DNA of 64,000 bases from Planctomycetota bacterium. GTDB lineage: Bacteria; Planctomycetota; Phycisphaerae; WQYP01. Both the position numbers and the translations under genes were made by a program. Of the stretch, positions 1 to 64,000 are shown piece after piece. The DNA lies in the NCBI GenBank assembly GCA_021818445.1, contig JAKAEB010000002.1, positions 1-64,000 on the forward strand, in the 5' to 3' direction. The notes beneath the pieces are model-generated. The model saw nothing but the letters and a program-made list of their open reading frames with translations. It was not told where the DNA came from and ran no database searches. How positions within the stretch are numbered: position 1 is the stretch's first letter; each line of letters starts with the position of its first letter.

Positions 1-206
1 GCAATGGACGATTCACCAAGGCTGACCGTAAAAACTTTTTCACAATTGCCCGCGGATCGGCCCAGGAGTGCGTTCCCCTCATCGAGCTTGCCCACCGACG
101 AGGCCTGATAACCGGTGCGCAATATTCACAGTTTCGCTCCGAGCTGGAAATCATTGGAAAAATGCTCTCCGGCCTGATCAACGGTCTGGAGAACCGGAAG
201 TCCTGA
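1..206 (+). CDS. Four-helix bundle protein (23S rRNA-intervening-sequence type), C-terminal part
   Basis: Frame 3 is open from the window edge to a TGA at 204-206 and encodes about 67 residues containing IARGSAQECVPLIELAHRRG and then a leucine-rich helix (LEIIGKMLSGLINGLE). This matches the C-terminal half of the small four-helix bundle family often annotated as S23 ribosomal protein-like. These proteins are common in planctomycetes and their role is unsettled. The start codon lies outside the window. A strong hairpin terminator follows 6 bases after the stop. The family call rests on the GSAxE..LIELAxRxGLI pattern only. Confidence 0.75.
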   Translation, partial: NGRFTKADRKNFFTIARGSAQECVPLIELAHRRGLITGAQYSQFRSELEIIGKMLSGLINGLENRKS

Positions 207-211
207 GAATG

Positions 212-237
212 ATTTTTTCGCCTGCCGGCGAAAAAAT
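212..237. terminator. Bidirectional intrinsic terminator
   Basis: A perfect 11-bp inverted repeat (ATTTTTTCGCC / GGCGAAAAAAT) closes a 4-base loop TGCC. The T-run on one side and A-run on the other make it usable from both strands. It lies 6 bases past the stop of the four-helix bundle gene and could also stop leftward transcription from the transposase remnant. Confidence 0.8.
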
Positions 238-439
238 AGAGTCCCGATTCATCGCGACAGCCTACGCTCCGCCGTTGGCCTGCTCGCCTGTTCCCCTGCT
301 CTTCCATGGCTTAACCAGTCGATTCCGATGGTTAATGAATTGCCTTTTCACATGCGGTGCCGTTGCTTATGCATGAATGCGATACCAGCCTGCGGCAAAA
401 CGCTCAAGAACCGCTCTATTATACAGGGCGAACGCATAC

Positions 440-922
440 TCACTGGGTGATCAATTTCAGGAGGTAATCTTCGCGCCAGCCGGCTGCCAACCGTTTGTTT
501 TTGGTACCCAGTTTGAGGGTTTTCCACGTTTAAGCAGATTCAGAGCCATCCGATTAAGCCGGGAATGGTTTTCCGCCGCAAAGCCCTTGCGCATCCGCTG
601 GTGGTCCTCGTTGAAAGAAACATCCAATTGCCAATGCAGATTGTTCTCCACCGCCGAATGGCCGTCGGGCAGCCGGGCGGGCAACCCACGCGTGCATATC
701 GTGCGACGGGTTGCCGTTGGGCAAGTCAAGAAACGTTTCCAGCCACTTGGTCTTACACTGGCCCCATTCGGCCACAGGCCGCCAATCCTCCGCCCCGCAG
801 ATCATTGCCAAAATCGCGATTACCAGAATGCTCGATAATGGGTGCTTAACCAAGTACGTCCTGCGCGGGTCGGGAAGGTCTTGAAAATAGCGCAATACAC
901 CACTGCTTGCTACGGCGTCCAT
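440..922 (-). pseudogene. ISAs1-family transposase remnant, internally deleted and frameshifted
   Basis: Reading leftward from the ATG at 922, the protein begins MDAVASSGVLRYFQDLPDPRR and continues with HPLSSILVIAILAMICGAEDW and LDLPNGNPSHD, the N-terminal signature of ISAs1 (H-repeat) transposases. The reading then changes frame near 650-700 and jumps straight to the family's C-terminus, VENNLHWQLDVSFNEDHQRMRKG and MALNLLKRGK. A further frameshift near 475 is needed to reach the usual tail WREDYLLKLI, which ends at the TGA at 442-440. About 160 residues remain of a family near 370, and the central part holding the catalytic acidic residues is gone. No terminal inverted repeats or target duplication were recognised. 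Confidence 0.8.
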
Positions 923-1109
923 GCCAAATATTCGCGGGAACAAATTGTAACACCACGCTGTACAGCGGCTTTTCACCAATAAAATTACCATATCAGCAAC
1001 TTAATGCAAGGCCACAACGCTTTTCCCCATCACCCCGCCGAGTATGCGTTCGCCCTAGGCCATCGCCCCCTCATCTACGCATTGATATGCGAATACAGGC
1101 CATCGACGC

Positions 1110-1115
1110 TATAAT
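1110..1115 (+). promoter_or_regulatory. Candidate -10 box for a leaderless cupin mRNA
   Basis: A perfect TATAAT ends 6 bases before the ATG at 1122, so the predicted transcription start falls on or next to the start codon. The purine run between them (CGGAG) is too close to the ATG to act as a normal Shine-Dalgarno site. No good -35 sits at 16-18 bases; the nearest TTGATA (1082-1087) is 22 bases away. Confidence 0.35.
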
Positions 1116-1121
1116 CGGAGC

Positions 1122-1877
1122 ATGGATTTACGCAATTTGCTGTTGCCCGGCGGTATTGGGCTTAGTCGAATAAAAGTTTATGAACAGCCCGGACCCGATG
1201 GTGTTATTGGCGGCGGCGCGCATTTTCACAGTGTGAGCGCTGAGTCTTACTTCGTCGTGTCCGGCACCGGTAAGCTGGAACTGCTGTCATTTCAGGGTTT
1301 CGAAGTGCTGGATTTGGAACCTAACAAGGTGGTTTATTTTCAGCCCGGTGTGATTCATCGGGTGTGCAACCCAAACAAAAACCTCGTGATTTTATCCATC
1401 ATGCAAAATGGGGGCGTGGCGGAAAGAACTGACTACTTTCTCACCTTTCCAATGGATACGATTGCGGACGCTCGTACCTATCAGCGGGCTATGCTGTCCC
1501 GTAACTTGACCGAGGCCCTCGCGCGTCGCGATTTATCAATCAGGGGTTACCGAATTTTGCGCGACGCGATGGAAAACGAACCGGCCACGGGCCGCGAGTT
1601 GCTCCAGTCTCTTTATCAGCGTGCCCAGGAGTTGATGAAGGCCAAATTCAGCGGCTTAGAGTGGTTTATCAATAATTGCGTTTTTCCAGAGGCCAAGGCC
1701 AGCTACGACGCGATTGAATTTTTGCGGGACGGCAATACAGCCTACCTGGAGAACGCTGCATGGGACCAGGCCATCCCGGAGTCTATTGAGGAATTCGACG
1801 GCATCACCGGTCGCGTCATGCCATATGTGCGGGCGGATGCGCCAACAGCGACATCCGATGCAACTCTCCTGAAATAA
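1122..1877 (+). CDS. Cupin-domain protein
   Basis: The 251-residue protein has one clear cupin fold in its first half. The first cupin motif reads GGGAHFHSVSAESYFVVSGTG, with His34, His36 and Glu41 as likely metal ligands, and the second reads FQPGVIHRV with His79 as the fourth ligand. The second half (about 115-251) is helical and not recognised. No substrate can be read from the sequence; sugar isomerase, dioxygenase or sensor roles are all possible. The ATG at 1122 was chosen because the cupin begins soon after it and a TATAAT box lies immediately upstream. It has its own space between the transposase remnant and asd. Confidence 0.7.
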   Translation: MDLRNLLLPGGIGLSRIKVYEQPGPDGVIGGGAHFHSVSAESYFVVSGTGKLELLSFQGFEVLDLEPNKVVYFQPGVIHRVCNPNKNLVILSIMQNGGVAERTDYFLTFPMDTIADARTYQRAMLSRNLTEALARRDLSIRGYRILRDAMENEPATGRELLQSLYQRAQELMKAKFSGLEWFINNCVFPEAKASYDAIEFLRDGNTAYLENAAWDQAIPESIEEFDGITGRVMPYVRADAPTATSDATLLK

Positions 1878-1884
1878 TTAAAGC

Positions 1885-1912
1885 TTCACATCAATGGTCG
1901 AAACACTATGAT
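1885..1912 (+). promoter_or_regulatory. Candidate sigma-70 promoter of the asd operon
   Basis: TTCACA (1885-1890) and TATGAT (1907-1912) are separated by 16 bases. Both boxes match consensus at five of six positions. The site lies about 90 bases before the asd start and just after the cupin stop codon. Confidence 0.45.
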
Positions 1913-2000
1913 AGTAGGAAGCCGTTGTGGGCCTTTGCAAATTGGCGGCCAGGTGCCCCCATAGGTAAGACGATTGAAGGATTAAAGGATATACACACCT

Positions 2001-3038
2001 ATGAGCAGTCATCCGAATATTGCAGTTGTTGGTGCCACCGGTGCGGTGGGAGTCGAATTTTTACACCTGATTGAAAGCCGAAAATTTTTGTTTGGTTCGC
2101 TCCGGTTGCTTGCCTCGTCACGCTCCAGCGGCAAGACGATGTCGTGCGGTAATCGGTCGTTCAGGGTGGAATCCCTTGATGAAAACAGTTTTGACGGTGT
2201 GGACATAGCCTTTTTTTCCGCCGGTGGTGGCATCAGCAAAAGGTTTGCGCCGATCGCCGCTCAAAAAGGATGTGTGGTTATCGATAACAGCTCGGCGTTT
2301 CGCATGGATCCGAATGTTCCGCTGGTTATTCCGGAAATCAATCCTGAAGCGGCACTGTCGCACCGGGGAATTATTGCCAACCCGAATTGCTCCACCATTA
2401 TCGCGCTCGTGCCGTTGTGGCCTTTGCACAGGCACAATCGCATTCGCCGTATCATTGCAGCTACGTATCAGGCTGCCAGCGGGGGTGGTGCGGCCGCCAT
2501 GCAGGAGTTGCTGGATGCCACGCGGGCATACCTTGATGGGAAAGACCATAAGCCCACAGTACTCCCCCACCCGTATGCTTTTAATCTATTCAGTCATAAC
2601 GCGGCCGTTGATCCTGCGACGCTTTACAACGAAGAGGAACTCAAGATGGTGCGTGAGGCACGCAAAATATTTAATGATCCGGAGATGCGCATCTCCGCTA
2701 CATGCGTGCGGGTACCCGTCCTGCGAGCCCACTGCGAAGCACTGAATGTGGAATTTACCGATCCAATTTCCCCGTCGCAGGTGCATGCCTGGCTGGAAGG
2801 TCAACCGGGTGTGCGGGTGGTGGATGATGCGGGGAGGAACTATTTTCCAATGCCACGGGAAGCATCTGGACAGGATGACGTGCTGATCGGTCGCATACGT
2901 CAGGATATAAGCGATCCATCGGGCCGTTCCATCGCCATGTTCGTATCCGGCGATCAATTGCTGAAGGGGGCCGCGCTCAACGGTATACAGATTGCCGAGC
3001 TTCTGGTTAAAAATGGTTTGGGTGTGGCGGCCGCCTGA
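2001..3038 (+). CDS. asd: Aspartate-semialdehyde dehydrogenase
   Basis: This enzyme reduces beta-aspartyl phosphate to aspartate semialdehyde with NADPH, the branch point to lysine/diaminopimelate, threonine and methionine, in the cytoplasm. The 345-residue protein begins with a Rossmann motif (AVVGATGAVGVEFLHLI). The catalytic cysteine is Cys130 in NPNCSTI, followed by the AASGGGAAAMQEL substrate loop and the late RVPVLRAHCEALNVEF block where homologues have RVPVxxGHxxxxxVE. The length is normal. An AAGG about 13 bases upstream supports the ATG at 2001. It heads a run of touching genes with truA and a glycosyltransferase. An alanine occupies the place where many homologues have the glycine of GHSE, which is a mild oddity. 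Confidence 0.93.
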   Translation: MSSHPNIAVVGATGAVGVEFLHLIESRKFLFGSLRLLASSRSSGKTMSCGNRSFRVESLDENSFDGVDIAFFSAGGGISKRFAPIAAQKGCVVIDNSSAFRMDPNVPLVIPEINPEAALSHRGIIANPNCSTIIALVPLWPLHRHNRIRRIIAATYQAASGGGAAAMQELLDATRAYLDGKDHKPTVLPHPYAFNLFSHNAAVDPATLYNEEELKMVREARKIFNDPEMRISATCVRVPVLRAHCEALNVEFTDPISPSQVHAWLEGQPGVRVVDDAGRNYFPMPREASGQDDVLIGRIRQDISDPSGRSIAMFVSGDQLLKGAALNGIQIAELLVKNGLGVAAA

Positions 3039-3830
3039 ATGCCGGAATCAATTGTCCCGCCCCCGTACAAACTTACCATCGCCTATGACGGAACCAGTTA
3101 TAGCGGTTGGCAGCGTCAACGCGATCCGGTCGTGACCGTTCAGCAGATGGTGGAAAAGGCCCTCTCTGAGATACTTAACCGCCCCATTGGCATTTCCGGC
3201 GCATCGAGAACGGACGCCGGCGTACATGCATGGGGGCAAGTGGCGACATTCCGGGCGGATATTTCAATTCCACTGGATCGCTTCCGGATGGCCGTCAACA
3301 GCCGCCTGCCGCATGATGTGCTGATTCGCCGGATAGAGCCGGTATCCGATCAATTTGATGTCACACGCGCGCAATGCAAGCGGTATCGGTACGTTATCTG
3401 GCAGAGCAAGGATCGACCAATATTTAATCGCCAATACATGTATCACTACTGGCAGGAAGTTTCAATCGAGGCAATGCAGGCCGGGTGCCGATATTTTCAG
3501 GGGCGGCACGATTTTGTCGCGTTTCGCGGCGGACAGGATGATCGGCAAACTACGGTGCGAACCATTTTTCATTGTGGGATTCACAGGCGAGGACCATTGA
3601 TCATCATGAGCGTCGAAGGCGATGGCTTTCTGTACCATATGGTCAGAAATATGGTCGGCACACTGCTGGAAATTGGCCGCCACCGCATGCCGCCCGGGCA
3701 AATTCTTAAAGCTATCGCATCCGGCAGGCGGTCGGATGCTGGTCCGTGCGCACCGGCAGCGGGATTGTGTCTCATGTGGGTGCGGTATCCGGGAGGCAAG
3801 TCCGGCCCATCCATCGCCGGAGATATCTGA
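3039..3830 (+). CDS. truA: tRNA pseudouridine synthase A
   Basis: TruA converts uridines 38-40 of the tRNA anticodon stem-loop to pseudouridine. The 263-residue protein starts KLTIAYDGTSYSGWQRQ and carries the catalytic motif GASRTDAGVHAWGQ with Asp59. Later come the family blocks RYRYVIW, FVAFRGG and FLYHMVRNMVGTLLEIGRH. The ATG follows the asd stop codon with no gap, so translation is probably coupled. The length is typical of bacterial TruA. Confidence 0.95.
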   Translation: MPESIVPPPYKLTIAYDGTSYSGWQRQRDPVVTVQQMVEKALSEILNRPIGISGASRTDAGVHAWGQVATFRADISIPLDRFRMAVNSRLPHDVLIRRIEPVSDQFDVTRAQCKRYRYVIWQSKDRPIFNRQYMYHYWQEVSIEAMQAGCRYFQGRHDFVAFRGGQDDRQTTVRTIFHCGIHRRGPLIIMSVEGDGFLYHMVRNMVGTLLEIGRHRMPPGQILKAIASGRRSDAGPCAPAAGLCLMWVRYPGGKSGPSIAGDI

Positions 3831-5000
3831 TTGAAAATTGTACATGTCATCACGCGACTGATAGTCGGCGGAGCACAGGAAAACACGCTGTTATCGTGTG
3901 AAGGTCTCCACGCACGCGGGCATGATGTTTACCTGATTACCGGGCCAAGTGTCGGCCGCGAGGGTACATTAATGGATCGGGCTCAAGGTGGCGGTTACCA
4001 CGTCATTCTCGAGCCGCATCTGGTTCGGGAGCCATCACCCCGTCACGACTTGGCGGCTTATCGATCGTTAAAACGGCGCGTCGGTGAATTAAAGCCCGAT
4101 ATCTGGCATACCCATTCGAGCAAGGCGGGGATTATAGGTCGGGTGGCGGCATATGGGCGCGGACCGATCGTCGTACATACGATTCATGGATTGCCGTTTC
4201 ATCCATATCAATCCCGTGTGGCTTTTCATGCCTGGGCGGCCTTGGAGCGATTCGCCGCCGGGCGCTGCGACAAGTTGGTTGTGGTGGCCGATGCCATGCG
4301 AAATCAGGCATTGGCTCAAGGTGTGGGCAAGGCCGATCAATATGTTACCATTCGCAGCGGGATGGAAATTGCCAAATATCGATATAGTGCTTCGGCACGT
4401 GATGAGGTACGCCGGAGATTTAATATTCCGAATTCACGGGTGGTATTCGGCACCATCGCCCGCCTTCAACCGTTGAAGGGCCATGCAGATATATTGGCCA
4501 TCGCCCCCCTGCTGATTAAGGCTAATCCGAACATTCACTTCATGTGGATGGGAGATGGCGTGTTTTTTAACACATTCTCCCAACGCATTCAGGAATTAAA
4601 GCTTCAGGATCATTTTACGCTCACCGGCCTGCTGCCGCCCGATGAGGTTGGGGGCTTTATATCCGCTCTGGATGTTTTAATACATCCCAGCTACCGGGAG
4701 GGGTTGCCCCGCGCCGTTCCGCAAGCCATGCTGGCAGGCGTACCATCGATTACTTATGATTGCGACGGAGCTGGAGAGGTTTGCGTGAATGGGGAAACTG
4801 GTGTACTGATAAGACCGGGAGACCAACAGGCATTGCGGGCCGCGATTGAAAAACTTTCAGTCGATGCCCATTGGCGCAAGCAATTGGGACATTCCGGCAG
4901 AATTCTCGCCGAGCGTGAATTCAGCGCTGCCGATATGGTGCAGAGGTTGGAACAGCTTTATCAGCAATTAATGCACCGCAATGTGAGGAATCCATCATGA
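3831..5000 (+). CDS. Glycosyltransferase family 4 protein
   Basis: A retaining GT-B glycosyltransferase that would move a nucleotide-activated sugar onto a cell-surface glycan or lipid. The 389 residues show an N-terminal GT4 domain (KIVHVITRLIVGGAQENTL) and a C-terminal nucleotide-binding domain with VVFGTIARLQPLKGH, FMWMGDG and the EX7E-type segment EGLPRAVPQAMLAGVPSI. Donor and acceptor cannot be read. The start is a TTG directly after the truA stop; no ATG is available before the conserved N-terminus. Its stop overlaps the next ATG (ATGA), so it is coupled to the secreted orphan downstream, hinting at a joint envelope role. Confidence 0.87.
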   Translation: MKIVHVITRLIVGGAQENTLLSCEGLHARGHDVYLITGPSVGREGTLMDRAQGGGYHVILEPHLVREPSPRHDLAAYRSLKRRVGELKPDIWHTHSSKAGIIGRVAAYGRGPIVVHTIHGLPFHPYQSRVAFHAWAALERFAAGRCDKLVVVADAMRNQALAQGVGKADQYVTIRSGMEIAKYRYSASARDEVRRRFNIPNSRVVFGTIARLQPLKGHADILAIAPLLIKANPNIHFMWMGDGVFFNTFSQRIQELKLQDHFTLTGLLPPDEVGGFISALDVLIHPSYREGLPRAVPQAMLAGVPSITYDCDGAGEVCVNGETGVLIRPGDQQALRAAIEKLSVDAHWRKQLGHSGRILAEREFSAADMVQRLEQLYQQLMHRNVRNPS

Positions 5001-7087
5001 AGGCCACCTTTGTTGTAAGCATCTCCGTTGCCGTTGGAGCACTCATATCAGCTCGCGCCTGCCCGTGTGATGGATCGGGTCTGTTTAATCAACTGCAACG
5101 ACCTTACAGCAGCTCACAGATAAAAATTCGGTCATTGAACAACTCTATCGGCGCCCTGCTGATGAAGATGCCCGATGTTTCTACCCGGCACGTTTCGCAG
5201 GCGTCGATATGTGAAACATATCTGCTGATTGCAAGGCAGTATTTTAAGGTGGCGCTTGCCACCCGTGACGTGGCGTTAAAGGGTGTCCTGGTGCTGCATG
5301 GTGACCGTCTGGTAAAAAGTTATCCGGAATTTTCAGAATTGGTCAAGCACACGCTGGCTCATCCACGTACGTTGGCCGACGCCAACAAAGCACTGGTCAA
5401 GTTTCAGCGTGCGACCGTGCAGCTTGGCATGCGGCTTAGATCATGGCGAAATTTGGATCAATTTGAAAGGCGATATCTCGGCCTGCTCGCCCCACTGGCG
5501 GCGACAGATTTACTTCGCACGAAGACACTGACTATCTGGCCGACGGAAAAAAAACAAACAAGCCAGGTCGTCCCAGTTGCACCGTCAACCGCGCCCCCGC
5601 CGATATCTCAGACCATCGCATCACTGCCGGGCATAAACATTTCCGCCGAATTGCGACACGTCTTCGCTGGTGTTTTGCGGCAGATTCAAACTCGGCTCAG
5701 CAACGATCCGCATGACGTCAAAGCCATCCATTACTATCGCATTATTCTGCGTTGTTTGGGGTTGGCGCAACATTTGCAGCAGGTGTCGCTTCTGAGTTTA
5801 AGCACGCAAAAAGCGTTCAACCATCGGCTTATGCTGGCCTTGCTTTTCTTCAAAGACCCACGCACACGGGATGGTGCTTTGCGACGGCTGGAATTTATCG
5901 GCAGGATTGTCGACAGCATGGAACTGATATCGGTGGCACACGTAAGCCCGGCCCATCGCGTCATATTGGATCGGCTATTGCATCACATCATGACCCGCCT
6001 GGATCGGGATCAGCATAACCGCCGATATGTCCGGAAACTTGTCGCCATTGATGCATTTCTGCGGTCAGCGGCCGCATTGAGCGCGGTGGAAGCCAAGCCC
6101 GTGCATCCCCCCTTTCAGGAGGCGCAAGGCCGCATAGCACTGGCAGGCCGAAAGCTACTGTCAAGCACGATAGAATCGCTGCGTGATAATTTTTCGATAC
6201 ACCAACTTCACACTACCCAGATGCAATTGCAGGTTATCGCGGGGAATTTGCAAAGGGTTGCCAGCATGCCCGCTGCGCGAGATCAGGCACTTCTATATCA
6301 TCCTCAACTACCCGCCGGTGTGAGACGCAACATGCTTCGATGGGCGCGCAAAATTTCCATTAAGCCCGCCGTGATAAGCCATTCCGCCGACGAGTTCGAC
6401 CGGTTCGAACAGACACTGGGCTTATTGGCGGCCCTTCATCTGCAATTGATTCATCATGCGCCCACGAAGACGCTGGATGAATTATCTGGCCATCGATACA
6501 CCCAATTCATCGTGCAGTTTCAAAAGGTGCAGAGAAATATTATCAATTCACTATCCACCATGCATCCTGCCCCCGATGAACTCACCGCCCGATTACGAGA
6601 GCAGATGCGTCTGTTGCGGGCGGTTCATCGGTTGGCGTGGCTGGTAGACCAGAGGCAATACCTTTCCCGGTTGAACATCTGGGGGGCATGGCAATGGAAC
6701 CACGCCGCCCGGCAAATGTGGCGACGTCAGATGGAGGAGGTGGTAGCCCATCGCTTTGAGCGCGATACCGGAGTAAAAGGTGCATCCGATGCGTCGATAA
6801 GCTTTGCGTCGGCGGCACCGGCCATCAAAACGTTTTATCGCGCGGTACGCCGTGTCGCGCCCAAACTGCATGCCGGGTCAGAATTGTGGGCGGTCGCCTA
6901 CCAACAGGTAGTTTCGCGGCCTCCTTCAAATGCCATTGCCGCAACTCATTGGACAGACTTCGCGGAAGCATGCATGTGGTTTAATGATGCTGCCGCCAAT
7001 AAAAGTCACGGACGCTTTCAACCGGCTATTGACTTGTTCCGACGCGGGAATCGCATCTTGGCTGCAATACCAATACGCCGACCTTAG
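4997..7087 (+). CDS. Secreted hypothetical protein, helical, 696 residues
   Basis: Not recognised as any family. The N-terminus (KATFVVSISVAVGALISA) looks like a signal peptide followed by RACPCDGSG, so export is likely; the cysteine is not in a good lipobox. The rest is almost entirely helical and rich in Leu, Arg, His and Gln, with no transmembrane segments and no clear catalytic motif. A Pro/Thr/Ser-rich linker near residues 190-215 separates an N-terminal helical part from a larger C-terminal one. It overlaps the preceding glycosyltransferase by 4 bases, which suggests a role linked to a glycan made by that enzyme. No close functional analogue could be proposed. Confidence 0.6.
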   Translation: MKATFVVSISVAVGALISARACPCDGSGLFNQLQRPYSSSQIKIRSLNNSIGALLMKMPDVSTRHVSQASICETYLLIARQYFKVALATRDVALKGVLVLHGDRLVKSYPEFSELVKHTLAHPRTLADANKALVKFQRATVQLGMRLRSWRNLDQFERRYLGLLAPLAATDLLRTKTLTIWPTEKKQTSQVVPVAPSTAPPPISQTIASLPGINISAELRHVFAGVLRQIQTRLSNDPHDVKAIHYYRIILRCLGLAQHLQQVSLLSLSTQKAFNHRLMLALLFFKDPRTRDGALRRLEFIGRIVDSMELISVAHVSPAHRVILDRLLHHIMTRLDRDQHNRRYVRKLVAIDAFLRSAAALSAVEAKPVHPPFQEAQGRIALAGRKLLSSTIESLRDNFSIHQLHTTQMQLQVIAGNLQRVASMPAARDQALLYHPQLPAGVRRNMLRWARKISIKPAVISHSADEFDRFEQTLGLLAALHLQLIHHAPTKTLDELSGHRYTQFIVQFQKVQRNIINSLSTMHPAPDELTARLREQMRLLRAVHRLAWLVDQRQYLSRLNIWGAWQWNHAARQMWRRQMEEVVAHRFERDTGVKGASDASISFASAAPAIKTFYRAVRRVAPKLHAGSELWAVAYQQVVSRPPSNAIAATHWTDFAEACMWFNDAAANKSHGRFQPAIDLFRRGNRILAAIPIRRP

Positions 7088-7209
7088 GAGCCTGCCCAAG
7101 TGATGGCAGCGCTGCGATGTGCCGCCAATGCCGTGGATGCAAGGCGTCGGGTGAACGGCTATTGCCTGTTATATCTTTTTTAATTCATGCATGGGATGCT
7201 GATACACCA

Positions 7210-7231
7210 ATCGGTCGAGAACCGATCTTTT
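7210..7231 (+). terminator. Weak hairpin terminator upstream of the mannanase gene
   Basis: ATCGGT-CGAGA-ACCGAT forms a 6-bp stem followed by CTTTTC. It sits 120 bases after the stop of the 696-residue protein and 65 bases before the GH76 start, so it could separate the asd operon from the mannan genes. The stem is short and the U-tract poor. Confidence 0.35.
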
Positions 7232-7294
7232 CACACTTCACAAGTGATGGTATCCTACTGCTTTACAGTGGTCTGTACCAAAGTTGTATTTGAT

Positions 7295-8482
7295 ATGCTA
7301 AAAATTGGTACTATTGCTTGCTTGTGCGTTGCCATCACCGTGCCGTTGATGGCGATGCGTAGCTTGGATGCAAAAACTGCAGCCATCGGCACGCATATTC
7401 GACGTTCCATTGCGGCAGATTTTATGCGATGGGGGCAGTCGACCGTGGAACTTTCGCTACGGGATTTTTTCCGCGGCCACGGAAGGCTTCTCGCTACCCG
7501 CGTTCGATTCGTCTCCCCTCATCATTGGGTCGCTGCAAGGACACCGGCCACAGCGTGGGATCAGGGCTTGTTTATCCTGATGCTCGCCGCCGGTGCTGAA
7601 CATCGCGCAGCAGATGCTCAGTTATTGCGCCGCTATCTGCCGCAATTAATGTGGTATTGGCGGGTGGCGCACGGAGTCGGCGGCTTTAACGCCGAGCCGG
7701 GGCACGGCCCGCTTGATCGATATTACGATGATAATGAATGGATCACGTGGGGATTGCTGCGGGGATATCGCGCCACGCACGATTCCGTATTTCTCAAGGC
7801 GGCGGAGTCCGATTTTCAATTTGTATTAAGCGGGCGGAGTCGCCAACTGGGTGGTGGAATCTTTTGGCACGAGCAGGATAAAAATTATAAAAACACCTGC
7901 GCCAACGCCCCCGCCGTTATTGATGCACTCCAGCTATTCCAGATAACGCATCGCCGCCGCTACCGGCGCATCGCACTTGCCATTTATCGCTGGATCAACA
8001 CCCATCTGCAGGCTCCTGATCATCTATTTTACGATGGCGAGCGCATCAATCATACGATTAATAAAATGGAATGGTCGTACAACACCGGGGCCATGCTGAC
8101 CGCCAATTGTCTGCTTTACCGCGCTACCCATCGCCGAACCTATCTGATACGGGCTCAATCGATTGCTCACAGCGCGCGGCTGAAATGGATTTCTACCGCC
8201 ACCGGCGGTGTGCACGACGGCGGACCGTTTGCATGGGTACTGCTTAACGGCTTTTTGCATCTGTATCGCGCCGATAATCAGGCGCGATGGCTGCGCATGG
8301 TTATTAAAGCCATGTTGTATGTTCACGGTCGGTGCCGAGATCAGGATGGACTTTATGGCAACAGATGGGATCGAGCCGTTCGGTCCGATTCACCACGCAG
8401 CCTGCTGGACCAGGCGGCGGCCGGCGGCGCATTTTTTCAGGCAGCCAATGCAATCAATGTATATTTAAGGAGGCACAATTAA
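7295..8482 (+). CDS. GH76-family secreted alpha-1,6-mannanase-like protein
   Basis: GH76 enzymes are endo-acting alpha-1,6-mannanases that cut yeast or bacterial mannan backbones. The 395-residue protein opens with a signal peptide (MLKIGTIACLCVAITVPLMAM). The GH76 hallmark of two adjacent catalytic aspartates is present as YYDDNEWITWG, Asp145 and Asp146. Supporting blocks are GGIFWHEQDKNYKNTCANAP and WSYNTGAMLTANCLLYRAT. The ATG at 7295 was preferred to one at 7187 because it begins the signal peptide. Its TAA overlaps the ATG of the GH125 gene (TAATG), a coupled pair in which GH76 would cut the backbone and GH125 trim it. Confidence 0.85.
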   Translation: MLKIGTIACLCVAITVPLMAMRSLDAKTAAIGTHIRRSIAADFMRWGQSTVELSLRDFFRGHGRLLATRVRFVSPHHWVAARTPATAWDQGLFILMLAAGAEHRAADAQLLRRYLPQLMWYWRVAHGVGGFNAEPGHGPLDRYYDDNEWITWGLLRGYRATHDSVFLKAAESDFQFVLSGRSRQLGGGIFWHEQDKNYKNTCANAPAVIDALQLFQITHRRRYRRIALAIYRWINTHLQAPDHLFYDGERINHTINKMEWSYNTGAMLTANCLLYRATHRRTYLIRAQSIAHSARLKWISTATGGVHDGGPFAWVLLNGFLHLYRADNQARWLRMVIKAMLYVHGRCRDQDGLYGNRWDRAVRSDSPRSLLDQAAAGGAFFQAANAINVYLRRHN

Positions 8483-9900
8483 TGCGAAGACGCGAGTTTC
8501 TGGCAGCCACCACAGCCGCAGCGCTTTACGCCAACGGCACCAAAGTCAGCAGAGCCAGGACAGCCCCGGGTTCACTGCGACCATCACCATCGAAACGTAA
8601 GTTTGTTTCCAAGGCGGTCGACCGCTTCGTAAATGATGTTCGCGCACGCATACATGATCACGAGTTGGCCTGGATGTTTGAAAATTGCTTTCCCAACCCG
8701 CTGGATACGACGGTGGATTTCAGCAATGCCGGCGGAACACCAGATACATTTGTCATCACGGGCGACATTCCTGCCATGTGGCTGCGCGATACGATGCATC
8801 AAATGTGGCCCTATCTTAATTTGGCAAAACGCGATGCCCACCTCCGGGACATGCTGCGGGGGGTTATTCACCGGATGGTGTCGTGCATTATGATATCCCC
8901 TTACGCCGAAGCGTTTCTGAAAAGCCCGAAAGATAAATCCATCTGGACGTCCGATCTCACGCACATGGCACCGGGCGTATGGGAGCATAAGTGGGAAGTC
9001 GACTCGATCTGTGCTGTGATTCGATTTTCGCATGGGTATTGGACCACCACCGGCGATACCACGCCATTTAATTCAGCTTGGCAACTCGCCATGAAGCGGG
9101 TGGTGCAAACGTTGCAAACGCAGCAGCGGATTAAAGGGCCGGGGCCATACCGCTTTCAGCGAGATACACCCAACAGCACCGATACGCTTCCGCGTGGTGG
9201 GCTGGGTTTTCCTGGCAATCCGGTTGGACTGGTATTCACCATGTTCCGCCCCTCCGATGACGCGGTCACCTATCCGCTGCACATACCGGATAACCTGATG
9301 GCCGCAAGGGAATTAAAAAACCTGGGGGAAATGCTCAGAGCCATCCACGGGGATGCCGAGCAGATTCGTCTGTGCGATGCATTTGCCTCGGCACTCGATG
9401 CGGCGGTTAAAACCTACGGCATAATTCAACAACCGGCGTCTGAAAGCCTTTACGCTTACGAAGTGGACGGTTTTGGTAATGCGATTTTAATGGACGACGC
9501 TAATTGGCCCAGCGTGCTCTCACTCCCCTGGTTCGATGCCTGCAAATTGACGGACCGTGCTTATCAGGCTTCTCGCCAACGTATCTGGAGCCGCCACAAC
9601 CCTTATTTTTATCAGGGCAAATATAGGGGTATCGGCAGCATCCATACACCAGCAGGAAACATCTGGCCCATGAGTCTTATCATGTACGGATTGACCGCCA
9701 ATCATCCCCGTGAAGTCGCCTGGGCGCTGAAAGCCCTCAAGGACACCAGTGCGGGTACCGGATTTATTCATGAATCATTTAACCAGGATGACCCGGCCAC
9801 GTTCACCCGTCCGTGGTTTGCGATGGCCAATGCAATGTTTGGGGAGTTGGTTGTCCGGACACTGCATCAATTTCCGGATGTGCTGACCGGCCCACTTTGA
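8482..9900 (+). CDS. GH125-family exo-alpha-1,6-mannosidase
   Basis: GH125 enzymes are metal-independent inverting exo-alpha-1,6-mannosidases. The 472-residue protein has a Tat-like leader (MRRREFLAATTAAALYANG). The family blocks GDIPAMWLRDTMHQMWPYL near residues 93-111 and then WTSDLTHMAPGVWEHKWEVD are clear; YQGKYRGIGSIHTP and FIHESFNQDDP follow toward the end. The start at 8482 is fixed by the twin-arginine leader, by an AGGAGG about 9 bases upstream, and by overlap with the GH76 stop. With GH76 it forms a complete alpha-1,6-mannan module acting outside the cytoplasm. No transporter is adjacent. Confidence 0.92.
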   Translation: MRRREFLAATTAAALYANGTKVSRARTAPGSLRPSPSKRKFVSKAVDRFVNDVRARIHDHELAWMFENCFPNPLDTTVDFSNAGGTPDTFVITGDIPAMWLRDTMHQMWPYLNLAKRDAHLRDMLRGVIHRMVSCIMISPYAEAFLKSPKDKSIWTSDLTHMAPGVWEHKWEVDSICAVIRFSHGYWTTTGDTTPFNSAWQLAMKRVVQTLQTQQRIKGPGPYRFQRDTPNSTDTLPRGGLGFPGNPVGLVFTMFRPSDDAVTYPLHIPDNLMAARELKNLGEMLRAIHGDAEQIRLCDAFASALDAAVKTYGIIQQPASESLYAYEVDGFGNAILMDDANWPSVLSLPWFDACKLTDRAYQASRQRIWSRHNPYFYQGKYRGIGSIHTPAGNIWPMSLIMYGLTANHPREVAWALKALKDTSAGTGFIHESFNQDDPATFTRPWFAMANAMFGELVVRTLHQFPDVLTGPL

Positions 9901-10046
9901 TTGATTTTCCGTGATATTCAGCCCGGATTGACGTGGTTGGAACATGACAACTTTTGGGCATGGCGGACGCAGGGAGCTGACATAGCACTCACTTGCACCC
10001 CATATTGCTTCGGGCACGCATAAGCAACGGGGCCGCAGGTCACTTT

Positions 10047-10075
10047 TTGACTTTAGTATAGTCGTAAACTATCAT
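10047..10075 (+). promoter_or_regulatory. Sigma-70 promoter of the nitroreductase gene
   Basis: TTGACT (10047-10052) and TATCAT (10070-10075) lie 17 bases apart, each matching consensus at five of six positions. The predicted start is near 10082, giving a 5' leader of about 65 bases that ends with an AAAGGA ribosome site before the ATG at 10149. Confidence 0.6.
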
Positions 10076-10148
10076 GCTTCGGTTGTCGGTATTATGCCGA
10101 TGCGTTAAGTGAAGTTGTACGGGAATTTTTACAGAAAGGAATCAAACT

Positions 10149-10751
10149 ATGGATGTCGTTCAAGCGTTGCACGAGCGTCGTGCCATCAAGCATTTCGATC
10201 CCAACCATAAGATACCACCGGAAACAAGGAAGCGTCTTCTGGACGCAGTTTTACTCGCACCCAGCGCATTTAATATTCAAAATTACCGTTTGGTCGAGGT
10301 CAGTGATCCGGCCCTCCGCAAGCAAATTCGGGCTGCGGCTTGGGACCAGGCACAGATTACTGATGCATCGCTGGTATATGTCATTTGTGGTGATCTGGCG
10401 GCCTGGAAGAAAAATCCCGCCCGTTATTGGTCCCACGCCCCGCAGCCCGTGCAGGATTTTCTTGTCCCTGCCATTGGTCAATACTACGAAGGCAAACCTC
10501 AGGTGCAGCGGGATGAGGCGATGCGATCGGCAGGCCTCATTGGCATGTCGCTGATGCTGGCGGCCAAAGACTTGGGATATGATTCCGGCCCGATGGATGG
10601 GTTTGATTTTGATGCCGTTGGCAAGTTGATTAAGCTTCCCCCCGACCATGTCGTGTGTTTTATTGTAGTGATTGGCAAAGCGACGCAACCGCCATGGCCG
10701 CGCGGCAATCGATTGGATCAGAAGGAAACGGTTATCTCAAACCATTTTTAA
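10149..10751 (+). CDS. Nitroreductase-family FMN oxidoreductase
   Basis: Members reduce nitro compounds, quinones or flavins using FMN and NAD(P)H. The 200-residue protein has the N-terminal FMN-binding pattern ERRAIKHFDPNHKIP, then LLAPSAFNIQNYRLVEV, and near the C-terminus AAKDLGYDSGPMDGFDFDAV followed by VVCFIVVIGKATQP, the layout of the YdgI/DrgA subgroup. The length is typical. A promoter sits 75 bases upstream and a strong terminator 35 bases downstream, so it is a single-gene unit. The physiological substrate cannot be read from sequence. Confidence 0.88.
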   Translation: MDVVQALHERRAIKHFDPNHKIPPETRKRLLDAVLLAPSAFNIQNYRLVEVSDPALRKQIRAAAWDQAQITDASLVYVICGDLAAWKKNPARYWSHAPQPVQDFLVPAIGQYYEGKPQVQRDEAMRSAGLIGMSLMLAAKDLGYDSGPMDGFDFDAVGKLIKLPPDHVVCFIVVIGKATQPPWPRGNRLDQKETVISNHF

Positions 10752-10785
10752 CAGGTTTGCAGATTGACTTTGAAGAGCCACCGAT

Positions 10786-10825
10786 AACCTGTGACGCAGG
10801 AAACCTTGCGTCACAGGTCTTTTTT
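10786..10825 (+). terminator. Strong intrinsic terminator after the nitroreductase
   Basis: An 11-bp perfect stem, CCTGTGACGCA (10788-10798) with TGCGTCACAGG (10807-10817), closes an 8-base loop and is followed by TCTTTTTTCC. It lies 35 bases after the nitroreductase stop codon and 65 bases before tRNA-Leu. Confidence 0.92.
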
Positions 10826-10889
10826 CCGTTTAAACTTTATTGCAGCGCCAATCGCTGAAAAAATCAAGCTCGGCTATCATGGTTGCAGC

Positions 10890-10971
10890 GCTCGGGTGGC
10901 GGAATTGGCAGACGCGCCGGATTTAGGTTCCGGTTCCGAAAGGAGTGCAGGTTCGATTCCTGTCCCGAGCA
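10890..10971 (+). tRNA. tRNA-Leu (anticodon UAG)
   Basis: The 7-bp acceptor stem GCTCGGG/CCCGAGC closes an 82-base cloverleaf. The anticodon stem CCGGA/TCCGG encloses the loop TTTAGGT, giving anticodon TAG (reads CUN leucine codons). A long variable arm follows, as in class II tRNAs, and the T-loop reads GGTTCGATTCC. CCA is not encoded. A TATCAT at 10875-10880 may be its -10 box. Confidence 0.95.
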
Positions 10972-11378
10972 TTAGCGGCGTTTTGACTCATGCGTGGTAC
11001 CCGGCGCAACTGCGTGTAAAGTAATAGTGATGAATAACCCTGCCGTTTTTTAGCCGTGGCGACTGCAACCAACGCGCCTTGCGTGGTTTTGCAAGCGTCA
11101 AGCCCGGCGACTGAACGGGGGCTGAAGGTGTGCCGCAATATTTAGATAAATCCTCGGCGGCCCGGGCGGCTTGCGACCCTTATCCATGATTTTACGACAG
11201 ATAAAAATCCTAATTGCCCAAATGTCGTTTCGCGGCTAATGTTACGCTCGGTGGCCTCGCGCATCGCCGCAGCGTGGCCATCGCCCGGGCAGGTATCTTT
11301 GTTCGTGTTGGAAAAAACACACGATGTGGTAGCTAAAGACGCTGGGGAAGCTTGGCCAAGCGCCGTTGAGGGCCGCAG
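10972..11378. other. Gene-free stretch between tRNA-Leu and the ABC transporter operon
   Basis: About 400 bases without a supportable gene. The small open frames here have no convincing ribosome site or family pattern, and one of them runs antisense across the tRNA. No clear tandem repeat, terminator or known riboswitch was seen. The last 30 bases (AAGCTTGGCCAAGCG) contain an AAGCTTGG / CCAAGC inverted repeat about 25 bases before the ATPase start, which could be an operator or leader hairpin. Confidence 0.5.
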
Positions 11379-12311
11379 ATGGACGAACAAAATGATGGGC
11401 TGCCGATTATTGAATTGGACGGCATCAGCAAAATCTTCGGCAGTGTGACCGCACTCGATAATTTAAGTATCAAAATCCGTCCGGGGGCCACGGGACTTTT
11501 AGGGCCGAACGGTTCGGGCAAGACCACACTGATACGAACGATTCTGGGGCTGATCAAACCTCATTCGGGGCGCGGCAAGGTATTCGGATTGGATATCCGC
11601 ACCCGGCAGCTTGATATTCGCCGACAGATCGGTTTTGCACCGGAAGACGACGCCTTATTTCCGGGTGTGCATGGCATTGAATCGGTGGCGTATGCTGGAG
11701 AGCTTTGCGGCATGCCGCACTCGGAGGCCATGCAGCGGGCACACGAGGTACTGGATTATGTCGGCCTCGGTGAGGTGCGCTACCGCAAGGTGGAATCCTA
11801 TTCATCAGGGATGAAGCAGCGTTTAAAGCTTGCGGCCGCCATTGTGCACGACCCCCGATTGCTTATTATGGATGAACCAACCAACGGGATGGATCCAGCC
11901 GGTCGCGAACATATCCTTAAATTGGCCAATGATCTGGCGGCCAACAAAGGGATGAGTTTAATATTTTCCAGTCACCTGCTGCCGGATGTTGAAGCGGTAT
12001 GCCGCCGCATTCTGGTGCTCTCTGGAGGCAAACTGCTTATTGAAGGTGATATCAGCGAGCTTAAAAAGGTGCATCCCAGCAGTTTTGATTTGAGGCTTAA
12101 GGAATCAACGGCTACGTTTGCCGAACATATTCGTGCCGCCGGTTGTGAAGTTGAGTTTCTCGGGGAAATACTGCGTGTAAAAATACCTGCAGGGCAGACA
12201 CGGGAACTGCTCTGGCGGCAGGCGGTGGTGCACGGGGTACAGATACGTCATCTGCGCCCGCAACAAAGCACGCTTGAAGAAGTGTTTCTGGGCGCAGTGG
12301 AGCATGCGTAA
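11379..12311 (+). CDS. ABC-2 type transporter ATP-binding protein (module 1)
   Basis: Cytoplasmic ATPase that powers the permease encoded next to it. The 310 residues contain Walker A GPNGSGKTT, a Q-loop (RRQIGFAPEDDALFP), the signature YSSGMKQRLKLAAAI, Walker B LLIMDEPTNGMDP and the switch histidine in FSSHLLPDVE. A C-terminal extension of about 90 residues ends TLEEVFLGAVEHA, as in ABC-2 drug/polysaccharide/NosF-like ATPases. The ATG at 11379 begins the ABC fold. Its TAA overlaps the next ATG. It is the first of four genes in the order ATPase-permease-ATPase-permease. Confidence 0.92.
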   Translation: MDEQNDGLPIIELDGISKIFGSVTALDNLSIKIRPGATGLLGPNGSGKTTLIRTILGLIKPHSGRGKVFGLDIRTRQLDIRRQIGFAPEDDALFPGVHGIESVAYAGELCGMPHSEAMQRAHEVLDYVGLGEVRYRKVESYSSGMKQRLKLAAAIVHDPRLLIMDEPTNGMDPAGREHILKLANDLAANKGMSLIFSSHLLPDVEAVCRRILVLSGGKLLIEGDISELKKVHPSSFDLRLKESTATFAEHIRAAGCEVEFLGEILRVKIPAGQTRELLWRQAVVHGVQIRHLRPQQSTLEEVFLGAVEHA

Positions 12312-13447
12312 TGCCGATTGTTGAGCAGGGCTATCAACATTGGTCGGGCCGCCTGTCGGGGCACACGTGGCGCTGGTTAACGGTGGCACGGCAAGGCGTG
12401 CGAATTCAATTTCGCAACCGCTTTTTGCGGTACCTTCTTTTTGCAGCATGGACGCCGGCATTTTTACTGGTTTGTGCCCTTTCCATCTGGGGTTTGCTGG
12501 AACGCAAGTCCAAGGCGATGAGCACCATCATTGCATTTTTGCGTTTTATGAATCCACATGTGATCCGGCAGCCGCAGTATTACAGCAGTGAAATCTGGAT
12601 ATTGGTGTATGGCTACTTCATGCATGTGGAATTGATGTTTTCCATGATACTGGTGCTGGTGGTCGGGCCGGGCCTGATAAGCCAGGATTTGCGGGTCAAC
12701 GCTTTGCCGCTTTATTTTTCGCGGCCGCTGCGTCGTATTGATTATTTTGTGGGTAAATGGGCGGTGATTGGTTTTTTCATCGGCATGGTGACTATTCTGC
12801 CGACCATTGTCGCCTATCTGTTCGGCGCGCTGTTCAGCTTAAATTGGACAACCGTCATCAATGGCCTCCCCATCGCACTATCGGCAATTGCGTATGGATT
12901 GGTCATCTGCATCTGCGCCGGAACACTGATGCTGGCTCTATCGGGGTTGTCGCGCAATTTGCGTTACATCGCCCTGCTTTGGCTGGGTGTGTGGTTTATT
13001 TCAAGCGTTATGAGTGCGGTATTAGCCGAAAGCCATAATGGGGCGCTGCGGTCAGAGTATTTTCATAAAGTGAGCCAACATCCCGTCGTAAGATTGGCAA
13101 ACCCAAACACGGGGGCCGTGCCGGTGGTGCAGGGGCCGGGATATTGGCGTAAAGCATGGCGACACTTTGAAGTTTATCAATGGCGGGCTGATCACCACGA
13201 CTGGCGGCCACTTTTGTCATTCACGGGTGATCTATCGCGCGTGGGCGACCATCTGCTGGGCACGAACGATGCGTGGAAAAAATTGGCCGCGCTGGAGCCA
13301 GCTCAGCGACAAAGAATCAGATTGCTTATACATTTCGGCGGGCCTTGGTATCCCTGGTACTGGTCGGCCGCGGTACTTGTTGGACTATGGGTTATTTCGG
13401 TAGGGATTTTAAGATGGTCAGTCCGATCATTGGATCGTCTGAAGTAA
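12311..13447 (+). CDS. ABC-2 type transporter permease (module 1)
   Basis: Membrane partner of the preceding ATPase. The 378-residue protein has about six hydrophobic segments, starting after a cytoplasmic N-terminus of some 40 residues: around LLFAAWTPAFLLVCALSIWG, then MFSMILVLVVGPGLIS, VIGFFIGMVTILPTIVAYL and others, plus one at the extreme C-terminus. The segment LYFSRPLRRIDYFVGKW, the coupling region of ABC-2 permeases, precedes the third helix. A soluble insertion of about 110 residues lies between the last two helices and is predicted extracytoplasmic. Substrate unknown. Start overlaps the ATPase stop; its end overlaps the second ATPase by 34 bases. Confidence 0.85.
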   Translation: MPIVEQGYQHWSGRLSGHTWRWLTVARQGVRIQFRNRFLRYLLFAAWTPAFLLVCALSIWGLLERKSKAMSTIIAFLRFMNPHVIRQPQYYSSEIWILVYGYFMHVELMFSMILVLVVGPGLISQDLRVNALPLYFSRPLRRIDYFVGKWAVIGFFIGMVTILPTIVAYLFGALFSLNWTTVINGLPIALSAIAYGLVICICAGTLMLALSGLSRNLRYIALLWLGVWFISSVMSAVLAESHNGALRSEYFHKVSQHPVVRLANPNTGAVPVVQGPGYWRKAWRHFEVYQWRADHHDWRPLLSFTGDLSRVGDHLLGTNDAWKKLAALEPAQRQRIRLLIHFGGPWYPWYWSAAVLVGLWVISVGILRWSVRSLDRLK

Positions 13448-14370
13448 AGCCGATTATTGCCTTCCATGAAGTAAGCAAATGGTATGGCAATGTCATCGGC
13501 ATCAATAAACTGACACTGGAAATAATGCCGGGCGTCTGCGGTCTGCTGGGTCCGAACGGGGCAGGAAAATCCACATTGCTGCAACTGGCAACAGGTCAGT
13601 TACGCGCGAGCCAGGGGCGTGTGGAGGTGCTTGGTGAGCGTGCTTGGAATAACCCCCACTTGAATCGGTTCATTGGTTTATGCCCTGAACAAGATGCACT
13701 TTATGAGTGGATGACGGGGCAGCAATTTATCCAGTGCTGCGCACAATTGGCAGGCCTGAACGCCCGCGCTGCAAAGGCCAAGGCTGATGAACTCATTGAG
13801 ACAGTCGGCATGACGCCGTACAGGCATAGGGTGGTGCGCGGCTATTCCAAGGGGATGCGCCAGCGGATTAAATTGGCACAGGCTCTTGTGAACGATCCAA
13901 AAGTATTATTTTTAGATGAACCCATGACGGGCACCGATCCCGTCGCCCGGCGCGATCTTCTGGAAATTATCCGTGCATTGGCCAATCAGGGTAAAACCAT
14001 CGTGGTATCCAGTCATGTGCTTTACGAAGTGCAAACACTTACACCGAATGTCATCCTGATGAATCATGGCCGCCTAGTGGCGCAGGGCGACATCCGGCAG
14101 ATACGCGATTTGATGGACAAACATCCGCACCGAATCGTATTGGTGGGACGCCAATGTCGCCAACTGGCAGCGGAATTATTGGATTATCCCGACGTGGTTG
14201 GCTTACGGTTGGGGGCGGATGGTGCGTCGGTCATGCTGGAGACACTCCGACCCGATGATTTTTATGCCCGCCTGCCGTCGCTTGCAACCGGCCATCCATG
14301 GTCTATCGATGAAGTATTTTCAGAAGATGATAATCTAGACGCCGTATTCCATTACTTGGTGGATCAATGA
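13414..14370 (+). CDS. ABC-2 type transporter ATP-binding protein (module 2)
   Basis: Second ATPase of the cluster, 318 residues from the ATG at 13414. This start is preferred because the ABC fold begins soon after it and an AGGGA lies about 9 bases upstream inside the permease gene. Walker A is GPNGAGKST, signature YSKGMRQRIKLAQAL, Walker B VLFLDEPMTGTDP and the H-loop VSSHVLYEV. The C-terminal part is about 90 residues long and ends NLDAVFHYLVDQ, the usual dimer/partner tail. It differs clearly from module 1, so this is not a recent duplication. Its stop overlaps the next ATG. Confidence 0.92.
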   Translation: MVSPIIGSSEVKPIIAFHEVSKWYGNVIGINKLTLEIMPGVCGLLGPNGAGKSTLLQLATGQLRASQGRVEVLGERAWNNPHLNRFIGLCPEQDALYEWMTGQQFIQCCAQLAGLNARAAKAKADELIETVGMTPYRHRVVRGYSKGMRQRIKLAQALVNDPKVLFLDEPMTGTDPVARRDLLEIIRALANQGKTIVVSSHVLYEVQTLTPNVILMNHGRLVAQGDIRQIRDLMDKHPHRIVLVGRQCRQLAAELLDYPDVVGLRLGADGASVMLETLRPDDFYARLPSLATGHPWSIDEVFSEDDNLDAVFHYLVDQ

Positions 14371-15287
14371 CGCCCAATCCTGTGCCTGTTCAACAATTGC
14401 CCGCCAAAACGCCACAGACGGCAGGCAAGGCGGATGTCAGTCTGGCGCGTTCCTGCTGGACGCTTTACCGACTGTCGCTCGGCCAGCATCGGCACGGCCG
14501 CCGCTGGATTGGCACGCTGGCACTGACACTTCTGCCCATGCTGATTGCCATTATTATTCGCAGTACAGATCCTTATGCGGCTCCGGGGTCAATGGAGTTT
14601 GGGCTGGTATTCATGCTGATACCGCAGGGGCTTCTGCCACTGCTTGCGCTGGTGTATGCATCGGGTATTATTCAAGACGAACAGGAAGATCAAACCATCA
14701 CATATCTGCTGGTACGACCAATTCCTAAATGGATGATGTATCTCATCAAATGGGCGGCCGCGCTTACTGCCGCAGAAATCCTCGCGATGGCGGCGATCGT
14801 CCTGACTTATGCTGCGATTTTCTGTGGTACGCATGGGGCGTCGGGATCGTTTATTCACCTTGCTGAACGCTGCCTGGTGGCGTGCACGGTTCACGGATTG
14901 GCCATTCTTGCTTATTGCGGCATATTCGGGTTGATGGGCCTGGTGACGCAGCGTGTGCTGGTGATTGGCATCCTTTATACAGCGCTTTTTGAGGGGTTAT
15001 TTGCCAATACGCCGTTCAACCTGCGCATGATCACGGTCATTTATTACGCCCGGTTGTTAATCTACCGCCTGCTTCCCCATCACGCAAAACCGGGCCTTCG
15101 AGTGCATTCAACTACCGCCAACACATGGAAGTTTATCACCGCCGGTGATCCAAATTTAAAGTTGTACCCGCATAATTGGGTTTGTGTGACGGTACTTTTA
15201 TCGACTGCGATTTTTACCAGTGCCCTCGCCGGATGGATATGCAGCAACCGCGAATTTTATGTTAAGACGCCAAACAAGACGGACTGA
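14367..15287 (+). CDS. ABC-2 type transporter permease (module 2)
   Basis: The 306-residue membrane protein pairs with the preceding ATPase, whose stop it overlaps by 4 bases. Six hydrophobic segments are visible, including LALTLLPMLIAIIIR, MLIPQGLLPLLALVYASGII and the C-terminal VCVTVLLSTAIFTSALAGWI. The motif IIQDEQEDQTITYLLVRPIPKWMMYLIKW is the ABC-2 permease coupling segment seen in GldF/NosY-like proteins. A long soluble insertion is absent, unlike module 1. The four gene products could form one heteromeric exporter or two separate ones; the sequence does not decide. Confidence 0.85.
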   Translation: MTPNPVPVQQLPAKTPQTAGKADVSLARSCWTLYRLSLGQHRHGRRWIGTLALTLLPMLIAIIIRSTDPYAAPGSMEFGLVFMLIPQGLLPLLALVYASGIIQDEQEDQTITYLLVRPIPKWMMYLIKWAAALTAAEILAMAAIVLTYAAIFCGTHGASGSFIHLAERCLVACTVHGLAILAYCGIFGLMGLVTQRVLVIGILYTALFEGLFANTPFNLRMITVIYYARLLIYRLLPHHAKPGLRVHSTTANTWKFITAGDPNLKLYPHNWVCVTVLLSTAIFTSALAGWICSNREFYVKTPNKTD

Positions 15288-15391
15288 CACCACAAAAAGT
15301 AACCGCCTGACACGCACCATGCGGAAACCCCTTCCGCCAACTAAAATATAATTAGCTTGCTCCGCCGTGTGCCGAACCGATTGGCGGAATT

Positions 15392-16801
15392 GTGGAAATG
15401 AGATGTATGGAGTCAATGCAGCCGACGCCACCCGACACAGACATGGACCAACTCACTACCGATGCTCAAGCACCCGGCCGTCCCACACTGCTCCTGCGAC
15501 TGGCCGGTGCGCCGATTATTCCCATGAGCACGCTATCGGGGGTGGGACTGCCGATCGGAGTGGCGTGGGCTAATTGGTTTGCATTTTTCAACGCATTAAG
15601 CTGGGGAGTTGTTTTAGGGGCACCGCTTTATCTGTTTGCAAAACATCTCGGTGCCGGTGATGGTTTGCTGGGGTTTATTGCGGCGCTACCGCCCCTGCTC
15701 GCGGTGCTGCATATTCCCGGTAACCATCTGATACCGAAATTGGGCTACCGACGTATGGTGCTGTGGGGTTGGGGATCGCGTACGGTGGCGATCGTTTTTA
15801 TCGCACTGATTCCGATGCTCATTCCGCAGCGAGGGATGGCCCTTTTTCTGCTGGTGCTGCTGCTGATCATTTTCAGTGCCTGTCGAGGGCTGGCTGGCGG
15901 AGCATGGATGCCGTGGCTTTCGACTCTGGTACCAACCGATGTTCGAGGTAAGTTTTTTCTCCGCGATCAGCTTTTTGGCCAAACCGGTAATGTGCTGGCG
16001 TTGATATTGGTAACCGCCATCTTTAATTTTATTCACGGGCCGATAGCCTTCTCCATCGCCTTCACGATTGCTACCTTGGGCGGCGTGGTGAGCGTACTTT
16101 GTATGACGGCCGTGCCGGATGTGACCAATATTGATTTACATGCTCAGGCGGGGACGCGCATTTCATTTGTGGAAATGCTGGCCGCGGGGCAATTTCGCCT
16201 TCTTTGTATCTTCAACGTTGCTTATATGCTGGTGATGGGCTCTTTAGTGGTCTTCACGGTGGCGTACCTTCGCGATGTAGCAAGACTGCCATCAGCGGAT
16301 ATCATCGGCCTGACGGCCTTTTCAACGCTTGGAGGCGTGGCATCGCTTTTCTGGTGCGGCAAAGTTCTCGACAGAGTTGGTTCGCGGCCAATTCTCACTG
16401 CCAGCCTGATGGCATTGGTCTTAGTTTTTTTGTCATGGTTTTTGCTTGCGGCCGGATTGATTCCCCCCCTGCTGCCGGTTCTCGGTTTGATCTATTTGGT
16501 GTCGGGTATTGCGGGTATTAATTTCTCGGCCGCCAATAATCGCCTGCAAAGCCTCCAGGTGCCGGAACTGGGCCGCAATCATCATTTTGCACTTCTGCTG
16601 GTTCTGTTGAATGTGGCGGCGGGCACCTCGCCCATTATCTGGGGATTGGTGTTGGAAGCCATCGGCAATCGCCGGTTGACCATGCTTGGTTTGACATTGA
16701 ATCGCTACGCGATTTTGTTCGGCGTCTGCGCGCTGATGCTGATACCTGTTATCGCCTTGTTGCGTCGCCTGGACGATCACCGCACGGAGGTAAAGGGTTG
16801 A
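15392..16801 (+). CDS. Major facilitator superfamily transporter
   Basis: A 469-residue protein with about 12 hydrophobic segments and a 60-residue N-terminal tail. The first half carries an MFS-like loop (GDGLLGFIAALPP, KLGYRRMVLWGW), and a second-half repeat is visible at VLDRVGSRPILTASLMALV. No family-specific substrate motif was recognised. The frame opens with GTG at 15392; ATG codons at 15398 and 15407 are equally good since the tail is not conserved. It follows the ABC cluster after 105 bases and converges on the ABC-F gene. Confidence 0.8.
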   Translation: MEMRCMESMQPTPPDTDMDQLTTDAQAPGRPTLLLRLAGAPIIPMSTLSGVGLPIGVAWANWFAFFNALSWGVVLGAPLYLFAKHLGAGDGLLGFIAALPPLLAVLHIPGNHLIPKLGYRRMVLWGWGSRTVAIVFIALIPMLIPQRGMALFLLVLLLIIFSACRGLAGGAWMPWLSTLVPTDVRGKFFLRDQLFGQTGNVLALILVTAIFNFIHGPIAFSIAFTIATLGGVVSVLCMTAVPDVTNIDLHAQAGTRISFVEMLAAGQFRLLCIFNVAYMLVMGSLVVFTVAYLRDVARLPSADIIGLTAFSTLGGVASLFWCGKVLDRVGSRPILTASLMALVLVFLSWFLLAAGLIPPLLPVLGLIYLVSGIAGINFSAANNRLQSLQVPELGRNHHFALLLVLLNVAAGTSPIIWGLVLEAIGNRRLTMLGLTLNRYAILFGVCALMLIPVIALLRRLDDHRTEVKG

Positions 16802-16803
16802 CC

Positions 16804-16822
16804 AGCGGCGGAAGTTGCCGCT
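16804..16822. terminator. Small hairpin between convergent MFS and ABC-F genes
   Basis: AGCGGC and GCCGCT pair as a 6-bp stem around a 7-base loop in the 34-base gap between the two stop codons. No U-tract follows on either strand, so terminator function is only suggested by position. Confidence 0.25.
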
Positions 16823-16835
16823 ATTAATGCACCCA

Positions 16836-18794
16836 TCATTGTGCCGAAGCCATTTTAATTTCCCACGCCAGTGTGCACAAAGCGAGTTCCGCCTTGTACT
16901 TTTCATAGTCGGCATTGCCTTGGGCAAGTTGCTTGTGATCCCGTGCGATTTCCGGTTTTGCCAGTGCGGCGGCCGCTTCTCCCACATGGCGCTCCAACCG
17001 GGCGATTTCCTCCTCCAGTTGGCTTACCGTCATCTGTCGGTAAGCATGGGGGATTTTGGCCCCCAAGTCAGGTGTTACCTTTTTGGCGGCGGGGGCGGGT
17101 TTGGGTGTCACAGCGGCGGCGCGGGCGTCGGCCTTGCGATGTTTTTCAGCAATGGCATGCATGCGTGCCTGCATGGAGGCGAGGTAATCGGTGCAACTCT
17201 CCTCTACCAGGCGCCATCCGGGACCTGCCGGGTCCCATGGTTCAATCGCCAGAATCATATCGCAGGTGGAATCCAGGAAACATCGATCGTGCGATACTAT
17301 TAAAAGCGTGCCATCGTAAGTCTGCAACGCATCCTCCACCACTTCGCACGTCATCAGATCAAGATGGTTGGTCGGTTCGTCCATTAAGATAACATTGGAT
17401 GGGTTAAGCAGCATTTTAGCCATGCAAACGCGGGCCTTCTCACCGCCGGACAGACCGGCAATGGGCTTATCGACCACATCGCCGGAGAATAAAAAAAGCG
17501 CCGCCAGATCATAAATCTGCTGACGATTGGCGGTGATGCGTGTGGCCTGAAGTTCCTGATAGATGGTACGGGCGGTATCTAAATCCTGCTGCTCCTGCCG
17601 ATAGTATTGAATGGATACACCATGCCCCCAATTCACGCTGCCATGATTGGGTGCGGTCAGAGAGGCGAGTATGTTCAGCAGTGTGGACTTTCCGCATCCG
17701 TTGGGGCCGACAATCCCGACCCGCCGCCCACGCGGAAGTTCAAATTCCATATTATTAAACAGGGGCGCATCGCCAAAGCCATGGGAAAGACCTTTAACCT
17801 TAAGCACCTCCCGTCCGCTGGGTTTTTCAACTTTGAGGTTCAGAACCATTTCATCACCCGGGCCGACCGGTCGTGAAATTGCGTCTTCGGACTTGTAACG
17901 TTCCAGGCGAGTTTTGCGACCGCGGGCCTGGCGCGATCTTTGCCCGGCCTGAAACCTTCTAATATATTCTTCCTGCTTTTCAATAAATTTAGCCTGCTGC
18001 TGCCATTGCCGCTCCTGCGTCAGCCGTCGCAATTCTCTTTGCTCCACATAGGCCGAGTAGGCACCGTTGTAAATCTCCAGCTTGCCACCCGACATATCCC
18101 ATATCTGCGTGGCAACCCGGTCAAGAAAATAGCGATCATGACTGACAATAAGCATGGCCGATTCTGAAAATTCCAGCAGTTTTTCTTCCAGCCAACTGAG
18201 CATATTCATATCGAGGTGGTTGGTAGGCTCATCGAGAATAATCAAATCTGCCGCCTCAAGCAGCATGCGTGCCAGTTGGACGCGCGATTTCTGTCCGCCG
18301 GACAACTGCCCCACCGGCGTACCCAAGTCGGATGGACGGAAGCCGAGTTCCTCAATGACAGCATCCACTTTGCGATCAATTTCCCAGCCGCCAACATGCT
18401 CAAATAAATGCTGAAGATGGTCGAAGCGCTTCATGGCGGCATCATGTTCAGCACCGGGCGGCAGAGACGAAAGACTTTCCGCCACCGTTTGCATTTCAGC
18501 CTCAATCTGGTGGACATGATCCAGTGCGGCCTTTATTTGCTCAGAGAGAGTCTGTGACGGGTCGAGCCGTGGCTGCTGCGACACATAGCTTATAACGGTA
18601 CCCCGCTGCGGGTTGACCTGCCCGCCGTCAGCTTCCACTTCACCGGCAATGATTTTAAGCAGCGTAGTCTTTCCGCAACCGTTGGGGCCTACGACTCCAA
18701 TTCGGTCTCCCGCTTCCACCGATGCCGATACATCATGGAGGACACTCTGAGCGCCAAAGGCTTTTTTTAAGTTGCGAATGGTAAGTATCGACAA
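16836..18794 (-). CDS. ABC-F family ATPase (Uup/EttA-like ribosome-associated)
   Basis: ABC-F proteins act in the cytoplasm on ribosomes, not in membranes. The 652-residue protein has two ABC domains without transmembrane segments. Domain 1 has GPNGCGKTTL, LSGGQKSRVQLARML and LIILDEPTNHLDM. Domain 2 has GPNGCGKSTL, LSGGEKARVCMAKML and VILMDEPTNHLDL. The linker between them (around residues 245-320) is highly charged and matches the P-site tRNA-interaction motif region. A further charged, Ala/Lys/Pro-rich C-terminal segment (about 545-650) looks like the coiled coil found in Uup. It is transcribed alone, convergent with the MFS gene. Confidence 0.9.
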   Translation of the reverse strand: MSILTIRNLKKAFGAQSVLHDVSASVEAGDRIGVVGPNGCGKTTLLKIIAGEVEADGGQVNPQRGTVISYVSQQPRLDPSQTLSEQIKAALDHVHQIEAEMQTVAESLSSLPPGAEHDAAMKRFDHLQHLFEHVGGWEIDRKVDAVIEELGFRPSDLGTPVGQLSGGQKSRVQLARMLLEAADLIILDEPTNHLDMNMLSWLEEKLLEFSESAMLIVSHDRYFLDRVATQIWDMSGGKLEIYNGAYSAYVEQRELRRLTQERQWQQQAKFIEKQEEYIRRFQAGQRSRQARGRKTRLERYKSEDAISRPVGPGDEMVLNLKVEKPSGREVLKVKGLSHGFGDAPLFNNMEFELPRGRRVGIVGPNGCGKSTLLNILASLTAPNHGSVNWGHGVSIQYYRQEQQDLDTARTIYQELQATRITANRQQIYDLAALFLFSGDVVDKPIAGLSGGEKARVCMAKMLLNPSNVILMDEPTNHLDLMTCEVVEDALQTYDGTLLIVSHDRCFLDSTCDMILAIEPWDPAGPGWRLVEESCTDYLASMQARMHAIAEKHRKADARAAAVTPKPAPAAKKVTPDLGAKIPHAYRQMTVSQLEEEIARLERHVGEAAAALAKPEIARDHKQLAQGNADYEKYKAELALCTLAWEIKMASAQ

Positions 18795-18929
18795 AGAATT
18801 CTACTCCAACGTAAACGGGTAACCCTACGCACCGTGCGGCGAGAAACCCAATCCGCCAAGATTATCGCGGGAGCGACTATTCGTCATCCCCTGTTCCATA
18901 TACCAAAGTCGGTTAGAATGTTGGTGTAC

Positions 18930-19016
18930 GGAGGCGTGGCAGAGCGGTTGAATGCGCCGGTTTTGAAAACCGGTGACGGGGTAACTCGTCCGGGGGTTCG
19001 AATCCCTCCGCCTCCG
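18930..19016 (+). tRNA. tRNA-Ser (anticodon UGA)
   Basis: The acceptor stem GGAGGCG/CGCCTCC closes an 87-base class II cloverleaf. The anticodon stem CCGGT/ACCGG encloses TTTGAAA, giving anticodon TGA (reads UCN). A long variable arm (GACGGGGTAACTCGTC) and T-loop GGTTCGAATCC are present. CCA is not encoded. A TAGAAT at 18914-18919 is well placed as its -10 box. The Nudix gene begins 18 bases downstream. Confidence 0.95.
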
Positions 19017-19033
19017 CTGTCGGCGGAGAAATT

Positions 19034-19546
19034 GTGTCTGCACTACCTTATCGCATCGCAACCTTGGTTTACATCTTTGACAATCAGGGACGAACCTATC
19101 TTTTAGAACGTAAGCGATCACCGAATTTGGGGTTGCTTTCGCCGATAGGCGGCAAATTGGAGCAGGCTCAAGGGGAATCTCCTTATCAGTGTGCCGCCCG
19201 CGAGTTGCGTGAAGAGGCCGACATAAGCGTGCCAGTTGAAGCGCTGCGACTTATGGGCTTGGTAGCCGAGCGCAGTTTTGAAGGCACAGGCCATTGGCTG
19301 ATGTTTTGCTTTGAACTTTTATCCCCCCTGCTGCCGGTGGAACGCGATATGCCAGAAGGCTCCATGCGGTGGATTGAAGTTGCGTCGCTCGATGGGTGCA
19401 ACATTCCGAAGACCGATCGTGAAGTGATCTGGCCGATGGTGAAAACCCATAGTCAACGTCTGGGCAATTCGACGGCGGAAGTCTTCAGCGTGTTTATTGA
19501 TTGCACGCACGGTAATGATCTGCATGTAAACATTGAGCGGACATAG
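19034..19546 (+). CDS. Nudix hydrolase
   Basis: Nudix enzymes hydrolyse nucleoside diphosphates linked to another group. The 170-residue protein has the core PIGGKLEQAQGESPYQCAAR followed by ELREEADI, ending in the metal-binding REXXEE pattern. The box is not canonical: two residues are inserted between the first glycine and the first glutamate, and the usual final glycine is Asp. The frame starts at GTG 19034, 18 bases after tRNA-Ser, and may be read from the tRNA promoter. Similarity to 8-oxo-dGTP diphosphatases (short N-terminal strand ATLVYIFDNQGRTYLLERKR) suggests nucleotide-pool cleaning, but substrate is uncertain. Confidence 0.8.
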   Translation: MSALPYRIATLVYIFDNQGRTYLLERKRSPNLGLLSPIGGKLEQAQGESPYQCAARELREEADISVPVEALRLMGLVAERSFEGTGHWLMFCFELLSPLLPVERDMPEGSMRWIEVASLDGCNIPKTDREVIWPMVKTHSQRLGNSTAEVFSVFIDCTHGNDLHVNIERT

Positions 19547-19634
19547 CGTGGCACGGCTTCGTTCGCCGGGAACAGCATCTGTCCGCATGCAGTATCTGTA
19601 TTGTGGCCGCTCCGCAATCGCTTAGGAATTCGGT

Positions 19635-21155
19635 TCAGATTTTCAAAATCGCGGGATCCACTCGCGCCTTTATCGTGCGCCAATTTACACCAAGCCGCTT
19701 GGCAGCGGCCTGATAGCTGCCGGTGCGGGAATAGGCCAGCGTGGTATAAAAGCTCAGCAATTGATGCTCGCTTAATTCCACCGTCGCGATTCGGCCGAGC
19801 CATTCATCCATCTGCCCCGCACCACCTCTTGCCGGAGGATCGTAATGACGGCGCAGCAGAATGTTTCGGATGCATTGCTCCAGTTCGCGAAAGTTACCGG
19901 GCCAGGCATAGCCGGGATGTTCCATAATCCATGTTCGCACATCATCGTTCAAACGGCAGCGCATGTCGGTATCTTCAATCAAACCGGTGGTGATAAAGTT
20001 GATCAGGTTATCAATATCCTCCGGCGATTCAGAGAGTTGTTGTCGAAGCGAGGGTGTCGTAATGACATCCGAACAAAGCCTGAAGTAAAAATCCTCCCGA
20101 AATTTTCCATCCCGCATCAGGGCAGGCAGGTCGCGGTTGGTGGCGGCTATAATTTTGCCCTCAAAACGACGTGGTACGGTCTCGCCCACGCGTTCAAAGC
20201 TCCGGTATTGCAGGACGCGCAGCAACTTAACTTGAATCTGCGGGTCGGCATCGCCGATTTCATCCAAAAACAACGCCCCGTAGGGCGAACACGATTCCAG
20301 CCGCCCGATACGATCCTTCACCGCACCGGTAAAGGCCCCCTGCACGTGGCCAAAGAGTTCTGATTCAATCAGGCTTGGCGACAGGGCCGAAAGAACGGTG
20401 GTTGAGAAAAGTTTATCAACGGAATCCTTAAAGCCGCACGCTTTGGCGTCAAAGGGAATGTACTGTGCCCGGGCTACCGCCTGAGCGACGCGCTCCTTTC
20501 CCGCACCGGATGGGCCTAAAATAAGCGTCGCGATATCCCCCATCCTGCGATAAAGCTGCTGATGGTAGCAGCGCATGTCGTGGGTAAAAATGGATTCCCA
20601 TACGGCCGCCCGCAAACGCATCATGCACGGCGACAAACCGACAATCGATCGATATATACCCTGAAATGCCCGCGAAACCTGATAGCAACAGGCAAAAAGA
20701 TGTTCTGGCGTGTACTGACAGACTAATTTCCGGCCGGAAAATACCAACCGATGCCCAAACCCCGCCAGAAACCGGGCGTAAATATCGCGTACCGATGGTG
20801 CCGGGCCAGCCGCCATCAGCAGCCGAAAAAAATCACCCTCGATCGAATAATACAAATCAAATACGACCGCATCCTGATAAAGATTCCATTCATCGGCTGT
20901 AAGCTCGCCGCGACTGCGAATATATCGATTCCATTGCTCCACCTGACCGGCAATTTTATGGCGAAGGCGCACCTCGTTGGGACGCTCGCGCCCTTGGGCG
21001 GCGGCAAAATTCCACGCCTCATCAGACGCCACATATTGCGACCCTAACACTGCCCGCTCCGCCTCGGCCCGGCCGGGCATAAACGGGTTAATAAATGTCA
21101 GATGAGAAATCGCCTCAGCCAACCGTCTCTCCGCTGGCGTGAACATACTGGGCAT
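19635..21155 (-). CDS. Sigma-54-dependent transcriptional activator (bEBP)
   Basis: A 506-residue enhancer-binding protein that uses ATP to open sigma-54 promoters. Its N-terminal 190 residues (FINPFMPGRAEAERAVLG at the start) are not a receiver, GAF or PAS domain, and resemble the uncharacterised N-terminus of planctomycete bEBPs. The AAA+ domain has Walker A GPSGAGKERVAQ near 213, the sigma-54 contact loop GAFTGA near 270, LFLDEIGDA as Walker B and AATNRDL. A Fis-type HTH (YQAAAKRLGVNWRTIKARV) ends the protein. A GAGGTGG site supports the ATG at 21155. It is divergent from the hydrolase/LplT-Aas genes, which carry a sigma-54-like promoter, so they are its most likely targets. Confidence 0.92.
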   Translation of the reverse strand: MPSMFTPAERRLAEAISHLTFINPFMPGRAEAERAVLGSQYVASDEAWNFAAAQGRERPNEVRLRHKIAGQVEQWNRYIRSRGELTADEWNLYQDAVVFDLYYSIEGDFFRLLMAAGPAPSVRDIYARFLAGFGHRLVFSGRKLVCQYTPEHLFACCYQVSRAFQGIYRSIVGLSPCMMRLRAAVWESIFTHDMRCYHQQLYRRMGDIATLILGPSGAGKERVAQAVARAQYIPFDAKACGFKDSVDKLFSTTVLSALSPSLIESELFGHVQGAFTGAVKDRIGRLESCSPYGALFLDEIGDADPQIQVKLLRVLQYRSFERVGETVPRRFEGKIIAATNRDLPALMRDGKFREDFYFRLCSDVITTPSLRQQLSESPEDIDNLINFITTGLIEDTDMRCRLNDDVRTWIMEHPGYAWPGNFRELEQCIRNILLRRHYDPPARGGAGQMDEWLGRIATVELSEHQLLSFYTTLAYSRTGSYQAAAKRLGVNWRTIKARVDPAILKI

Positions 21156-21192
21156 GATACCACCTCGTCTACAAAGCCTACATTTTGTGTAT

Positions 21193-21220
21193 ATGATATG
21201 TGCGTTATTTGTATACGCAA
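21193..21220 (-). promoter_or_regulatory. Candidate sigma-70 promoter of the sigma-54 activator gene
   Basis: On the minus strand TTGCGT (21220-21215) and TATCAT (21198-21193) are 16 bases apart. The site lies 38 bases upstream of the activator ATG at 21155. Confidence 0.4.
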
Positions 21221-21272
21221 TGGCATTTCATAAAATTGATCGGTAACGGATGATCTAATACAAATCCTTTTA

Positions 21273-21288
21273 TTGTAACTAGTTACAA
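21273..21288. promoter_or_regulatory. Perfect 16-bp palindrome, candidate activator binding site
   Basis: TTGTAACTAGTTACAA is a perfect dyad in the divergent intergenic region, 15 bases upstream of the sigma-54-like promoter and 52 bases upstream of the activator's own -35 box. Enhancer sites for bEBPs are usually dyads of this size, although typically farther upstream. It could serve both genes. Confidence 0.5.
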
Positions 21289-21302
21289 CGCTTATTGTGG
21301 GC

Positions 21303-21319
21303 TTGGCATGGTAATTGTT
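21303..21319 (+). promoter_or_regulatory. Candidate sigma-54 (-24/-12) promoter
   Basis: TTGGCATGGTAATTGTT matches the sigma-54 consensus: TGGCA at -24, the exact 10-base spacing between the two dinucleotides, and TTG at -12. The invariant GC of the -12 element is GT here. It lies 55-71 bases upstream of the hydrolase ATG at 21374 and next to the gene for a sigma-54 activator, which raises its credibility. Confidence 0.55.
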
Positions 21320-21373
21320 CATCCCTGTGAGTCGGTTGGTCGGTTGACCAGCCAGTCTTGCTGAGGTTTTTTG

Positions 21374-22318
21374 ATGAAGGTTATGATCCGCTTACCGCAA
21401 TGCCGCCCTACTGCCCGCTCCACCTCGCTCCAATTAAACGCGAGCACTGATACCTGCAATTGCACCCGGCAATCGCAGGCCGGTATTATCGTCCGACCGC
21501 GCCCGATCCTGAGTCGCATCGGGCGAGCCATTAATCAGCACATCGATTTTGCCACCGCCGTCGCCGGGCGCCTGATCGGACGTGATCCATTTCAGCGGCT
21601 GGAAAATTCTGTTTGCCCTCGCGATTTGATGTGCGGCCTCACCATTATTCTGCCCGGCATTGAGGCCATCGGCCCCTACCCTGAAGAGATACGCGCCGGT
21701 CTGCGCGATGGTCAGGTGCCGGGCGCAATTGAGATATTTCGTTGGGGCCTGCCATTTCCCGAGGGGTTCTTCCGCAACCTGATGGATACGCGCCGCCATC
21801 GCGAGCAGGCCGCTTTGCTGGCAAAAATTATTTTGGCCCATCAAAATCAATACCCGCAATCGACCATTCATCTGGTTGCCAACAGCGGCGGTGCCGGACC
21901 GGCCCTGATGGCCATCGAATTGCTGCCGTTAAACCGCCCCATTGCCGGGATCGTTATCCTCGCGGGTGCGGCGTGGTGCGGCTACAACCTGCAACCAGTG
22001 TTGGCCCGCTGCACCAAAGGGGTGCTCAATGCATGGTCCCGCCGCGATGCGCTCATGCTGAATATGGGAACGCGCATTTTTGGCACCGCCGACCGACAAT
22101 TTGCTCCATCCTGCGGATACTGCGGGTTTACCATGAACCATGACAAAATTCAGCAGGTAGAATGGACGCCCGCTTATGGGCCGCAATGCGGCTGGTGGGG
22201 TACGCATGGTACGTCAACGAGCCGCCAGTTTATCAGCCGTCACATCGCCGCGTGGATCATCGCACCGGCCAACACAAATTCCGGACAATCCACAGGCATT
22301 TATGAGAGAACCATATGA
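21374..22318 (+). CDS. Alpha/beta-hydrolase-like protein
   Basis: The 314-residue protein is not a confident match to a named family. A central strand-turn-helix HLVANSGGAGPALMAIELL resembles a nucleophile elbow with Ser171. It is preceded by GLTIILPGIEAIGP, as expected for the first core strand, and followed by IAGIVILAGAAW as the next strand. A late cysteine-rich stretch (CGYCGFTMNHD, then CGWWGTHG) includes His residues that could complete a triad. There is no signal peptide. The ATG at 21374 is preferred to the TTG one codon earlier. It overlaps the LplT-Aas fusion by 4 bases, suggesting a lipid substrate such as a phospholipid or lysophospholipid. Confidence 0.55.
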   Translation: MKVMIRLPQCRPTARSTSLQLNASTDTCNCTRQSQAGIIVRPRPILSRIGRAINQHIDFATAVAGRLIGRDPFQRLENSVCPRDLMCGLTIILPGIEAIGPYPEEIRAGLRDGQVPGAIEIFRWGLPFPEGFFRNLMDTRRHREQAALLAKIILAHQNQYPQSTIHLVANSGGAGPALMAIELLPLNRPIAGIVILAGAAWCGYNLQPVLARCTKGVLNAWSRRDALMLNMGTRIFGTADRQFAPSCGYCGFTMNHDKIQQVEWTPAYGPQCGWWGTHGTSTSRQFISRHIAAWIIAPANTNSGQSTGIYERTI

Positions 22319-25300
22319 CGAAAACTACATCCCCCCAGCCAGATACGTTGCAATCCGGCAATGCCGACGCGCCATCATTAGCAGCGCAGATACGCCAGGG
22401 TCGCACGCTTTTTCTTGCCATGGCGGCAGCGTATACGCTTGGCAATTTTAATGATAATTTTATGAAGCAGGCGGTAAGTCTGCTGGCGCTCGCCCATCAC
22501 CGCGCGGATCTGCAGGGATGGGTCGCCACCTTGTTTACCATTCCCTTCCTCATTTTCACCTCGGCTGCAGGATGGATGGCAGACCGCTTTCCGCGCCGGC
22601 GGATTATTATCATTTCCAAATTTATGGAGCTGGCATTTTTAAGCCTTGCCGCCATTGGCGTGCTGACGCTTAACTGGCCGCTGCTTATTGCGGTCATCTT
22701 CCTGATGGCGATTCAAGCGACCATTTTTGGTCCGGCCCTGACGGGTTCGATACCTGATGTTTATCCGGAAAGTTTTGTGGTGCACGCCAACGCCCGGCTC
22801 AAAGCCGCCACGACCGGTGCCATCCTGGTAGGTGTGATTGCCGCCGGTCTGTCTCTCAATTGTTCCGGTACATGGAATGGCATTTCGATCGGCCGGCTGA
22901 TCGTTTCCATTGTCATGGTGACGATGGCGCTGATTGGCGTTATTGTCAGTTTTGGCGTGCCAAGCCGCCCGGCGGGCAACCCACATGCCAAGTTTCCATG
23001 GGGCGGACCGCTGAATTCAATCCGCGATCTCTGGTCGATGCGTCAGGACAAACTGCTGATTACGGCCATCCTTGGTGATGCGTACTTCTGGTTTCTGGCG
23101 GCATTGCAGGTACTGTTTATCAACAAGATGGGCCTGCGCGAATTTCACCTTAATTTTGCAACCACCAGTTATCTTGCCTTGGCAGAACTTCTCGGTGTTG
23201 TGGCGGGGGCACTGGTCGCTGGCAAGCTGATAGCGCGCGACAGCGGGCTATGGATCGCACCTCCGGCTACTGCTGTCCTTGGTGTGTGTATGTGTCTTAC
23301 CGGGGCGGCTGCCATGTTGACGGGCTGGGAAAGACTGGTGTGTGTACTCGTCATGCTGGCTCTCTGCGGCGTGGCGGGTGGCATGATGATGGTTCCGCTG
23401 GAGAGTTTCTTCCAGACCCGGCCATCGCCAGAGCGTCGCGGTCGTGTGATCGCCGCGGCGTGGTTCGCGGGGTTTGTGGGCATTTTGATTGGCAGTATGG
23501 CGTATATACCGTTGGAAACGGCCCTTGAACCGACGACCATCTTCATGCTGCTGGGATTTCTTACCGTTTTAGTCGCAGTTATTATGGCACCCATGTTGAA
23601 AGGCACCCGGCCCGGCCGGTCCAATTGGCTGGCACACTTAATTTGTCTGCTGGCACGACGCGCTGCTTCTATCCGATACCGGGTGAAAGTTGAAGGACTC
23701 GATTCGGTAGCGTCACGCGGCAAAACGGGTATTCTGTTTTTAGCCAATCATCCGGCACTTATCGACCCGGTTATTGTGACCGCTCATCTGCATAAGCGTT
23801 TTAATGTGCGTCCCTTGGCACTCGAAACGCAGATAAATAAGCCGATCATCAAACAACTCGCGCGCATTCTGGGGGTATTGCCAATAGCCGAGGTATCGCG
23901 TGCCGATCGATCGGCGGCTTTGAGAGCTGAGCAGTCGATAAAGACGTGCATTGAAGCGTTGCAGCGCGGTGAAAATATATTGCTGTATCCAGCGGGCCGG
24001 CTGATGCGGTCAAAGGCCGACAAATTGGGTTCAGTCAGCGGTGCGCATCAGATTATTTCAGCGTTGCCCAATATCCGCGTCGTTCTTCTACGGACCAGCG
24101 GTTTATGGGGGAGCAGCTTTGGTTGGGCAGGAGGTAAACCACCAAGGCTTGAGACCGGCCTGATAGAGCATCTACCATCACTGCTGGCCAGCGGGCTGTG
24201 CTTTGCACCAAAACGCGAGGTCGCGTTAACGTTCAGCGAACCAACGGATCTGCCCCGATCGGCTGACCGATCTACACTGAACAGTTACCTCGACCGATAC
24301 TACACGGCGGAGGCTCCGGACGCCATTTACGTCCCCTACAGCCGATGGGAATCTGGCGGTGTACGTGCCATGCCCGAACCACATTTTCGCGCCGCGACTA
24401 TCGAGGATTCTCAAATTCCAGCAGCCACCAGGCAGATCATCTTTAACTACCTTCAGGCCGAAACGGGAATTGACCGCATCGAACCCCGTCAGCAACTCGC
24501 CGCGGATCTGGGCATGGATAGTTTGGCGGTGACCGATATGATCTTTTTCATCGAGAAAGAATTCGCCGTCAGCGTACCGAGCGTGGAGGCCCTGCAATCG
24601 GTGGCGGACGTTTTGCAGGCAGCTTGCGGGCGTCTGGCCAGCGAGGCCTTTGATGTGCGCATTCCTCCACCGCCAGCGGGATGGATGACGGCCTCGGGTA
24701 ACCGAGTGTCGGTGCCTGCTGGCAGCACTATTCAGGAGGTGTTCGTCAATCAGGCGATGCTCCATCCAAAACGCATCGCTGCCGCTGACCTGCAGCGGGG
24801 TGTCAAAACTTATCGGGATTTAATAACTGCCGTCTTCGCGATGCGCACGCCCATTGCCGCACTCGACGGGCAGTATGTTGGGATATTGCTCCCCGCTTCG
24901 GTGGCGACCGACACCGTCTTTCTCGCCTGCCTGTTCGCGGGAAAAATTCCGGTGATGATTAACTGGACCGTCGGCGAACGCAACATTCGTCATGCCATGG
25001 ATCTGCTGGGTGTCAAACACATTTTTACGGCGCAGGCCCTGCTGAATAAACTCGCAAGTCAGGGGACGGACTTGTCCAAGCTCCAGTCGGCCTTTATTCC
25101 GCTTGAAGAGTTCAGCCGAACACTGGGCCGATTGCCCAAACTCTCGGCGGCTATCAGGGCCCGATTTACTCCCCGCCATTTACTCAAGACGTTGAGGCAA
25201 CAAGACCGGTTGCCCGACGGCAATTCTCCGGCGGTGGTGCTATTTACCAGTGGGTCTGAGTCATTGCCCAAGGCCGTCCCACTGAGCCACACCAATTTAC

Positions 25301-26307
25301 TGACGAATATTCGCGATGCGTTAAGCAGTTTTGCCATCTATGAGCATGATCGTTTTTTAGGTATGCTGCCCCCGTTTCATTCGTTCGGGCTTACGGGAAA
25401 CATGCTACTGCCGCTTCTCGCTGGTACCGAGGTGGTGCATCACCCCAACCCAAATGATGTAACGACACTGGCAAAGATAACGGCCGCATGGCGCGTATCG
25501 GTTCTGCTTGGCACGCCTACCTTTGTGGCCAATATTATGCGCGCAGCAGCCAACGAAGACTTATCTGCTCTCCGGCTCTGCGTAACCGGAGCTGAAAAAT
25601 GCCCGCCCGCGGTTTACGAACTGCTCCGGTCGCGCTGCCCGCAAGCATTCATTCTGGAGGGGTATGGCATTACCGAATGTTCCCCGATTGTTTCCGTTGT
25701 GCGGGAAGGTCACCCTAAGCCCGGCTCTATCGGCCGACCGCTGCCATCGGTCGAGTGTGCCGTCGTTGACCCCGATACGCAACAGGCATGCCCGGCTGGC
25801 CAGACCGGAATGCTGCTGGTGCGCGGACCAAGCATATTTTCAGGTTATTTAAATTATAATGGAGATTCTCCTTTTGTTCACTGGGATGACAGGCAGTGGT
25901 ATCGAACAGGCGACTTGGTCAGCGTCGATGCCGATGGCGATCTGTTGTTCAAGGGTCGGCTCAAGCGTTTTGTAAAAATAGGTGGCGAGATGGTGTCACT
26001 CCCGGCGATTGAAGAGGCGTTGATGGCCCGGTATCCGGCGGGACAGGATGGGCCAACGGTGGCGGTCGTTTCCAGTGCGGATGAAGATCAACCGGAGCTG
26101 GTACTTTTTACCACCATGTCGATCGACCGCGCTATGGCCAATGAAGCCATTCGCGCTGCGGGATTATCCGGTCTGCATAATATTCGCATGGTACGGCGAA
26201 CCGTCGCCATACCCGTTTTGGGAACTGGTAAAACAGACTACCGAACGCTGACCGAAATGCTGAAAGCCGGCGGTGGCGAATCCGGTCATGTACCGGTAGA
26301 TCAGTGA
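22315..26307 (+). CDS. LplT-type transporter / PlsC acyltransferase / ACP / acyl-ACP synthetase fusion
   Basis: A 1330-residue membrane protein for importing and re-acylating lysophospholipids. Residues 1-430 are an MFS transporter of the LplT type, with GNFNDNFMKQAVSLLAL at the start and 12 helices. Residues 450-690 are a PlsC acyltransferase with the HX4D motif at His479-Asp484 (NHPALIDP). Residues 695-770 are an acyl carrier domain with the phosphopantetheine site GMDSL, Ser736. Residues 800-1325 are an AMP-forming acyl ligase, with LFTSGSESLPKAVPLSH near 975-990, EGYGITECSP and YRTGDLVSVD. E. coli encodes LplT and Aas separately and uses free ACP; the built-in carrier is unusual. The start overlaps the hydrolase gene. 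Confidence 0.92.
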   Translation: MTKTTSPQPDTLQSGNADAPSLAAQIRQGRTLFLAMAAAYTLGNFNDNFMKQAVSLLALAHHRADLQGWVATLFTIPFLIFTSAAGWMADRFPRRRIIIISKFMELAFLSLAAIGVLTLNWPLLIAVIFLMAIQATIFGPALTGSIPDVYPESFVVHANARLKAATTGAILVGVIAAGLSLNCSGTWNGISIGRLIVSIVMVTMALIGVIVSFGVPSRPAGNPHAKFPWGGPLNSIRDLWSMRQDKLLITAILGDAYFWFLAALQVLFINKMGLREFHLNFATTSYLALAELLGVVAGALVAGKLIARDSGLWIAPPATAVLGVCMCLTGAAAMLTGWERLVCVLVMLALCGVAGGMMMVPLESFFQTRPSPERRGRVIAAAWFAGFVGILIGSMAYIPLETALEPTTIFMLLGFLTVLVAVIMAPMLKGTRPGRSNWLAHLICLLARRAASIRYRVKVEGLDSVASRGKTGILFLANHPALIDPVIVTAHLHKRFNVRPLALETQINKPIIKQLARILGVLPIAEVSRADRSAALRAEQSIKTCIEALQRGENILLYPAGRLMRSKADKLGSVSGAHQIISALPNIRVVLLRTSGLWGSSFGWAGGKPPRLETGLIEHLPSLLASGLCFAPKREVALTFSEPTDLPRSADRSTLNSYLDRYYTAEAPDAIYVPYSRWESGGVRAMPEPHFRAATIEDSQIPAATRQIIFNYLQAETGIDRIEPRQQLAADLGMDSLAVTDMIFFIEKEFAVSVPSVEALQSVADVLQAACGRLASEAFDVRIPPPPAGWMTASGNRVSVPAGSTIQEVFVNQAMLHPKRIAAADLQRGVKTYRDLITAVFAMRTPIAALDGQYVGILLPASVATDTVFLACLFAGKIPVMINWTVGERNIRHAMDLLGVKHIFTAQALLNKLASQGTDLSKLQSAFIPLEEFSRTLGRLPKLSAAIRARFTPRHLLKTLRQQDRLPDGNSPAVVLFTSGSESLPKAVPLSHTNLLTNIRDALSSFAIYEHDRFLGMLPPFHSFGLTGNMLLPLLAGTEVVHHPNPNDVTTLAKITAAWRVSVLLGTPTFVANIMRAAANEDLSALRLCVTGAEKCPPAVYELLRSRCPQAFILEGYGITECSPIVSVVREGHPKPGSIGRPLPSVECAVVDPDTQQACPAGQTGMLLVRGPSIFSGYLNYNGDSPFVHWDDRQWYRTGDLVSVDADGDLLFKGRLKRFVKIGGEMVSLPAIEEALMARYPAGQDGPTVAVVSSADEDQPELVLFTTMSIDRAMANEAIRAAGLSGLHNIRMVRRTVAIPVLGTGKTDYRTLTEMLKAGGGESGHVPVDQ

Positions 26308-26421
26308 CGCTGATTTTGCCTCTTTTGCCTTCAGGGGAATATGTTCACCTTTGTCAGTGGCAGAATCGGCCGCCGATCTCGCACAATCGCCATGCGAGTC
26401 TGATACCAAAAAGTGATCTCG

Positions 26422-26450
26422 ATGACGTATCGATTGAGGCGACGTATAAT
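26422..26450 (+). promoter_or_regulatory. Candidate promoter of the transglutaminase/ATP-grasp cluster
   Basis: A perfect TATAAT at 26445-26450 is preceded, 17 bases upstream, by ATGACG (26422-26427), which matches TTGACA at four positions. The predicted start near 26457 gives a leader of about 95 bases before the ATG at 26552. Confidence 0.45.
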
Positions 26451-26551
26451 ACGGATGGCGTGATGGATGGTACAGGCCCAAGTGGCTTTGGGCGTTATGG
26501 GCGGTGTTGGCCGTCTTTTGCGGAGGGCGGTTTGCTTAAGGCGTTGCCTGA

Positions 26552-29500
26552 ATGTCCATCCGTGTTGCGCTCACCCACATTACCCACTACAAGTATGATC
26601 GGCTAATTCGAATGTCGCCGCATGTTGTGCGTTTGCGTCCGGCACCGCACACCCGCACGCCGATACTTAGTTATCGTTTGAAGGTAGCTCCCGAAAAACA
26701 TTTTTTGAATTGGCAGCAGGATCCATATTCCAACTATCTGGCGCGTCTGGCCTTTCCCGAACCGGCGGCAGAATTGCGCGTGGAGGTTGGTCTGGTGGCG
26801 GAAATGACCGTCATTAACCCATTTGATTTTTTTGTGGAGACGGCGGCCGAAAAATATCCGTTCCAGTATGAAAGTGTTCTACAGAAAGAATTGCAGCCTT
26901 ATTTGCATGCAGGTCCAGCGGGCTGTGAATTATCCCGGCTGGTGGCTTTGCATCAAAAGAAAAAACTCCGTTCAATAGATTTTTTAGTGGAAATTAACCG
27001 GGATATTCATCAGCGATTGAAGTATACGGTCAGGCTGGAGCCGGGTGTGCAATCACCCGAAGAGACACTGCGCCTTAAGCAGGGATCCTGTCGCGATTTT
27101 GCGTGGTTGCAGGTGAACCTGATGCGGCATCTGGGCTTGGCGGCTCGGTTTGTGTCGGGCTATCTCATACAACTGGTGGCAGATGTAAAACCGCTTGATG
27201 GGCCGGCCGGCACGCCGGTGGACTTTACAGATTTGCATGCATGGACGGAAGTTTATCTGCCGGGCGCGGGTTGGATTGGCTTGGACGCCACGAGCGGTTT
27301 GCTTACCGGTGAGGGGCATATCCCCTTGGCATGCACGGCGGAACCAAGTTCGGCAGCGCCGGTGAGTGGATTGGTGGATGAATGCAAGACTGAATTCAGC
27401 TTTGACATGACCGTAAAGCGAATTTATGAAACGCCCCGTGTCACAAAACCTTACAAACAGGAGCAATGGACGCAAATTGCATTGACCGGACAGCGTGTGG
27501 ATGACGATGCGGTCGCCGCAGACATTCGCATGACGATGGGTGGCGAGCCAACTTTTGTATCTATCGACGACATGGATGGCCCCGAGTGGAATAGTGCCGC
27601 ACTGGGGCCGAAGAAAAAATTGCTGGGTGCCGAATTACTCAAGCGCCTGCAAAAGCGTTTCGCCCCGGGTGGACTTCTGCATCATGGGCAGGGCAAATGG
27701 TACCCCGGAGAGTCTTTGCCGCGCTGGTCGTTTGCGTGTTTTTGGCGCAAGGATGGCCAGCCCATCTGGAATGATCCGCAACTTATTGCCGACGAAGCCA
27801 ACACTTCGTTATACGACAGCGTCCATGCCCGTCGATTCATCAATGCCCTCATCGAGCGACTCGGTGAAGGGGCAGCGTCTGAACACATCCTGCCGGCCTA
27901 CGAAGATGTGTGGTACTACCTTTGGAAGGAACGCCGTCTGCCGGTGAATGTAAATCCGCTGGACAACAAAATTGATAACCCGGAAGATCGTGCCCGGTTG
28001 GCCCGGGTATTTGAGGCAGGTTTGGATAAGGTCGTGGGCTATGCACTTCCGGTTCGTAATATTGGTTCTGCGGGCAGTGGATTTTGGCAAACCGGCGCCT
28101 GGTTTTTTCGGCCGGAGAAAATGTTTCTCATCCCCGGCGATTCTCCTATAGGGTATCGACTTCCGCTGGATTCCCTGCCCTGGGTCGGCAAGGTGGACTA
28201 TCCATATACCTATCCTCGGGACCCGATGGAAAAACTACCACCATTACCCCGTACGGCGCGACAGGGATTTATCCGCCGCGCACCGAGCACGGTGCAACCC
28301 TTGGGATTTCGCGAGCAGACAGCCGATGACTATATCAGCCCTGATGGATCGATGAGCCCGGAAATGCTCAAGGAGTATCGTCGGTTGCTGGCCGCCAGCA
28401 GCACGGAAAATGTCGAGCCTGGAAAGCCTGCGCCTTGGATTATCCGCACAGCTATCTGTGTGGAACCACGGAATGGTGTGCTGCGCATTTTCATGCCCCC
28501 GCTTCGGTATGCGGAGGACTATATTGATTTGGTCGCACGAATTGAAGACACCGCCCGCGCGCTGAACATGCCTGTGATGTTTGAAGGGTATCCTCCGCCA
28601 CCCGATCCACGACTCAACGTACTGAAGGTAACGCCCGATCCCGGCGTGATTGAGGTCAACATTCATCCAGCATCAACATGGCAGGAGGCCATTGACATCA
28701 CCACCGGGCTTTATGACGATGCGCACCATACTCGACTTGGTACTGAAAACTTCATGCTCGACGGACGACACTCTGGCACCGGTGGAGGCAATCACATCGT
28801 GGTTGGTGGCACCACCCCGGCCGACTCTCCTTTCCTTCGACGGCCGGATTTACTCAGAAGTCTGTTGACGTTCTGGCATAATCACCCATCGCTTTCGTAC
28901 CTGTTTTCCGGCTTGTTCATCGGACCGACCAGCCAGGCACCACGCGTTGACGAGGGCCGGGCGGATAACACATATGAACTGCAACTTGCCAATGAACAAA
29001 TTGCCAGGCAGGGCCGTCACACTCCGGCGTGGACGGTTGACCGCATTTACCGCAATTTACTGGTAGACCTGACAGGCAATACGCATCGGGCCGAGTTTTG
29101 CATCGATAAGCTTTACAGCCCGGATACATCATCGGGACGGCTGGGATTGGTTGAATTTCGTGGTTTTGAAATGCCTCCGCATCCGCACATGTCGCTTGCC
29201 CAGCAATTGTTAATCCGAGCACTGATTTCTGAATTTTGGCATCGACCCTACAGCGCCGAATTAGTCCGCTGGGGAACGCAACTTCACGATCGCTTCCTGC
29301 TCCCCCACTTTGTTGAAGAGGATTTCCGTGATGTGCTCAACTCCATTAAGGGATATAACCTCAGCCCGGAATGGTTTGCACCGCATCTGGAGTTTCGGTT
29401 TCCGATGATCGGTGAATTCACTGCCCCGCATATGGGAGGTGTGGAGGTGCAATTGCGGCAGGCCATCGAACCTTGGAACGTGCTGGGTGAAGAACCCGGT

Positions 29501-29947
29501 GGCGGTGGTACCGTTCGTTACGTCGATTCATCGCTTGAACGGCTGGAGATAAAAGCGCGTGGGCTTATTGATGGTCGCCACGCGCTGGCCTGTAATACCA
29601 TTGAAATTCCGCTGCATCCCACGGGAGCGCAGGGAGAATATGTGGCCGGCATCCGTTACCGCGCGTGGCAACCGGCAGCGTGCCTGCATCCGACCATCGG
29701 TATTCACACGCCATTGATTTTTGATCTGGTTGACAAATGGAATGGACGATCCGTAGGAGGATGCACGTATCATATTACCCATCCGGGAGGCCGATCTTAC
29801 GATACATTTCCAGTCAATGGGTTTGAGGCGCAGGCCCGCCGCGCAGCGCGGTTTTTTAAGTTTGGTCATACCCCTGGCGAATTGCGGATCAAGATCGCCG
29901 GGCGATCAAAAGATTTTCCGCTCACCCTTGATTTGAGGCGCGTATAG
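26552..29947 (+). CDS. Transglutaminase-like domain / DUF2126 fusion protein
   Basis: First gene of the widespread transglutaminase-ATP-grasp-alpha-E neighbourhood. The 1131 residues begin with the bacterial transglutaminase N-terminal beta domain (RVALTHITHYKYDRLIRMSPH). A papain-fold core follows with a triad of Cys180 (QGSCRDFAWL), His229 (DLHAWTEVYLPGAGW) and Asp245 (GLDATSG). From about residue 320 onward (MTMGGEPTFVSIDDMDGPEWN) the protein is a DUF2126 module, proposed to be an amidoligase-type ATP-grasp relative. No signal peptide, so it is cytoplasmic. By family knowledge the cluster likely builds and trims a peptide-like product, which has not been identified. Confidence 0.9.
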   Translation: MSIRVALTHITHYKYDRLIRMSPHVVRLRPAPHTRTPILSYRLKVAPEKHFLNWQQDPYSNYLARLAFPEPAAELRVEVGLVAEMTVINPFDFFVETAAEKYPFQYESVLQKELQPYLHAGPAGCELSRLVALHQKKKLRSIDFLVEINRDIHQRLKYTVRLEPGVQSPEETLRLKQGSCRDFAWLQVNLMRHLGLAARFVSGYLIQLVADVKPLDGPAGTPVDFTDLHAWTEVYLPGAGWIGLDATSGLLTGEGHIPLACTAEPSSAAPVSGLVDECKTEFSFDMTVKRIYETPRVTKPYKQEQWTQIALTGQRVDDDAVAADIRMTMGGEPTFVSIDDMDGPEWNSAALGPKKKLLGAELLKRLQKRFAPGGLLHHGQGKWYPGESLPRWSFACFWRKDGQPIWNDPQLIADEANTSLYDSVHARRFINALIERLGEGAASEHILPAYEDVWYYLWKERRLPVNVNPLDNKIDNPEDRARLARVFEAGLDKVVGYALPVRNIGSAGSGFWQTGAWFFRPEKMFLIPGDSPIGYRLPLDSLPWVGKVDYPYTYPRDPMEKLPPLPRTARQGFIRRAPSTVQPLGFREQTADDYISPDGSMSPEMLKEYRRLLAASSTENVEPGKPAPWIIRTAICVEPRNGVLRIFMPPLRYAEDYIDLVARIEDTARALNMPVMFEGYPPPPDPRLNVLKVTPDPGVIEVNIHPASTWQEAIDITTGLYDDAHHTRLGTENFMLDGRHSGTGGGNHIVVGGTTPADSPFLRRPDLLRSLLTFWHNHPSLSYLFSGLFIGPTSQAPRVDEGRADNTYELQLANEQIARQGRHTPAWTVDRIYRNLLVDLTGNTHRAEFCIDKLYSPDTSSGRLGLVEFRGFEMPPHPHMSLAQQLLIRALISEFWHRPYSAELVRWGTQLHDRFLLPHFVEEDFRDVLNSIKGYNLSPEWFAPHLEFRFPMIGEFTAPHMGGVEVQLRQAIEPWNVLGEEPGGGGTVRYVDSSLERLEIKARGLIDGRHALACNTIEIPLHPTGAQGEYVAGIRYRAWQPAACLHPTIGIHTPLIFDLVDKWNGRSVGGCTYHITHPGGRSYDTFPVNGFEAQARRAARFFKFGHTPGELRIKIAGRSKDFPLTLDLRRV

Positions 29948-30032
29948 TGTTTTATTTCTTCCAGGTTGACGTGAGGACAAACAATGACGGGTTATTGGCA
30001 GATTGTCCACTTTTCGGTAATGATGCCCACGC

Positions 30033-32597
30033 ATGACGACTGATCAACTTTCTGCAGTTAACAGCAGTGCATCTCCGAATCAGAGAGGGCTTTTCACCGA
30101 TTATACCCCTCAGGCGACGGCTCCTGACGACATGCTGGATGCCAATGGGCAGGTGCGTCCGCACTGGCGGCAAATTGTCCAGTTATTAAATGATATTGGA
30201 CCAGCGGAATTGGAAAAACGCTGGGCTACCGCCCGCCAACTGATCCATGAAAACGGCGTTACCTACAATGTGTACGGAGATCCAGCCGGGATGGATCGGC
30301 CGTGGGTGCTTGATGCACTGCCACTGGTATATTCGGCCGAAGAATGGAAAAATCTCTGCGATGGGCTTGTCCAGCGGGCACGCGTACTGGATTTGGCTTT
30401 GGCCGATCTGTACGGGCCGCAACATCTTCTTAAAGATTCAGTCATTCCGCCGGAAATTATTTATGCCAACCCGGCGTTTCTACGTCCGCTGCGAGGAGCC
30501 CGGCCGTCCGGCGACCGATGGCTCCATATGGCGGCGGCGGATGTCGGACGCAATGGAGATGGTGGTTTCTGCATTCTTGCCGACCGCACGCAAGCGCCCT
30601 CCGGTACCGGTTATGCATTGGAAAATCGGATTGTTGTGTCGCGGGCCATTCCGGATATTTTTCGTGATTGCCGGGTGAGTCGGCTGGCCACATTTTTCCG
30701 ATCGATGCGGCATCTGCTCCAGGTGGTAGCGCCCCATAACAAGGAAAATCCGCGCATCGTTCTGCTTACTCCCGGCCCATATAACGAAACCTATTTTGAA
30801 CACGCCTATTTGGCGCGGTACCTCGGCTATACCTTGGTAGAGGGTGCGGACCTCACTGTGCGAGATAGCCGTGTTTATATGAAGATGCTTGGTGGCCTGC
30901 AGCAAGTGGATGTCATTTTTCGACGGCAGGATGATAACTACTGCGATCCACTGGAACTCATGCCCGATAGCTCATTGGGTATTCCCGGACTTGTTCAAGC
31001 CGTGCATGCAGGCCACGTCACAGTCGTGAACGCCCTGGGATCGGGCCTGATGGAAACACCGGCATTGGAAATGTTTATACCTCACATATGCAAGTATCTA
31101 CTCGGCGAGGATCTCAAATTGCCGGCTGTGCGGTCTTACTGGTGCGGCGATCAGGATTCCATAGAGTTTGTGCTGGCCAATTTTAATAAATTGCTGATTA
31201 AACCGGCGTTTTACGCCAGCGGTGAGTCGCCGGTGTCGACGGAATCCCTTTCTGCAACGCAAATGGAGCAGTTGCGGGCCAAGGTGCGGGCTAATCCATC
31301 ACAATATGTGGCTGAGGAGCAAATTCCTCTATCCACCGCGCCGGTGATGATAGACGGACACGTCGAACCCCGGCACATTGCCTTTCGGGCGCACATGGTG
31401 GCAGCGGGCGACAGCTATACCGTCATGCCCGGTGGACTTGCCCGCTTTTCCATCTCTGCCGAATCGATGATCGTATCGATGCAGCGTGGTGGTGGTTCTA
31501 AAGATACATGGGTGCTTTCCGGCGGTCCGGTTGATTCATTCAGCATGCTTACGCCGCCGGGTGCGCCGATGGGTGTTTCCCGCGCCGGTGGCGACTTATC
31601 GAGCCGCGTTGCCGACAATCTATATTGGCTGGGTCGCTACGTAGAACGTGCCGAAGCCATTGTCAGGTTGGCGCGGGGAATAGTAAGTCGATTGGTGGAT
31701 CAGAATTTTGAATCCAGCCCGGAATTGCCCACCATTCTTGGCGCCCTGGTGGGACAGGCAAAGCTGAGCAGTCCAGATTTAAAATCCGGAGGCGGGGAAG
31801 AATTGCTCAACCACATCCTTTTTGATAGCGACCTTCCTTATGGGATGCAGATAACGCTTTCCTCGATATATCGCACGGCGAGTCTTGTACGCGACCGCAT
31901 GTCCATTGACACATGGCGGATTCTTAATCGATTGGACGCAGATTTTTCAGCCAGCAATGCCCAATCTGGTCAGTTAAGTGAACTGCTGGCATCGCTGGAT
32001 AAATTAATCGTCACTTTTGCGGCCTTCGGTGGCCTTGCCATGGAATCAATGACACGCGGATTGGCGTGGAGATTTCTTGACATTGGGAGGCGAATTGAAC
32101 GCGGGGTCAACATCGTGCAGCTCTGCCTGAGCACTTTGTGCAGCCCGCAGGCACTCCCCCCGACAACCATGGAGGCTATTCTGGAAGTGGCGGATTCCGC
32201 GATCACGTATCGCCGACGGTACATGACATCACTTCAGACGCCTCTGCTTGCCGATCTTCTGCTCGCGGATGAAACCAATCCGCGCGCTCTGGCATTCCAA
32301 TTGGTGCGATTACAGGAACATGTGGCTTTGTTGCCGGGAAATCACCTGGAGGTGCAGTTGACACCCGTCGAGCAGATACTATTGCGGCGGTTGACCGAGT
32401 TGCGTCTCGCCGATTTTGGCCAGCTTACCGTTATACAGCACACGGATGGGTCGGGCCTGCGCCAATTGGTGAACATGGTGATGGCAGATTTATTCAAACT
32501 TTCTGACCTGATCAGTCAAAAATATTTAAGTCATGCGGCGCAGAGTCGGCAAATTGGTCCGTCGACTATCAGTATTCCCCCGAAGGAACGCCTCTAG
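30033..32597 (+). CDS. Circularly permuted ATP-grasp / alpha-E (DUF403) fusion protein
   Basis: The 854-residue protein joins two parts that many bacteria encode separately. Residues 1-500 are the circularly permuted type 2 ATP-grasp domain (YGDPAGMDRPWVLDALPLV, FILADRTQAPSGTGYALENR pattern, VLLTPGPYNETYFEHAYLAR, EGADLTVRDSRVYMK). From about residue 520 the alpha-E helical domain begins, SSRVADNLYWLGRYVERAEA, and runs to the end. ATP-grasp enzymes ligate a carboxylate to an amine, so a peptide bond-forming role is expected. It lies between two transglutaminase genes and shares their direction; the ATG at 30033 is 85 bases past the preceding stop and has no strong ribosome site. Confidence 0.9.
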   Translation: MTTDQLSAVNSSASPNQRGLFTDYTPQATAPDDMLDANGQVRPHWRQIVQLLNDIGPAELEKRWATARQLIHENGVTYNVYGDPAGMDRPWVLDALPLVYSAEEWKNLCDGLVQRARVLDLALADLYGPQHLLKDSVIPPEIIYANPAFLRPLRGARPSGDRWLHMAAADVGRNGDGGFCILADRTQAPSGTGYALENRIVVSRAIPDIFRDCRVSRLATFFRSMRHLLQVVAPHNKENPRIVLLTPGPYNETYFEHAYLARYLGYTLVEGADLTVRDSRVYMKMLGGLQQVDVIFRRQDDNYCDPLELMPDSSLGIPGLVQAVHAGHVTVVNALGSGLMETPALEMFIPHICKYLLGEDLKLPAVRSYWCGDQDSIEFVLANFNKLLIKPAFYASGESPVSTESLSATQMEQLRAKVRANPSQYVAEEQIPLSTAPVMIDGHVEPRHIAFRAHMVAAGDSYTVMPGGLARFSISAESMIVSMQRGGGSKDTWVLSGGPVDSFSMLTPPGAPMGVSRAGGDLSSRVADNLYWLGRYVERAEAIVRLARGIVSRLVDQNFESSPELPTILGALVGQAKLSSPDLKSGGGEELLNHILFDSDLPYGMQITLSSIYRTASLVRDRMSIDTWRILNRLDADFSASNAQSGQLSELLASLDKLIVTFAAFGGLAMESMTRGLAWRFLDIGRRIERGVNIVQLCLSTLCSPQALPPTTMEAILEVADSAITYRRRYMTSLQTPLLADLLLADETNPRALAFQLVRLQEHVALLPGNHLEVQLTPVEQILLRRLTELRLADFGQLTVIQHTDGSGLRQLVNMVMADLFKLSDLISQKYLSHAAQSRQIGPSTISIPPKERL

Positions 32598-32632
32598 ATT
32601 GGCGAGTTGTCCCTTTTTTTGAGAGTTTCAGA

Positions 32633-33547
32633 ATGGCGGTATTTAGAATTCGGCATTTGACGCGTTATCGCTATCAGGAACCCGTGACGGTGTGTCATAA
32701 CTTGGCACACCTGATTCCACGCGACACCCCCCGACATACATGGACGCAAATAGACTTGGACATAACGCCTGACGCACCACGCTCCATGCGAAATGATTAT
32801 TTCGGAAATCGCATGACGGTTTTTGGCATCGACGAACCTCATCGTGAACTGCAGGTGGTGTCGCGATGTATGGTGGATCTTGCACCTCCGTTGATGTCAT
32901 CGCTGTTTCCCACCGGCCCATGGGAATCGGTTGGTAAAATGCTCTCCGGTAGGCCTCAGGGAGAATTGCTGGCCGCGTGCGAATTTCGTTTTCGCTCGCC
33001 GCAGATCAATTGGAACTCGGACATATACAATTGGACCATGCAGTCATTTACGCCGTCACGACCATTGGCAGACGCCGTTCTGGATTTGAGCAGCCGCATT
33101 TACAAAGAATTTAAATTTGTCAGCGGTTCCACAAATATCTCCACGCGCGTTGATGAAGTATTTCAACGACGAACAGGGGTTTGCCAGGACTTCGCCCACC
33201 TGGCCATTGCCTGTTTCCGATCCGTGGGCCTCGCGGCGCGATATGTATCTGGTTATCTGGTCACAGCCCCCCCACCCGGGCAGCAACGGTTGATCGGTGC
33301 CGACGCGTCGCACGCCTGGGTCAGTGTTTATGTGCCGGAATATGGCTGGATGGATATCGACCCAACCAATCATGTTTGGCCTTTGGAGCGGCATATTACC
33401 GTCGCCTGGGGGCGAGATTTTTCTGACGTTTCGCCGTTACGGGGGGTTATTCTGGGTGGCGGTAAGCACGAAGTAACCGTTGGTGTCGATGTCATACCGC
33501 TGGATGGCGATGATGACACAAATGCCCCGGTAGTACCGCTCAATTAG
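32633..33547 (+). CDS. Transglutaminase-like cysteine protein
   Basis: The 304-residue protein repeats the design of the first gene's N-terminus. A beta domain (AVFRIRHLTRYRYQEPVTVCHN) is followed by a transglutaminase core with Cys184 (RTGVCQDFAHLAIACFRS), His227 (DASHAWVSVYVPEYGW) and Asp243 (DIDPTN). Such proteins can act as peptidases or amide-forming enzymes. It closes the three-gene cluster 35 bases after the ATP-grasp/alpha-E gene. It lacks a signal peptide and is of normal length. Confidence 0.92.
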   Translation: MAVFRIRHLTRYRYQEPVTVCHNLAHLIPRDTPRHTWTQIDLDITPDAPRSMRNDYFGNRMTVFGIDEPHRELQVVSRCMVDLAPPLMSSLFPTGPWESVGKMLSGRPQGELLAACEFRFRSPQINWNSDIYNWTMQSFTPSRPLADAVLDLSSRIYKEFKFVSGSTNISTRVDEVFQRRTGVCQDFAHLAIACFRSVGLAARYVSGYLVTAPPPGQQRLIGADASHAWVSVYVPEYGWMDIDPTNHVWPLERHITVAWGRDFSDVSPLRGVILGGGKHEVTVGVDVIPLDGDDDTNAPVVPLN

Positions 33548-33786
33548 TTGCTGATTTCGACGATGAATGTCATTAATGTTTTTGGTCGTGCGTGGCGATT
33601 TTTCCGGGGAACCGTGGTAGCAGAGGTGTCCTCGCCCGCTTGAGCGTTTCGAGGAGGTCTTGGGAAACGCTGTAATTCGACCGTTTTTGTGTATATTTCA
33701 TCTCCACCCGGAAAAATAATTTCGCCCCTTTGCGCCGGCCAACCGCAGTGTTCTTGAACGATGACGCAATCCCCGATATCTTCCAC
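33544..33786 (-). CDS. Possible small protein, 80 residues
   Basis: A leftward frame opens at ATG 33786 and fills the gap between the transglutaminase gene and the GH5-like gene. It reads MEDIGDCVIVQEHCGWPAQR and then GEIIFPGGDEIYTKTVEL, a plausible small beta-rich fold, with a basic tail. Codon choice resembles its neighbours, but there is no clear ribosome site and no family match. It stops antisense to the last bases of the transglutaminase gene. It may be chance. Confidence 0.3.
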   Translation of the reverse strand: MEDIGDCVIVQEHCGWPAQRGEIIFPGGDEIYTKTVELQRFPRPPRNAQAGEDTSATTVPRKNRHARPKTLMTFIVEISN

Positions 33787-33815
33787 TTAGTTGCTTTTTT
33801 CGTGATTGTTGCAAT

Positions 33816-34940
33816 TTGCTCAATCTGATACGGGAGTTGGCCTTGTTGATTACGTCGCGGTCGCGCTTATTCATCAGCCTTGTCCTCACTTTGGTGAGCG
33901 TAGCGAGCACTGTCAAATCATCCGCCATTGCGATGCCGCATGTCGATCGATGGACAAGTAAGCGGGCTTGGCGATGGTATCGCCACCAGCCGTGGCTTGT
34001 GGGCTGTAATTACATACCTGCATCCGCAGAAAACACCATTCAGATGTGGCAAGGGGCGACGTTTGATCCCGGCGGCATCAACCGTGAGCTTGGGTGGGCA
34101 CAGCGTCTGGGATTTAATACCATCCGTGTTTTCCTTGATGTCCTGGTTTGGAATCACCATCCGCATCGCATGGAGGGGCGGATGAAAAAATTCCTCATCA
34201 TCGCGCGGCAACACAAAATCAAGGTGATGTTTGTGTTATTTGATGATTGCTGGAAACCAACCGCTCATCTCGGTCCGCAGCCTGCACCGATTCCGGGGGT
34301 GCATAATTCTCAATGGGTGCAGTGTCCCGGTCCGGCCATGATTAGAAACCTCGCTGATTGGCCAGAATTAAAGGATTACGAACAAGGGGTGATTCGGGCA
34401 TTTAAATCAAACCCCCAGATTTTGTGCTGGGACCTCTACAATGAGGCGGGCAATAGTGGCAATTCGCTTCACACACTTCCTCTGCTCAAAAAAGTCTTTG
34501 TATGGGCCCGGGAATGTCATTCCCGGCAACCGCTGACCGCGTGCATCTACCAAGGTCAGACGCCGCAAATTGCCCGGTTTGTTTTAGCCCACAGCGATGT
34601 GATTACGTTCCATAACTACAGCGGCCCCAAGGCCCTGAGGCGGGAGATACAAACTTTGCAGAAGCTGGATCGACCCTTTTTCTGTACCGAATATATGCGA
34701 CGTCCAGTAAGCACTTTTGCCAAGTGCATGCCTATTTTCAAAGCCACCGACGTTGGATGTCTCAATTGGGGTTTAACCAACGGCAAGACGCAGACTATTT
34801 ATCCCTGGTGGTCAAAGCCGGGCAGTCCGCCGCCCAAATTGTGGTTTCATAATATTCTCCACCGCGACGGACGTCCGTTCAGTATCCGTGAAGTGCACCT
34901 GATTGAGCATTTTACCGGTGCGCCTCTCTGGCCACGCTGA
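33816..34940 (+). CDS. Secreted GH5-like glycoside hydrolase
   Basis: A TIM-barrel retaining hydrolase of the clan GH-A type, 374 residues. The N-terminus (SRLFISLVLTLVSVASTVKS) is a signal peptide. Barrel strands include LGFNTIRVFLDVLVW and IKVMFVLFDDCW. Strand 4 ends with the acid/base motif CWDLYNEAG, Glu210, and strand 7 carries the nucleophile FFCTEYMRR, Glu292; the spacing suits clan GH-A. The substrate is not evident. The frame opens with TTG at 33816; TTG codons at 33837 and 33843 are alternatives, and no ATG precedes the leader. It has no obvious operon partner. Confidence 0.75.
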   Translation: MLNLIRELALLITSRSRLFISLVLTLVSVASTVKSSAIAMPHVDRWTSKRAWRWYRHQPWLVGCNYIPASAENTIQMWQGATFDPGGINRELGWAQRLGFNTIRVFLDVLVWNHHPHRMEGRMKKFLIIARQHKIKVMFVLFDDCWKPTAHLGPQPAPIPGVHNSQWVQCPGPAMIRNLADWPELKDYEQGVIRAFKSNPQILCWDLYNEAGNSGNSLHTLPLLKKVFVWARECHSRQPLTACIYQGQTPQIARFVLAHSDVITFHNYSGPKALRREIQTLQKLDRPFFCTEYMRRPVSTFAKCMPIFKATDVGCLNWGLTNGKTQTIYPWWSKPGSPPPKLWFHNILHRDGRPFSIREVHLIEHFTGAPLWPR

Positions 34941-34964
34941 TTGCGGCGAAGGTTTTACCCGCAT

Positions 34965-35765
34965 TTATTTCGACTTGTCGCTGGCTGTTTTGGGTTCCTT
35001 TAGCTGCTCGGCACTTGGAAGATCTTTCAAACTGGAAAGCCCAAACACCTCAAGGAAGTGCTTAGTTGTGCCGTAAAGCATGGGCCGCCCAATTTCCTCA
35101 GCTCGACCGACTATTTTGACCAAGTTGTATTCCATCAACGTGCGGATTACCTCTCCGCACGCAACACCGCGTATGGACTCTACATCCACCCGCAAAATTG
35201 GCTGGCGGTACGCGATGATGGCAAGTGTTTCCAGTGCAGCCGGGGTCAATCGTCCTTCGTCCCGGGCTTTTGTCAAGCGTTGAATGTACTGCGCATACTG
35301 CGGCAGCGTTAAGAGTTGGTAGCCACCGGCGCGCTCCTCAATGCGATACGCTGCATGCCGTTGGCCATAAATGGCGTTGAGTTCGGCAATCGCCGCCTTG
35401 ATCGGCTTGGTGGAATCCAGTCCCACTGTCTGCGCCAATTTGCCGGCCGAAATGGGGGCGTCGGTGGAAAATAGTATCGCTTCCAAGACCGGGCGTAATT
35501 CCATCCCTTCAACTTCAACTGTATCCGCGGCATTGATAGGATTGCCAATATCCGCCGATGCAGTTGATGATTCTGAAATCTCAGATTGATCATCCGTCAC
35601 GGAAGTAAACGTCCCCGACATGCCCGTTCTAACTTCACCGATGGTGTCCGCCGCTTCATCGTCCGCACGCACATTTTGAGTTGTCGAGTTCGCCGCTGGT
35701 GCGGTATCAGCGCCAGCATGTTCGGGTTCATCACCATCATTAATATGTTTATCGTTGATATTCAT
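34965..35765 (-). CDS. scpB: Segregation and condensation protein B
   Basis: ScpB is the winged-helix kleisin partner of the SMC-ScpA condensin that compacts and separates chromosomes. The 266-residue protein has an acidic, low-complexity N-terminal extension of about 85 residues, then the conserved core MELRPVLEAILFSTDAPISAGKLA, ALETLAIIAYRQPILRVDVE and the end GRPMLYGTTKHFLEVFGL. Core ScpB is near 180 residues, so the extension explains the extra length. scpA is not adjacent. It lies downstream of the dehydrogenase gene on the same strand after a 160-base gap. Confidence 0.92.
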   Translation of the reverse strand: MNINDKHINDGDEPEHAGADTAPAANSTTQNVRADDEAADTIGEVRTGMSGTFTSVTDDQSEISESSTASADIGNPINAADTVEVEGMELRPVLEAILFSTDAPISAGKLAQTVGLDSTKPIKAAIAELNAIYGQRHAAYRIEERAGGYQLLTLPQYAQYIQRLTKARDEGRLTPAALETLAIIAYRQPILRVDVESIRGVACGEVIRTLMEYNLVKIVGRAEEIGRPMLYGTTKHFLEVFGLSSLKDLPSAEQLKEPKTASDKSK

Positions 35766-35927
35766 AAATTTATAAGTTCACTTCATCCAAGTCATAACAC
35801 TTGAGTATTCACGAGCTGCCAGTTCCGACCTTTCTGACCGAACACCAACCAAGAATCTATAACGCAGCGGCCAAATCGTCCAGCCATATGACATTCACCC
35901 CCATCAAGTGGAGATCACATCGCCGGG

Positions 35928-36851
35928 TTACTGGCTATGCAGATATTCCACCACATCCCGGGCCACCCAACTCATGGCATCCATGGCACCCTGCGTACGA
36001 GCAGCCAGATGCGGGGCCAAAATGACGCGGTCCAGATTCCAAAGCGGATAATCGGTTCCGGGTGGTTCCGGGTCGTGTACATCGAGTGCCGCTCCGGAAA
36101 GTCGGCCTGATTTAATCGCATCGGCCAGTGCCTTAGCATCGATAACTTCACCACGAGCGGTATTTATCAGCAATGCCGACGGTTTCATCAAGCCCAAGCG
36201 GTCCGCACTGACAAAATGTCGGTTGCCAACTCGGTGACTCACATGGATGGTCAGAATATCCGCACGCCGGAAGAGTTCGTCCACAGCAACTGCTTCGGCA
36301 GGAAAATCAACCGCCGAACTAACATCCACCACATCATTGTAAATGACGCTCATCCCCAAGGCGATGGCGACCCGCGAGACCGCCCGACCGATCCGTCCCA
36401 TCCCCAGCACCCCGAAAGTGAGGCCATACAATTCCATGCCTCTTGAAGTTTTGCGATACTGGTGAAATACTTCGGCAGCGACAGGTTCATGCAGTCGCAC
36501 GACAGGTCGGCCCAGTGCAAAAATCAGGTTAAACACGTATTCACGTACCGCGTGGGTATTGGCTTCGGGTGTGGATATTACTTTTATGCCCCGCTTATGG
36601 CACGCGGCCTGATCGATATTTTCCAGACCGACACCGGCGCGGCCCACCACTTTTAACCGCGGTGCGCGTGCCAGCAATTCTTCGTTTACCTGCGTATAGG
36701 TTCGGACAATAATTCCATCCGCCCTGGCTAACGCGGCACCCAACCGAGACTGATCCTTGAGTGTCAGCTCAATCACCTGTACACGCTCTTTAAGCCATGC
36801 CAGCGGGGCCGATTCAAGTCCTTCCGTTGTGACAATTACATATGGCGACAT
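35928..36851 (-). CDS. D-2-hydroxyacid dehydrogenase (3-phosphoglycerate dehydrogenase-like)
   Basis: An NAD-dependent dehydrogenase of the SerA type, 307 residues. The N-terminal catalytic part includes ADGIIVRTYTQVNEELL and VVGRAGVGLENID. The Rossmann motif is FGVLGMGRIGRAVSRVA. Catalytic residues are in LINTARGEVID (Arg), DPEPPGTDYPL (Glu) and ILAPHLAARTQGAM (His). It lacks the C-terminal ACT domains of full SerA, so serine biosynthesis is possible but not certain; glyoxylate or hydroxypyruvate reduction is an alternative. The ATG at 36851 is chosen for its AGGA ribosome site. It follows the PEPCK gene by 50 bases on the same strand. Confidence 0.88.
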   Translation of the reverse strand: MSPYVIVTTEGLESAPLAWLKERVQVIELTLKDQSRLGAALARADGIIVRTYTQVNEELLARAPRLKVVGRAGVGLENIDQAACHKRGIKVISTPEANTHAVREYVFNLIFALGRPVVRLHEPVAAEVFHQYRKTSRGMELYGLTFGVLGMGRIGRAVSRVAIALGMSVIYNDVVDVSSAVDFPAEAVAVDELFRRADILTIHVSHRVGNRHFVSADRLGLMKPSALLINTARGEVIDAKALADAIKSGRLSGAALDVHDPEPPGTDYPLWNLDRVILAPHLAARTQGAMDAMSWVARDVVEYLHSQ

Positions 36852-36902
36852 TGGCAATCCTGTAAGGAAAATATATTCTCCCGCAAGGGGGAGCATTTGC
36901 AG

Positions 36903-38744
36903 TTAGAGACGGCTGATAAGCAACTCACGCATAAAGATCATCTCTTTCGGAAGTTCGCCGGCCAATTTTAAAAAGAGTTCCTCTTCGGCCAGCAATTCCC
37001 CTTTCAGTGCTTCGGCATCAACTCGCTGGGCCGCCGCAAACGCTTCGGTATCGAGGTCGAGGCCATCGAGGTTTATATCATCCGGTCGCGGCATCCACCC
37101 AAGGAGCGTCTCAACCGCATAAGCCTCTCCATGCGATCGTTTGAGTATCCATTCGAGAATCCGGATATTTTCCCCAAATCCCGGCCAGATAAACTTGCCA
37201 CGTTCGTCGCGCCGAAACCAATTCACATGATAGATGCGCGGCGGATCGGCCATTTTTCCCCGCATGCGAAACCAATGCACCAGATAATCGCCGATGTTGT
37301 AGCCGATAAATGGAAGCATCGCCATTGGATCGCGCCGAACTACGCCAACTTTTCCTGTGGCCGCAGCGGTTGTTTCACTTCCCAACGATGCGCCCACGTA
37401 CACACCATAGCTCCAGTTAAACGCCTGGTAAATGATTGGAATGGTAGAGGCCCTTCGTCCACCAAAGATAATGGCGGTCACCGGCACCCCATCAGGGTCA
37501 TCCACCGCGGGATCGAGCACGGGATTGTTTTGCATGGGAGCCGTGAAACGACTATTGGGATGCGCTGCTTTGCGACCGCAATCGGGGGTCCAGGCATTTC
37601 CCTGCCAGTCAATAGCGGATGATGGCGGAATAACCGTCTTGCCCTCCCACCACACATCTCCATCCGGCAGCAAAGCCACATTGGTGTAGATGGTGTCGTG
37701 TGCGATTGTCTGCATGGCAATCGGATTGGTCGTCTCGCTGGTACCCGGTAAAACGCCAAAGTAGCCGCTCTCGGGGTTGATCGCCCGCAGCTTTCCGGTT
37801 TTGCCGTCCACCCACATCCATGCTATATCATCGCCCACTGTCGTCACCTGCCATCCCTTTTCGCGATAGGATTGGGGCGGGATAAGCATGGCGAAATTGG
37901 TTTTTCCACAAGCGCTGGGAAAGGCCGCCGTTATGTAGCTTTTTTGACCGTTTGGCTCGCGCACGCCGCTGATGAGCATGTGCTCGGCCATCCAACCTTC
38001 TTGAAACCCCTGAAAACTGGCGAGGCGCAAACCCATACATTTCTTCCCCAGCAGGGCATTGCCACCGTAGCCGGAACCAAAACTCCACACTGCGCTGTCC
38101 AGTGGAAAGTGGCAAATGTAGCGTCTGTCCGGCGTGCAGTCCCCCACGCTATGCAGGCAGCGCGTAAATTCCGGTGAGTCACCGAGTACCTTTATTGCCG
38201 CTTCTCCCATACGGGTCATGATGTCCATACTCGCAACCACATACAGGCTGTCCGTCAACTGCACGCCCACTTTGCTCAGCCGGGCACCAATTGGCCCCAT
38301 CACAAATGGCAGCACATACATGGTGCGCCCTGCCATGCAGTTATTAAATAAACTTCGCAGCGACGCATAGGCCATTTTGGAATCCATCCAGTTGTTGGTT
38401 GGCCCTGCCATCGCGCGAATGGGTGTACATATGAAGGTTGATGCTTCACTGCGCGCTACATCGTTGGGGTTCGAGCGGTGAAGGTAGCATCTCGGAAGTT
38501 TCTCTTGGTTCAGGGGTATAAAAGTTCCTGCCCGCACACCCTGGGCGAAAATTTCGGCCCTCTCCGCTGTGCCTCCTTGGCAGAGAATAATTTGATCGGG
38601 GTTGCACATAGCCGCCATTTTTGCCAGCCACATCCGCAGGTGCGTGTTAGGGATCAATTCACCAACACGGTTGGAATTATCGCGTATTTCGTTCATGCTC
38701 AGGGCGATCAAATCAGTAGCTCCTCGAGTTGGAGTACAGCACAA
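36903..38744 (-). CDS. pckG: Phosphoenolpyruvate carboxykinase (GTP)
   Basis: Converts oxaloacetate and GTP to phosphoenolpyruvate, GDP and CO2, the first committed step of gluconeogenesis. Up to 613 residues, normal for the GTP-dependent class. Motifs: CNPDQIILCQGG near the start, RCLHSVGD, the GTP-class active-site P-loop ITAAFPSACGKTNFAM with its reactive cysteine, VGDDIAWMW, and the FGENIRILEWILKR block near the C-terminus. The frame opens at TTG 38744, which has an AGGAG 7 bases upstream; ATG 38696 is the alternative and gives 597 residues. It is divergent from the GH28 gene. Presence of a gluconeogenic enzyme fits growth partly on non-sugar carbon. Confidence 0.93.
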   Translation of the reverse strand: MCCTPTRGATDLIALSMNEIRDNSNRVGELIPNTHLRMWLAKMAAMCNPDQIILCQGGTAERAEIFAQGVRAGTFIPLNQEKLPRCYLHRSNPNDVARSEASTFICTPIRAMAGPTNNWMDSKMAYASLRSLFNNCMAGRTMYVLPFVMGPIGARLSKVGVQLTDSLYVVASMDIMTRMGEAAIKVLGDSPEFTRCLHSVGDCTPDRRYICHFPLDSAVWSFGSGYGGNALLGKKCMGLRLASFQGFQEGWMAEHMLISGVREPNGQKSYITAAFPSACGKTNFAMLIPPQSYREKGWQVTTVGDDIAWMWVDGKTGKLRAINPESGYFGVLPGTSETTNPIAMQTIAHDTIYTNVALLPDGDVWWEGKTVIPPSSAIDWQGNAWTPDCGRKAAHPNSRFTAPMQNNPVLDPAVDDPDGVPVTAIIFGGRRASTIPIIYQAFNWSYGVYVGASLGSETTAAATGKVGVVRRDPMAMLPFIGYNIGDYLVHWFRMRGKMADPPRIYHVNWFRRDERGKFIWPGFGENIRILEWILKRSHGEAYAVETLLGWMPRPDDINLDGLDLDTEAFAAAQRVDAEALKGELLAEEELFLKLAGELPKEMIFMRELLISRL

Positions 38745-38900
38745 CAGTCATCTCCTGATTTCAGACTTTATGCGATTGAGGCATTTTTGTCGCCCCTTTC
38801 ACAATGGCATCTGTGGAACGCCTTATGCGCATTGAAAACAGATTCAGCGGTCGCCGCGGGTATACGGCTGCGTCAGTTCCCATACAATAACCGCGTGTAA

Positions 38901-38916
38901 GGCTCGCAGGCGAGCC
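38901..38916. repeat. Perfect GC-rich inverted repeat upstream of the GH28 gene
   Basis: GGCTCGC-AG-GCGAGCC lies 27 bases before the GTG start of the polygalacturonase-like gene, inside the 200-base divergent region with pckG. It could be an operator or a 5' leader hairpin. The two-base loop favours a protein-binding dyad over an RNA hairpin. Confidence 0.4.
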
Positions 38917-38942
38917 GACAAGAAAACTTTTCAAGAGGTGGT

Positions 38943-40397
38943 GTGACATTGGCACTCAAAAAAGATACCTGGCTCAACGTCATCATTGTCATCGCACTGT
39001 CAGCGCTGGTAGTCGTTGTTTTCTGGGCGATTGCCATATTTCAGCATTCGCAGCCATCTGATGGCAACGGCAGTTGTTCAGTGGTTGCCTTCGGTGCCGT
39101 CGGCAACGGGACCACGCTTAACACCACCGCCCTTCAACATGCCATCAATTACTGCCACGATCATGGAGGCGGTGTGGTGCGCGTACCTGCAGGGAAGTAT
39201 CTTACCGGGACGATCGTGTTAAAAAGTGATGTCACACTTCATTTACAGCAAGGGGCTGAAATTCTCGGCAGTCGGAATATTAAAGACTATTTTAAGGTCG
39301 ATCCATTTATTGATGGCGACGGCCAACCCTTTGGCTACTGCCTCGTCGGTGCCGATCACGCCAAACATATCGGTATCGACGGCCACGGCATCATTGACGG
39401 CAATGGTTTCGGCTTTACAGGAAATCGGCCATTTCTGGTAAGGCTTGCGGGCTGCAGCGGGGTTCAAGTTCATGACGTCACACTCCGGCAGTCTGCAGCA
39501 TGGGGCCTGAATTTATACCAGTCGCTGAATGTGCATATTTCCCACATCCATATCTACAACCATGCGAATTATAATAACGACGGGATTGATATTGATTCAT
39601 CTCAAATGGTCTTCATCAGCCATTGTCACATCAATTCGGAAGATGATTCCATATGTATGAAAACCACGACGCAAATGCCTTGCGCCCATATCTACGTCGA
39701 CCATTGCACACTGCAAAGCCTATGTGCCGCTTTTAAATTCGGCAGCGAATCGCGCGGTGCCTTCACCGACATACATTGCACCGATTGCAAGTTCATTAAC
39801 TGCCGACTCGGTGGGATCAAAATTATGTCGGTCGATGGCGGACATATAAACAATATTCGATTTGACCATATCCAGATGACTAATGTGGACGTGCCCATTT
39901 TCATTCGGCTTGGCGGAAGGCTGTCCACCTTTCATCCCGGCCAGAAGCCGCTTGTGCCCGGGAGCATTACCAATGTGGTCATTCGTAACGTCACGGCAAC
40001 CGTCGCCTCGGAGAGCCGGTTGCTATTTCCGACCGGCATTGTTATCAGCGGCTTTCCACGTCACCTTATTGGACACCTCGCACTGGAGGATATCTCCATG
40101 ACACTCTCCGGCGGTGGGACCGCGGGTGACGTTCACGTGCACGTCCCGGAACGCATTAAGGCATTTCCCGATATTGATATGTTTTCCCTCTATTTTCCTT
40201 CGTATGGCATGTTTGCCCGATACGTCAAATCAATCTATCTCGAAAATGTTCAATTCAAACTAACACAGCCTGATTTGAGGCCCGCAATCGTTTGTGAAAA
40301 CGTCAATACAATTCACTGGCAGCACGCACCTGCACCCGTATTCATCAAATCCGCACCATCGCCGGCAAGTCAATCGTCATCATCAGAAAATGATTGA
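38943..40397 (+). CDS. GH28-family polygalacturonase-like protein
   Basis: GH28 enzymes cleave galacturonic-acid linkages in pectin by inversion. The 484-residue protein has an N-terminal hydrophobic anchor (LNVIIVIALSALVVVVFWAI), so it is exported or membrane-held. The parallel beta-helix domain starts VVAFGAVGNGTTLNTTALQHAI. Active-site blocks are NNDGIDIDSSQMV and SEDDSICMKTT (catalytic aspartates), KFGSESRGAF where classical enzymes have a GHG, and GGIKIMS in place of RIK. These variants are common in exo-acting or rhamnogalacturonan-type GH28. The GTG start at 38943 has an AAGAGG ribosome site. It is followed by a DUF202 gene after 15 bases. Confidence 0.9.
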   Translation: MTLALKKDTWLNVIIVIALSALVVVVFWAIAIFQHSQPSDGNGSCSVVAFGAVGNGTTLNTTALQHAINYCHDHGGGVVRVPAGKYLTGTIVLKSDVTLHLQQGAEILGSRNIKDYFKVDPFIDGDGQPFGYCLVGADHAKHIGIDGHGIIDGNGFGFTGNRPFLVRLAGCSGVQVHDVTLRQSAAWGLNLYQSLNVHISHIHIYNHANYNNDGIDIDSSQMVFISHCHINSEDDSICMKTTTQMPCAHIYVDHCTLQSLCAAFKFGSESRGAFTDIHCTDCKFINCRLGGIKIMSVDGGHINNIRFDHIQMTNVDVPIFIRLGGRLSTFHPGQKPLVPGSITNVVIRNVTATVASESRLLFPTGIVISGFPRHLIGHLALEDISMTLSGGGTAGDVHVHVPERIKAFPDIDMFSLYFPSYGMFARYVKSIYLENVQFKLTQPDLRPAIVCENVNTIHWQHAPAPVFIKSAPSPASQSSSSEND

Positions 40398-40412
40398 ATT
40401 CAGGAGTAAAAC

Positions 40413-40805
40413 GTGGTGAGTAACGTCCCTCCAAAATATGACCTAAATACTGAATTGGCGGCTGAACGCACCATGCTGGCGTGGCTGCGAACAGGTTTAG
40501 CATTGATGGGATTCGGTTTTGTCGTATCAAAATTCGGTCTGTTTTTGCGTAAATTGGCTGAACTGCGCGATATCCATATGAAAATATCCGCCGATCAATC
40601 TCTGTCCGTGTGGATCGGCGTGGCACTCGTGCTGCTTGGCGTACTCGTGAATGTCATCGCCAGCGCCCGGTTCCTTAAAACCATATCCCAATTACGGCAG
40701 GGCCAAAGCCCTGTCGCACCCAAATGGCAACCATCTGTCCTGATTGCGATCGTCATGTCTATCATCGGCATCGCCATCGCCGTCTATCTGATTAACATCC
40801 GATAA
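40413..40805 (+). CDS. DUF202-family membrane protein (YidH-like)
   Basis: A 130-residue inner-membrane protein with three hydrophobic segments: RTGLALMGFGFVVSKFGLF, VWIGVALVLLGVLVNVIASA and VLIAIVMSIIGIAIAVYLI. The N-terminal motif TELAAERTMLAWLRTGLALMGFGF is diagnostic of DUF202. The function is unknown. The GTG at 40413 is set by AGGAG with a 6-base spacer. It lies 15 bases behind the GH28 gene and converges on the GH106 gene. Confidence 0.88.
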   Translation: MVSNVPPKYDLNTELAAERTMLAWLRTGLALMGFGFVVSKFGLFLRKLAELRDIHMKISADQSLSVWIGVALVLLGVLVNVIASARFLKTISQLRQGQSPVAPKWQPSVLIAIVMSIIGIAIAVYLINIR

Positions 40806-40859
40806 GCCTGTGAAACAGACCTGCGGACAATCGCAGATGTATTGCCGTTGCGCCAGACG

Positions 40860-43800
40860 CTACTTGGTAGCGGCAAGTGCAACGCGGCGCTCAACGGATA
40901 TTTTTACCGGCCCCAATAGTCCCGCCGGGAGCAGCGGGGATCCCACGTGATAATAGCTCCATGTGACGAACGTGTGCATATGAGCCGGCAATGGTTTATT
41001 TTTAATGATCCACCGGGGATACGACCGCAACGGCTGACCAATGTAGTTCGCCCCGCTTCCACGCACGCCACCCCAACTCAGTTTTGAAGTGTACGGTTCA
41101 TCGCCAATCAAACGGTTCACCCATGTATTGGTGACTGCGATGCGCAGATGATTAATTCCCGGCTTTATCGCCGTGGAGATGTCAATTGAAAATGGCGGAT
41201 GCCAGACGACACCGAGTGTGTGGCCATTGACAGACACCGTAGCCAGATCATCTACCTTTCCCAAGTGCAAAATAATGCGATTATTGCGGGCTGAAAAATC
41301 GTCCGGTAGTCGGATGGCCTTGGTGTAGTACGCGGTGCCAGAAAAATATTTCTCTGACTTGGCGGGCAAGTCCGTCCAGGAAATCAATTTGGGAATGGTC
41401 GCCATGTGCGGTGCACCATAACTGGAGGAAAACTTCACCTTCCACGGGCCGCGAACCACCACAGAGCGTGGTATGGCGTGCACATGCAATAAAGTTGTTG
41501 TACCGGAAGCTGACTTGATCTGATATCTGCCCGATTTATGAATGATCAGATCAATATGCCCTGCGATATCGAGTGCAGTGGCAACACCCCCCGCGGTGTG
41601 CCCATTGCGAAATATTGCCGTCACGGGGTCCGCCTTCTGCAAGGGTCTTCGAAACACCACAAATACCGATCCCCAAGGGCCCAGACGTAGTGGCACGTCC
41701 GTCCGCCCGTTGGCTTGCGTAAATTCCGCATCAACTTCCTGCTGTCCTGTGCCCGGATGCCAGAATTCCGGCCATTTCCCCTTGATATGGAAGGAGGCGG
41801 TTATCGCGGCCGCATGAGCGGACCGGTTGGCGACAAAATATATTCGCTCACCGGGCTTTTTCCTCTCAATGGCCCGAATCTGCCAGCCACCACGCGAAGG
41901 TAGATTAAGCATATTATTTTCATGTATTTTTATTTTTTTCACGTGGTGATTGTAGCGGTATTTAACCGTCAGATATTTGTAATACCCGTAGGCGGGATCA
42001 CCCCCGAACTGCGCGTTGTCCACCCGCAGTGCAATGTGGCTGCCACCATCGGCCGCGACGATCTGTTTCAGCATCGCGGTCACATTTACGCGTCGTCCGT
42101 GCCCGGGCGCAGCATAAATGGCGGATATGATACGCAACCGATGAGCGGGATAGTTTATGCTGAATTCCGGCTGGACACCCAATTGATGCAGTACCGTTTG
42201 CACGGGCAGATTCCACACTGCCAATCCTTTGCCATAGTGATGTTCTTTAACCGTCGTGCCGTTGCAATTACCCCAGATGGCATGGCCAATGACCGCAGTC
42301 CGCACATCGCATTGAGGGTAATCGGTCAAACTCGGCGAGCGATCAGGCCTGGGACCGATGACCGTCGCGCCAGCCTGCACCAATTGCTGCAACTTGGCAG
42401 CCGTGCTCGGCAGCATGTTGGTGGTATTCGGTAACAGCAGCACACTGTAGGCGCGTCCATCGGGCAGGATAATTTTACCGTTTTTAACGATCGCCCGCTG
42501 AAATAGACTGCGGCTGAGGGCATCCGTTGAATATCCCGGTGGGCTGAAATTAAGCGTGCAAACATGGCAAACCTGCGAGCCTTGCCGCAACATCAACTGA
42601 CATCGATTGATGTAAGTGAAAAATGAAATGCCCGGTTTGAACCATGTCTGGTTTTCGCCGAAGTGAGTTCCCCACCAACCCATCAAGACGCCAGGGCGAT
42701 ATTTCTTATTCAGAGCCTGTTCTGTCCAGTCGTGCAAGTAGCATTGATTAACGCCGCTGAGAAACCCTCCATCCAAGGCTTTTTTCAAGAAATACGGTGT
42801 TTCGGTCATGCGGCTGGTATTGGGTGAACCGGTGAGTGTTTCAGCGCCCACCAGTGTCCGGCCATACGCGCGGGCGGCACCCGCCACATTTGAAGCAATC
42901 CCATGGCGGCTGGCATTCCAAAATTCACCCATTGTGATATCGCACGACGCCGCCGCGGCAATCGTGTTGAAAGGCCCGGTGTAAGGCTCCAGGCACATTT
43001 TCATATGCGCAGCATCAATCAGCTTGCGATAGATATCAAAATCGTTCCTTACAAATAACTGCGATACCGTTCGCGCCATATCAAACCTGAAACGCTGCGA
43101 TAGCTGTGAATTTCCAATCACCGCACCACTGAGGACGGGCAACCAGGGCAATGGGTCGTAATGGCGCAATTTAATAAAATCACGGCGAAAGTGCTTTGTC
43201 CAATTTTGTGGACCAGCCTCGTAACTGTCAAAAAGCAGATGATTAAACGTCCGCCCAACCGCCGAACCCAGATGCCGCTTCAATGCATGAATGACATGTT
43301 CAATATGGAATGTCGCTGCAGCGGCGCTAAGTTTATCCGCTTCCAACGAATGTACCGTACCATGCGGTCCGACCAAACTGTCCGGTACCGGATGGTCGGT
43401 TGATGCCGTCGATGTATACCCAATGCGGAATATTCGCCACCGACCCGCCGGTGCGTTCCATTTCAGTTTTCCATCGGCATCCATATCGGCTGAAATATTA
43501 ATTTCCTGTTTCGGCTTGACAACACCCGTATCGGGGAGTGCCAACACCTCGATGGGCCTGTAAAAATTCAGTCGCGTAGGTGGCTGCTTGAGTAGGATAT
43601 TAATTTCGCCCGGGCCCTTCACCACCGTAACGCTCGACGTGACCATTTTCATCGATAGCCTGGGGGTGATCCATGGCCCACCACTGGCATCCCAGCCGGG
43701 GCAGTTCTCCATCCCAAGTTTCATGTGGAGGTGATGGGCAATCTTCACCGAATATTGCACCAGATGCCAAAAGCGTGGACTCCAGTACGCCACCGGCTTG

Positions 43801-44090
43801 GGTACCCCGGAATTTGCGATATTCCGTGCCACACCCGCTTGCGAACCAATCGGGCAGATGGTAGCACCGGCTACGCCCGCTTTCTTCATGGCGTAAAGAT
43901 CGCGTTTGATGCCGTAGCGACTTATGGTATAGCCCATCCAGTGCCACCAGACATAAAGCTGATATTTATGCGGAGGTGCTTTGAATTTCCCTGCCAGGGA
44001 TCCGGCACCAATCGCCTGCGGCACCGCATATCCGCAGCAGATGAGCGCCAGGAGGCCGGCAGCGGCACATCGTTTCGCGGCATAAGTCAT
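40860..44090 (-). CDS. GH106-family alpha-L-rhamnosidase
   Basis: GH106 enzymes remove alpha-linked L-rhamnose, for example from rhamnogalacturonan side chains. The protein has 1076 residues and starts with a signal peptide (MTYAAKRCAAAGLLALICCG). The family opening YVWWHWMGYTISRYGIKRDL and MKKAGVAGATICP is clear, as are MKLGMENCPGWDASGGPWI and the mid-protein DITMGEFWN. The C-terminal 200 residues form a galactose-binding-like sandwich (LHLGKVDDLATVSVNGHTLG, IAVTNTWVNRLIGDEPYTS). The ATG at 44090 was chosen over 44120 because GGAGG lies 8 bases upstream. It is divergent from the thioesterase gene. With GH28 and KdgK it points to pectin use. Confidence 0.92.
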   Translation of the reverse strand: MTYAAKRCAAAGLLALICCGYAVPQAIGAGSLAGKFKAPPHKYQLYVWWHWMGYTISRYGIKRDLYAMKKAGVAGATICPIGSQAGVARNIANSGVPKPVAYWSPRFWHLVQYSVKIAHHLHMKLGMENCPGWDASGGPWITPRLSMKMVTSSVTVVKGPGEINILLKQPPTRLNFYRPIEVLALPDTGVVKPKQEINISADMDADGKLKWNAPAGRWRIFRIGYTSTASTDHPVPDSLVGPHGTVHSLEADKLSAAAATFHIEHVIHALKRHLGSAVGRTFNHLLFDSYEAGPQNWTKHFRRDFIKLRHYDPLPWLPVLSGAVIGNSQLSQRFRFDMARTVSQLFVRNDFDIYRKLIDAAHMKMCLEPYTGPFNTIAAAASCDITMGEFWNASRHGIASNVAGAARAYGRTLVGAETLTGSPNTSRMTETPYFLKKALDGGFLSGVNQCYLHDWTEQALNKKYRPGVLMGWWGTHFGENQTWFKPGISFFTYINRCQLMLRQGSQVCHVCTLNFSPPGYSTDALSRSLFQRAIVKNGKIILPDGRAYSVLLLPNTTNMLPSTAAKLQQLVQAGATVIGPRPDRSPSLTDYPQCDVRTAVIGHAIWGNCNGTTVKEHHYGKGLAVWNLPVQTVLHQLGVQPEFSINYPAHRLRIISAIYAAPGHGRRVNVTAMLKQIVAADGGSHIALRVDNAQFGGDPAYGYYKYLTVKYRYNHHVKKIKIHENNMLNLPSRGGWQIRAIERKKPGERIYFVANRSAHAAAITASFHIKGKWPEFWHPGTGQQEVDAEFTQANGRTDVPLRLGPWGSVFVVFRRPLQKADPVTAIFRNGHTAGGVATALDIAGHIDLIIHKSGRYQIKSASGTTTLLHVHAIPRSVVVRGPWKVKFSSSYGAPHMATIPKLISWTDLPAKSEKYFSGTAYYTKAIRLPDDFSARNNRIILHLGKVDDLATVSVNGHTLGVVWHPPFSIDISTAIKPGINHLRIAVTNTWVNRLIGDEPYTSKLSWGGVRGSGANYIGQPLRSYPRWIIKNKPLPAHMHTFVTWSYYHVGSPLLPAGLLGPVKISVERRVALAATK

Positions 44091-44355
44091 TTGGTGAATC
44101 CTCCACAAAATGCCATCCAAAGTGTCATTGACAGATGGAGACTATACCAAGAGAACAGCGCCGTCGCTAACACGCAACGAGGATCGTTCACGGGCGAATT
44201 GATCGCCTCTGAAATAGGTAGCGGACTGGCAGCAATCGACGTGAGGTAGAATAAACGCCCGGGCGGCAATTCAAGATCGCTGCCAACGAACCGACTTGCC
44301 CACGACGCCATACCCTTTCGCGATACAATGCCACGAATGTTAATACGGAGATGAA

Positions 44356-44760
44356 ATGCTACTATCGGCGTTGCAGGAAAAATTGGACCAAATGGATTTT
44401 GTGCGCTTTTATGGTTTACAAATCCAAACGCTTGAACCGAATCGATGCGTAACCAAAATCGCCTATCAAAAACAGTTGGAGCGCCCGGGTGGGATTGTGG
44501 CCGGGCCGGCGTTTTTAATGGCTGCCGACGTAACATTCTGGCTGGCTCTGGTGGGAGAATTGGGCGTCGAAACACCTTTGGTAACAGCCAATTTGCAAAG
44601 TGCGTTCCTGAATCCTTGCCGGGAGCAGGATATCTGGTGCGAAGCTAAAGTTATCAAGTTCGGTCGACGTCTGATCTACGGCTCCGCCGAGTGCCGCAAC
44701 GATCGGGGAGATTTATTTACCCATCACACAGTCACCTATGCCCGCATTATTCGCGATTAG
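44356..44760 (+). CDS. Hotdog-fold thioesterase (PaaI-like)
   Basis: The 134-residue protein fits a PaaI-type acyl-CoA thioesterase. It begins with a helix, then MDFVRFYGLQIQTLEPNRCV, the hot-dog helix region with ERPGGIVAGPAFLMAADVTFW, and the strands TANLQSAFLNPCREQDIWCEAKVI and GRRLIYGSAECRND. The usual active-site HGG motif is replaced by RPGG at this position, so the catalytic details may differ. A GGAG ribosome site lies upstream. It is monocistronic, between GH106 and the convergent HEAT-repeat gene; no substrate can be inferred. Confidence 0.75.
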   Translation: MLLSALQEKLDQMDFVRFYGLQIQTLEPNRCVTKIAYQKQLERPGGIVAGPAFLMAADVTFWLALVGELGVETPLVTANLQSAFLNPCREQDIWCEAKVIKFGRRLIYGSAECRNDRGDLFTHHTVTYARIIRD

Positions 44761-44776
44761 GATGACACTGGGGGAA

Positions 44777-44793
44777 CAGGATCAAAAATCCTG
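44777..44793. terminator. Small hairpin between convergent thioesterase and HEAT-repeat genes
   Basis: CAGGAT-CAAAA-ATCCTG forms a 6-bp stem in the 52-base gap between the stop codons. Neither strand has a U-tract after it. Position is the main argument. Confidence 0.25.
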
Positions 44794-44812
44794 AAACAGG
44801 CAGCGGAAATGC

Positions 44813-45805
44813 CTAATTCATCTGCGGAGAATTATATGCCTCGCCGAGCTTGGCCAAATGGTAAAGGTGCAGCAAACCGGCGGCGGCGGCGATGCGAACC
44901 TTCTCCGATGGGTCGTGAAGCATATGCACCAGTCGGTCGGCATTATTGCCATCGGGAATCCATCCCAATGCCAAAGCGGCCAGCACGCGGTAGCTTGGAT
45001 CAGAACTGCGGGCGTAGTGGCGGGCGATCTTTTCCCCCTGTTCGCTTCCTCGTTGTCCCAATCCACGTGCCGCGATGAGTTGGCCTGCCGGTAATGGATC
45101 ATGCAGGCCATTGAGCAACACGTTGGCCGCCAGCGGGGTATTAAGCGACCGACTGGTATTAAGCGCCGCCAGGTGGTCTATCGCATAGCGGCTGTAACTC
45201 AATGCGATAATGCTGGAAATGGCGCGGTGATAGCCGAGGCGCGCGAGCGCGGATGTAACAGCCAGACGGACCGCATGGATGGAATCCGCCGAATCAGTTC
45301 TAAGTAAACCAATGGCACTTGGGTCACCCAATCTCCCCAGAACCATCGCGGCGTTGGCACGCACCGTGGGATTTTTGGAATGCAGCAGCGTGGCAAGTTG
45401 ACCCACATATTGCTCATCACCCAGACGGGCCAAAGCATAAATGATACCGGCTTTCACGCGCTGGCCGCTGTTGGGATACATCTGCATAAGTCGCGACTGA
45501 AAAGCCCGCAGACGCAAATTTCCAATCACAATGCAGGCGGTAAAACGAACCGCCGACGATCTATCAGTCAATGCGGCTGTCAACGCCTTGACCGCCGACG
45601 GGGAGGGAAGCTGACTTGCCGATTCCACCGCGGCGGCGCGGATGGTTGGCGATGCACTGTGCATTCCGCGCAGGATGACTCCCTCGGCGGGCGCTATTGA
45701 AATCGGCTTGTTCGATATGCTGGTGGACGCACACCCACCCACAAGCCAGCAACAACCGATAAACCCAAGCGTCTTCATGGTTTTTGAAATTGATCGTGTG
45801 GTCAT
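44813..45805 (-). CDS. HEAT-repeat lipoprotein
   Basis: A 330-residue protein with a lipoprotein signal peptide: TMKTLGFIGCCWLVGGCASTS, with lipobox VGGC. The mature part is made of HEAT-like helical repeats of about 31 residues, for example SPTIRAAAVESASQLPSPSA, NPTVRANAAMVLGRLGDPSA and SEKVRIAAAAGLLHLYHLAK. Such repeats act as protein scaffolds at the membrane or in the periplasm. Of two ATGs, 45805 is chosen because the GGAGGA ribosome site overlaps the one at 45811. It sits 21 bases downstream of lnt on the same strand, so a lipoprotein and the enzyme that completes lipoprotein acylation share an operon. Confidence 0.8.
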   Translation of the reverse strand: MTTRSISKTMKTLGFIGCCWLVGGCASTSISNKPISIAPAEGVILRGMHSASPTIRAAAVESASQLPSPSAVKALTAALTDRSSAVRFTACIVIGNLRLRAFQSRLMQMYPNSGQRVKAGIIYALARLGDEQYVGQLATLLHSKNPTVRANAAMVLGRLGDPSAIGLLRTDSADSIHAVRLAVTSALARLGYHRAISSIIALSYSRYAIDHLAALNTSRSLNTPLAANVLLNGLHDPLPAGQLIAARGLGQRGSEQGEKIARHYARSSDPSYRVLAALALGWIPDGNNADRLVHMLHDPSEKVRIAAAAGLLHLYHLAKLGEAYNSPQMN

Positions 45806-45826
45806 AGCCATCCTCCACTAATATTG

Positions 45827-47587
45827 TTAGTCGCCAGCCTGTCTTTCTTCTCCGCCGCCTGCAAATGATACCACCTTGCGCCTCTTCTGTCGGCGAGGCA
45901 GATAGGCAAGCCCTGACACGAGTAGCATCAGGGCGGTCAGCCCCAAAACCCATCGGGCAAACCAGTGCCCCCAGAGGGTAAAAATGGTCACGCGTTTATC
46001 TACAGGAATGGTAGCGGCGGCAGTGCCGGATACAAACGCGTGACGGCCGCCCACGCTGACTAATTTGATTATTTGTCCGGATGGGTTAATAAATCCACAG
46101 TATCCGCCATTGACACATCGAGCTATGCTTACACGGTTTTCTACTGCCCTGACCTCATCCAACTGCAAATGCTGCAACAACTCCGCCCTGCTTTGGTACC
46201 AGCCATCATTGCTGATAACCACCAGAAAATCCGCTCCCTTCACACCGTGCAGTGGCCGGCAAAACATTCGCGCGGGCTTTGCCATCGCATCTTCATAGCA
46301 GATCGGCACACCGAATACATAGCGTTTATTGCCGACGTGTTCCACAAAGTGATACCATGAATCTCCGGGTGTTAACGAATAATCGCCATTCGGGCCAAAT
46401 GGCGTGAAATAGGCCAGCAGATGATGAAGCCACGGGACAGATTTTTTGAAGGGCAAATACTCTCCAAATGGAACCAGATGCCGCTTGGCGTAGTAATGAC
46501 GTGTTTGTCCGCGGCGGGGCGTAAAAAGCACCGCTATATTCTGCATGCGGTCAATATGCCCCATACGGTTAAACCGCACACCCGCCGACCCGACCAGCAC
46601 GGCGGTGTTGTACTTTTTGGCAAATTGAGTCAGACGCTTAGCAAAGTTTTTATCCATCACCAGCGTGCGGTGCCCACGTCCCTTGGCATACCACGCCGGT
46701 GACTGCGCCAGCCAGGATCGATTCAAAAAGCCCGGTACCATCGTTTCCGGCCAAACCACCAGATTGGGCTTGTAACGGGCGGCCTGCACACTTAATTTGA
46801 AATAGGAGTTAAACAGCCGCTTCTGATTGCTAATAGAATTGCTGGCTTTAAGTGACTGCGGAATATTCTGCTGCAAGACGGCGATTCTTGGCCCGACACC
46901 GAATGGCCTGTGATTAAATTGTGCCAGACCGTATACAACCAGCATCACCCACACGACGCTCACAAGCGCCGCACCCATAAGAAAGGACCACCATTGCCTT
47001 TTTGACGCCGGATCGAAGACGAGGCGGGCCGCGCCGGCTAAAATTGCCGCCGTCATGACCGCCAGAAAACTCAGTCCTGCTGCACCAAAAATGGAAACGG
47101 ATTGCAATACAATCGGGGCACCGGCGAATGCAACACCGAGTGTAAACCACGGGAAGCCGGTAAAAAGATGCCCTCGCAAAAATTCCAGCGAAGTGAAAAG
47201 CATGGGGGCTGAAATCCAAAGCGGCAGCCAGACCACTTTGCTTACCAGATGTGTCAATCCGAAGAAAACAACGAGATAAAACCCGCAGTAAATACTCAGG
47301 GCAATATATCCCGCCACCGTGATGCCGGACAACCAGTATAAATTCACAACATAATAGACGGTCGAAACCAACCAGATGTAAAGCAGATATTTTATGCTTA
47401 CGTGCTGACGTTGGGCGCAAGTAATAAGGGGTGCCAGCGCCACCGGAATAAGCATCCACGCGCTGACAGGCGGAAATACGATCGACAGCATCAGCATCGT
47501 GGCTAAGGGCAAGACAGCGGCCAACAATCGGGGGCGCTTAAAACCACACGTCCGTTGAGGTTTTACTGATATGGATGTTACGGTCAT
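45827..47587 (-). CDS. lnt: Apolipoprotein N-acyltransferase
   Basis: Lnt adds the third acyl chain to the N-terminal cysteine of lipoproteins in the inner membrane. The 586-residue protein has about six membrane segments in its first 230 residues, then a nitrilase-type catalytic domain: Glu in LVVWPETMVPGF, Lys in RHYYAKRHLVPFGEYLP and Cys in VFGVPICYEDAM. A last hydrophobic segment (FARWVLGLTALMLLVSGLAYL) precedes a basic C-terminal tail. The length is slightly above the usual 510. It is followed by the HEAT-repeat lipoprotein gene. No strong ribosome site precedes the ATG at 47587. Confidence 0.93.
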   Translation of the reverse strand: MTVTSISVKPQRTCGFKRPRLLAAVLPLATMLMLSIVFPPVSAWMLIPVALAPLITCAQRQHVSIKYLLYIWLVSTVYYVVNLYWLSGITVAGYIALSIYCGFYLVVFFGLTHLVSKVVWLPLWISAPMLFTSLEFLRGHLFTGFPWFTLGVAFAGAPIVLQSVSIFGAAGLSFLAVMTAAILAGAARLVFDPASKRQWWSFLMGAALVSVVWVMLVVYGLAQFNHRPFGVGPRIAVLQQNIPQSLKASNSISNQKRLFNSYFKLSVQAARYKPNLVVWPETMVPGFLNRSWLAQSPAWYAKGRGHRTLVMDKNFAKRLTQFAKKYNTAVLVGSAGVRFNRMGHIDRMQNIAVLFTPRRGQTRHYYAKRHLVPFGEYLPFKKSVPWLHHLLAYFTPFGPNGDYSLTPGDSWYHFVEHVGNKRYVFGVPICYEDAMAKPARMFCRPLHGVKGADFLVVISNDGWYQSRAELLQHLQLDEVRAVENRVSIARCVNGGYCGFINPSGQIIKLVSVGGRHAFVSGTAAATIPVDKRVTIFTLWGHWFARWVLGLTALMLLVSGLAYLPRRQKRRKVVSFAGGGEERQAGD

Positions 47588-47735
47588 GCAAGCGGCCCAG
47601 CTAAATTACAGCCCGTATGTTAGCGAGTGGCTGTTATTTTGCCGACTCGGGAAAGTTTTACCGGCAAGAGGCCGCAACCACGCCGGTGAGGCGTTTGATG
47701 CAAACCCAAAATCCGGTGATTGCCCGGACAAGCTC

Positions 47736-48812
47736 TTAGCGCACAATGCGGGCGCTTCCGCCCTTGTATACGTGCATCAACTCCGCTTGGTTGATCTGAC
47801 TCGTATCGCCTCGCGTGCTCTGAAGCAACGCACCATGGGCTGCACCGAGGTCAACCGCCTCCTGGGGAGTCATTCCATTTAAGAAACCGTAAGCCAGGCC
47901 GGAACAAAAACCGTCCCCCCCGCCCACGCGGTCTTCAATTTCCAATCCGTCAAAACGTCGCGAATGGTAAAACTTGCCATCGCACCACAGGATGGCCGAC
48001 CAATTATTAATCAATCCGGATTTGACTTCACGCAGCGTGGTACCAACCATTTTAATATTCGGGTAGCGGCTTACCACCTTCTCGACCATCTGTTCATAGG
48101 CGGCGGTATCCAAGTCGGATAAATTGTCATCTACACCGGCCACCTCAATACCCAACACCTTCTGAAAGTCTTCTTCATTACCGATCAGGCAATCCACCAT
48201 CCGCACCAGATCCGGTGTCACCTCCTGCGCCTGTTTCGCTGACCACAGCTTTGATCGGAAATTTAAATCATACGAAATGGTAGTGCCGTGGGCTTTTGCC
48301 ACCTGCATAATTTCTTTGGCGACTGCAGCGGTTCCAGTTGAAAGGGCCGCAAAAATTCCGCCGGTATGCAGCCAGCGTACGCCAGCCTTAAAGAGGCCGT
48401 CAACTTTCAGCATCCCGGGCTGCAAATTCATCGCCGCCGAATGGCCGCGATCATACATGGTCACCGACGCCCTTACTCCCGTGCCCACTTCGGTGAAATT
48501 GAGGCCGATTCTGTCCTTCTTCCCGACTCCGTCATATGGTGCAACAACCATGTGCGACATATCCACGCCCGCGCTTCGACCATGATTGAGAATGATATGC
48601 CCCAATGGATTATCAACAATCCGACTCAGAAAGCCTGTTCGCATGCCGAGACGGGCCAAAGCGTACGCCACGTTATATTCTCCGCCGCCGACCCATACTT
48701 CCATCAGGTTACTGAATTCGATGCGCCCATGGCCGGGCGGTGACAAGCGAAGCATGCATTCGCCTAAGCTGACGAAGTCCAAATTTGATTCCGTTGCTGT
48801 TTTGATTGCCAT
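47736..48812 (-). CDS. kdgK: PfkB-family sugar kinase, 2-keto-3-deoxygluconate kinase-like
   Basis: KdgK phosphorylates 2-keto-3-deoxygluconate, the end product of pectin and alginate uronate catabolism. The 358-residue protein has the ribokinase-family opening FVSLGECMLRLSPPGHGRIE, a GGGEYNVAYALARLGMRTGF substrate loop, and the C-terminal ATP/catalytic motif DRVGGGDGFCSGLAYGFLNG with the catalytic Asp in GGGD. The ATG at 48812, with AAGGA 12 bases before it, begins the conserved sequence; the frame extends further upstream without support. Substrate choice (KDG rather than fructose or ribose) is inferred from sequence style and the nearby GH28/GH106 genes. Confidence 0.8.
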   Translation of the reverse strand: MAIKTATESNLDFVSLGECMLRLSPPGHGRIEFSNLMEVWVGGGEYNVAYALARLGMRTGFLSRIVDNPLGHIILNHGRSAGVDMSHMVVAPYDGVGKKDRIGLNFTEVGTGVRASVTMYDRGHSAAMNLQPGMLKVDGLFKAGVRWLHTGGIFAALSTGTAAVAKEIMQVAKAHGTTISYDLNFRSKLWSAKQAQEVTPDLVRMVDCLIGNEEDFQKVLGIEVAGVDDNLSDLDTAAYEQMVEKVVSRYPNIKMVGTTLREVKSGLINNWSAILWCDGKFYHSRRFDGLEIEDRVGGGDGFCSGLAYGFLNGMTPQEAVDLGAAHGALLQSTRGDTSQINQAELMHVYKGGSARIVR

Positions 48813-48938
48813 GACTCTTTTCCTTATCATCTGCCTCCGGCGACTGAAAGCGCCCAGATTAAATTCGCGTTCATTTCTGGCCACGCACGCAGCACCGGGG
48901 CGCGAGTAGAATATAGCAGCATCGTTTAGCTGCCAAGA

Positions 48939-48955
48939 TGTGCAATTTGCGCACA
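48939..48955. promoter_or_regulatory. Imperfect dyad in the kdgK/pepA divergent region
   Basis: TGTGC and GCACA arms flank a 7-base spacer (AATTTGC) about 130 bases upstream of the sugar kinase ATG. It may be an operator for the kinase gene; arms are short and only one copy was seen. Confidence 0.25.
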
Positions 48956-49061
48956 AAATCTTATGATTATGGGCGAAATCGTCCCGAGGCTTTTTGGTGG
49001 TCAGATGAATTAAATTCGTACCGAGTATTACCATGGCCCCTGTAAAATAATGAGGAACATC

Positions 49062-50612
49062 ATGCCCAAAATCCGCTCAAAGGCCGACGAGTTAGCTGCG
49101 GCTGGCGTTGAATTGCCGCACGCCATAAACCGCTATGTTACTAGTTCAATAAATCATTCATGGAAAGACACTCTTAACGCCCTGCCTGTCTGTAAGACGG
49201 CCGATCGTAAAAGCTATAAATTGCACTTCGATCCCCCTACCTGTGAGGCGATTGAAGCACAGATGGATGACCATCTGTTTTCGGCCATCGAGGGAGAAAC
49301 GCGTATCTTGCACATAAAGGGGCACCGCGTTGTGCTGATCGGTCTGGGCAGCGATTGCAACGATCGCTCGGTCCTCCGCTGGGCGGGCGCACGTGCTGCG
49401 CAAGCCGCACGAGAATTGCATTGCCCAAACCTTGTTCTCAATCGAGGCACAATTCCAGGAGTCAGTTGGCCCACCGCGGCGGCTGATATGGCGGAAGGCG
49501 CCGAACTCGGCAGTTTCACGTTTCAATGCTATAAAAAATCACCATCGCTGCAGCAAGGAACTGCTCACGCGTTACGGCTTCACTTTGTTGATCAGTCGCA
49601 TTCAGCGAAGTTCCAAAATGCGATCCGCGATGTAGTAACTTGCGCCAGCGCCACCAACTTTGCCCGCCATTTGGCCAATCATCCACCAAATGTTATTAAT
49701 CCGTCAACACTGGTACAGATTTGCCGCGAACTGGCCAAAGGGTGCGGTTTAGCCTGTAAAATTATTACTTTCGCCGACGCACAGCGTCTATCCATGGGTG
49801 GATTGTGCAGTGTTGGTCGAGGCAGTCCTGATAAACCGGCGATCATCATCCTGGAGCATAAGCCCGCCGTTTCCGCCAACAGACGACCGATCGCAGTGGT
49901 CGGCAAAGCGGTGACCTTTGACACCGGCGGCATTTCCATTAAGCCGGCAGCCGATATGGGTGCAATGAAATATGACAAATGCGGCGGTATGGCGGCGATT
50001 GGTGTTGCCGCGGCCGCAGCCATGCTGAAACTTCCCCGGCACATCGTGTGTGCTGTTCCGACGGCGGAAAATATGGTTGATGGCGACGCGTATCGCCCCG
50101 GCGATATTATCCGAATGTACAACGGCAAGACCGTCGATGTGACCAATACCGATGCAGAAGGTCGCCTTATCCTGGCCGATGCGATCAGCTATGTATGTCG
50201 TCATTACAAACCTTCCGCATTGATCGATTTGGCGACGTTAACTGGCGGCGTGATTACCGCATTGGGCGGAGTGTATGCGGGACTCATGTCGAACAATGAT
50301 GAATTGGCGGAACAATTAATAAATGCCGGCATGGTTACCGATGAATGGCTCTGGCGGCTTCCGCTCAATACCCGTTATCGCAAACTGCTGGACTCTCCAC
50401 ACGCCGACATGGTTAATAGCGGTGGACGCGAGGCGCATCCCATACAGGGTGGAATGTTTTTGCAGGAGTTTGTTTCCTCCGGTACCGCATGGGCCCACTT
50501 GGATATTGCCGGCGTATCTCATCCCAGGAAAGAATATCGTTACCTGAAGGGAGAGCAGGCGAGTGGATTTGGCGTGAGATTACTTGTGGAATTTATTAAA
50601 TCATGCCGCTGA
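49062..50612 (+). CDS. pepA: Leucyl aminopeptidase (M17 family)
   Basis: A cytoplasmic two-metal aminopeptidase that removes N-terminal residues from peptides; some homologues also bind DNA. The 516-residue protein has the M17 N-terminal macro-like domain and then the catalytic domain. Metal and catalytic residues appear in VGKAVTFDTGGISIKPAADM (Lys, Asp), MKYDKCGGMAA (Asp) and NTDAEGRLILADAI (Asp, Glu, Arg). The ATG at 49062 is preferred because GAGGA lies 5 bases upstream, while the ATG at 49050 precedes that site. It is divergent from the sugar kinase and monocistronic. The gene symbol follows the family name. Confidence 0.92.
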   Translation: MPKIRSKADELAAAGVELPHAINRYVTSSINHSWKDTLNALPVCKTADRKSYKLHFDPPTCEAIEAQMDDHLFSAIEGETRILHIKGHRVVLIGLGSDCNDRSVLRWAGARAAQAARELHCPNLVLNRGTIPGVSWPTAAADMAEGAELGSFTFQCYKKSPSLQQGTAHALRLHFVDQSHSAKFQNAIRDVVTCASATNFARHLANHPPNVINPSTLVQICRELAKGCGLACKIITFADAQRLSMGGLCSVGRGSPDKPAIIILEHKPAVSANRRPIAVVGKAVTFDTGGISIKPAADMGAMKYDKCGGMAAIGVAAAAAMLKLPRHIVCAVPTAENMVDGDAYRPGDIIRMYNGKTVDVTNTDAEGRLILADAISYVCRHYKPSALIDLATLTGGVITALGGVYAGLMSNNDELAEQLINAGMVTDEWLWRLPLNTRYRKLLDSPHADMVNSGGREAHPIQGGMFLQEFVSSGTAWAHLDIAGVSHPRKEYRYLKGEQASGFGVRLLVEFIKSCR

Positions 50613-50773
50613 CGCCGCGGCTTCGAACCGTAGTGGCGTATACCCAAAATATTCGACAAACGACTGACTATGTATGGTGGTGAGCACTGGTAAAACACTT
50701 ATCGGCGGCTACAATAGAAGCCCTGTTCAGTTACTGATTTCTGCTGGACGCTATCATCAGGAGAACGTCAATT

Positions 50774-53700
50774 ATGTCCACCCGCCGAGAGTTCATACAA
50801 ACCGCTGCTGTCGCTGCTGCCGCATCTCAATTGCCCCTGGTTGCCGAGGCATCCGATCTGAGATTTCGGTCGCGATCTCTCCGCCACGTGAAGGCTGAAA
50901 AAGGAGTCGTCCAGGCAAAAGTTGGGCCGGACACCTTGGAAGTGTGGAGCCCGGTCGCCGGAGTGTTGCAGGTTGATCTTAATGCAAACGGCATTAAAGA
51001 CCCGCACACGCCAGTTATTGATCCGCACGCCCGTCATTCCGGCGATCCATCAAGCAAAGTCCACATGGGTGGGAATACTGTCACGCTGCAAACGGATTCA
51101 TTTCGGGTAAGCATCACCAAAAGCCCATTTCGGTTAACAGTGTTTAACAAAGACGGCGAGAAGTTGCTTGACCAGAAAATGGGTAATGGATTCCGGGTTA
51201 ATCCTCGCGATCAGGCGGAGAATGGTTTTTCTTTTTCTCACGCCAAGGGCCTGCCTTTTTACGGGATTCATAATTCGGCATGCTGGACGCCCCACCAGCT
51301 TCCCGTCCTTCGTGATGGCCAGGGTGTAAAGGATGACACTTATCAAGTCGAGGCGTCGGTAGAGGGCGGTGGCGGCGGCCCATTGGCGTGGACGACCGGA
51401 GGGTTCGGCATTTTGGTGGATTGCGATGGTGGCTTTTTTCAGATGAAGCCATCAGAAATCGGTTTTTATTACGGTGCCGCTCCGCTGGTGAATTATGGCC
51501 GGCGCTATTTCCGCAACCACAGCCTGACGGTCTATATTCTGATCGGTTCGCCACATGAGATATTCAGGGGGTTTTCAGCCATCTCGGGGCGGATGCCCAT
51601 GTTCCCGAAATGGGCATATGGGTTTATCAATTCTCAGTGGGGTACCAATCAGGAATTGCTGCGGCATTATCTCAAGACTTACCGCGCCCGGGACATCTTC
51701 ATTGACAACTTTACCTTGGATTTTGACTGGAAAGATTGGGGTGCCAGCCACTACGGTGAATTCCGCTGGAACCCGGTTAAATATCCGCAGGCGCTTTACC
51801 CACCCACCAATCCCGACGCCTTAATCAACTGGACACGCGAACTGAATGTGAAAATCGCAGGCATTATGAAACCGCGAATCATCTTGAGTACGGTCAAAGG
51901 CAAACTTGAACCGATGACCACGCAGGGCGCTGCCGCCAAAAAGCTTAAAATATTTGCGCCGGGTGAGAAGCCATTTGCCGATTATTTTTCTCATCTACCA
52001 TCGCTGGACGTAGACTTTTATAAACCTATATGCCGAGAGTGGTACTGGCATGCGACTTGGAAGCACCGGTGCATGCAGCAGGGCATTGCCGGTTTTTGGA
52101 ACGACGAAGCCGATTACGGTCTGCTGGGCAATTTTGAATTTTTGCACATGCAGCAGGCGTTATATGACGGCCAACGCCGTGATTTGCCCAATCGGCGGGT
52201 ATGGTCCATCAATCGTAATTTTTACACCGGCTCGCAACGCTACGCCTACGCCACTTGGTCGGGGGATATCAATACTGGCTTCGCAGTTATGCGTCAGCAA
52301 ACCATCGCCATGGCCAACACCATCAGCCTCGGACAGGTGCGGTGGGCGCAAGACACCGGCGGCTTCAATGGCCATCCCACGCCGGAATGTTATACACGCT
52401 GGTTTCAGTTCACGGCGGTCTGCCCCACTTTGCGCACGCACTGCACGCTGGGCGAGCGCCGCCAACCGTGGGTCTTCGGTGATCAAGCCTGCGAAACCGT
52501 AAAATTTGCCATTCGTCGTCGGTATGAATGGTTCTTTTATGTTTACGCCTGCGAGCACGAGTGCAGCACCAATGGGGGCGTAGGAATCGTTCGCCCCATC
52601 TTCTTTGACTACCCCAAAGATTCGAATGTAACTGGCATGAGCGAGCAATGGATGTTTGGGCCAGCAATTATGGCCGCACCGGTCCTGCACGAATTAGGCA
52701 CCGGCAAGGGCCAGCAACTTACCCGGCGTATCTACCTTCCACCCGGGACCGACTGGACCGACTATTTCCGTGGTGATACCTACACCGGTGGCCAATGGAT
52801 CAATTACCCTTTGAATCCGGAATCATGGATGGATTGGCCTTTATTCATTAAAAAAGGTGCCATTATCCCTATGGCTCCCCCGAGCCATGCCATTCATGTT
52901 GCCAAACCCAAGCACGCGTGGATCGATATATTTCCGTCAACCAGCATGACGGAAGGCATATTTTATGATGATGACGGCGACACCTTTGACTATGAAAAAG
53001 GCACCTACCATCGGCAGGTGATTTCAGCCCGAAAACCTTCCGCCGGCCAGCGCAGCGAAATAAAAATAGCAGCCAAAACCGGCAATTATTCATCGTCGGT
53101 GAACCATTTTATCCTTCGCCTGCACGGACAGGCGGCCACGGCCGTTGCAATTCATGGCACGCCGGACCCCGTTCATGTGGATGACGTCCTGGGCCTGGAG
53201 CATCACACCGTTGCGTGGTATGTGGATGAGGATGTCTATGGCCCTGTTACGTTTATCAAGCTGCCCGCCGGTGAAAATGACGATATCCATATCACAGCCA
53301 CGGGGCATCAGCCGATCCACAAAACGATGGAACGCTTCCTGGCGACGGACGCCTCGCTTTCCGGCCCGGTGGCACCCGATACGCCGCTGAAGACCAGCAA
53401 CGGCATGTATGCATTAGCAAATGAGTTTGGTCCATTCGGCGATTTGCGAAATACAATTCAGAACAACCACACCGGGTACACCGGCCGCGGATTTATCGCC
53501 GGATTTAATAATACAGATACCGCTGCCACTTACTATCTGTCGCGCCGTGCGGCGGGAGTTTACAAGTGCACGTTCCGCTTCGCCAATGGCCAGCCGGATG
53601 TCATGCGGACTTTGAATGTTTACATCAACGGCATTCGCTACGGCACTATGGAGATTCCGGGTTTGGCCAACTGGGATCAGTGGCAGACTGTTACGATGTA

Positions 53701-53809
53701 CATCCCGTTGGTTGCCGGGGCAAACACCATCATGCTGCGGCGCGATGCGGAAAATTCCGGCAAGGTGAATCTGGACACAGTGGAAATATCCACTGCGCCC
53801 GTGCATTGA
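50774..53809 (+). CDS. GH31-family alpha-glucosidase/xylosidase with C-terminal beta domain
   Basis: GH31 enzymes release alpha-linked glucose or xylose with retention. The 1011-residue protein has a Tat leader (STRREFIQTAAVAAAASQLP). The barrel contains the nucleophile Asp444 in GIAGFWNDEADYG and the acid/base Asp527 in VRWAQDTGGFNGHPTPE. The proximal and distal beta domains follow (IYLPPGTDWTDYF, DDDGDTFDYEKGTY). The last 130 residues (FIAGFNNTDTAATYYLSRR to NLDTVEIS) form an added galactose-binding or CBM35-like sandwich, likely for substrate binding. It lies beside the alpha-glucan operon and converges on it, so maltodextrin hydrolysis is the favoured role; alpha-xylosidase remains possible. 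Confidence 0.9.
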   Translation: MSTRREFIQTAAVAAAASQLPLVAEASDLRFRSRSLRHVKAEKGVVQAKVGPDTLEVWSPVAGVLQVDLNANGIKDPHTPVIDPHARHSGDPSSKVHMGGNTVTLQTDSFRVSITKSPFRLTVFNKDGEKLLDQKMGNGFRVNPRDQAENGFSFSHAKGLPFYGIHNSACWTPHQLPVLRDGQGVKDDTYQVEASVEGGGGGPLAWTTGGFGILVDCDGGFFQMKPSEIGFYYGAAPLVNYGRRYFRNHSLTVYILIGSPHEIFRGFSAISGRMPMFPKWAYGFINSQWGTNQELLRHYLKTYRARDIFIDNFTLDFDWKDWGASHYGEFRWNPVKYPQALYPPTNPDALINWTRELNVKIAGIMKPRIILSTVKGKLEPMTTQGAAAKKLKIFAPGEKPFADYFSHLPSLDVDFYKPICREWYWHATWKHRCMQQGIAGFWNDEADYGLLGNFEFLHMQQALYDGQRRDLPNRRVWSINRNFYTGSQRYAYATWSGDINTGFAVMRQQTIAMANTISLGQVRWAQDTGGFNGHPTPECYTRWFQFTAVCPTLRTHCTLGERRQPWVFGDQACETVKFAIRRRYEWFFYVYACEHECSTNGGVGIVRPIFFDYPKDSNVTGMSEQWMFGPAIMAAPVLHELGTGKGQQLTRRIYLPPGTDWTDYFRGDTYTGGQWINYPLNPESWMDWPLFIKKGAIIPMAPPSHAIHVAKPKHAWIDIFPSTSMTEGIFYDDDGDTFDYEKGTYHRQVISARKPSAGQRSEIKIAAKTGNYSSSVNHFILRLHGQAATAVAIHGTPDPVHVDDVLGLEHHTVAWYVDEDVYGPVTFIKLPAGENDDIHITATGHQPIHKTMERFLATDASLSGPVAPDTPLKTSNGMYALANEFGPFGDLRNTIQNNHTGYTGRGFIAGFNNTDTAATYYLSRRAAGVYKCTFRFANGQPDVMRTLNVYINGIRYGTMEIPGLANWDQWQTVTMYIPLVAGANTIMLRRDAENSGKVNLDTVEISTAPVH

Positions 53810-53875
53810 TTGCGATGCTGGGGCGTTGGGTTGAATTCGCCGTCGTCTTGTTGTGTTTGCAGCATGAAAATTAAA

Positions 53876-53903
53876 AGGGCCGGTGACTTCCATCACCGGC
53901 CCT
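53876..53903. terminator. Intrinsic terminator between GH31 and the pseudopilin-ended operon
   Basis: AGGGCCGGTGA (53876-53886) pairs perfectly with TCACCGGCCCT (53893-53903) around a 6-base loop. On the minus strand it is followed by TTTTAATTTT, a good U-tract, so it ends the PEP-CTERM/amylase operon. On the plus strand, 64 bases after the GH31 stop, the tail is less U-rich but the 11-bp stem is strong. Confidence 0.85.
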
Positions 53904-53970
53904 CAGCCATTGCATTTATTTACGCATCGTTTCATCACCGCTGATGAAAGATACACCGAGAAGACAACCC

Positions 53971-55056
53971 TCATTCGCCATTCGGATCGATAAACACACG
54001 TGGGAACTGGGAGGGTGTTACTGCCGCGGCATGGCCATCTAAAAAGCCAACGTTTATGTGATTTCCATGGCGATTAAAACCAAGCCCTGTGTTGTTATCT
54101 CCCTTCGGCAGGGGCAGATAATTGGGGGACATGGGAATACGATCGCGAAGGGCCGCGTTGTCAGCCACTGCCTGTAACGTGCAGATATTGACGGATGCAG
54201 GAAGACCGGCGGCAAAGTTGTATGCCGTGGTGTAATACGTTTCATCGCAATAGAAAAGCCCATTACCACCTTGCGCATCGGTGCCACCCGGATTCGGACG
54301 AACTCCGCAGTCAGCAAACATAAGCGTCTGCTGCGGATCGCGAATGCCGCCCAGAGTGCATCCCCATGATGCAGTGCCACCAGCTTTTGATTGCGAACCG
54401 GCTGGAATCTGAAAGGCCCAGCCGGGATTGAAAGCACCGTATGAACCATTGTATTTGGCCGATGCAATATCAGCATTTATGCCATAGGAGACCGGGTAAT
54501 AACCTTGGAAGTTGCCGGGATAGCCCGATGGTTTCGTTTGCTGGGACGTCGATGTAATGGCCACGTTATTAAACAATTGGTACCCCGGGTCGGTATCAGT
54601 GATAGATGGATCAGAGGGGCATTCAAATACTTTGGCTCCGGCTCCATGGGCACCGAAGTTCAGAAAAGTCTGGTCGGGCTCACCGCCCAGATAGGGAACC
54701 AATGCACTCGCCCAGTCATCAAGCACTGAATATCCCTGCGGCACGTAAGTGTTGGTCTGCGGGTTATAGAGCGTTGAACGATAGGCAAACATGGTGTGGT
54801 TGGTGTCCGGCGTCTCGGTGTATTGCATGATGCTGCTGTCGGTATCGGGCTGGACGAAATTTTTATGTGCATCGGCGAACTCGATCTCGGCGGTGAGTAT
54901 CTGCCTGACATTCGACAGGCAAACGGTTGATGCCGCCTGCTCACGGGCTTTTGCCAACGCCGGCAGCAGAATAGCTATCAGCAATGCGATGATGGATATT
55001 ACCACCAGCAATTCAATGAGTGTAAAACCACTTGTTTTTCTTTGAATGCGTAACAT
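53971..55056 (-). CDS. Pseudopilin-like protein (type II secretion-like, H-X9-DG type)
   Basis: The 361-residue protein has a class III prepilin leader: a short basic stretch [10 protein letters not shown], cleavage after Gly, then [20 protein letters not shown], with Glu at position 5 of the mature chain. Such proteins with a large C-terminal domain ending in a [14 protein letters not shown] motif are abundant in planctomycetes. They are thought to be surface or secretion-system filaments subunits. The start at 55056 is chosen because AAGGGG is 6 bases upstream, while the ATG at 55062 overlaps that site. It is the last gene of the alpha-glucan operon, 13 bases after the amylase. Confidence 0.88.
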
Positions 55057-55069
55057 AGGCATCCCCTTA

Positions 55070-58039
55070 TTAAAGTGTAACCTTCACATACTTTTTGCGC
55101 CATCGACGACCTCCTGTCGCCAATGAAAAGAGTCCAGATATAAGCAGTGACAGGGATTCCGGCTCCGGCGTAGGAATAATATTCGCGCTATTGGAGCTGA
55201 TCAAACCGTATTGTCCCAGTAACTGGTTATAGGCAGCCATGGTTGTGCTGCTGGCACCGTGTGCCAATAATGTCTGGCCGAATGGAATCAGATCCTGAGG
55301 GGTGATAACCCCCGTTCCAAAATAATCCGCCGCCGGGTTAAACTGTGTGTTTTTACCAGCGAGCAAATTGGCAAAGGCATTTACATCCGCCGTGTCATAC
55401 TGCCCATTGAACAGCAAATCACCCAATCCTTGCCCAAAGATGGTTGACGTGTATAGCCCGGCTATGCGCTGGATGTTGTAGGTTCCATCGGGTTTATAAC
55501 TGACGATGGTTGCTACATGATTACCGCTTGTTAAACCGGTGATGTCAATCTGCCATTGATTCACATCGGTTTGAGTCGCCTGATTCGAATTGCCGATCAT
55601 GGAAAGGATTTGTGAGGCAGTGTCGGCTGCAGGCAGGTCAAAAAGGACGTGCACATTGTTGGCCAGGCCGTCCGCCGAGATTGATTGCACAATCAACTGG
55701 CGATTTTGATTGACACCGTGCACCACCGGATTAAAGCTCATGATGGTGGATTGGGGCAGTGTGGTGTCCACATATACGCTTTGCGCCCAGTCCGTATAAA
55801 CTGGTGGAGCATCGACTCCAGTCCGGGCACGAAACGCAATGACCGAGATATAGTTGTACCCTTGCGGCAGATCGCTGGTGTTGATCGTTTCGGTATATAG
55901 CCCAGTGCCACCCCCCACCAATGGACTGGCATTCTGAAATTCCAAATAGCCGTAACCTGTCGAATTGGGCTGTGTACTGACAAAACTTTGCCCATTGACC
56001 GCCACCCCGGCGTTGATCTTAAATATGGCGTTATTACCGCCGGCATTTGGGTCGTAGAGACTGTTGTTGCCCAGCAGGTAAACCGGCTTGGTTTGAAGCT
56101 GAATTTGAAACTCCGAACCTTTAATCACCGCTACATTTGTCACGGTGTTGGCACCATTATCAACGACGATATTTTGATCCGACGTTGTTGGTGCCGTGCC
56201 GGGAATCTCACCGGCGGCATTGGTGACCGTCATGGTACCGATCGGAGTCGGCGGGCCGTAAATCAGATAGCCTTGACCCGTGACTTGGCCGGCACTGTTG
56301 CTGTTATTGGGAAACGTTACATTGACCGTGCCATCCTGATTTACCCGCAACACTTGAGGCAACGCACCATTTGATGCAGCCGCATTACCCGTAAGTTCAA
56401 CCAGGTACGGGACATTTGCAGGATTAAAGCTGGTTTGGATCGTCGTGCTTAAATTTCCTCCGCCGGTTTGATTATTCAGCAGCACAACTGCCGAGTCCTG
56501 CCGCTCAAAGGCATAATTATTCTGACTCACATACCGATTAATGACATTACCGGTGCTGTACCGGTTGCGTATGTCCACAAGCCCGCTGACCTGGTTCAAA
56601 TGGGTTACCGCCATCGTCTGCGCGGCTGCATCGTATGATGCAAGCGAATTATTGGCCAGAATATTTCCGTATACTCCGCCAAGGGCATCTCCCCGACCGT
56701 TCTGTGGAAACGATTGGGTGCCATTATCGAATGCCGTCTGATTACCGTTGTAATAAACAATAGCCTGTCCCGGCATCATCAAGGTGTAGGCGTAGGCCAC
56801 GTTGCTCAGATAGGGTGCTCCGTTGTCCTGGCTTTGTACAAAGCTCACCCCACCGTTATTTACCAGGTATGAGGCGCTGATGACATTATTCCAATTATTG
56901 GTAAAACCATCGCCCGTCAAATTGCTCTGGAGAGCAAAAAACAGCGGAAAATTCAAAGCATTCAGATTGGCGGCGGGATCAATCGGATCCCCAGCCCCCT
57001 GCGGGATGGTGCTGTTGTAATACTCTCCGAATGAGTAAACCTGTTCCTGTTGGCCATTGAGATAGCGGTGCGTGCTGGCACCGGTCACCGCCTGATTAAA
57101 GTAGGGCAATATGGTTGGCCATTCCATATTTTTTACGGCATCGAGGCGAAATCCGTCAACACCCAGGTTCTGCACAAACCATTGAACATTGTCCATCATA
57201 TAGCCGGTGTCATTCTGCAGCGTAGGTGATCCACCCTGTGGATTGGCGGTATTAAACGAGTTGACATTGATGCCGGTTTGCCCTGTGTCGGGATTGGTAA
57301 TTGTGTAAGGATTATATCCCGGTTGGGGATAAAACTGCTGATTGGCAGGCATAGGCACATTGGCGATGCGGCCAAACGCAGGTTGTGTTCCACCTGGTAT
57401 GTTAGCAGAGTTTCCCGGTGTGGTTGGTATCCGGATATATTGATAATTCTCGTTGTAGTTGATGTTAATTAATCCCGCCAGTTGTCCGGTCTGTGTGCCG
57501 GTATCACTGGGGTTATTAAAATCTCCATAGGGATTACCCGGTGTACTGAGGGTAAAGCCCGGATATCCACCCGCCTCGGCAAAGGTTGAGCCATTACCGT
57601 CGGTCGTGCCAAAACTTGAAAAACCATTGTGGCCCAATGAATAGTCGGTATAGAAATACCCACCCATCTGATGGATGGTATTGATAAGCGATTCATACCC
57701 CTGCAGCGTGCCGTAGGCAGTTGGATCATTAGCCGATCCCAAATCAAAGCGGTTGTAGACATCGTATCCAACGGACGCATTGCCGCTATCTGCACGCGTC
57801 GGTGGTGGTGTCAGCAATGAACCATAACCGGCTCCAAAGATGTCGGGTGCGCGATTGATTATGTTCTGCCACGGCCCACCAAAATAGTCCAGAATTGCCC
57901 CGGGAGAATAGGCTTGGCCCTGCGCCCAAACCGAGGCCCCGGACAAACTCATCGCCATTGAAGCGGCGATGACAGATCGTCTCATCAGCCAACGGCCGAC
58001 CGCCGGTGCTAATTGATGGTTGCGCGCCTTCCGGCTCAT
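55070..58039 (-). CDS. GH13-family amylase-like protein with PEP-CTERM anchor
   Basis: A 989-residue exported protein. A signal peptide ([20 protein letters not shown]) leads into a GH13 barrel. Region I is [10 protein letters not shown], region [14 protein letters not shown] with nucleophile Asp300, region [11 protein letters not shown] with Glu339, and region [12 protein letters not shown] with Asp405; the histidine usual before that Asp is Gln. Beta domains follow, then a dockerin-like segment ([22 protein letters not shown]). The C-terminus is [27 protein letters not shown] written here in parts: PEP motif, hydrophobic span, basic tail. This tags it for exosortase sorting to the surface. 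Its ATG overlaps the stop of the preceding gene. Confidence 0.88.
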
Positions 58040-59019
58040 CCGACGCCCCCTTGCCGATAATTTAACTTGCGAGCAGTCTTTTTCATCAGGCCCAACCCCG
58101 GTATGAGCATCAAGCCAAGCATCAGCCCAAGCGACGTCGGCTCCGGTGTAGAGACAGGGTCGGTGATATTTATATTGTTAAAATAATCGGCCTGATAGTT
58201 GGAACCAAGATTGTCATTAAAAAGGGCAAGTTGATTAATCGGCAGATTATTGATAGTCAACGATGAGAAAGTCTGCCCCTGAACCGCCGTATTCAAAGGC
58301 GTGAGCGTTACCGAAGCGGTATTTGAATTTCCAATCGTTACGGTCACTTCCAGGCCATTGCCATTGTTACCGCCTGCGCTTCCATCGTGCACCGAGGAAA
58401 TGGTGCTCGATACGCTGTTGGCGAACCCCGGAACTGACGTTGTGTATCCGCCCCAGCTCACACTGTAATCGCTGCCGCTGGCGAAAGCGGCAACTTCCAA
58501 GATCGGAGTGGCATAATTGGTACTGGGATCATAATTCTGAAGTTGAAAACCCTCAGCACCTTGAGTGCCGATGGCATCAGTTGTCATATCGACGGAAAAG
58601 GTCGCGCCAGGAACTAAGGCATAATTAAATTTGCGATAGGCTGTCTGCGCGACCGGATCCGTGCCGGTGGCATTTTGCGACCAAAGTGTCCACGCGACGC
58701 CATTACTGTCGATATTTGGGCTGGCCGTGACACCGAAAACGTTGGCGGCGGATTCCGTATCAAACCCCCATGTTGCGGATTGATTGACGCCCGACTGCGC
58801 CACATCCGGCACCAATTGCCATGGCGCAAAACCGCTGCCACCATTGGAGCCAGTTGTCCACATGCCGTTGGCGTACGCGGTATTGGAGGCCTGATCAGAA
58901 AAGCTCACAGCGCCGCGAGCGGCGCTGTGAGCCTCGGCAAAACCAATCAAGATTAAGCTTGCGGCTGTTATCAGCACCCGCTTTTTGGGGCCAACCGCTC
59001 TTTTTATTTTTTGCGACAT
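58036..59019 (-). CDS. PEP-CTERM protein of unknown function (second gene of operon)
   Basis: The 327-residue exported protein starts KKRVLITAASLILIGFAEAH, a signal peptide, and ends STPEPTSLGLMLGLMLIPGL followed by basic residues, a PEP-CTERM sorting signal. The mature part is Gly/Ser/Asn-rich and probably a beta sandwich; it includes SNTAYANGMWTTGSNGGSGF, which resembles a stretch near the start of the upstream PEP-CTERM protein (TNGGTGFGAWNIV). No catalytic motif was seen; a glucan-binding or structural role is possible. GGAAGG upstream sets the start at 59019. A terminator-like hairpin lies inside its first 120 bases. Confidence 0.82.
   Translation of the reverse strand: MSQKIKRAVGPKKRVLITAASLILIGFAEAHSAARGAVSFSDQASNTAYANGMWTTGSNGGSGFAPWQLVPDVAQSGVNQSATWGFDTESAANVFGVTASPNIDSNGVAWTLWSQNATGTDPVAQTAYRKFNYALVPGATFSVDMTTDAIGTQGAEGFQLQNYDPSTNYATPILEVAAFASGSDYSVSWGGYTTSVPGFANSVSSTISSVHDGSAGGNNGNGLEVTVTIGNSNTASVTLTPLNTAVQGQTFSSLTINNLPINQLALFNDNLGSNYQADYFNNINITDPVSTPEPTSLGLMLGLMLIPGLGLMKKTARKLNYRQGGVG
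58896..58932 (-). promoter_or_regulatory. Terminator-like hairpin inside the PEP-CTERM gene
   Basis: A perfect 14-bp inverted repeat, GCTCACAGCGCCGC with GCGGCGCTGTGAGC, separated by 2 bases (58903-58932). On the coding (minus) strand it is followed by TTTTCTGA. It begins 87 bases downstream of the ATG and encodes the end of the signal peptide (EAHSAARGAVSF). This is stronger than needed for coding and could cause premature termination or a translational pause. Confidence 0.5.
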
Positions 59020-59088
59020 ACAACCTTCCAAATAAAAAGCTCGATGGCCAGAACCAGCAGGCAGTGATCCAGCCGCTGCCATTGGAAA

Positions 59089-60024
59089 CTAGACGGATTT
59101 TCGACGACGGGAGAGCAAAAGCCCTCCAGCAGCAACGCCAAGCAATGCAAACGACGCCGGTTCAGGCGTCTCAGCCGCCGATATCTCCATCTGATTGGCC
59201 TGCAAATTTGCATTGGTGGCCGATTCGATGATGTCGGCAGCGTTGATCGATCCGCTGATCGTACCCGAGTAAATCAGTGGGCTGGTGAGCAAGGTATTGC
59301 CATTCGCCGGTGCCAAGGTCAACGTGTAGCTATTATTCGCGCCAAGCGTAAAGGAGGCTTCTATGCCGGCTTCAATTTGCGACTCGTCAAGGGCGTTGGT
59401 TCCAGGCTGGTTGTATGCAGCCGATGTGTACGTCTGAGTACCGTTCGCATCGATAATGGTGGTGATGAGCGAATATGGGCTGCTTGCCCCCTGACCAAAC
59501 GTAACGGAAAACGCCGGTGTGTATGTTCCATTGGAAACTGTATCCAAACTGAACCCGGCTGCAACACCCGTTGCCCCACCCAAGCCGTCCTTCCCCGTCT
59601 GAACTTCCAGACCCAAGCTAAATTCCTGCCCCGGTCGCAACGTGCCAATGCCCGTTCCCAAAGAATTCTCAAAGGGGCGGTAGGCATTGACGCTGGGGAT
59701 TGCCGTGCTCGAACCGCCATTTGCGTAAAGGCCCCAGTAGCCACCGTTGCTGCTGGCGATATTCACGCCGGTATTGTTTCCGAGAAAGGTACCCGCATAG
59801 GGCGGATTAGTGTTATTGGCCACGACAATGTTCCACGCGCCAAACCCGGTCCCGCCGTTGGTTGGATTGGGGGTGGCCCCAAAAGAGGAGTAATTGCCTG
59901 CATTGTCGCTGGCAATCATGGCGGCGTGCACAGTGGTTGCGGAACCAATACACGTCGCAGCGACGACGGCAGCCGTCAGGCTGGCAGCCGATACAAAGAA
60001 ACCTTTTGACTTGACGGATCGCAT
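59089..60024 (-). CDS. PEP-CTERM protein of unknown function (first gene of operon)
   Basis: The 311-residue exported protein has a signal peptide (SKGFFVSAASLTAAVVAATC) and the C-terminal sorting signal ETPEPASFALLGVAAGGLLL followed by SRRRKSV. The mature part is rich in Gly, Asn, Thr and Ser with many short beta strands and no catalytic motif. It is the promoter-proximal gene of the operon and shares its early TNGGTGFGAWNIV segment with the second gene. It may be an abundant surface or carbohydrate-binding protein. The leader of about 80 bases begins just downstream of a LacI-type operator. Confidence 0.85.
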   Translation of the reverse strand: MRSVKSKGFFVSAASLTAAVVAATCIGSATTVHAAMIASDNAGNYSSFGATPNPTNGGTGFGAWNIVVANNTNPPYAGTFLGNNTGVNIASSNGGYWGLYANGGSSTAIPSVNAYRPFENSLGTGIGTLRPGQEFSLGLEVQTGKDGLGGATGVAAGFSLDTVSNGTYTPAFSVTFGQGASSPYSLITTIIDANGTQTYTSAAYNQPGTNALDESQIEAGIEASFTLGANNSYTLTLAPANGNTLLTSPLIYSGTISGSINAADIIESATNANLQANQMEISAAETPEPASFALLGVAAGGLLLSRRRKSV

Positions 60025-60111
60025 GGGAGTTTCTCCTAAAAAAAAGGACCGACTACAAAAACACGATGCAAAGACATTGCGCGAGGCTTGATCACCTCAC
60101 TCACGCCCTAT

Positions 60112-60129
60112 AGTTTAACCGGTTAAACT
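60112..60129. promoter_or_regulatory. LacI-type operator upstream of the PEP-CTERM/amylase operon
   Basis: AGTTTAACCGGTTAAACT is a perfect 18-bp palindrome with the central CG typical of LacI-family operators. It covers the -10 box and most of the spacer of the leftward promoter, so bound repressor would block RNA polymerase. The half-site GTTAAAC recurs in the promoter of the lacI-type gene. Confidence 0.8.
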
Positions 60130-60139
60130 TATATGTCAA
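60112..60139 (-). promoter_or_regulatory. Sigma-70 promoter of the PEP-CTERM/amylase operon
   Basis: On the minus strand a perfect TTGACA (60139-60134) is followed after 16 bases by TAAACT (60117-60112). The start of transcription is expected near 60105, about 80 bases before the ATG at 60024. The boxes and the spacing are identical to those of the divergent regulator promoter. Confidence 0.7.
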
Positions 60140-60297
60140 GTGGCAATGCCATTTTTTTTTTTACATCCTTCAATCGCTGTCATTCGCGGCATATTTTCAC
60201 TTTTATCTGACGTTTTTAAGGCATTTTAGCCAATTTTGCATGATTGCCAGTACCAGTTTCTGGCTCCTTCGACCTGTCAACTGAGCATTTGCTTAGG

Positions 60298-60325
60298 TTG
60301 ACATTGTTAAACTGTGTGGTAAACT
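60298..60325 (+). promoter_or_regulatory. Sigma-70 promoter of the LacI-family regulator gene
   Basis: A perfect TTGACA (60298-60303) is followed after 16 bases by TAAACT (60320-60325). The predicted start near 60332 gives a leader of about 120 bases before the ATG at 60452. GTTAAAC and GGTAAAC repeats overlap it. Confidence 0.7.
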
Positions 60326-60334
60326 GTTTTAACA
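60305..60334. promoter_or_regulatory. Operator-like repeats in the regulator promoter
   Basis: TGTTAAACTGTG and TGGTAAACTGTT are direct repeats of the half-site found in the palindrome at 60112, and the second forms an inverted repeat ACTGTT-TT-AACAGT with the following bases. They overlap the -10 box, so the regulator probably represses its own gene. Confidence 0.6.
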
Positions 60335-60451
60335 GTGTCGGGTCGCCGTTGGATTTCAGCGGCGATTGATCCGCCAATGGCGATATGCTTTGCTCGAGCT
60401 CACTCGTATGGTGGTTTGGAACGGAAGTTTGTTTATCTGAGGCAATTGTTT

Positions 60452-61618
60452 ATGCCTGAAAAATTCAACGTCCGACGACGCGAATATCCGATAACCATCA
60501 AAATGGATAACGACCAGGCCGACGCCGCACCCGCTGATTCAGTAAATGCAGGATCAGAAACCGTTTGTACTGTGAGCTACCCACTCGGAAAGCCACCGGA
60601 CAAAGTCAATATTCGAGATGTGGCGGGTCAAGCTGGCGTTTCGGTGGCAACCGTCTCCATGGTTATCAACAATAACCCCCGCATCAGCCGCACAACTCAA
60701 GGTAAGGTGCAGCGTGTGATTCAACAGTTGGGTTACCGTCCCAGCCGCCCCGCACAAACCCTATCGGGAAAATACACGCAAGTTATAGCGGTATTGCTCC
60801 CCGCCCTTCGGCACGCGCTGGCTGATGCCTACTTCGGAGAGCTGCTTAGCGGTATTGCCGATCGCGCCGGAAAGCTTAACCATAAAATCATCATTGAGCA
60901 GGCGAAGCCGCAATATGTAAAAGACAACAGGCACATCGATCTTTTTGAGCGAAAATTTGTCGACGGCTTTCTCTGCCTCGGCTTTAATGATAAGCACCAC
61001 ATGCTGGCCGATTTTGCCGAAAGGCAGTATCCCGTCATCATGGTGGATAACCGCTACACCGAGCATAAGCTCGATTGGATACATTGCGATTATCGCCAGG
61101 GTGCCGAGCAAGCCATGAACTGCCTTATTCAACTCGGTCATCGTAGAATTGCCATCATCTACGCCGCACCAGAAAGCGCCACCGCCCGCGATGTGATGGA
61201 TGTTTACAGACGCAGGATGCATGATTTGGAGAGCGGCGTAAATGAAACATGGATGGCAGACGGAATGTTCACGGCCGAAGGCGGAGCGGCCGCCGCTGAC
61301 AAATTGTGGTCCGCAGACCCAAACATCACAGCCATCCTTTGCGGCAATGATAAAATGGCGATCGGTGCCATGCACGCTTTGGCAGCACATGGCATTCGCG
61401 TGCCCCAGGATGTATCGATTGTGGGTTTTGATGATATCCAGCATTTGCCTTTCATCAGCCCAAGTCTGACCACGGTTCATCTACCGCTCTATGAACTGGG
61501 TGCATTGGCGGTCGAGCGGCTAGTTGAACGTACCCACAATAAACTGCCGCGTGTCGGCGAAGTGGTCCCTACACATCTGGTGCTCCGCGAGTCCACCAGC
61601 ATCGTGCGGACACACTGA
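60452..61618 (+). CDS. LacI-family transcriptional regulator
   Basis: A 388-residue repressor-type regulator. After an N-terminal extension of about 50 residues it has the LacI HTH and hinge (VNIRDVAGQAGVSVATVSMV, INNNPRISRTTQGKV), then a periplasmic-binding-protein-like sensor domain with AVLLPALRHALADAYFGELL, FDDIQHLPFISPSLTTVHLP and the usual ending. A ligand would be a sugar, here probably a maltodextrin. The ATG at 60452 has GAGG about 9 bases upstream; the frame extends back to GTG 60335 but that lies at the predicted transcription start. It is divergent from the PEP-CTERM/amylase operon and followed by a CBM48-GH13 gene. Confidence 0.9.
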   Translation: MPEKFNVRRREYPITIKMDNDQADAAPADSVNAGSETVCTVSYPLGKPPDKVNIRDVAGQAGVSVATVSMVINNNPRISRTTQGKVQRVIQQLGYRPSRPAQTLSGKYTQVIAVLLPALRHALADAYFGELLSGIADRAGKLNHKIIIEQAKPQYVKDNRHIDLFERKFVDGFLCLGFNDKHHMLADFAERQYPVIMVDNRYTEHKLDWIHCDYRQGAEQAMNCLIQLGHRRIAIIYAAPESATARDVMDVYRRRMHDLESGVNETWMADGMFTAEGGAAAADKLWSADPNITAILCGNDKMAIGAMHALAAHGIRVPQDVSIVGFDDIQHLPFISPSLTTVHLPLYELGALAVERLVERTHNKLPRVGEVVPTHLVLRESTSIVRTH

Positions 61619-61691
61619 TTCCATTTGAATGACAGCAGGTTCGGATGCCGCGATTGTCGCCGTCCGCACTTTGAGACTTATTAGGGAATTT

Positions 61692-64000
61692 ATGGCTATG
61701 ACCAATGCTGGATCAATAATACGTTCCTGTATGCGGGCGGCTACCGTTGTAATGCTCGTTGTACCTCTATGCACCGAATCAACGGCACCTGGGCTTTCTG
61801 CCGCCACGGCCCCAGTTGGGACATTACATTCGATACCCACTCGTATCGTCCATCGCTTTGTGTATGCTTCATCTTCCCCGGCCGGATCTATTCGTCATGT
61901 TTATATCGCCGGCGACTTTAATAACTGGAGCCCGACAAGAACGCCCATGCAAAAAATCTCCGCCGGCCATTGGGCGATCACCATGAAGCTAACACCAGGT
62001 ATCCACTATTATAAATTCGTTATTAATGGTACTCAGTGGACACCAGACCCACGATCCAACCCTCACTTTTCCGTGCCGGATGGCAATGGGGGCATCAACA
62101 GTGGTGTCAAAATTGACTCGGCCTGGCAGAAAATGCCTGCGCCGCGAGCTAATGTGGTCCCGACGAATGAACTGGCATTTTCGCGCCATAACGCCATTTA
62201 TTATGATGTGGTCAACCACCATGAATTGCGCTTAAGCCTGCGGGCGCGATCGGGTGCCCTGACGCGGGCGGCCGTCACCATCCGGTCGGCGGGCCCATGG
62301 GTTCGGCATGAACTGCGGCCCGAAGTTACACATGAGGGAGCGACGCTTTATGGAAACCTTATTACGAGGCTCGGTGCCCCTGCGCATTTTTATTTCAAGC
62401 TTACGCATGGCCGGCAATCCCTGTATCTGGCGAATAACCGGTTTTATCTTTCCCGCGCCGCCGCCCGCAGTCATGCATATCAGTCAAAGTTACGCCCGCT
62501 GATTATTACCCCGCGCTGGGCGCATCATGCGGTCTGGTATGAAATATTTCCAGAGCGATTTTTCAATGGCAACAAAAGTAACGATCCCTCGCCGCATATT
62601 CCGTGGCGCTGGTCGTGGTTTAAGCCGTACCGGCCAGCGGGTGAACATGGAAATTTTTACAGCTACGTGTTCAACCGATTTTTTGGCGGAGATATTCAAG
62701 GGATCGGCGATAAGCTCGGCTATCTCCAGCAATTGGGCGTCAATACACTTTATCTTACGCCGATTTTTGTCTCGCCCAGCATTCACAAATATGATCCGTG
62801 GGACTATCGCCATGTGGATGACGGTTTTGGCGTAAAAGGTTCGCTGAAACTGCTTAAAGGCGAGCGTATTCGAAACCCGGCCACGTGGCAGTGGTCAAAG
62901 TCGGACAAGGTATTTCTACATTTTGTAAAGCAGGCCCATCAACGTCATTTCAAGGTCGTATTGGACGTTCCCTTCGGACATTGCGGCGTCGGCTTTGGCC
63001 CCTTTCAGAATGTACTCAAATATGGTCGCAAGTCGCCTTATGCCGGCTGGTTCCAAATCGTTAAATGGTCACCACATATTGTGTATCGCTCCTGGGGAGG
63101 CCTCAACGGCGACATGCCCAATTTCCGGCACTATCGCAAAACCGGCTTGGCACCGGGCCTGTGCCGCTACTTTTTTGCCGTTACCCGGCGTTGGATGGCA
63201 CCGAACGGAAAGGTGGCCAATGGAATCGACGGGTGGCGCGTGGACTCAGCACAGACTGTGCCGCACGCCTTTTGGATCGCATGGCGCAAGGTCGTCAAGT
63301 CCATCAACCCACATGCTGTCATCATCGGCGAAATTTGGCCACCGGCTCAGTCGTATCTGAACAAAGGCAATCAATTTGATGGTGTAATGAACTATCCTTT
63401 CGCCACCATTTGCACGCAATTTTTCGCCGATCGTCGTGGTAATGGTGGCGTTGGCATTGGCCCAAAGCATTTCGGTCTCAAGCTTTCTCAAATGCTGAAC
63501 TGGTATTCATGGCAGACGGACCTTACACAGCAAAATTTGCTCGATAGTCAGGATACCGATCGCTTTGTTTCACGAATTGTTAACCTGAATTTGCCGTTCA
63601 ACGCAGACGATCGCCTGCAAAGTAATCCTGATTACAGTTCCGCCAAACCAACTCCCTACCAATACCGGCGGTTTGAGCAGGTGGTGGCGTTTCAGATGTC
63701 ATTCGTCGGCGCGCCGATGATCTGGTACGGCGATGAGGTGGGCATGTGGGGCGCAAGTGATCCTTCCGATCGTCAGCCTATGGTATGGAAGAGTTTAGAA
63801 CCTTACAACGATCCGCAGGTGACCGTCAATGAATCGTTATTGAAGTTCTACCGCCGTGCTATCGCGATGCGTCGGCAACTGCCGGCCCTGCAGACGGGTG
63901 ATTATGGCGAATTACTCGCTGCATCCAGCAAAGATGTATTCGCCTTCTATCGCAGCCTTGACGGCTCTCGAGTTTATGTCGTGCTTAACCGCAGTGCCCA
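61692..64000 (+). CDS. GH13 alpha-amylase/neopullulanase-like protein with CBM48, C-terminus beyond window
   Basis: An exported alpha-glucan hydrolase, open through the right edge (769 residues seen). A signal peptide (CMRAATVVMLVVPLCTES) precedes a glycogen-binding CBM48 domain near 57-140 (VYIAGDFNNWSPT, YYKFVINGTQWTPDP). A second beta domain spans about 150-270. The barrel begins AVWYEIFPERFFNGN. Region I is VLDVPFGH, region II GWRVDSAQ with nucleophile Asp518, region III IIGEIW with acid/base Glu547, region IV LLDSQDTDR with Asp621, where Gln again replaces the usual His. Like neopullulanases it should cleave maltodextrins or pullulan. It lies 73 bases after the regulator gene, in the same direction. 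AGGGA precedes the ATG. Confidence 0.9.
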   Translation, partial: MAMTNAGSIIRSCMRAATVVMLVVPLCTESTAPGLSAATAPVGTLHSIPTRIVHRFVYASSSPAGSIRHVYIAGDFNNWSPTRTPMQKISAGHWAITMKLTPGIHYYKFVINGTQWTPDPRSNPHFSVPDGNGGINSGVKIDSAWQKMPAPRANVVPTNELAFSRHNAIYYDVVNHHELRLSLRARSGALTRAAVTIRSAGPWVRHELRPEVTHEGATLYGNLITRLGAPAHFYFKLTHGRQSLYLANNRFYLSRAAARSHAYQSKLRPLIITPRWAHHAVWYEIFPERFFNGNKSNDPSPHIPWRWSWFKPYRPAGEHGNFYSYVFNRFFGGDIQGIGDKLGYLQQLGVNTLYLTPIFVSPSIHKYDPWDYRHVDDGFGVKGSLKLLKGERIRNPATWQWSKSDKVFLHFVKQAHQRHFKVVLDVPFGHCGVGFGPFQNVLKYGRKSPYAGWFQIVKWSPHIVYRSWGGLNGDMPNFRHYRKTGLAPGLCRYFFAVTRRWMAPNGKVANGIDGWRVDSAQTVPHAFWIAWRKVVKSINPHAVIIGEIWPPAQSYLNKGNQFDGVMNYPFATICTQFFADRRGNGGVGIGPKHFGLKLSQMLNWYSWQTDLTQQNLLDSQDTDRFVSRIVNLNLPFNADDRLQSNPDYSSAKPTPYQYRRFEQVVAFQMSFVGAPMIWYGDEVGMWGASDPSDRQPMVWKSLEPYNDPQVTVNESLLKFYRRAIAMRRQLPALQTGDYGELLAASSKDVFAFYRSLDGSRVYVVLNRSA

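Follow-up and report, generated by a model that had tools for sequence, protein, structure and literature searches.

We read the locus described here, at a probability of roughly 0.62, as a self-contained sigma-54 switch with lipid turnover or repair as its output, and as one member of a PspF-like family of envelope-stress switches that has recruited different envelope operons. The locus lies in the window, by which we mean the whole 64-kb stretch of DNA analysed, where a sigma-54 activator (bEBP) is divergent from a lipase-like hydrolase gene and an LplT-Aas-type fusion gene (Table 1). Comparison among genomes shows a sigma-54 promoter, two further conserved elements, a divergent layout, recurrent targets and an empty site in the same-genus genome G394, and we regard the regulatory architecture as well supported. 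A role of the window operon in membrane-lipid turnover or repair is slightly favoured.

Table 1. Features of the switch and its divergent operon, in window coordinates
Feature	Position	Strand	Remarks
Activator-hydrolase gap	21156-21373		218 bases; activator ATG (complement) at 21155, hydrolase ATG at 21374
Sigma-54 activator (bEBP), 506 aa	19635..21155	-	N-domain about 1-206; AAA+ with GAFTGA 273-278; conserved C-terminal tail
ACAT-N3-ATGT-like copy 1, ACATTTTGTGT	21180..21190		1 mismatch; enhancer candidate
ACAT-N3-ATGT-like copy 2, ATATGATATGT	21191..21201		1 mismatch; 11 bases from copy 1
Conserved 25-base palindrome element, CAAATCCTTTTATTGTAACTAGTTA	21261..21285		Begins 43 bases upstream of the -24 TGG
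Perfect dyad, TTGTAACTAGTTACAA, 16 bases	21273..21288		Shares its first 13 bases with the right part of the palindrome above
Sigma-54 -24/-12 promoter, TTGGCATGGTAATTGTT	21303..21319	+
GAGG, putative ribosome-binding site of hydrolase gene	21363..21366	+	Read directly
Alpha/beta-hydrolase-like, lipase-like, 314 aa	21374..22318	+
LplT-Aas-type fusion (MFS LplT-like, acyltransferase, ACP, AMP-binding), 1330 aa	22315..26307	+

Sigma-54 promoter

Promoter-like sites were sought on both strands of the 160 bases lying 60 to 220 bases upstream of the activator start at every locus, using a sigma-54 weight matrix with approximate weights after the published consensus; of the 88 loci, the 86 with at least 220 bases of upstream DNA were taken into the counts. 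A site scoring at least 10 faces the divergent operon in 57 of the 86 loci; the opposite strand has such a site in 3, and shuffled sequences in about 2.5. By set, these forward sites occur at 25/43 loci of the phylum, 29/39 of the class and 3/4 of other phyla, and the corresponding reverse-strand counts are 2, 1 and 0 (1.32, 1.1 and 0.03 in dinucleotide shuffles). The first-pass annotation had described a sigma-54-like promoter reading toward the hydrolase/LplT-Aas operon, and this promoter is indeed located in the gap, scores 10.8, and has the conservation just given. It is the sole exact TGGCAYG-N4-TTGYW in the window, and the genome holds 8 such sites versus 3 for a reversed-pattern control. 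Its -12 element is GT where the canonical one is GC; among relatives, the promoter of L057 is TGGCATGGGAGTTGTT and that of L071 is a perfect consensus. A sigma-70-like promoter had also been proposed for the activator itself and was not recovered, as the gap contains no minus-strand site of 9/12 or better. At one locus (L204, in genome G488) the hydrolase match starts just 74 bases from the activator and no sigma-54-like site is present (score 2.9), an arrangement that may reflect a deletion or an assembly fault.

Conserved elements upstream of the promoter

The conserved 25-base palindrome TAAGTC.TTT.....AAA.GACTTA lies about 57 bases upstream of the inferred start and occupies about -69 to -45. 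It was evaluated in loci with a promoter score of at least 7.5 located at least 75 bases from the activator start (70 loci), from which 4 near-duplicates were removed to leave 66. When these are aligned on the promoter, the half-sites VTAAS and STTAB, which are the ends of the palindrome, cluster at -44 to -41 and at -22 to -20 relative to the TGG; VTAAS is found in 22/66 loci, STTAB in 25/66 and both in 10/66, with shuffle means of 1.8, 1.8 and 0.05. In leave-one-out scoring the palindrome is recovered in 41 of the 66 loci at a score of at least 8 (1.5 expected). Trained on the 30 loci of a single tree clade, a model recovers the palindrome at a score of at least 6 in 20 of 40 loci outside that clade (1.0 expected), mostly at the same place; for the window palindrome, p is 0.002 when the training loci come from the clade without the window. 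These alignments support a cis-site at the dyad that is conserved over many genomes.

The perfect dyad reported close upstream of the promoter is present, yet it is mostly part of this longer palindrome (its right part plus three bases) and not a motif of its own. In the window it is the sole match with up to 3 mismatches (0.06 expected), and in the genome it is the sole exact match, with 6 places at up to 2 mismatches versus 4 for a control. Since it is unique in the genome and hardly enriched, the dyad by itself is no marker of other sigma-54 promoters, near which the first pass had suggested looking for it, and its use as a regulon-wide marker is ruled out.

Closer to the activator, the first 100 bases from its start contain ACAT-N3-ATGT with at most one mismatch in 62/86 loci (7.5 in shuffles), and the next 100 bases in 5/86 (3.2 in shuffles). 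The pairs are spaced by 22 bases in 34 loci and by 11 in 15, equal to two or one helix turns; a pair 21-23 bases apart is found in 49 of the 86 loci (1.5 in shuffles), and the pair centre has a median of about 132 bases upstream of the inferred start. The window copies are imperfect. On sequence grounds, this position and phasing would suit a bEBP enhancer extending over the promoter region of the activator itself, with the activator as presumed binder; lying at a classical enhancer distance, the ACAT pairs are a better enhancer candidate than the dyad or palindrome. Further doubled ACAT sites, which could indicate another binder, are mostly weak among the matches listed. Among the same matches, which cover eight of 15 genomes, the doubled site with the fewest mismatches is the activator's own in the class genomes G680, G674, G500 and G556, which suggests a dedicated binder, and is not its own in G668, G461, G388 and G713. 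In loci such as L225, L229 and L080, the ACAT pairs often end at or within 2 bases of the chosen activator start codon and overlap TTGACA-like and TACATT-like boxes, suggesting a leaderless activator mRNA and an overlap of enhancer and promoter.

The activator and its family

The window activator possesses an intact Sigma54_activat domain with GAFTGA (E 2.6e-42), and its Pfam scan is empty ahead of residue 207, in agreement with the earlier observation that it lacks a standard sensor domain. The N-domains of 29 members likewise gave no convincing Pfam match (a single match in one member, E 0.0012), and a known Pfam sensor domain is ruled out by these scans taken with that of the window activator. 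The N-domain is predicted to be all-helical (pLDDT 79, five sequences), with residues N23, P24, R162, G173, S175, L181, R182, W186 and F190 invariant in the 29 members. Comparison with PDB structures gave no Foldseek match at an E of 0.001 or better and a best Z of 4.9, an absence that is not proof of a new fold. The proposal that lipid damage is sensed by this domain is tentative. The C-terminal tail is conserved, with R493 and T494 invariant; the Pfam scan found no HTH match there, and by likeness the tail is a putative HTH. RpoN is encoded in the same genome (194 bits). The activator does not reach the PspF equivalog cut-off (152.1 versus 443.55 bits), nor does it exceed the curated cut-off of the RtcR, NifA, NtrC, NorR or other bEBP equivalogs, the best being RtcR with 177 versus 650 bits.

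Relatives of the N-terminal 215 residues are present in 44/392 genomes of the phylum with one match apiece, and a profile search finds the activator family in 55/397 genomes of the class and 9/28 of the order. Among the matches listed from a scan of named genomes with AAA-domain patterns, which under-samples the family outside the phylum, four of the 80 loci retained (L086-L089) are nearly full-length relatives, from Sumerlaeota, Opitutales, Desulfocapsa and Methylococcaceae. The family is almost always present in one copy per genome where it occurs, with sporadic occurrence in other phyla, and genome G483 has two partial matches on two contigs. A viral origin was rejected after a search of viral contigs yielded no confirmed relative. 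The activator represents an undescribed but widespread family within a known kind of system, with an N-domain new to Pfam.

The hydrolase, the LplT-Aas-type protein and their history

LplT-Aas systems re-import lysophospholipids and re-acylate them. The LplT-Aas name given at first pass is right in kind, as MFS_1, Acyltransferase, PP-binding and AMP-binding domains are found by Pfam in one chain, although the score against NF006386 (683 bits) stays under the curated cut-off of 1221. Residues 711-764 of the protein, which separate acyltransferase and ligase, form an acyl-carrier (PP-binding) domain of its own. The hydrolase has no Pfam match and its predicted structure has a pLDDT of 32; its profile matches Bacillus subtilis lipase A (E 7e-5), and S171, D225 and H278, a predicted Ser-His-Asp triad, are invariant in 5 aligned members (L204 and L202 were left out for a stop codon in the range taken). 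A close tie to the BipL-type hydrolases was rejected, as an hhalign probability of 1.4 gives no sign of relationship. The hydrolase stop and the LplT-Aas-type start overlap by 4 bases (22315-22318), which suggests co-translation. Downstream, at 26552-33547, lies a cluster of DUF2126 amidoligase, circularly permuted ATP-grasp/Alpha-E and transglutaminase-like genes, preceded by a sigma-70-like site at 26422-26450 (10/12); this cluster is probably a unit separate from the LplT-Aas operon.

Within the taxonomic family of the window, the activator keeps the hydrolase in 6 of the 7 other loci with upstream DNA (L199, L200, L202 and L204-L206), and in these six genomes the MFS-Aas matches are on other contigs; the hydrolase is missing from L201, and for L203 there is no upstream DNA. 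In same-genus G394, the MFS, ABC-F, NUDIX, MFS-Aas and DUF2126 genes occur in the same order without activator and hydrolase. NUDIX stands beside a 5'-truncated MFS-Aas gene, again without the two genes, in same-genus G469, and same-genus G410 has a weak AMP-ligase match only. Because LplT-Aas occurs in this genus without the activator, activator and hydrolase look inserted. The simplest reading of the gene orders is that an activator-hydrolase unit was probably inserted before a pre-existing MFS-Aas gene, the hydrolase stop coming to overlap its start; loss of both genes in G394 and G469, instead of insertion in the window lineage, is a possible but less simple reading.

Divergent targets across the family

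In the 88 loci, genes of the query list are always divergent from the activator and never upstream on the same strand. The most frequent are VIT-vWA (27), radical SAM (24), MFS-Aas (22), BipL-like hydrolase (17) and rhombosortase (14), followed by a 136-residue membrane protein (10), the window-type hydrolase (7), BcrD-type (6) and BcrA-type (5) proteins and DUF2339 (3). Where at least 5 kb of upstream DNA is available (69 loci), a lipid-type module is found in 31, a VIT gene within 1 kb in 22 and MFS-Aas in 21; another 15 have no module of the query list, and of 7 nearby divergent ORFs scanned from loci without a listed module, 6 gave no Pfam match and one was an outer-membrane efflux protein. 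As VIT-vWA is as common as MFS-Aas and 15/69 loci lack any listed module, lipid is not the common denominator. The earlier designation of a lipid operon as target thus holds in so far as MFS-Aas is recurrent and in some loci stands beside DUF2339/Arc3A-type or phospholipase-like genes, but not for the 22/69 loci with VIT-vWA close by. Likewise, the divergent pair is kept in relatives with respect to divergence, sigma-54 promoter and cis-site, and with MFS-Aas in 21/69, whereas in the taxonomic family of the window it is the hydrolase and not MFS-Aas that the activator keeps.

On a tree of the activators (83 of 88 rows, those of at least 380 residues), a minimum of 12 changes in the VIT/lipid state and of 8 in the presence of MFS-Aas is needed, with MFS-Aas recurring in separate clades, so one switch has repeatedly been joined to different envelope operons. 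The Desulfocapsa locus has an MFS-Aas gene that directly faces the activator. In the Methylococcaceae locus (L089) the divergent gene is PspA-like, at 32.3 bits just below the cut-off of 33.9. DUF2339 is directly divergent in L064 (433 bits, above cut-off) and also present in the divergent operon of L043, and the BipL-type hydrolase reaches 219 bits, below its cut-off of 450. A fatty acid desaturase is found in L068, and the radical SAM genes have their best NCBIfam matches among BchE/HpnJ-type models, each scoring well under its cut-off.

In 26/88 loci the first gene matched within 1.1 kb encodes a VIT-vWA protein. A loose pattern detects GlyGly-type tails in 20 of 26 VIT proteins, and 3 of the other 6 are truncated by a contig end. 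At loci within L040-L082 and L199-L238, VIT-vWA genes with GlyGly-CTERM-like tails (GGGGGALDP...) are followed by rhombosortase in at least 14/88 loci (tblastn, at least 50 bits); in L056 the rhombosortase scores 96.1 against a cut-off of 84, and the VIT protein 236.8 against the TIGR03788 cut-off of 551.65. These genes may form a dedicated surface-protein system under a sigma-54 switch. BcrA/BcrD-type reductase genes, whose parts we presume to resemble plasmalogen synthase halves, are divergent in L073, L221, L224, L231 and L237, and in four of these five they adjoin a B12 radical SAM gene. It is possible that such operons encode a new lipid modification pathway.

Proposed mechanism and alternatives

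In the mechanism we infer for binders, signal and repair function, the activator would be made from its own promoter; its probable targets are the paired ACAT-N3-ATGT sites, which lie some 120-145 bases ahead of the sigma-54 start. The helical N-domain, or a partner acting on it, would report envelope disturbance, upon which the AAA+ ring would open sigma-54 polymerase at 21304-21319, while the palindrome may be occupied by another protein or by a second dimer of the activator. The resulting transcript would couple translation of the lipase-like hydrolase to that of the LplT-Aas-type protein, and the latter would carry lysophospholipids inward and re-acylate them for lipid turnover or repair. 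As ACAT sites lie just before the activator gene, the activator may also limit its own synthesis, as PspF does. The roles of the two elements could be swapped, with the activator binding the 25-base palindrome and a separate repressor binding the ACAT pairs over the activator promoter. Conservation of both elements with the activator, together with ACAT repeats directly before its start in many loci, would suit this assignment. We nevertheless consider it doubtful, since the distance and 11/22-base phasing of the ACAT pairs fit two activator dimers, the palindrome is unusually close for an enhancer, and the best doubled ACAT match is the activator's own in several genomes, although not in others, among the matches listed. 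That promoter and dyad are accidents of AT-rich intergenic DNA is extremely improbable, for the imperfect window promoter, with its GT at -12, has to be set against the cross-locus promoter and palindrome statistics that contradict chance.

The nature of the output allows other readings. The operon might make or modify special membrane lipids, without repair, in response to a growth condition such as redox or temperature. Relatives whose switch faces B12 radical SAM (24/88), BcrD-type (6/88), BcrA-type (5/88), desaturase or MFS-Aas genes are compatible with this, but we judge it rather unlikely, because stress or repair accounts better for the Arc3A-type DUF2339, BipL-type phospholipase and PspA-like genes that occupy this position and because no radical SAM or Bcr gene adjoins the window's switch. 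Less probable still is a switch that serves a cell-surface programme of VIT-vWA with GlyGly-CTERM and rhombosortase, in which lipid genes come along as secondary cargo and true control in the window is confined to the hydrolase. The frequent first position of VIT-vWA, the GlyGly-type tails, the rhombosortase above cut-off in L056 and the status of MFS-Aas as a new neighbour in the window speak for it, and the recurrence of MFS-Aas in separate tree clades and its 4-base overlap with the hydrolase speak against it. Beyond the envelope-stress switch that we prefer, a bolder extension, speculative and in our view improbable, is cross-phylum danger sensing, in which a new helical sensor domain would detect lipid or envelope attack (e.g., phospholipase toxins) and induce interchangeable repair kits: LplT-Aas, Arc3A, phospholipase, PspA-like and surface VIT-vWA proteins. 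If this were true, the switch would belong to the further signalling systems whose existence outside Gac/Rsm bacteria the Arc3 report expects (PMC8926400).

These data describe a family of sigma-54 switches defined by a cis-code (enhancer pairs, proximal palindrome and promoter) and an uncharacterised sensor domain. Because the same switch has repeatedly acquired different envelope operons, its signal is testable with simple reporters. The family also provides a concrete candidate for the induction of LplT-Aas and Arc3-type membrane defence in bacteria without Gac/Rsm.

Comparison with known systems

According to the Arc3 report, Arc3A (DUF2339) and Aas of Pseudomonas aeruginosa both limit lysophospholipid harm after phospholipase attack, Arc3A by preventing lysophospholipid build-up, and aas genes adjoin arc3 genes in many bacteria; its authors expect other signalling systems outside Gac/Rsm bacteria (PMC8926400). 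The present family resembles that defence in its LplT-Aas fusion and in the DUF2339 genes of the L064 and L043 divergent operons, and differs in that a sigma-54 activator takes the place of Gac/Rsm control and no DUF2339 gene adjoins the window's switch. A general role for sigma-54 in controlling the bacterial exterior has been proposed (PMC3162934), BipL is described as a putative biofilm-affecting phospholipase (PMC10597414) and the VIT/GlyGly-CTERM/sortase theme has been set out (PMC3237569). The words "lysophospholipid", "von Willebrand", "rhomboid" and "acyltransferase" are absent from the main text of a recent sigma-54 regulon survey (PMC12316311). Our literature searches found no paper joining rhombosortase with sigma-54 and nothing joining DUF2339/Arc3A with sigma-54, and sigma-54 was not mentioned among the matches listed for LplT, Aas and lysophospholipid.

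VIT-vWA with a dedicated sortase or rhombosortase (TIGR03788, TIGR03902) constitutes the target operon of many family members; unlike in those systems, no VIT or rhombosortase gene adjoins the window's switch. NorR binds GT-N7-AC enhancer repeats and senses NO with a GAF domain. The present family is similar in its short palindromic enhancer repeats upstream of a divergent operon and dissimilar in that the Pfam scan found no GAF domain in the window activator. PspF has no N-terminal sensor domain, is held by PspA, and limits its own synthesis through an enhancer overlapping its own promoter. Like PspF and pspABC of Escherichia coli, the family pairs a bEBP without receiver, PAS or GAF domain with a divergent envelope-stress operon and has a candidate enhancer that would overlap the activator's own promoter, and L089 even faces a PspA-like gene; unlike PspF, its members carry a conserved helical N-domain of about 200 residues and face many different target operons.

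Follow-up and report, generated by a model that had tools for sequence, protein, structure and literature searches.

A putative LacI-family control region between the two arms of a divergent alpha-glucan locus in Phycisphaerae

Background

We studied a gap (60025-60451) in a 64,000-bp stretch of DNA from a bacterium of the class Phycisphaerae (the window), which separates a leftward operon for PEP-CTERM proteins and an amylase from a rightward gene of the LacI family. An earlier note on this DNA had proposed that one LacI-type regulator acts in both directions from the gap, on the operon and on its own gene. Our results indicate that the gap is very probably where a divergent alpha-glucan locus is controlled by an autoregulated LacI-family repressor, a reading built on the sequence, its conservation, the co-occurrence of the genes and the retention of the site on separate contigs. 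The comparison covered 28 genomes of the window's family and 270 others of the class. The relatives were Phycisphaerae or Planctomycetota metagenome assemblies and, being kin genomes, are not independent samples.

Gene organization of the divergent locus

The genes flanking the gap were as follows.

59089..60024, minus strand: operon gene 1, PEP-CTERM protein (PF07589, TIGR02595)
58036..59082, minus strand: operon gene 2, secreted protein with a PEP-CTERM-like tail (tail read from the sequence)
55070..58039, minus strand: operon gene 3, GH13-type alpha-amylase with a PEP-CTERM-like tail; D300, E339 and D405 invariant
53971..55062, minus strand: operon gene 4, pseudopilin-like protein (DUF1559-type), with its own O1-type promoter in genus g2
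60455..61618, plus strand: LacI-family regulator, ATG start probable; LacI HTH and Peripla_BP_3, helix VSVATVSM
61629..64000 and beyond the window end, plus strand: secreted GH13 enzyme, neopullulanase/maltogenic-amylase-like, 10 bp after lacI, probably co-transcribed

The score of the first operon gene against PF07589, 20.7 bits, just equalled the cut-off (20.7), and against TIGR02595 it reached 22.5 bits with a cut-off of 16; the second gave no Pfam or NCBIfam match. Pfam gave a weak match for the operon amylase, but when nine orthologues were combined in a profile it matched alpha-amylases of known structure (E 5.7e-20), and the catalytic triad of the enzyme was unchanged in the orthologues. 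The best PDB relatives of the GH13 enzyme downstream of lacI were neopullulanase/alpha-amylase II (1bvz). The description of the leftward genes as a surface operon, made in the earlier note, is to be taken as a prediction from the PEP-CTERM sequence and the one exosortase gene of the genome (PF09721, 177 bits, contig C106), and not as a result of localisation.

Promoters and palindrome in the gap

The gap contained two predicted promoters and a palindrome.

60134..60139, minus strand: -35 box TTGACA of the operon promoter, unchanged in 30 of 31 related sites
60112..60117, minus strand: -10 box TAAACT of the operon promoter, within the right half of O1
60112..60129, no strand: putative operator O1, perfect 18-bp palindrome AGTTTAACCGGTTAAACT, consensus site of the regulon (from sequence and conservation)
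60298..60303, plus strand: -35 box TTGACA of the lacI promoter, TTGAC in 19 of 19 family lacI genes
60320..60325, plus strand: -10 box TAAACT of the lacI promoter, within the left half of O2 (see below)

Direct reading bore out the two divergent promoters that had been proposed: a 16-base spacer separates TTGACA (60139-60134) from TAAACT (60117-60112) on the minus strand, and the lacI promoter has a spacer of the same length on the plus strand. The arrangement TTGACA-N15-18-TAAACT occurred just twice on both strands of the 64-kb window, both times in this gap. TAAACT agrees with TATAAT at four of six positions, and both promoters are predicted from sequence. The perfect palindrome reported over one of them was found as well: AGTTTAACCGGTTAAACT fills 60112-60129, so that the operon -10 box lies inside its right half, and its centre is CG.

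Even with as many as 3 mismatches allowed, the window had no further match to the O1 palindrome (0.00 in shuffles). Perfect 18-bp palindromes of any sequence numbered two, at 2680 and 60112; palindromicity by itself is therefore near chance and was dropped as evidence. The other one, CGGAGATGCGCATCTCCG at 2680-2697, lies inside a coding gene (2001-3038) and is probably fortuitous. In the sequences compared, it is conservation, not palindromicity, that is decisive in raising O1 above chance.

Conservation of the promoter-operator

Of the 19 family genomes that carry the operon, 18 had an O1-type site 5' of the first PEP-CTERM gene. The remaining one, G006, is 53% complete with fragmentary contigs and had no site near its operon fragment. 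The LacI orthologue and the amylase gene were each found in 19 of the 28 family genomes: both in 18, neither in 8, and one of the pair in each of G026 and G027, which are incomplete genomes (Fisher p=2.5e-5, phylogeny ignored). Where both genes are kept, the setting in which the earlier note expected the palindrome to be conserved, the site was found in 17 of 18 genomes, the exception again being G006, and the proposal thus withstood the refuting condition set for it. The 8 family genomes with neither gene had no site at up to 2 mismatches, and most family genomes without this LacI orthologue carry other LacI paralogues.

Thirty-one sites were found at operon-type genes. In 30 of them an exact TTGACA stands 16-17 bases from an operator-embedded TAAACT or TAAATT, the latter replacing TAAACT in two; the sole exception, without TTGACA, was the G005 site beside a PEP1-like gene. 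The combined promoter-operator pattern gave 20 matches in 14 of the 28 family genomes; the 270 others of the class had none, and the reversed control likewise gave zero. O1-type conservation spans at least five genera. The site goes with the operon and is not part of a conserved lacI block, as genus g3 shows: its operon and its lacI gene occupy different contigs, and the operon still has the site. Outside the family, the weak sites of G043, G048 contig 36 and G090 contig 18 were compatible with chance. The weak site on G090 contig 18 stands at a pullulanase gene.

Mismatches were unevenly distributed within the operator: 14 sites had 2 mismatches to GGTTAAACT in the half containing the -10 box versus 17 in the other half (binomial p=7e-4), as expected where the same bases serve as half-site and promoter element. 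The suggestion that repressor and polymerase compete for these shared bases gains support from this asymmetry. The predicted promoter-operator module is near-invariant, and is confined to one family among the genomes searched.

The lacI promoter and a second operator

Two further elements were recognized at the lacI promoter.

60318..60333, no strand: putative autoregulatory operator O2, degenerate dyad GGTAAACTGTTTTAAC, downstream arm conserved
60306..60312, plus strand: extra half-site GTTAAAC in the promoter spacer, GTT columns conserved

All 19 family lacI genes presented TTGAC-N16/17-TAAACT followed by the conserved arm, and the TTG of the -35 box, 16 bases and TAAACT were kept in 7 of 8 lacI orthologues from other families. 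TAAACT was found in 18 of 18 aligned lacI orthologues; the alignment was anchored on TAAACT, so the hexamer is not independent evidence there. The anchor did not select the downstream TTTTA arm, with up to 1.9 bits against flanks of 0.0-0.3 bits, nor the GTT of the spacer half-site (0.5, 1.3 and 1.9 bits), which keeps a fixed distance from the -35 box. No partner half-site was identified for GTTAAAC at 60306-60312. The lacI side had been described as direct and inverted copies of a half-site; GTTAAAC is indeed present, but the last two copies form a degenerate full-length dyad of O1 geometry, i.e., 8+8 around a central YG step, which is TG in O2 and CG in O1. The dyad has the form GNTAAA-CTGT-TTTANC and is recognizable in further families. 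Its arms vary symmetrically in several genomes, with the pairs GGTAAA/TTTACC in G050, GCTAAA/TTTAGC in G096 and GTTAAA/TTTAAC in G048. The double role of TAAACT as -10 box and half-site, proposed for this locus, is conserved at both promoters.

Scored with the O1 matrix (PWM), the structural-gene sites of the family reached 21-32 bits and the lacI-side sites -2.5 to 13.4 bits; the window genome gave 32.0 bits for O1 and 5.9 for O2, and O2 of G003 gave -2.5. A better site on the structural genes and a poorer one on lacI, as first suggested from this locus, is therefore a conserved pattern of site quality. Because O2 scores low, the predicted binding of the same protein there rests on its position, symmetry and conservation. 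The partner half-site lies upstream of the -10 box at the operon promoter and downstream of it, towards +1, at the lacI promoter, which probably also drives the GH13 gene 10 bp 3' of lacI.

The low score of O2 in the window genome (just 5.9 bits) and its TG centre instead of CG would fit a different explanation, in which LacI does bind at O1, while the dyad on the lacI side consists mainly of a promoter plus another element and lacI is not autoregulated. We consider this unlikely, since the downstream arm is conserved across several families although it falls beyond every promoter element, the arms covary, and autoregulation holds for more than three-fourths of local LacI regulators (PMC4052901).

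The regulator

The product of the lacI gene matched the LacI HTH (PF00356, E 2.4e-17) and PF13377 (E 1.4e-33), both over the cut-off. It has the hinge A-x-x-L (RPAQTLS), in agreement with the CG-centred O1. In NCBIfam the best score was for RbsR (226 bits, cut-off 382), with 196 of 442 bits for CcpA and 154 of 310 for MalI; the identities MalR/MalI, RbsR and CcpA were rejected since the scores stayed below these cut-offs. By these models the protein is a LacI orthologue group outside the NCBIfam regulator models. Arg at AA-20 has been tied to G at operator position NT-6, and AA-15/16 to positions 5 and 4 (Camas et al., PMC2978694). Here AA-20 is Met, in all family orthologues but that of G006 (Leu), together with T at NT-6, and AA-15/16 are Val-Ala together with TA at positions 5 and 4. 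The protein-DNA fit is consistent with the proposed pairing, as a check short of proof.

With about 14 matches to the LacI family in the window genome, and with O2 differing from O1, a different paralogue could occupy O1, the adjoining lacI being coincidental. This seems improbable to us. The orthologue tracks the operon (18 genomes with both, 8 with neither), three genomes with other LacI matches and without this orthologue have no site (G010 with 19 matches, G001 with 4 and G017 with 10), and sites are also found in the control region of this very lacI gene.

Extent of the regulon

In the 3.7-Mb genome of the window no second 16-mer matched the O1 palindrome at up to 2 mismatches, and at 3 mismatches there were 13 matches versus 52 for the reversed control. 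As far as sequence matches can tell, the regulon appears confined in this genome to the divergon. The compact, one-regulator regulon put forward in the earlier note would therefore hold for this genome, with the correction that the lacI promoter probably drives the GH13 gene in addition to lacI; a search for the palindrome elsewhere, which that note had advised, gave nothing in the rest of the genome at up to 2 mismatches and a promoter-operator preceding GH31 in G007. Relatives enlarge the membership, with the promoter-operator at a pseudopilin gene, at GH31 and at a propeller gene. GH31 (50774) as an operator-controlled gene in the window's own genus was rejected, there being no site 5' of it in G000, G002 and G003.

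The pseudopilin-like gene of genus g2 stands behind a TTGACA-operator promoter of its own, equal to O1 in quality (L067 13978, L091 13628 and L092 13354), which would be regulatory evidence tying a DUF1559-type protein to alpha-glucan use. Genus g2 also has a second complete promoter-operator, AGTTTAATCGGTTAAACT, which lies 5' of the first at a distance of about 250 bp and in the same orientation (L066 10089, L067 8467, L091 8112 and L092 7857). These double promoters may be tandem regulated promoters, or there may be an unannotated small gene in between. G020 carries the same promoter-operator (L065 7452) at a gene for an 868-aa protein with two-component-regulator propeller repeats, possibly an extra regulon member. 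Downstream of lacI, sister families carry GH13, in some cases pullulanase, and a MalE/MalF/MalG-like transporter. There, a single product of ~780-800 residues apparently combines the solute-binding protein of the sugar transporter with one of its permeases (L076 12678-15005, L085 11551-13899 and L088 12893-15289).

Proposed regulation and its meaning

In the preferred reading, with the inducer absent, a LacI dimer on O1 would cover the spacer and -10 box of the operon promoter and shut out polymerase. The same protein on the weaker O2, over its own -10 box, would set how strongly lacI and the GH13 gene behind it are expressed, TAAACT doubling as -10 box and half-site at both promoters. A breakdown product of alpha-glucan, e.g., maltose or maltodextrin, would free the repressor and induce both operons. 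The inducer is suggested by the genes: the genes that follow lacI in sister families, with the MalE/MalF/MalG-like transporter among them, favour maltodextrins, and nothing in the data points to trehalose. Being further from consensus, O2 should release first.

Some LacI-family members activate, and the regulator might do so at one of the promoters; this is very improbable here, with both dyads over the -10 box, a polymerase-blocking position, and a consensus-like -35 box kept at both promoters. A chance palindrome with chance promoter matches, for which the unrelated perfect 18-bp palindrome at 2680 might speak, is refuted by conservation over at least five genera, the zero matches of the reversed control and 0 of 270 genomes outside the family.

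More speculatively, and with less chance of being right than of being wrong, the O1-type promoter-operator could mark a dedicated alpha-glucan surface module of an uncultured family of Phycisphaerae, made up of two PEP-CTERM proteins, a PEP-CTERM amylase and the pseudopilin-like protein. On this view the pseudopilin would take an active part in capturing or exporting polysaccharide instead of being a generic pilus protein. Since the two dyads have opposite polarity, induction would be staged, enzyme and regulator first and surface module second. Through the common regulation predicted here, PEP-CTERM proteins would be tied to the use of alpha-glucan, and so would a pseudopilin of the DUF1559 type. 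The locus also offers a directly testable putative LacI operator in Phycisphaerae, whose phylum is absent from the main text of the LacI regulon survey (PMC4052901), and a ready probe, O1, for regulon searches in a family represented here by metagenome assemblies.

Comparison with known systems

The circuit type is already known: control of the regulator's own gene and of a neighbouring operon is the rule for most local LacI regulators (PMC4052901). The present regulator shares with such repressors (PMC4052901; PMC2978694) the LacI HTH and periplasmic-binding fold, the hinge A-x-x-L, a palindromic CG-centred operator, the predicted control of a divergent operon and its own promoter, and sugar-catabolic targets. 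It differs in the recognition helix, TVSM here and mostly TVSR there, in having PEP-CTERM proteins and a pseudopilin among its targets, and in the -10 hexamer that doubles as half-site at both promoters. The locus belongs to Phycisphaerae, and the term Planctomyc* occurs 0 times in the main text of the survey (PMC4052901). No relevant paper turned up when the literature was searched for the operator string.

MalR-type repressors, as in the mal regulon of Streptococcus pneumoniae (PMC4451989), likewise exert LacI-family control over alpha-glucan enzymes. The alpha-glucan targets here are GH13 genes and, in some relatives, GH31, assigned by operator position only. A further likeness is the gene cluster of sister families, with GH13, pullulanase and the MalE/MalF/MalG-like transporter; the cluster of the window genome differs in having no adjacent transporter. 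With no NCBIfam equivalog at cut-off, the regulator is not classifiable as MalR.

The closest solved structure to the regulator is CcpA (E 1.9e-51). CcpA is a global regulator that requires a corepressor protein; the regulon described here is one locus. GalR, like the present regulator, combines Val-Ala at its two specificity positions with TA in the corresponding part of the half-site. Local LacI control of self and neighbouring operon is thus a familiar arrangement, and what is less ordinary is the membership of a pseudopilin, a conserved dual-use hexamer at both promoters and a near-invariant module restricted to one family among the genomes searched.
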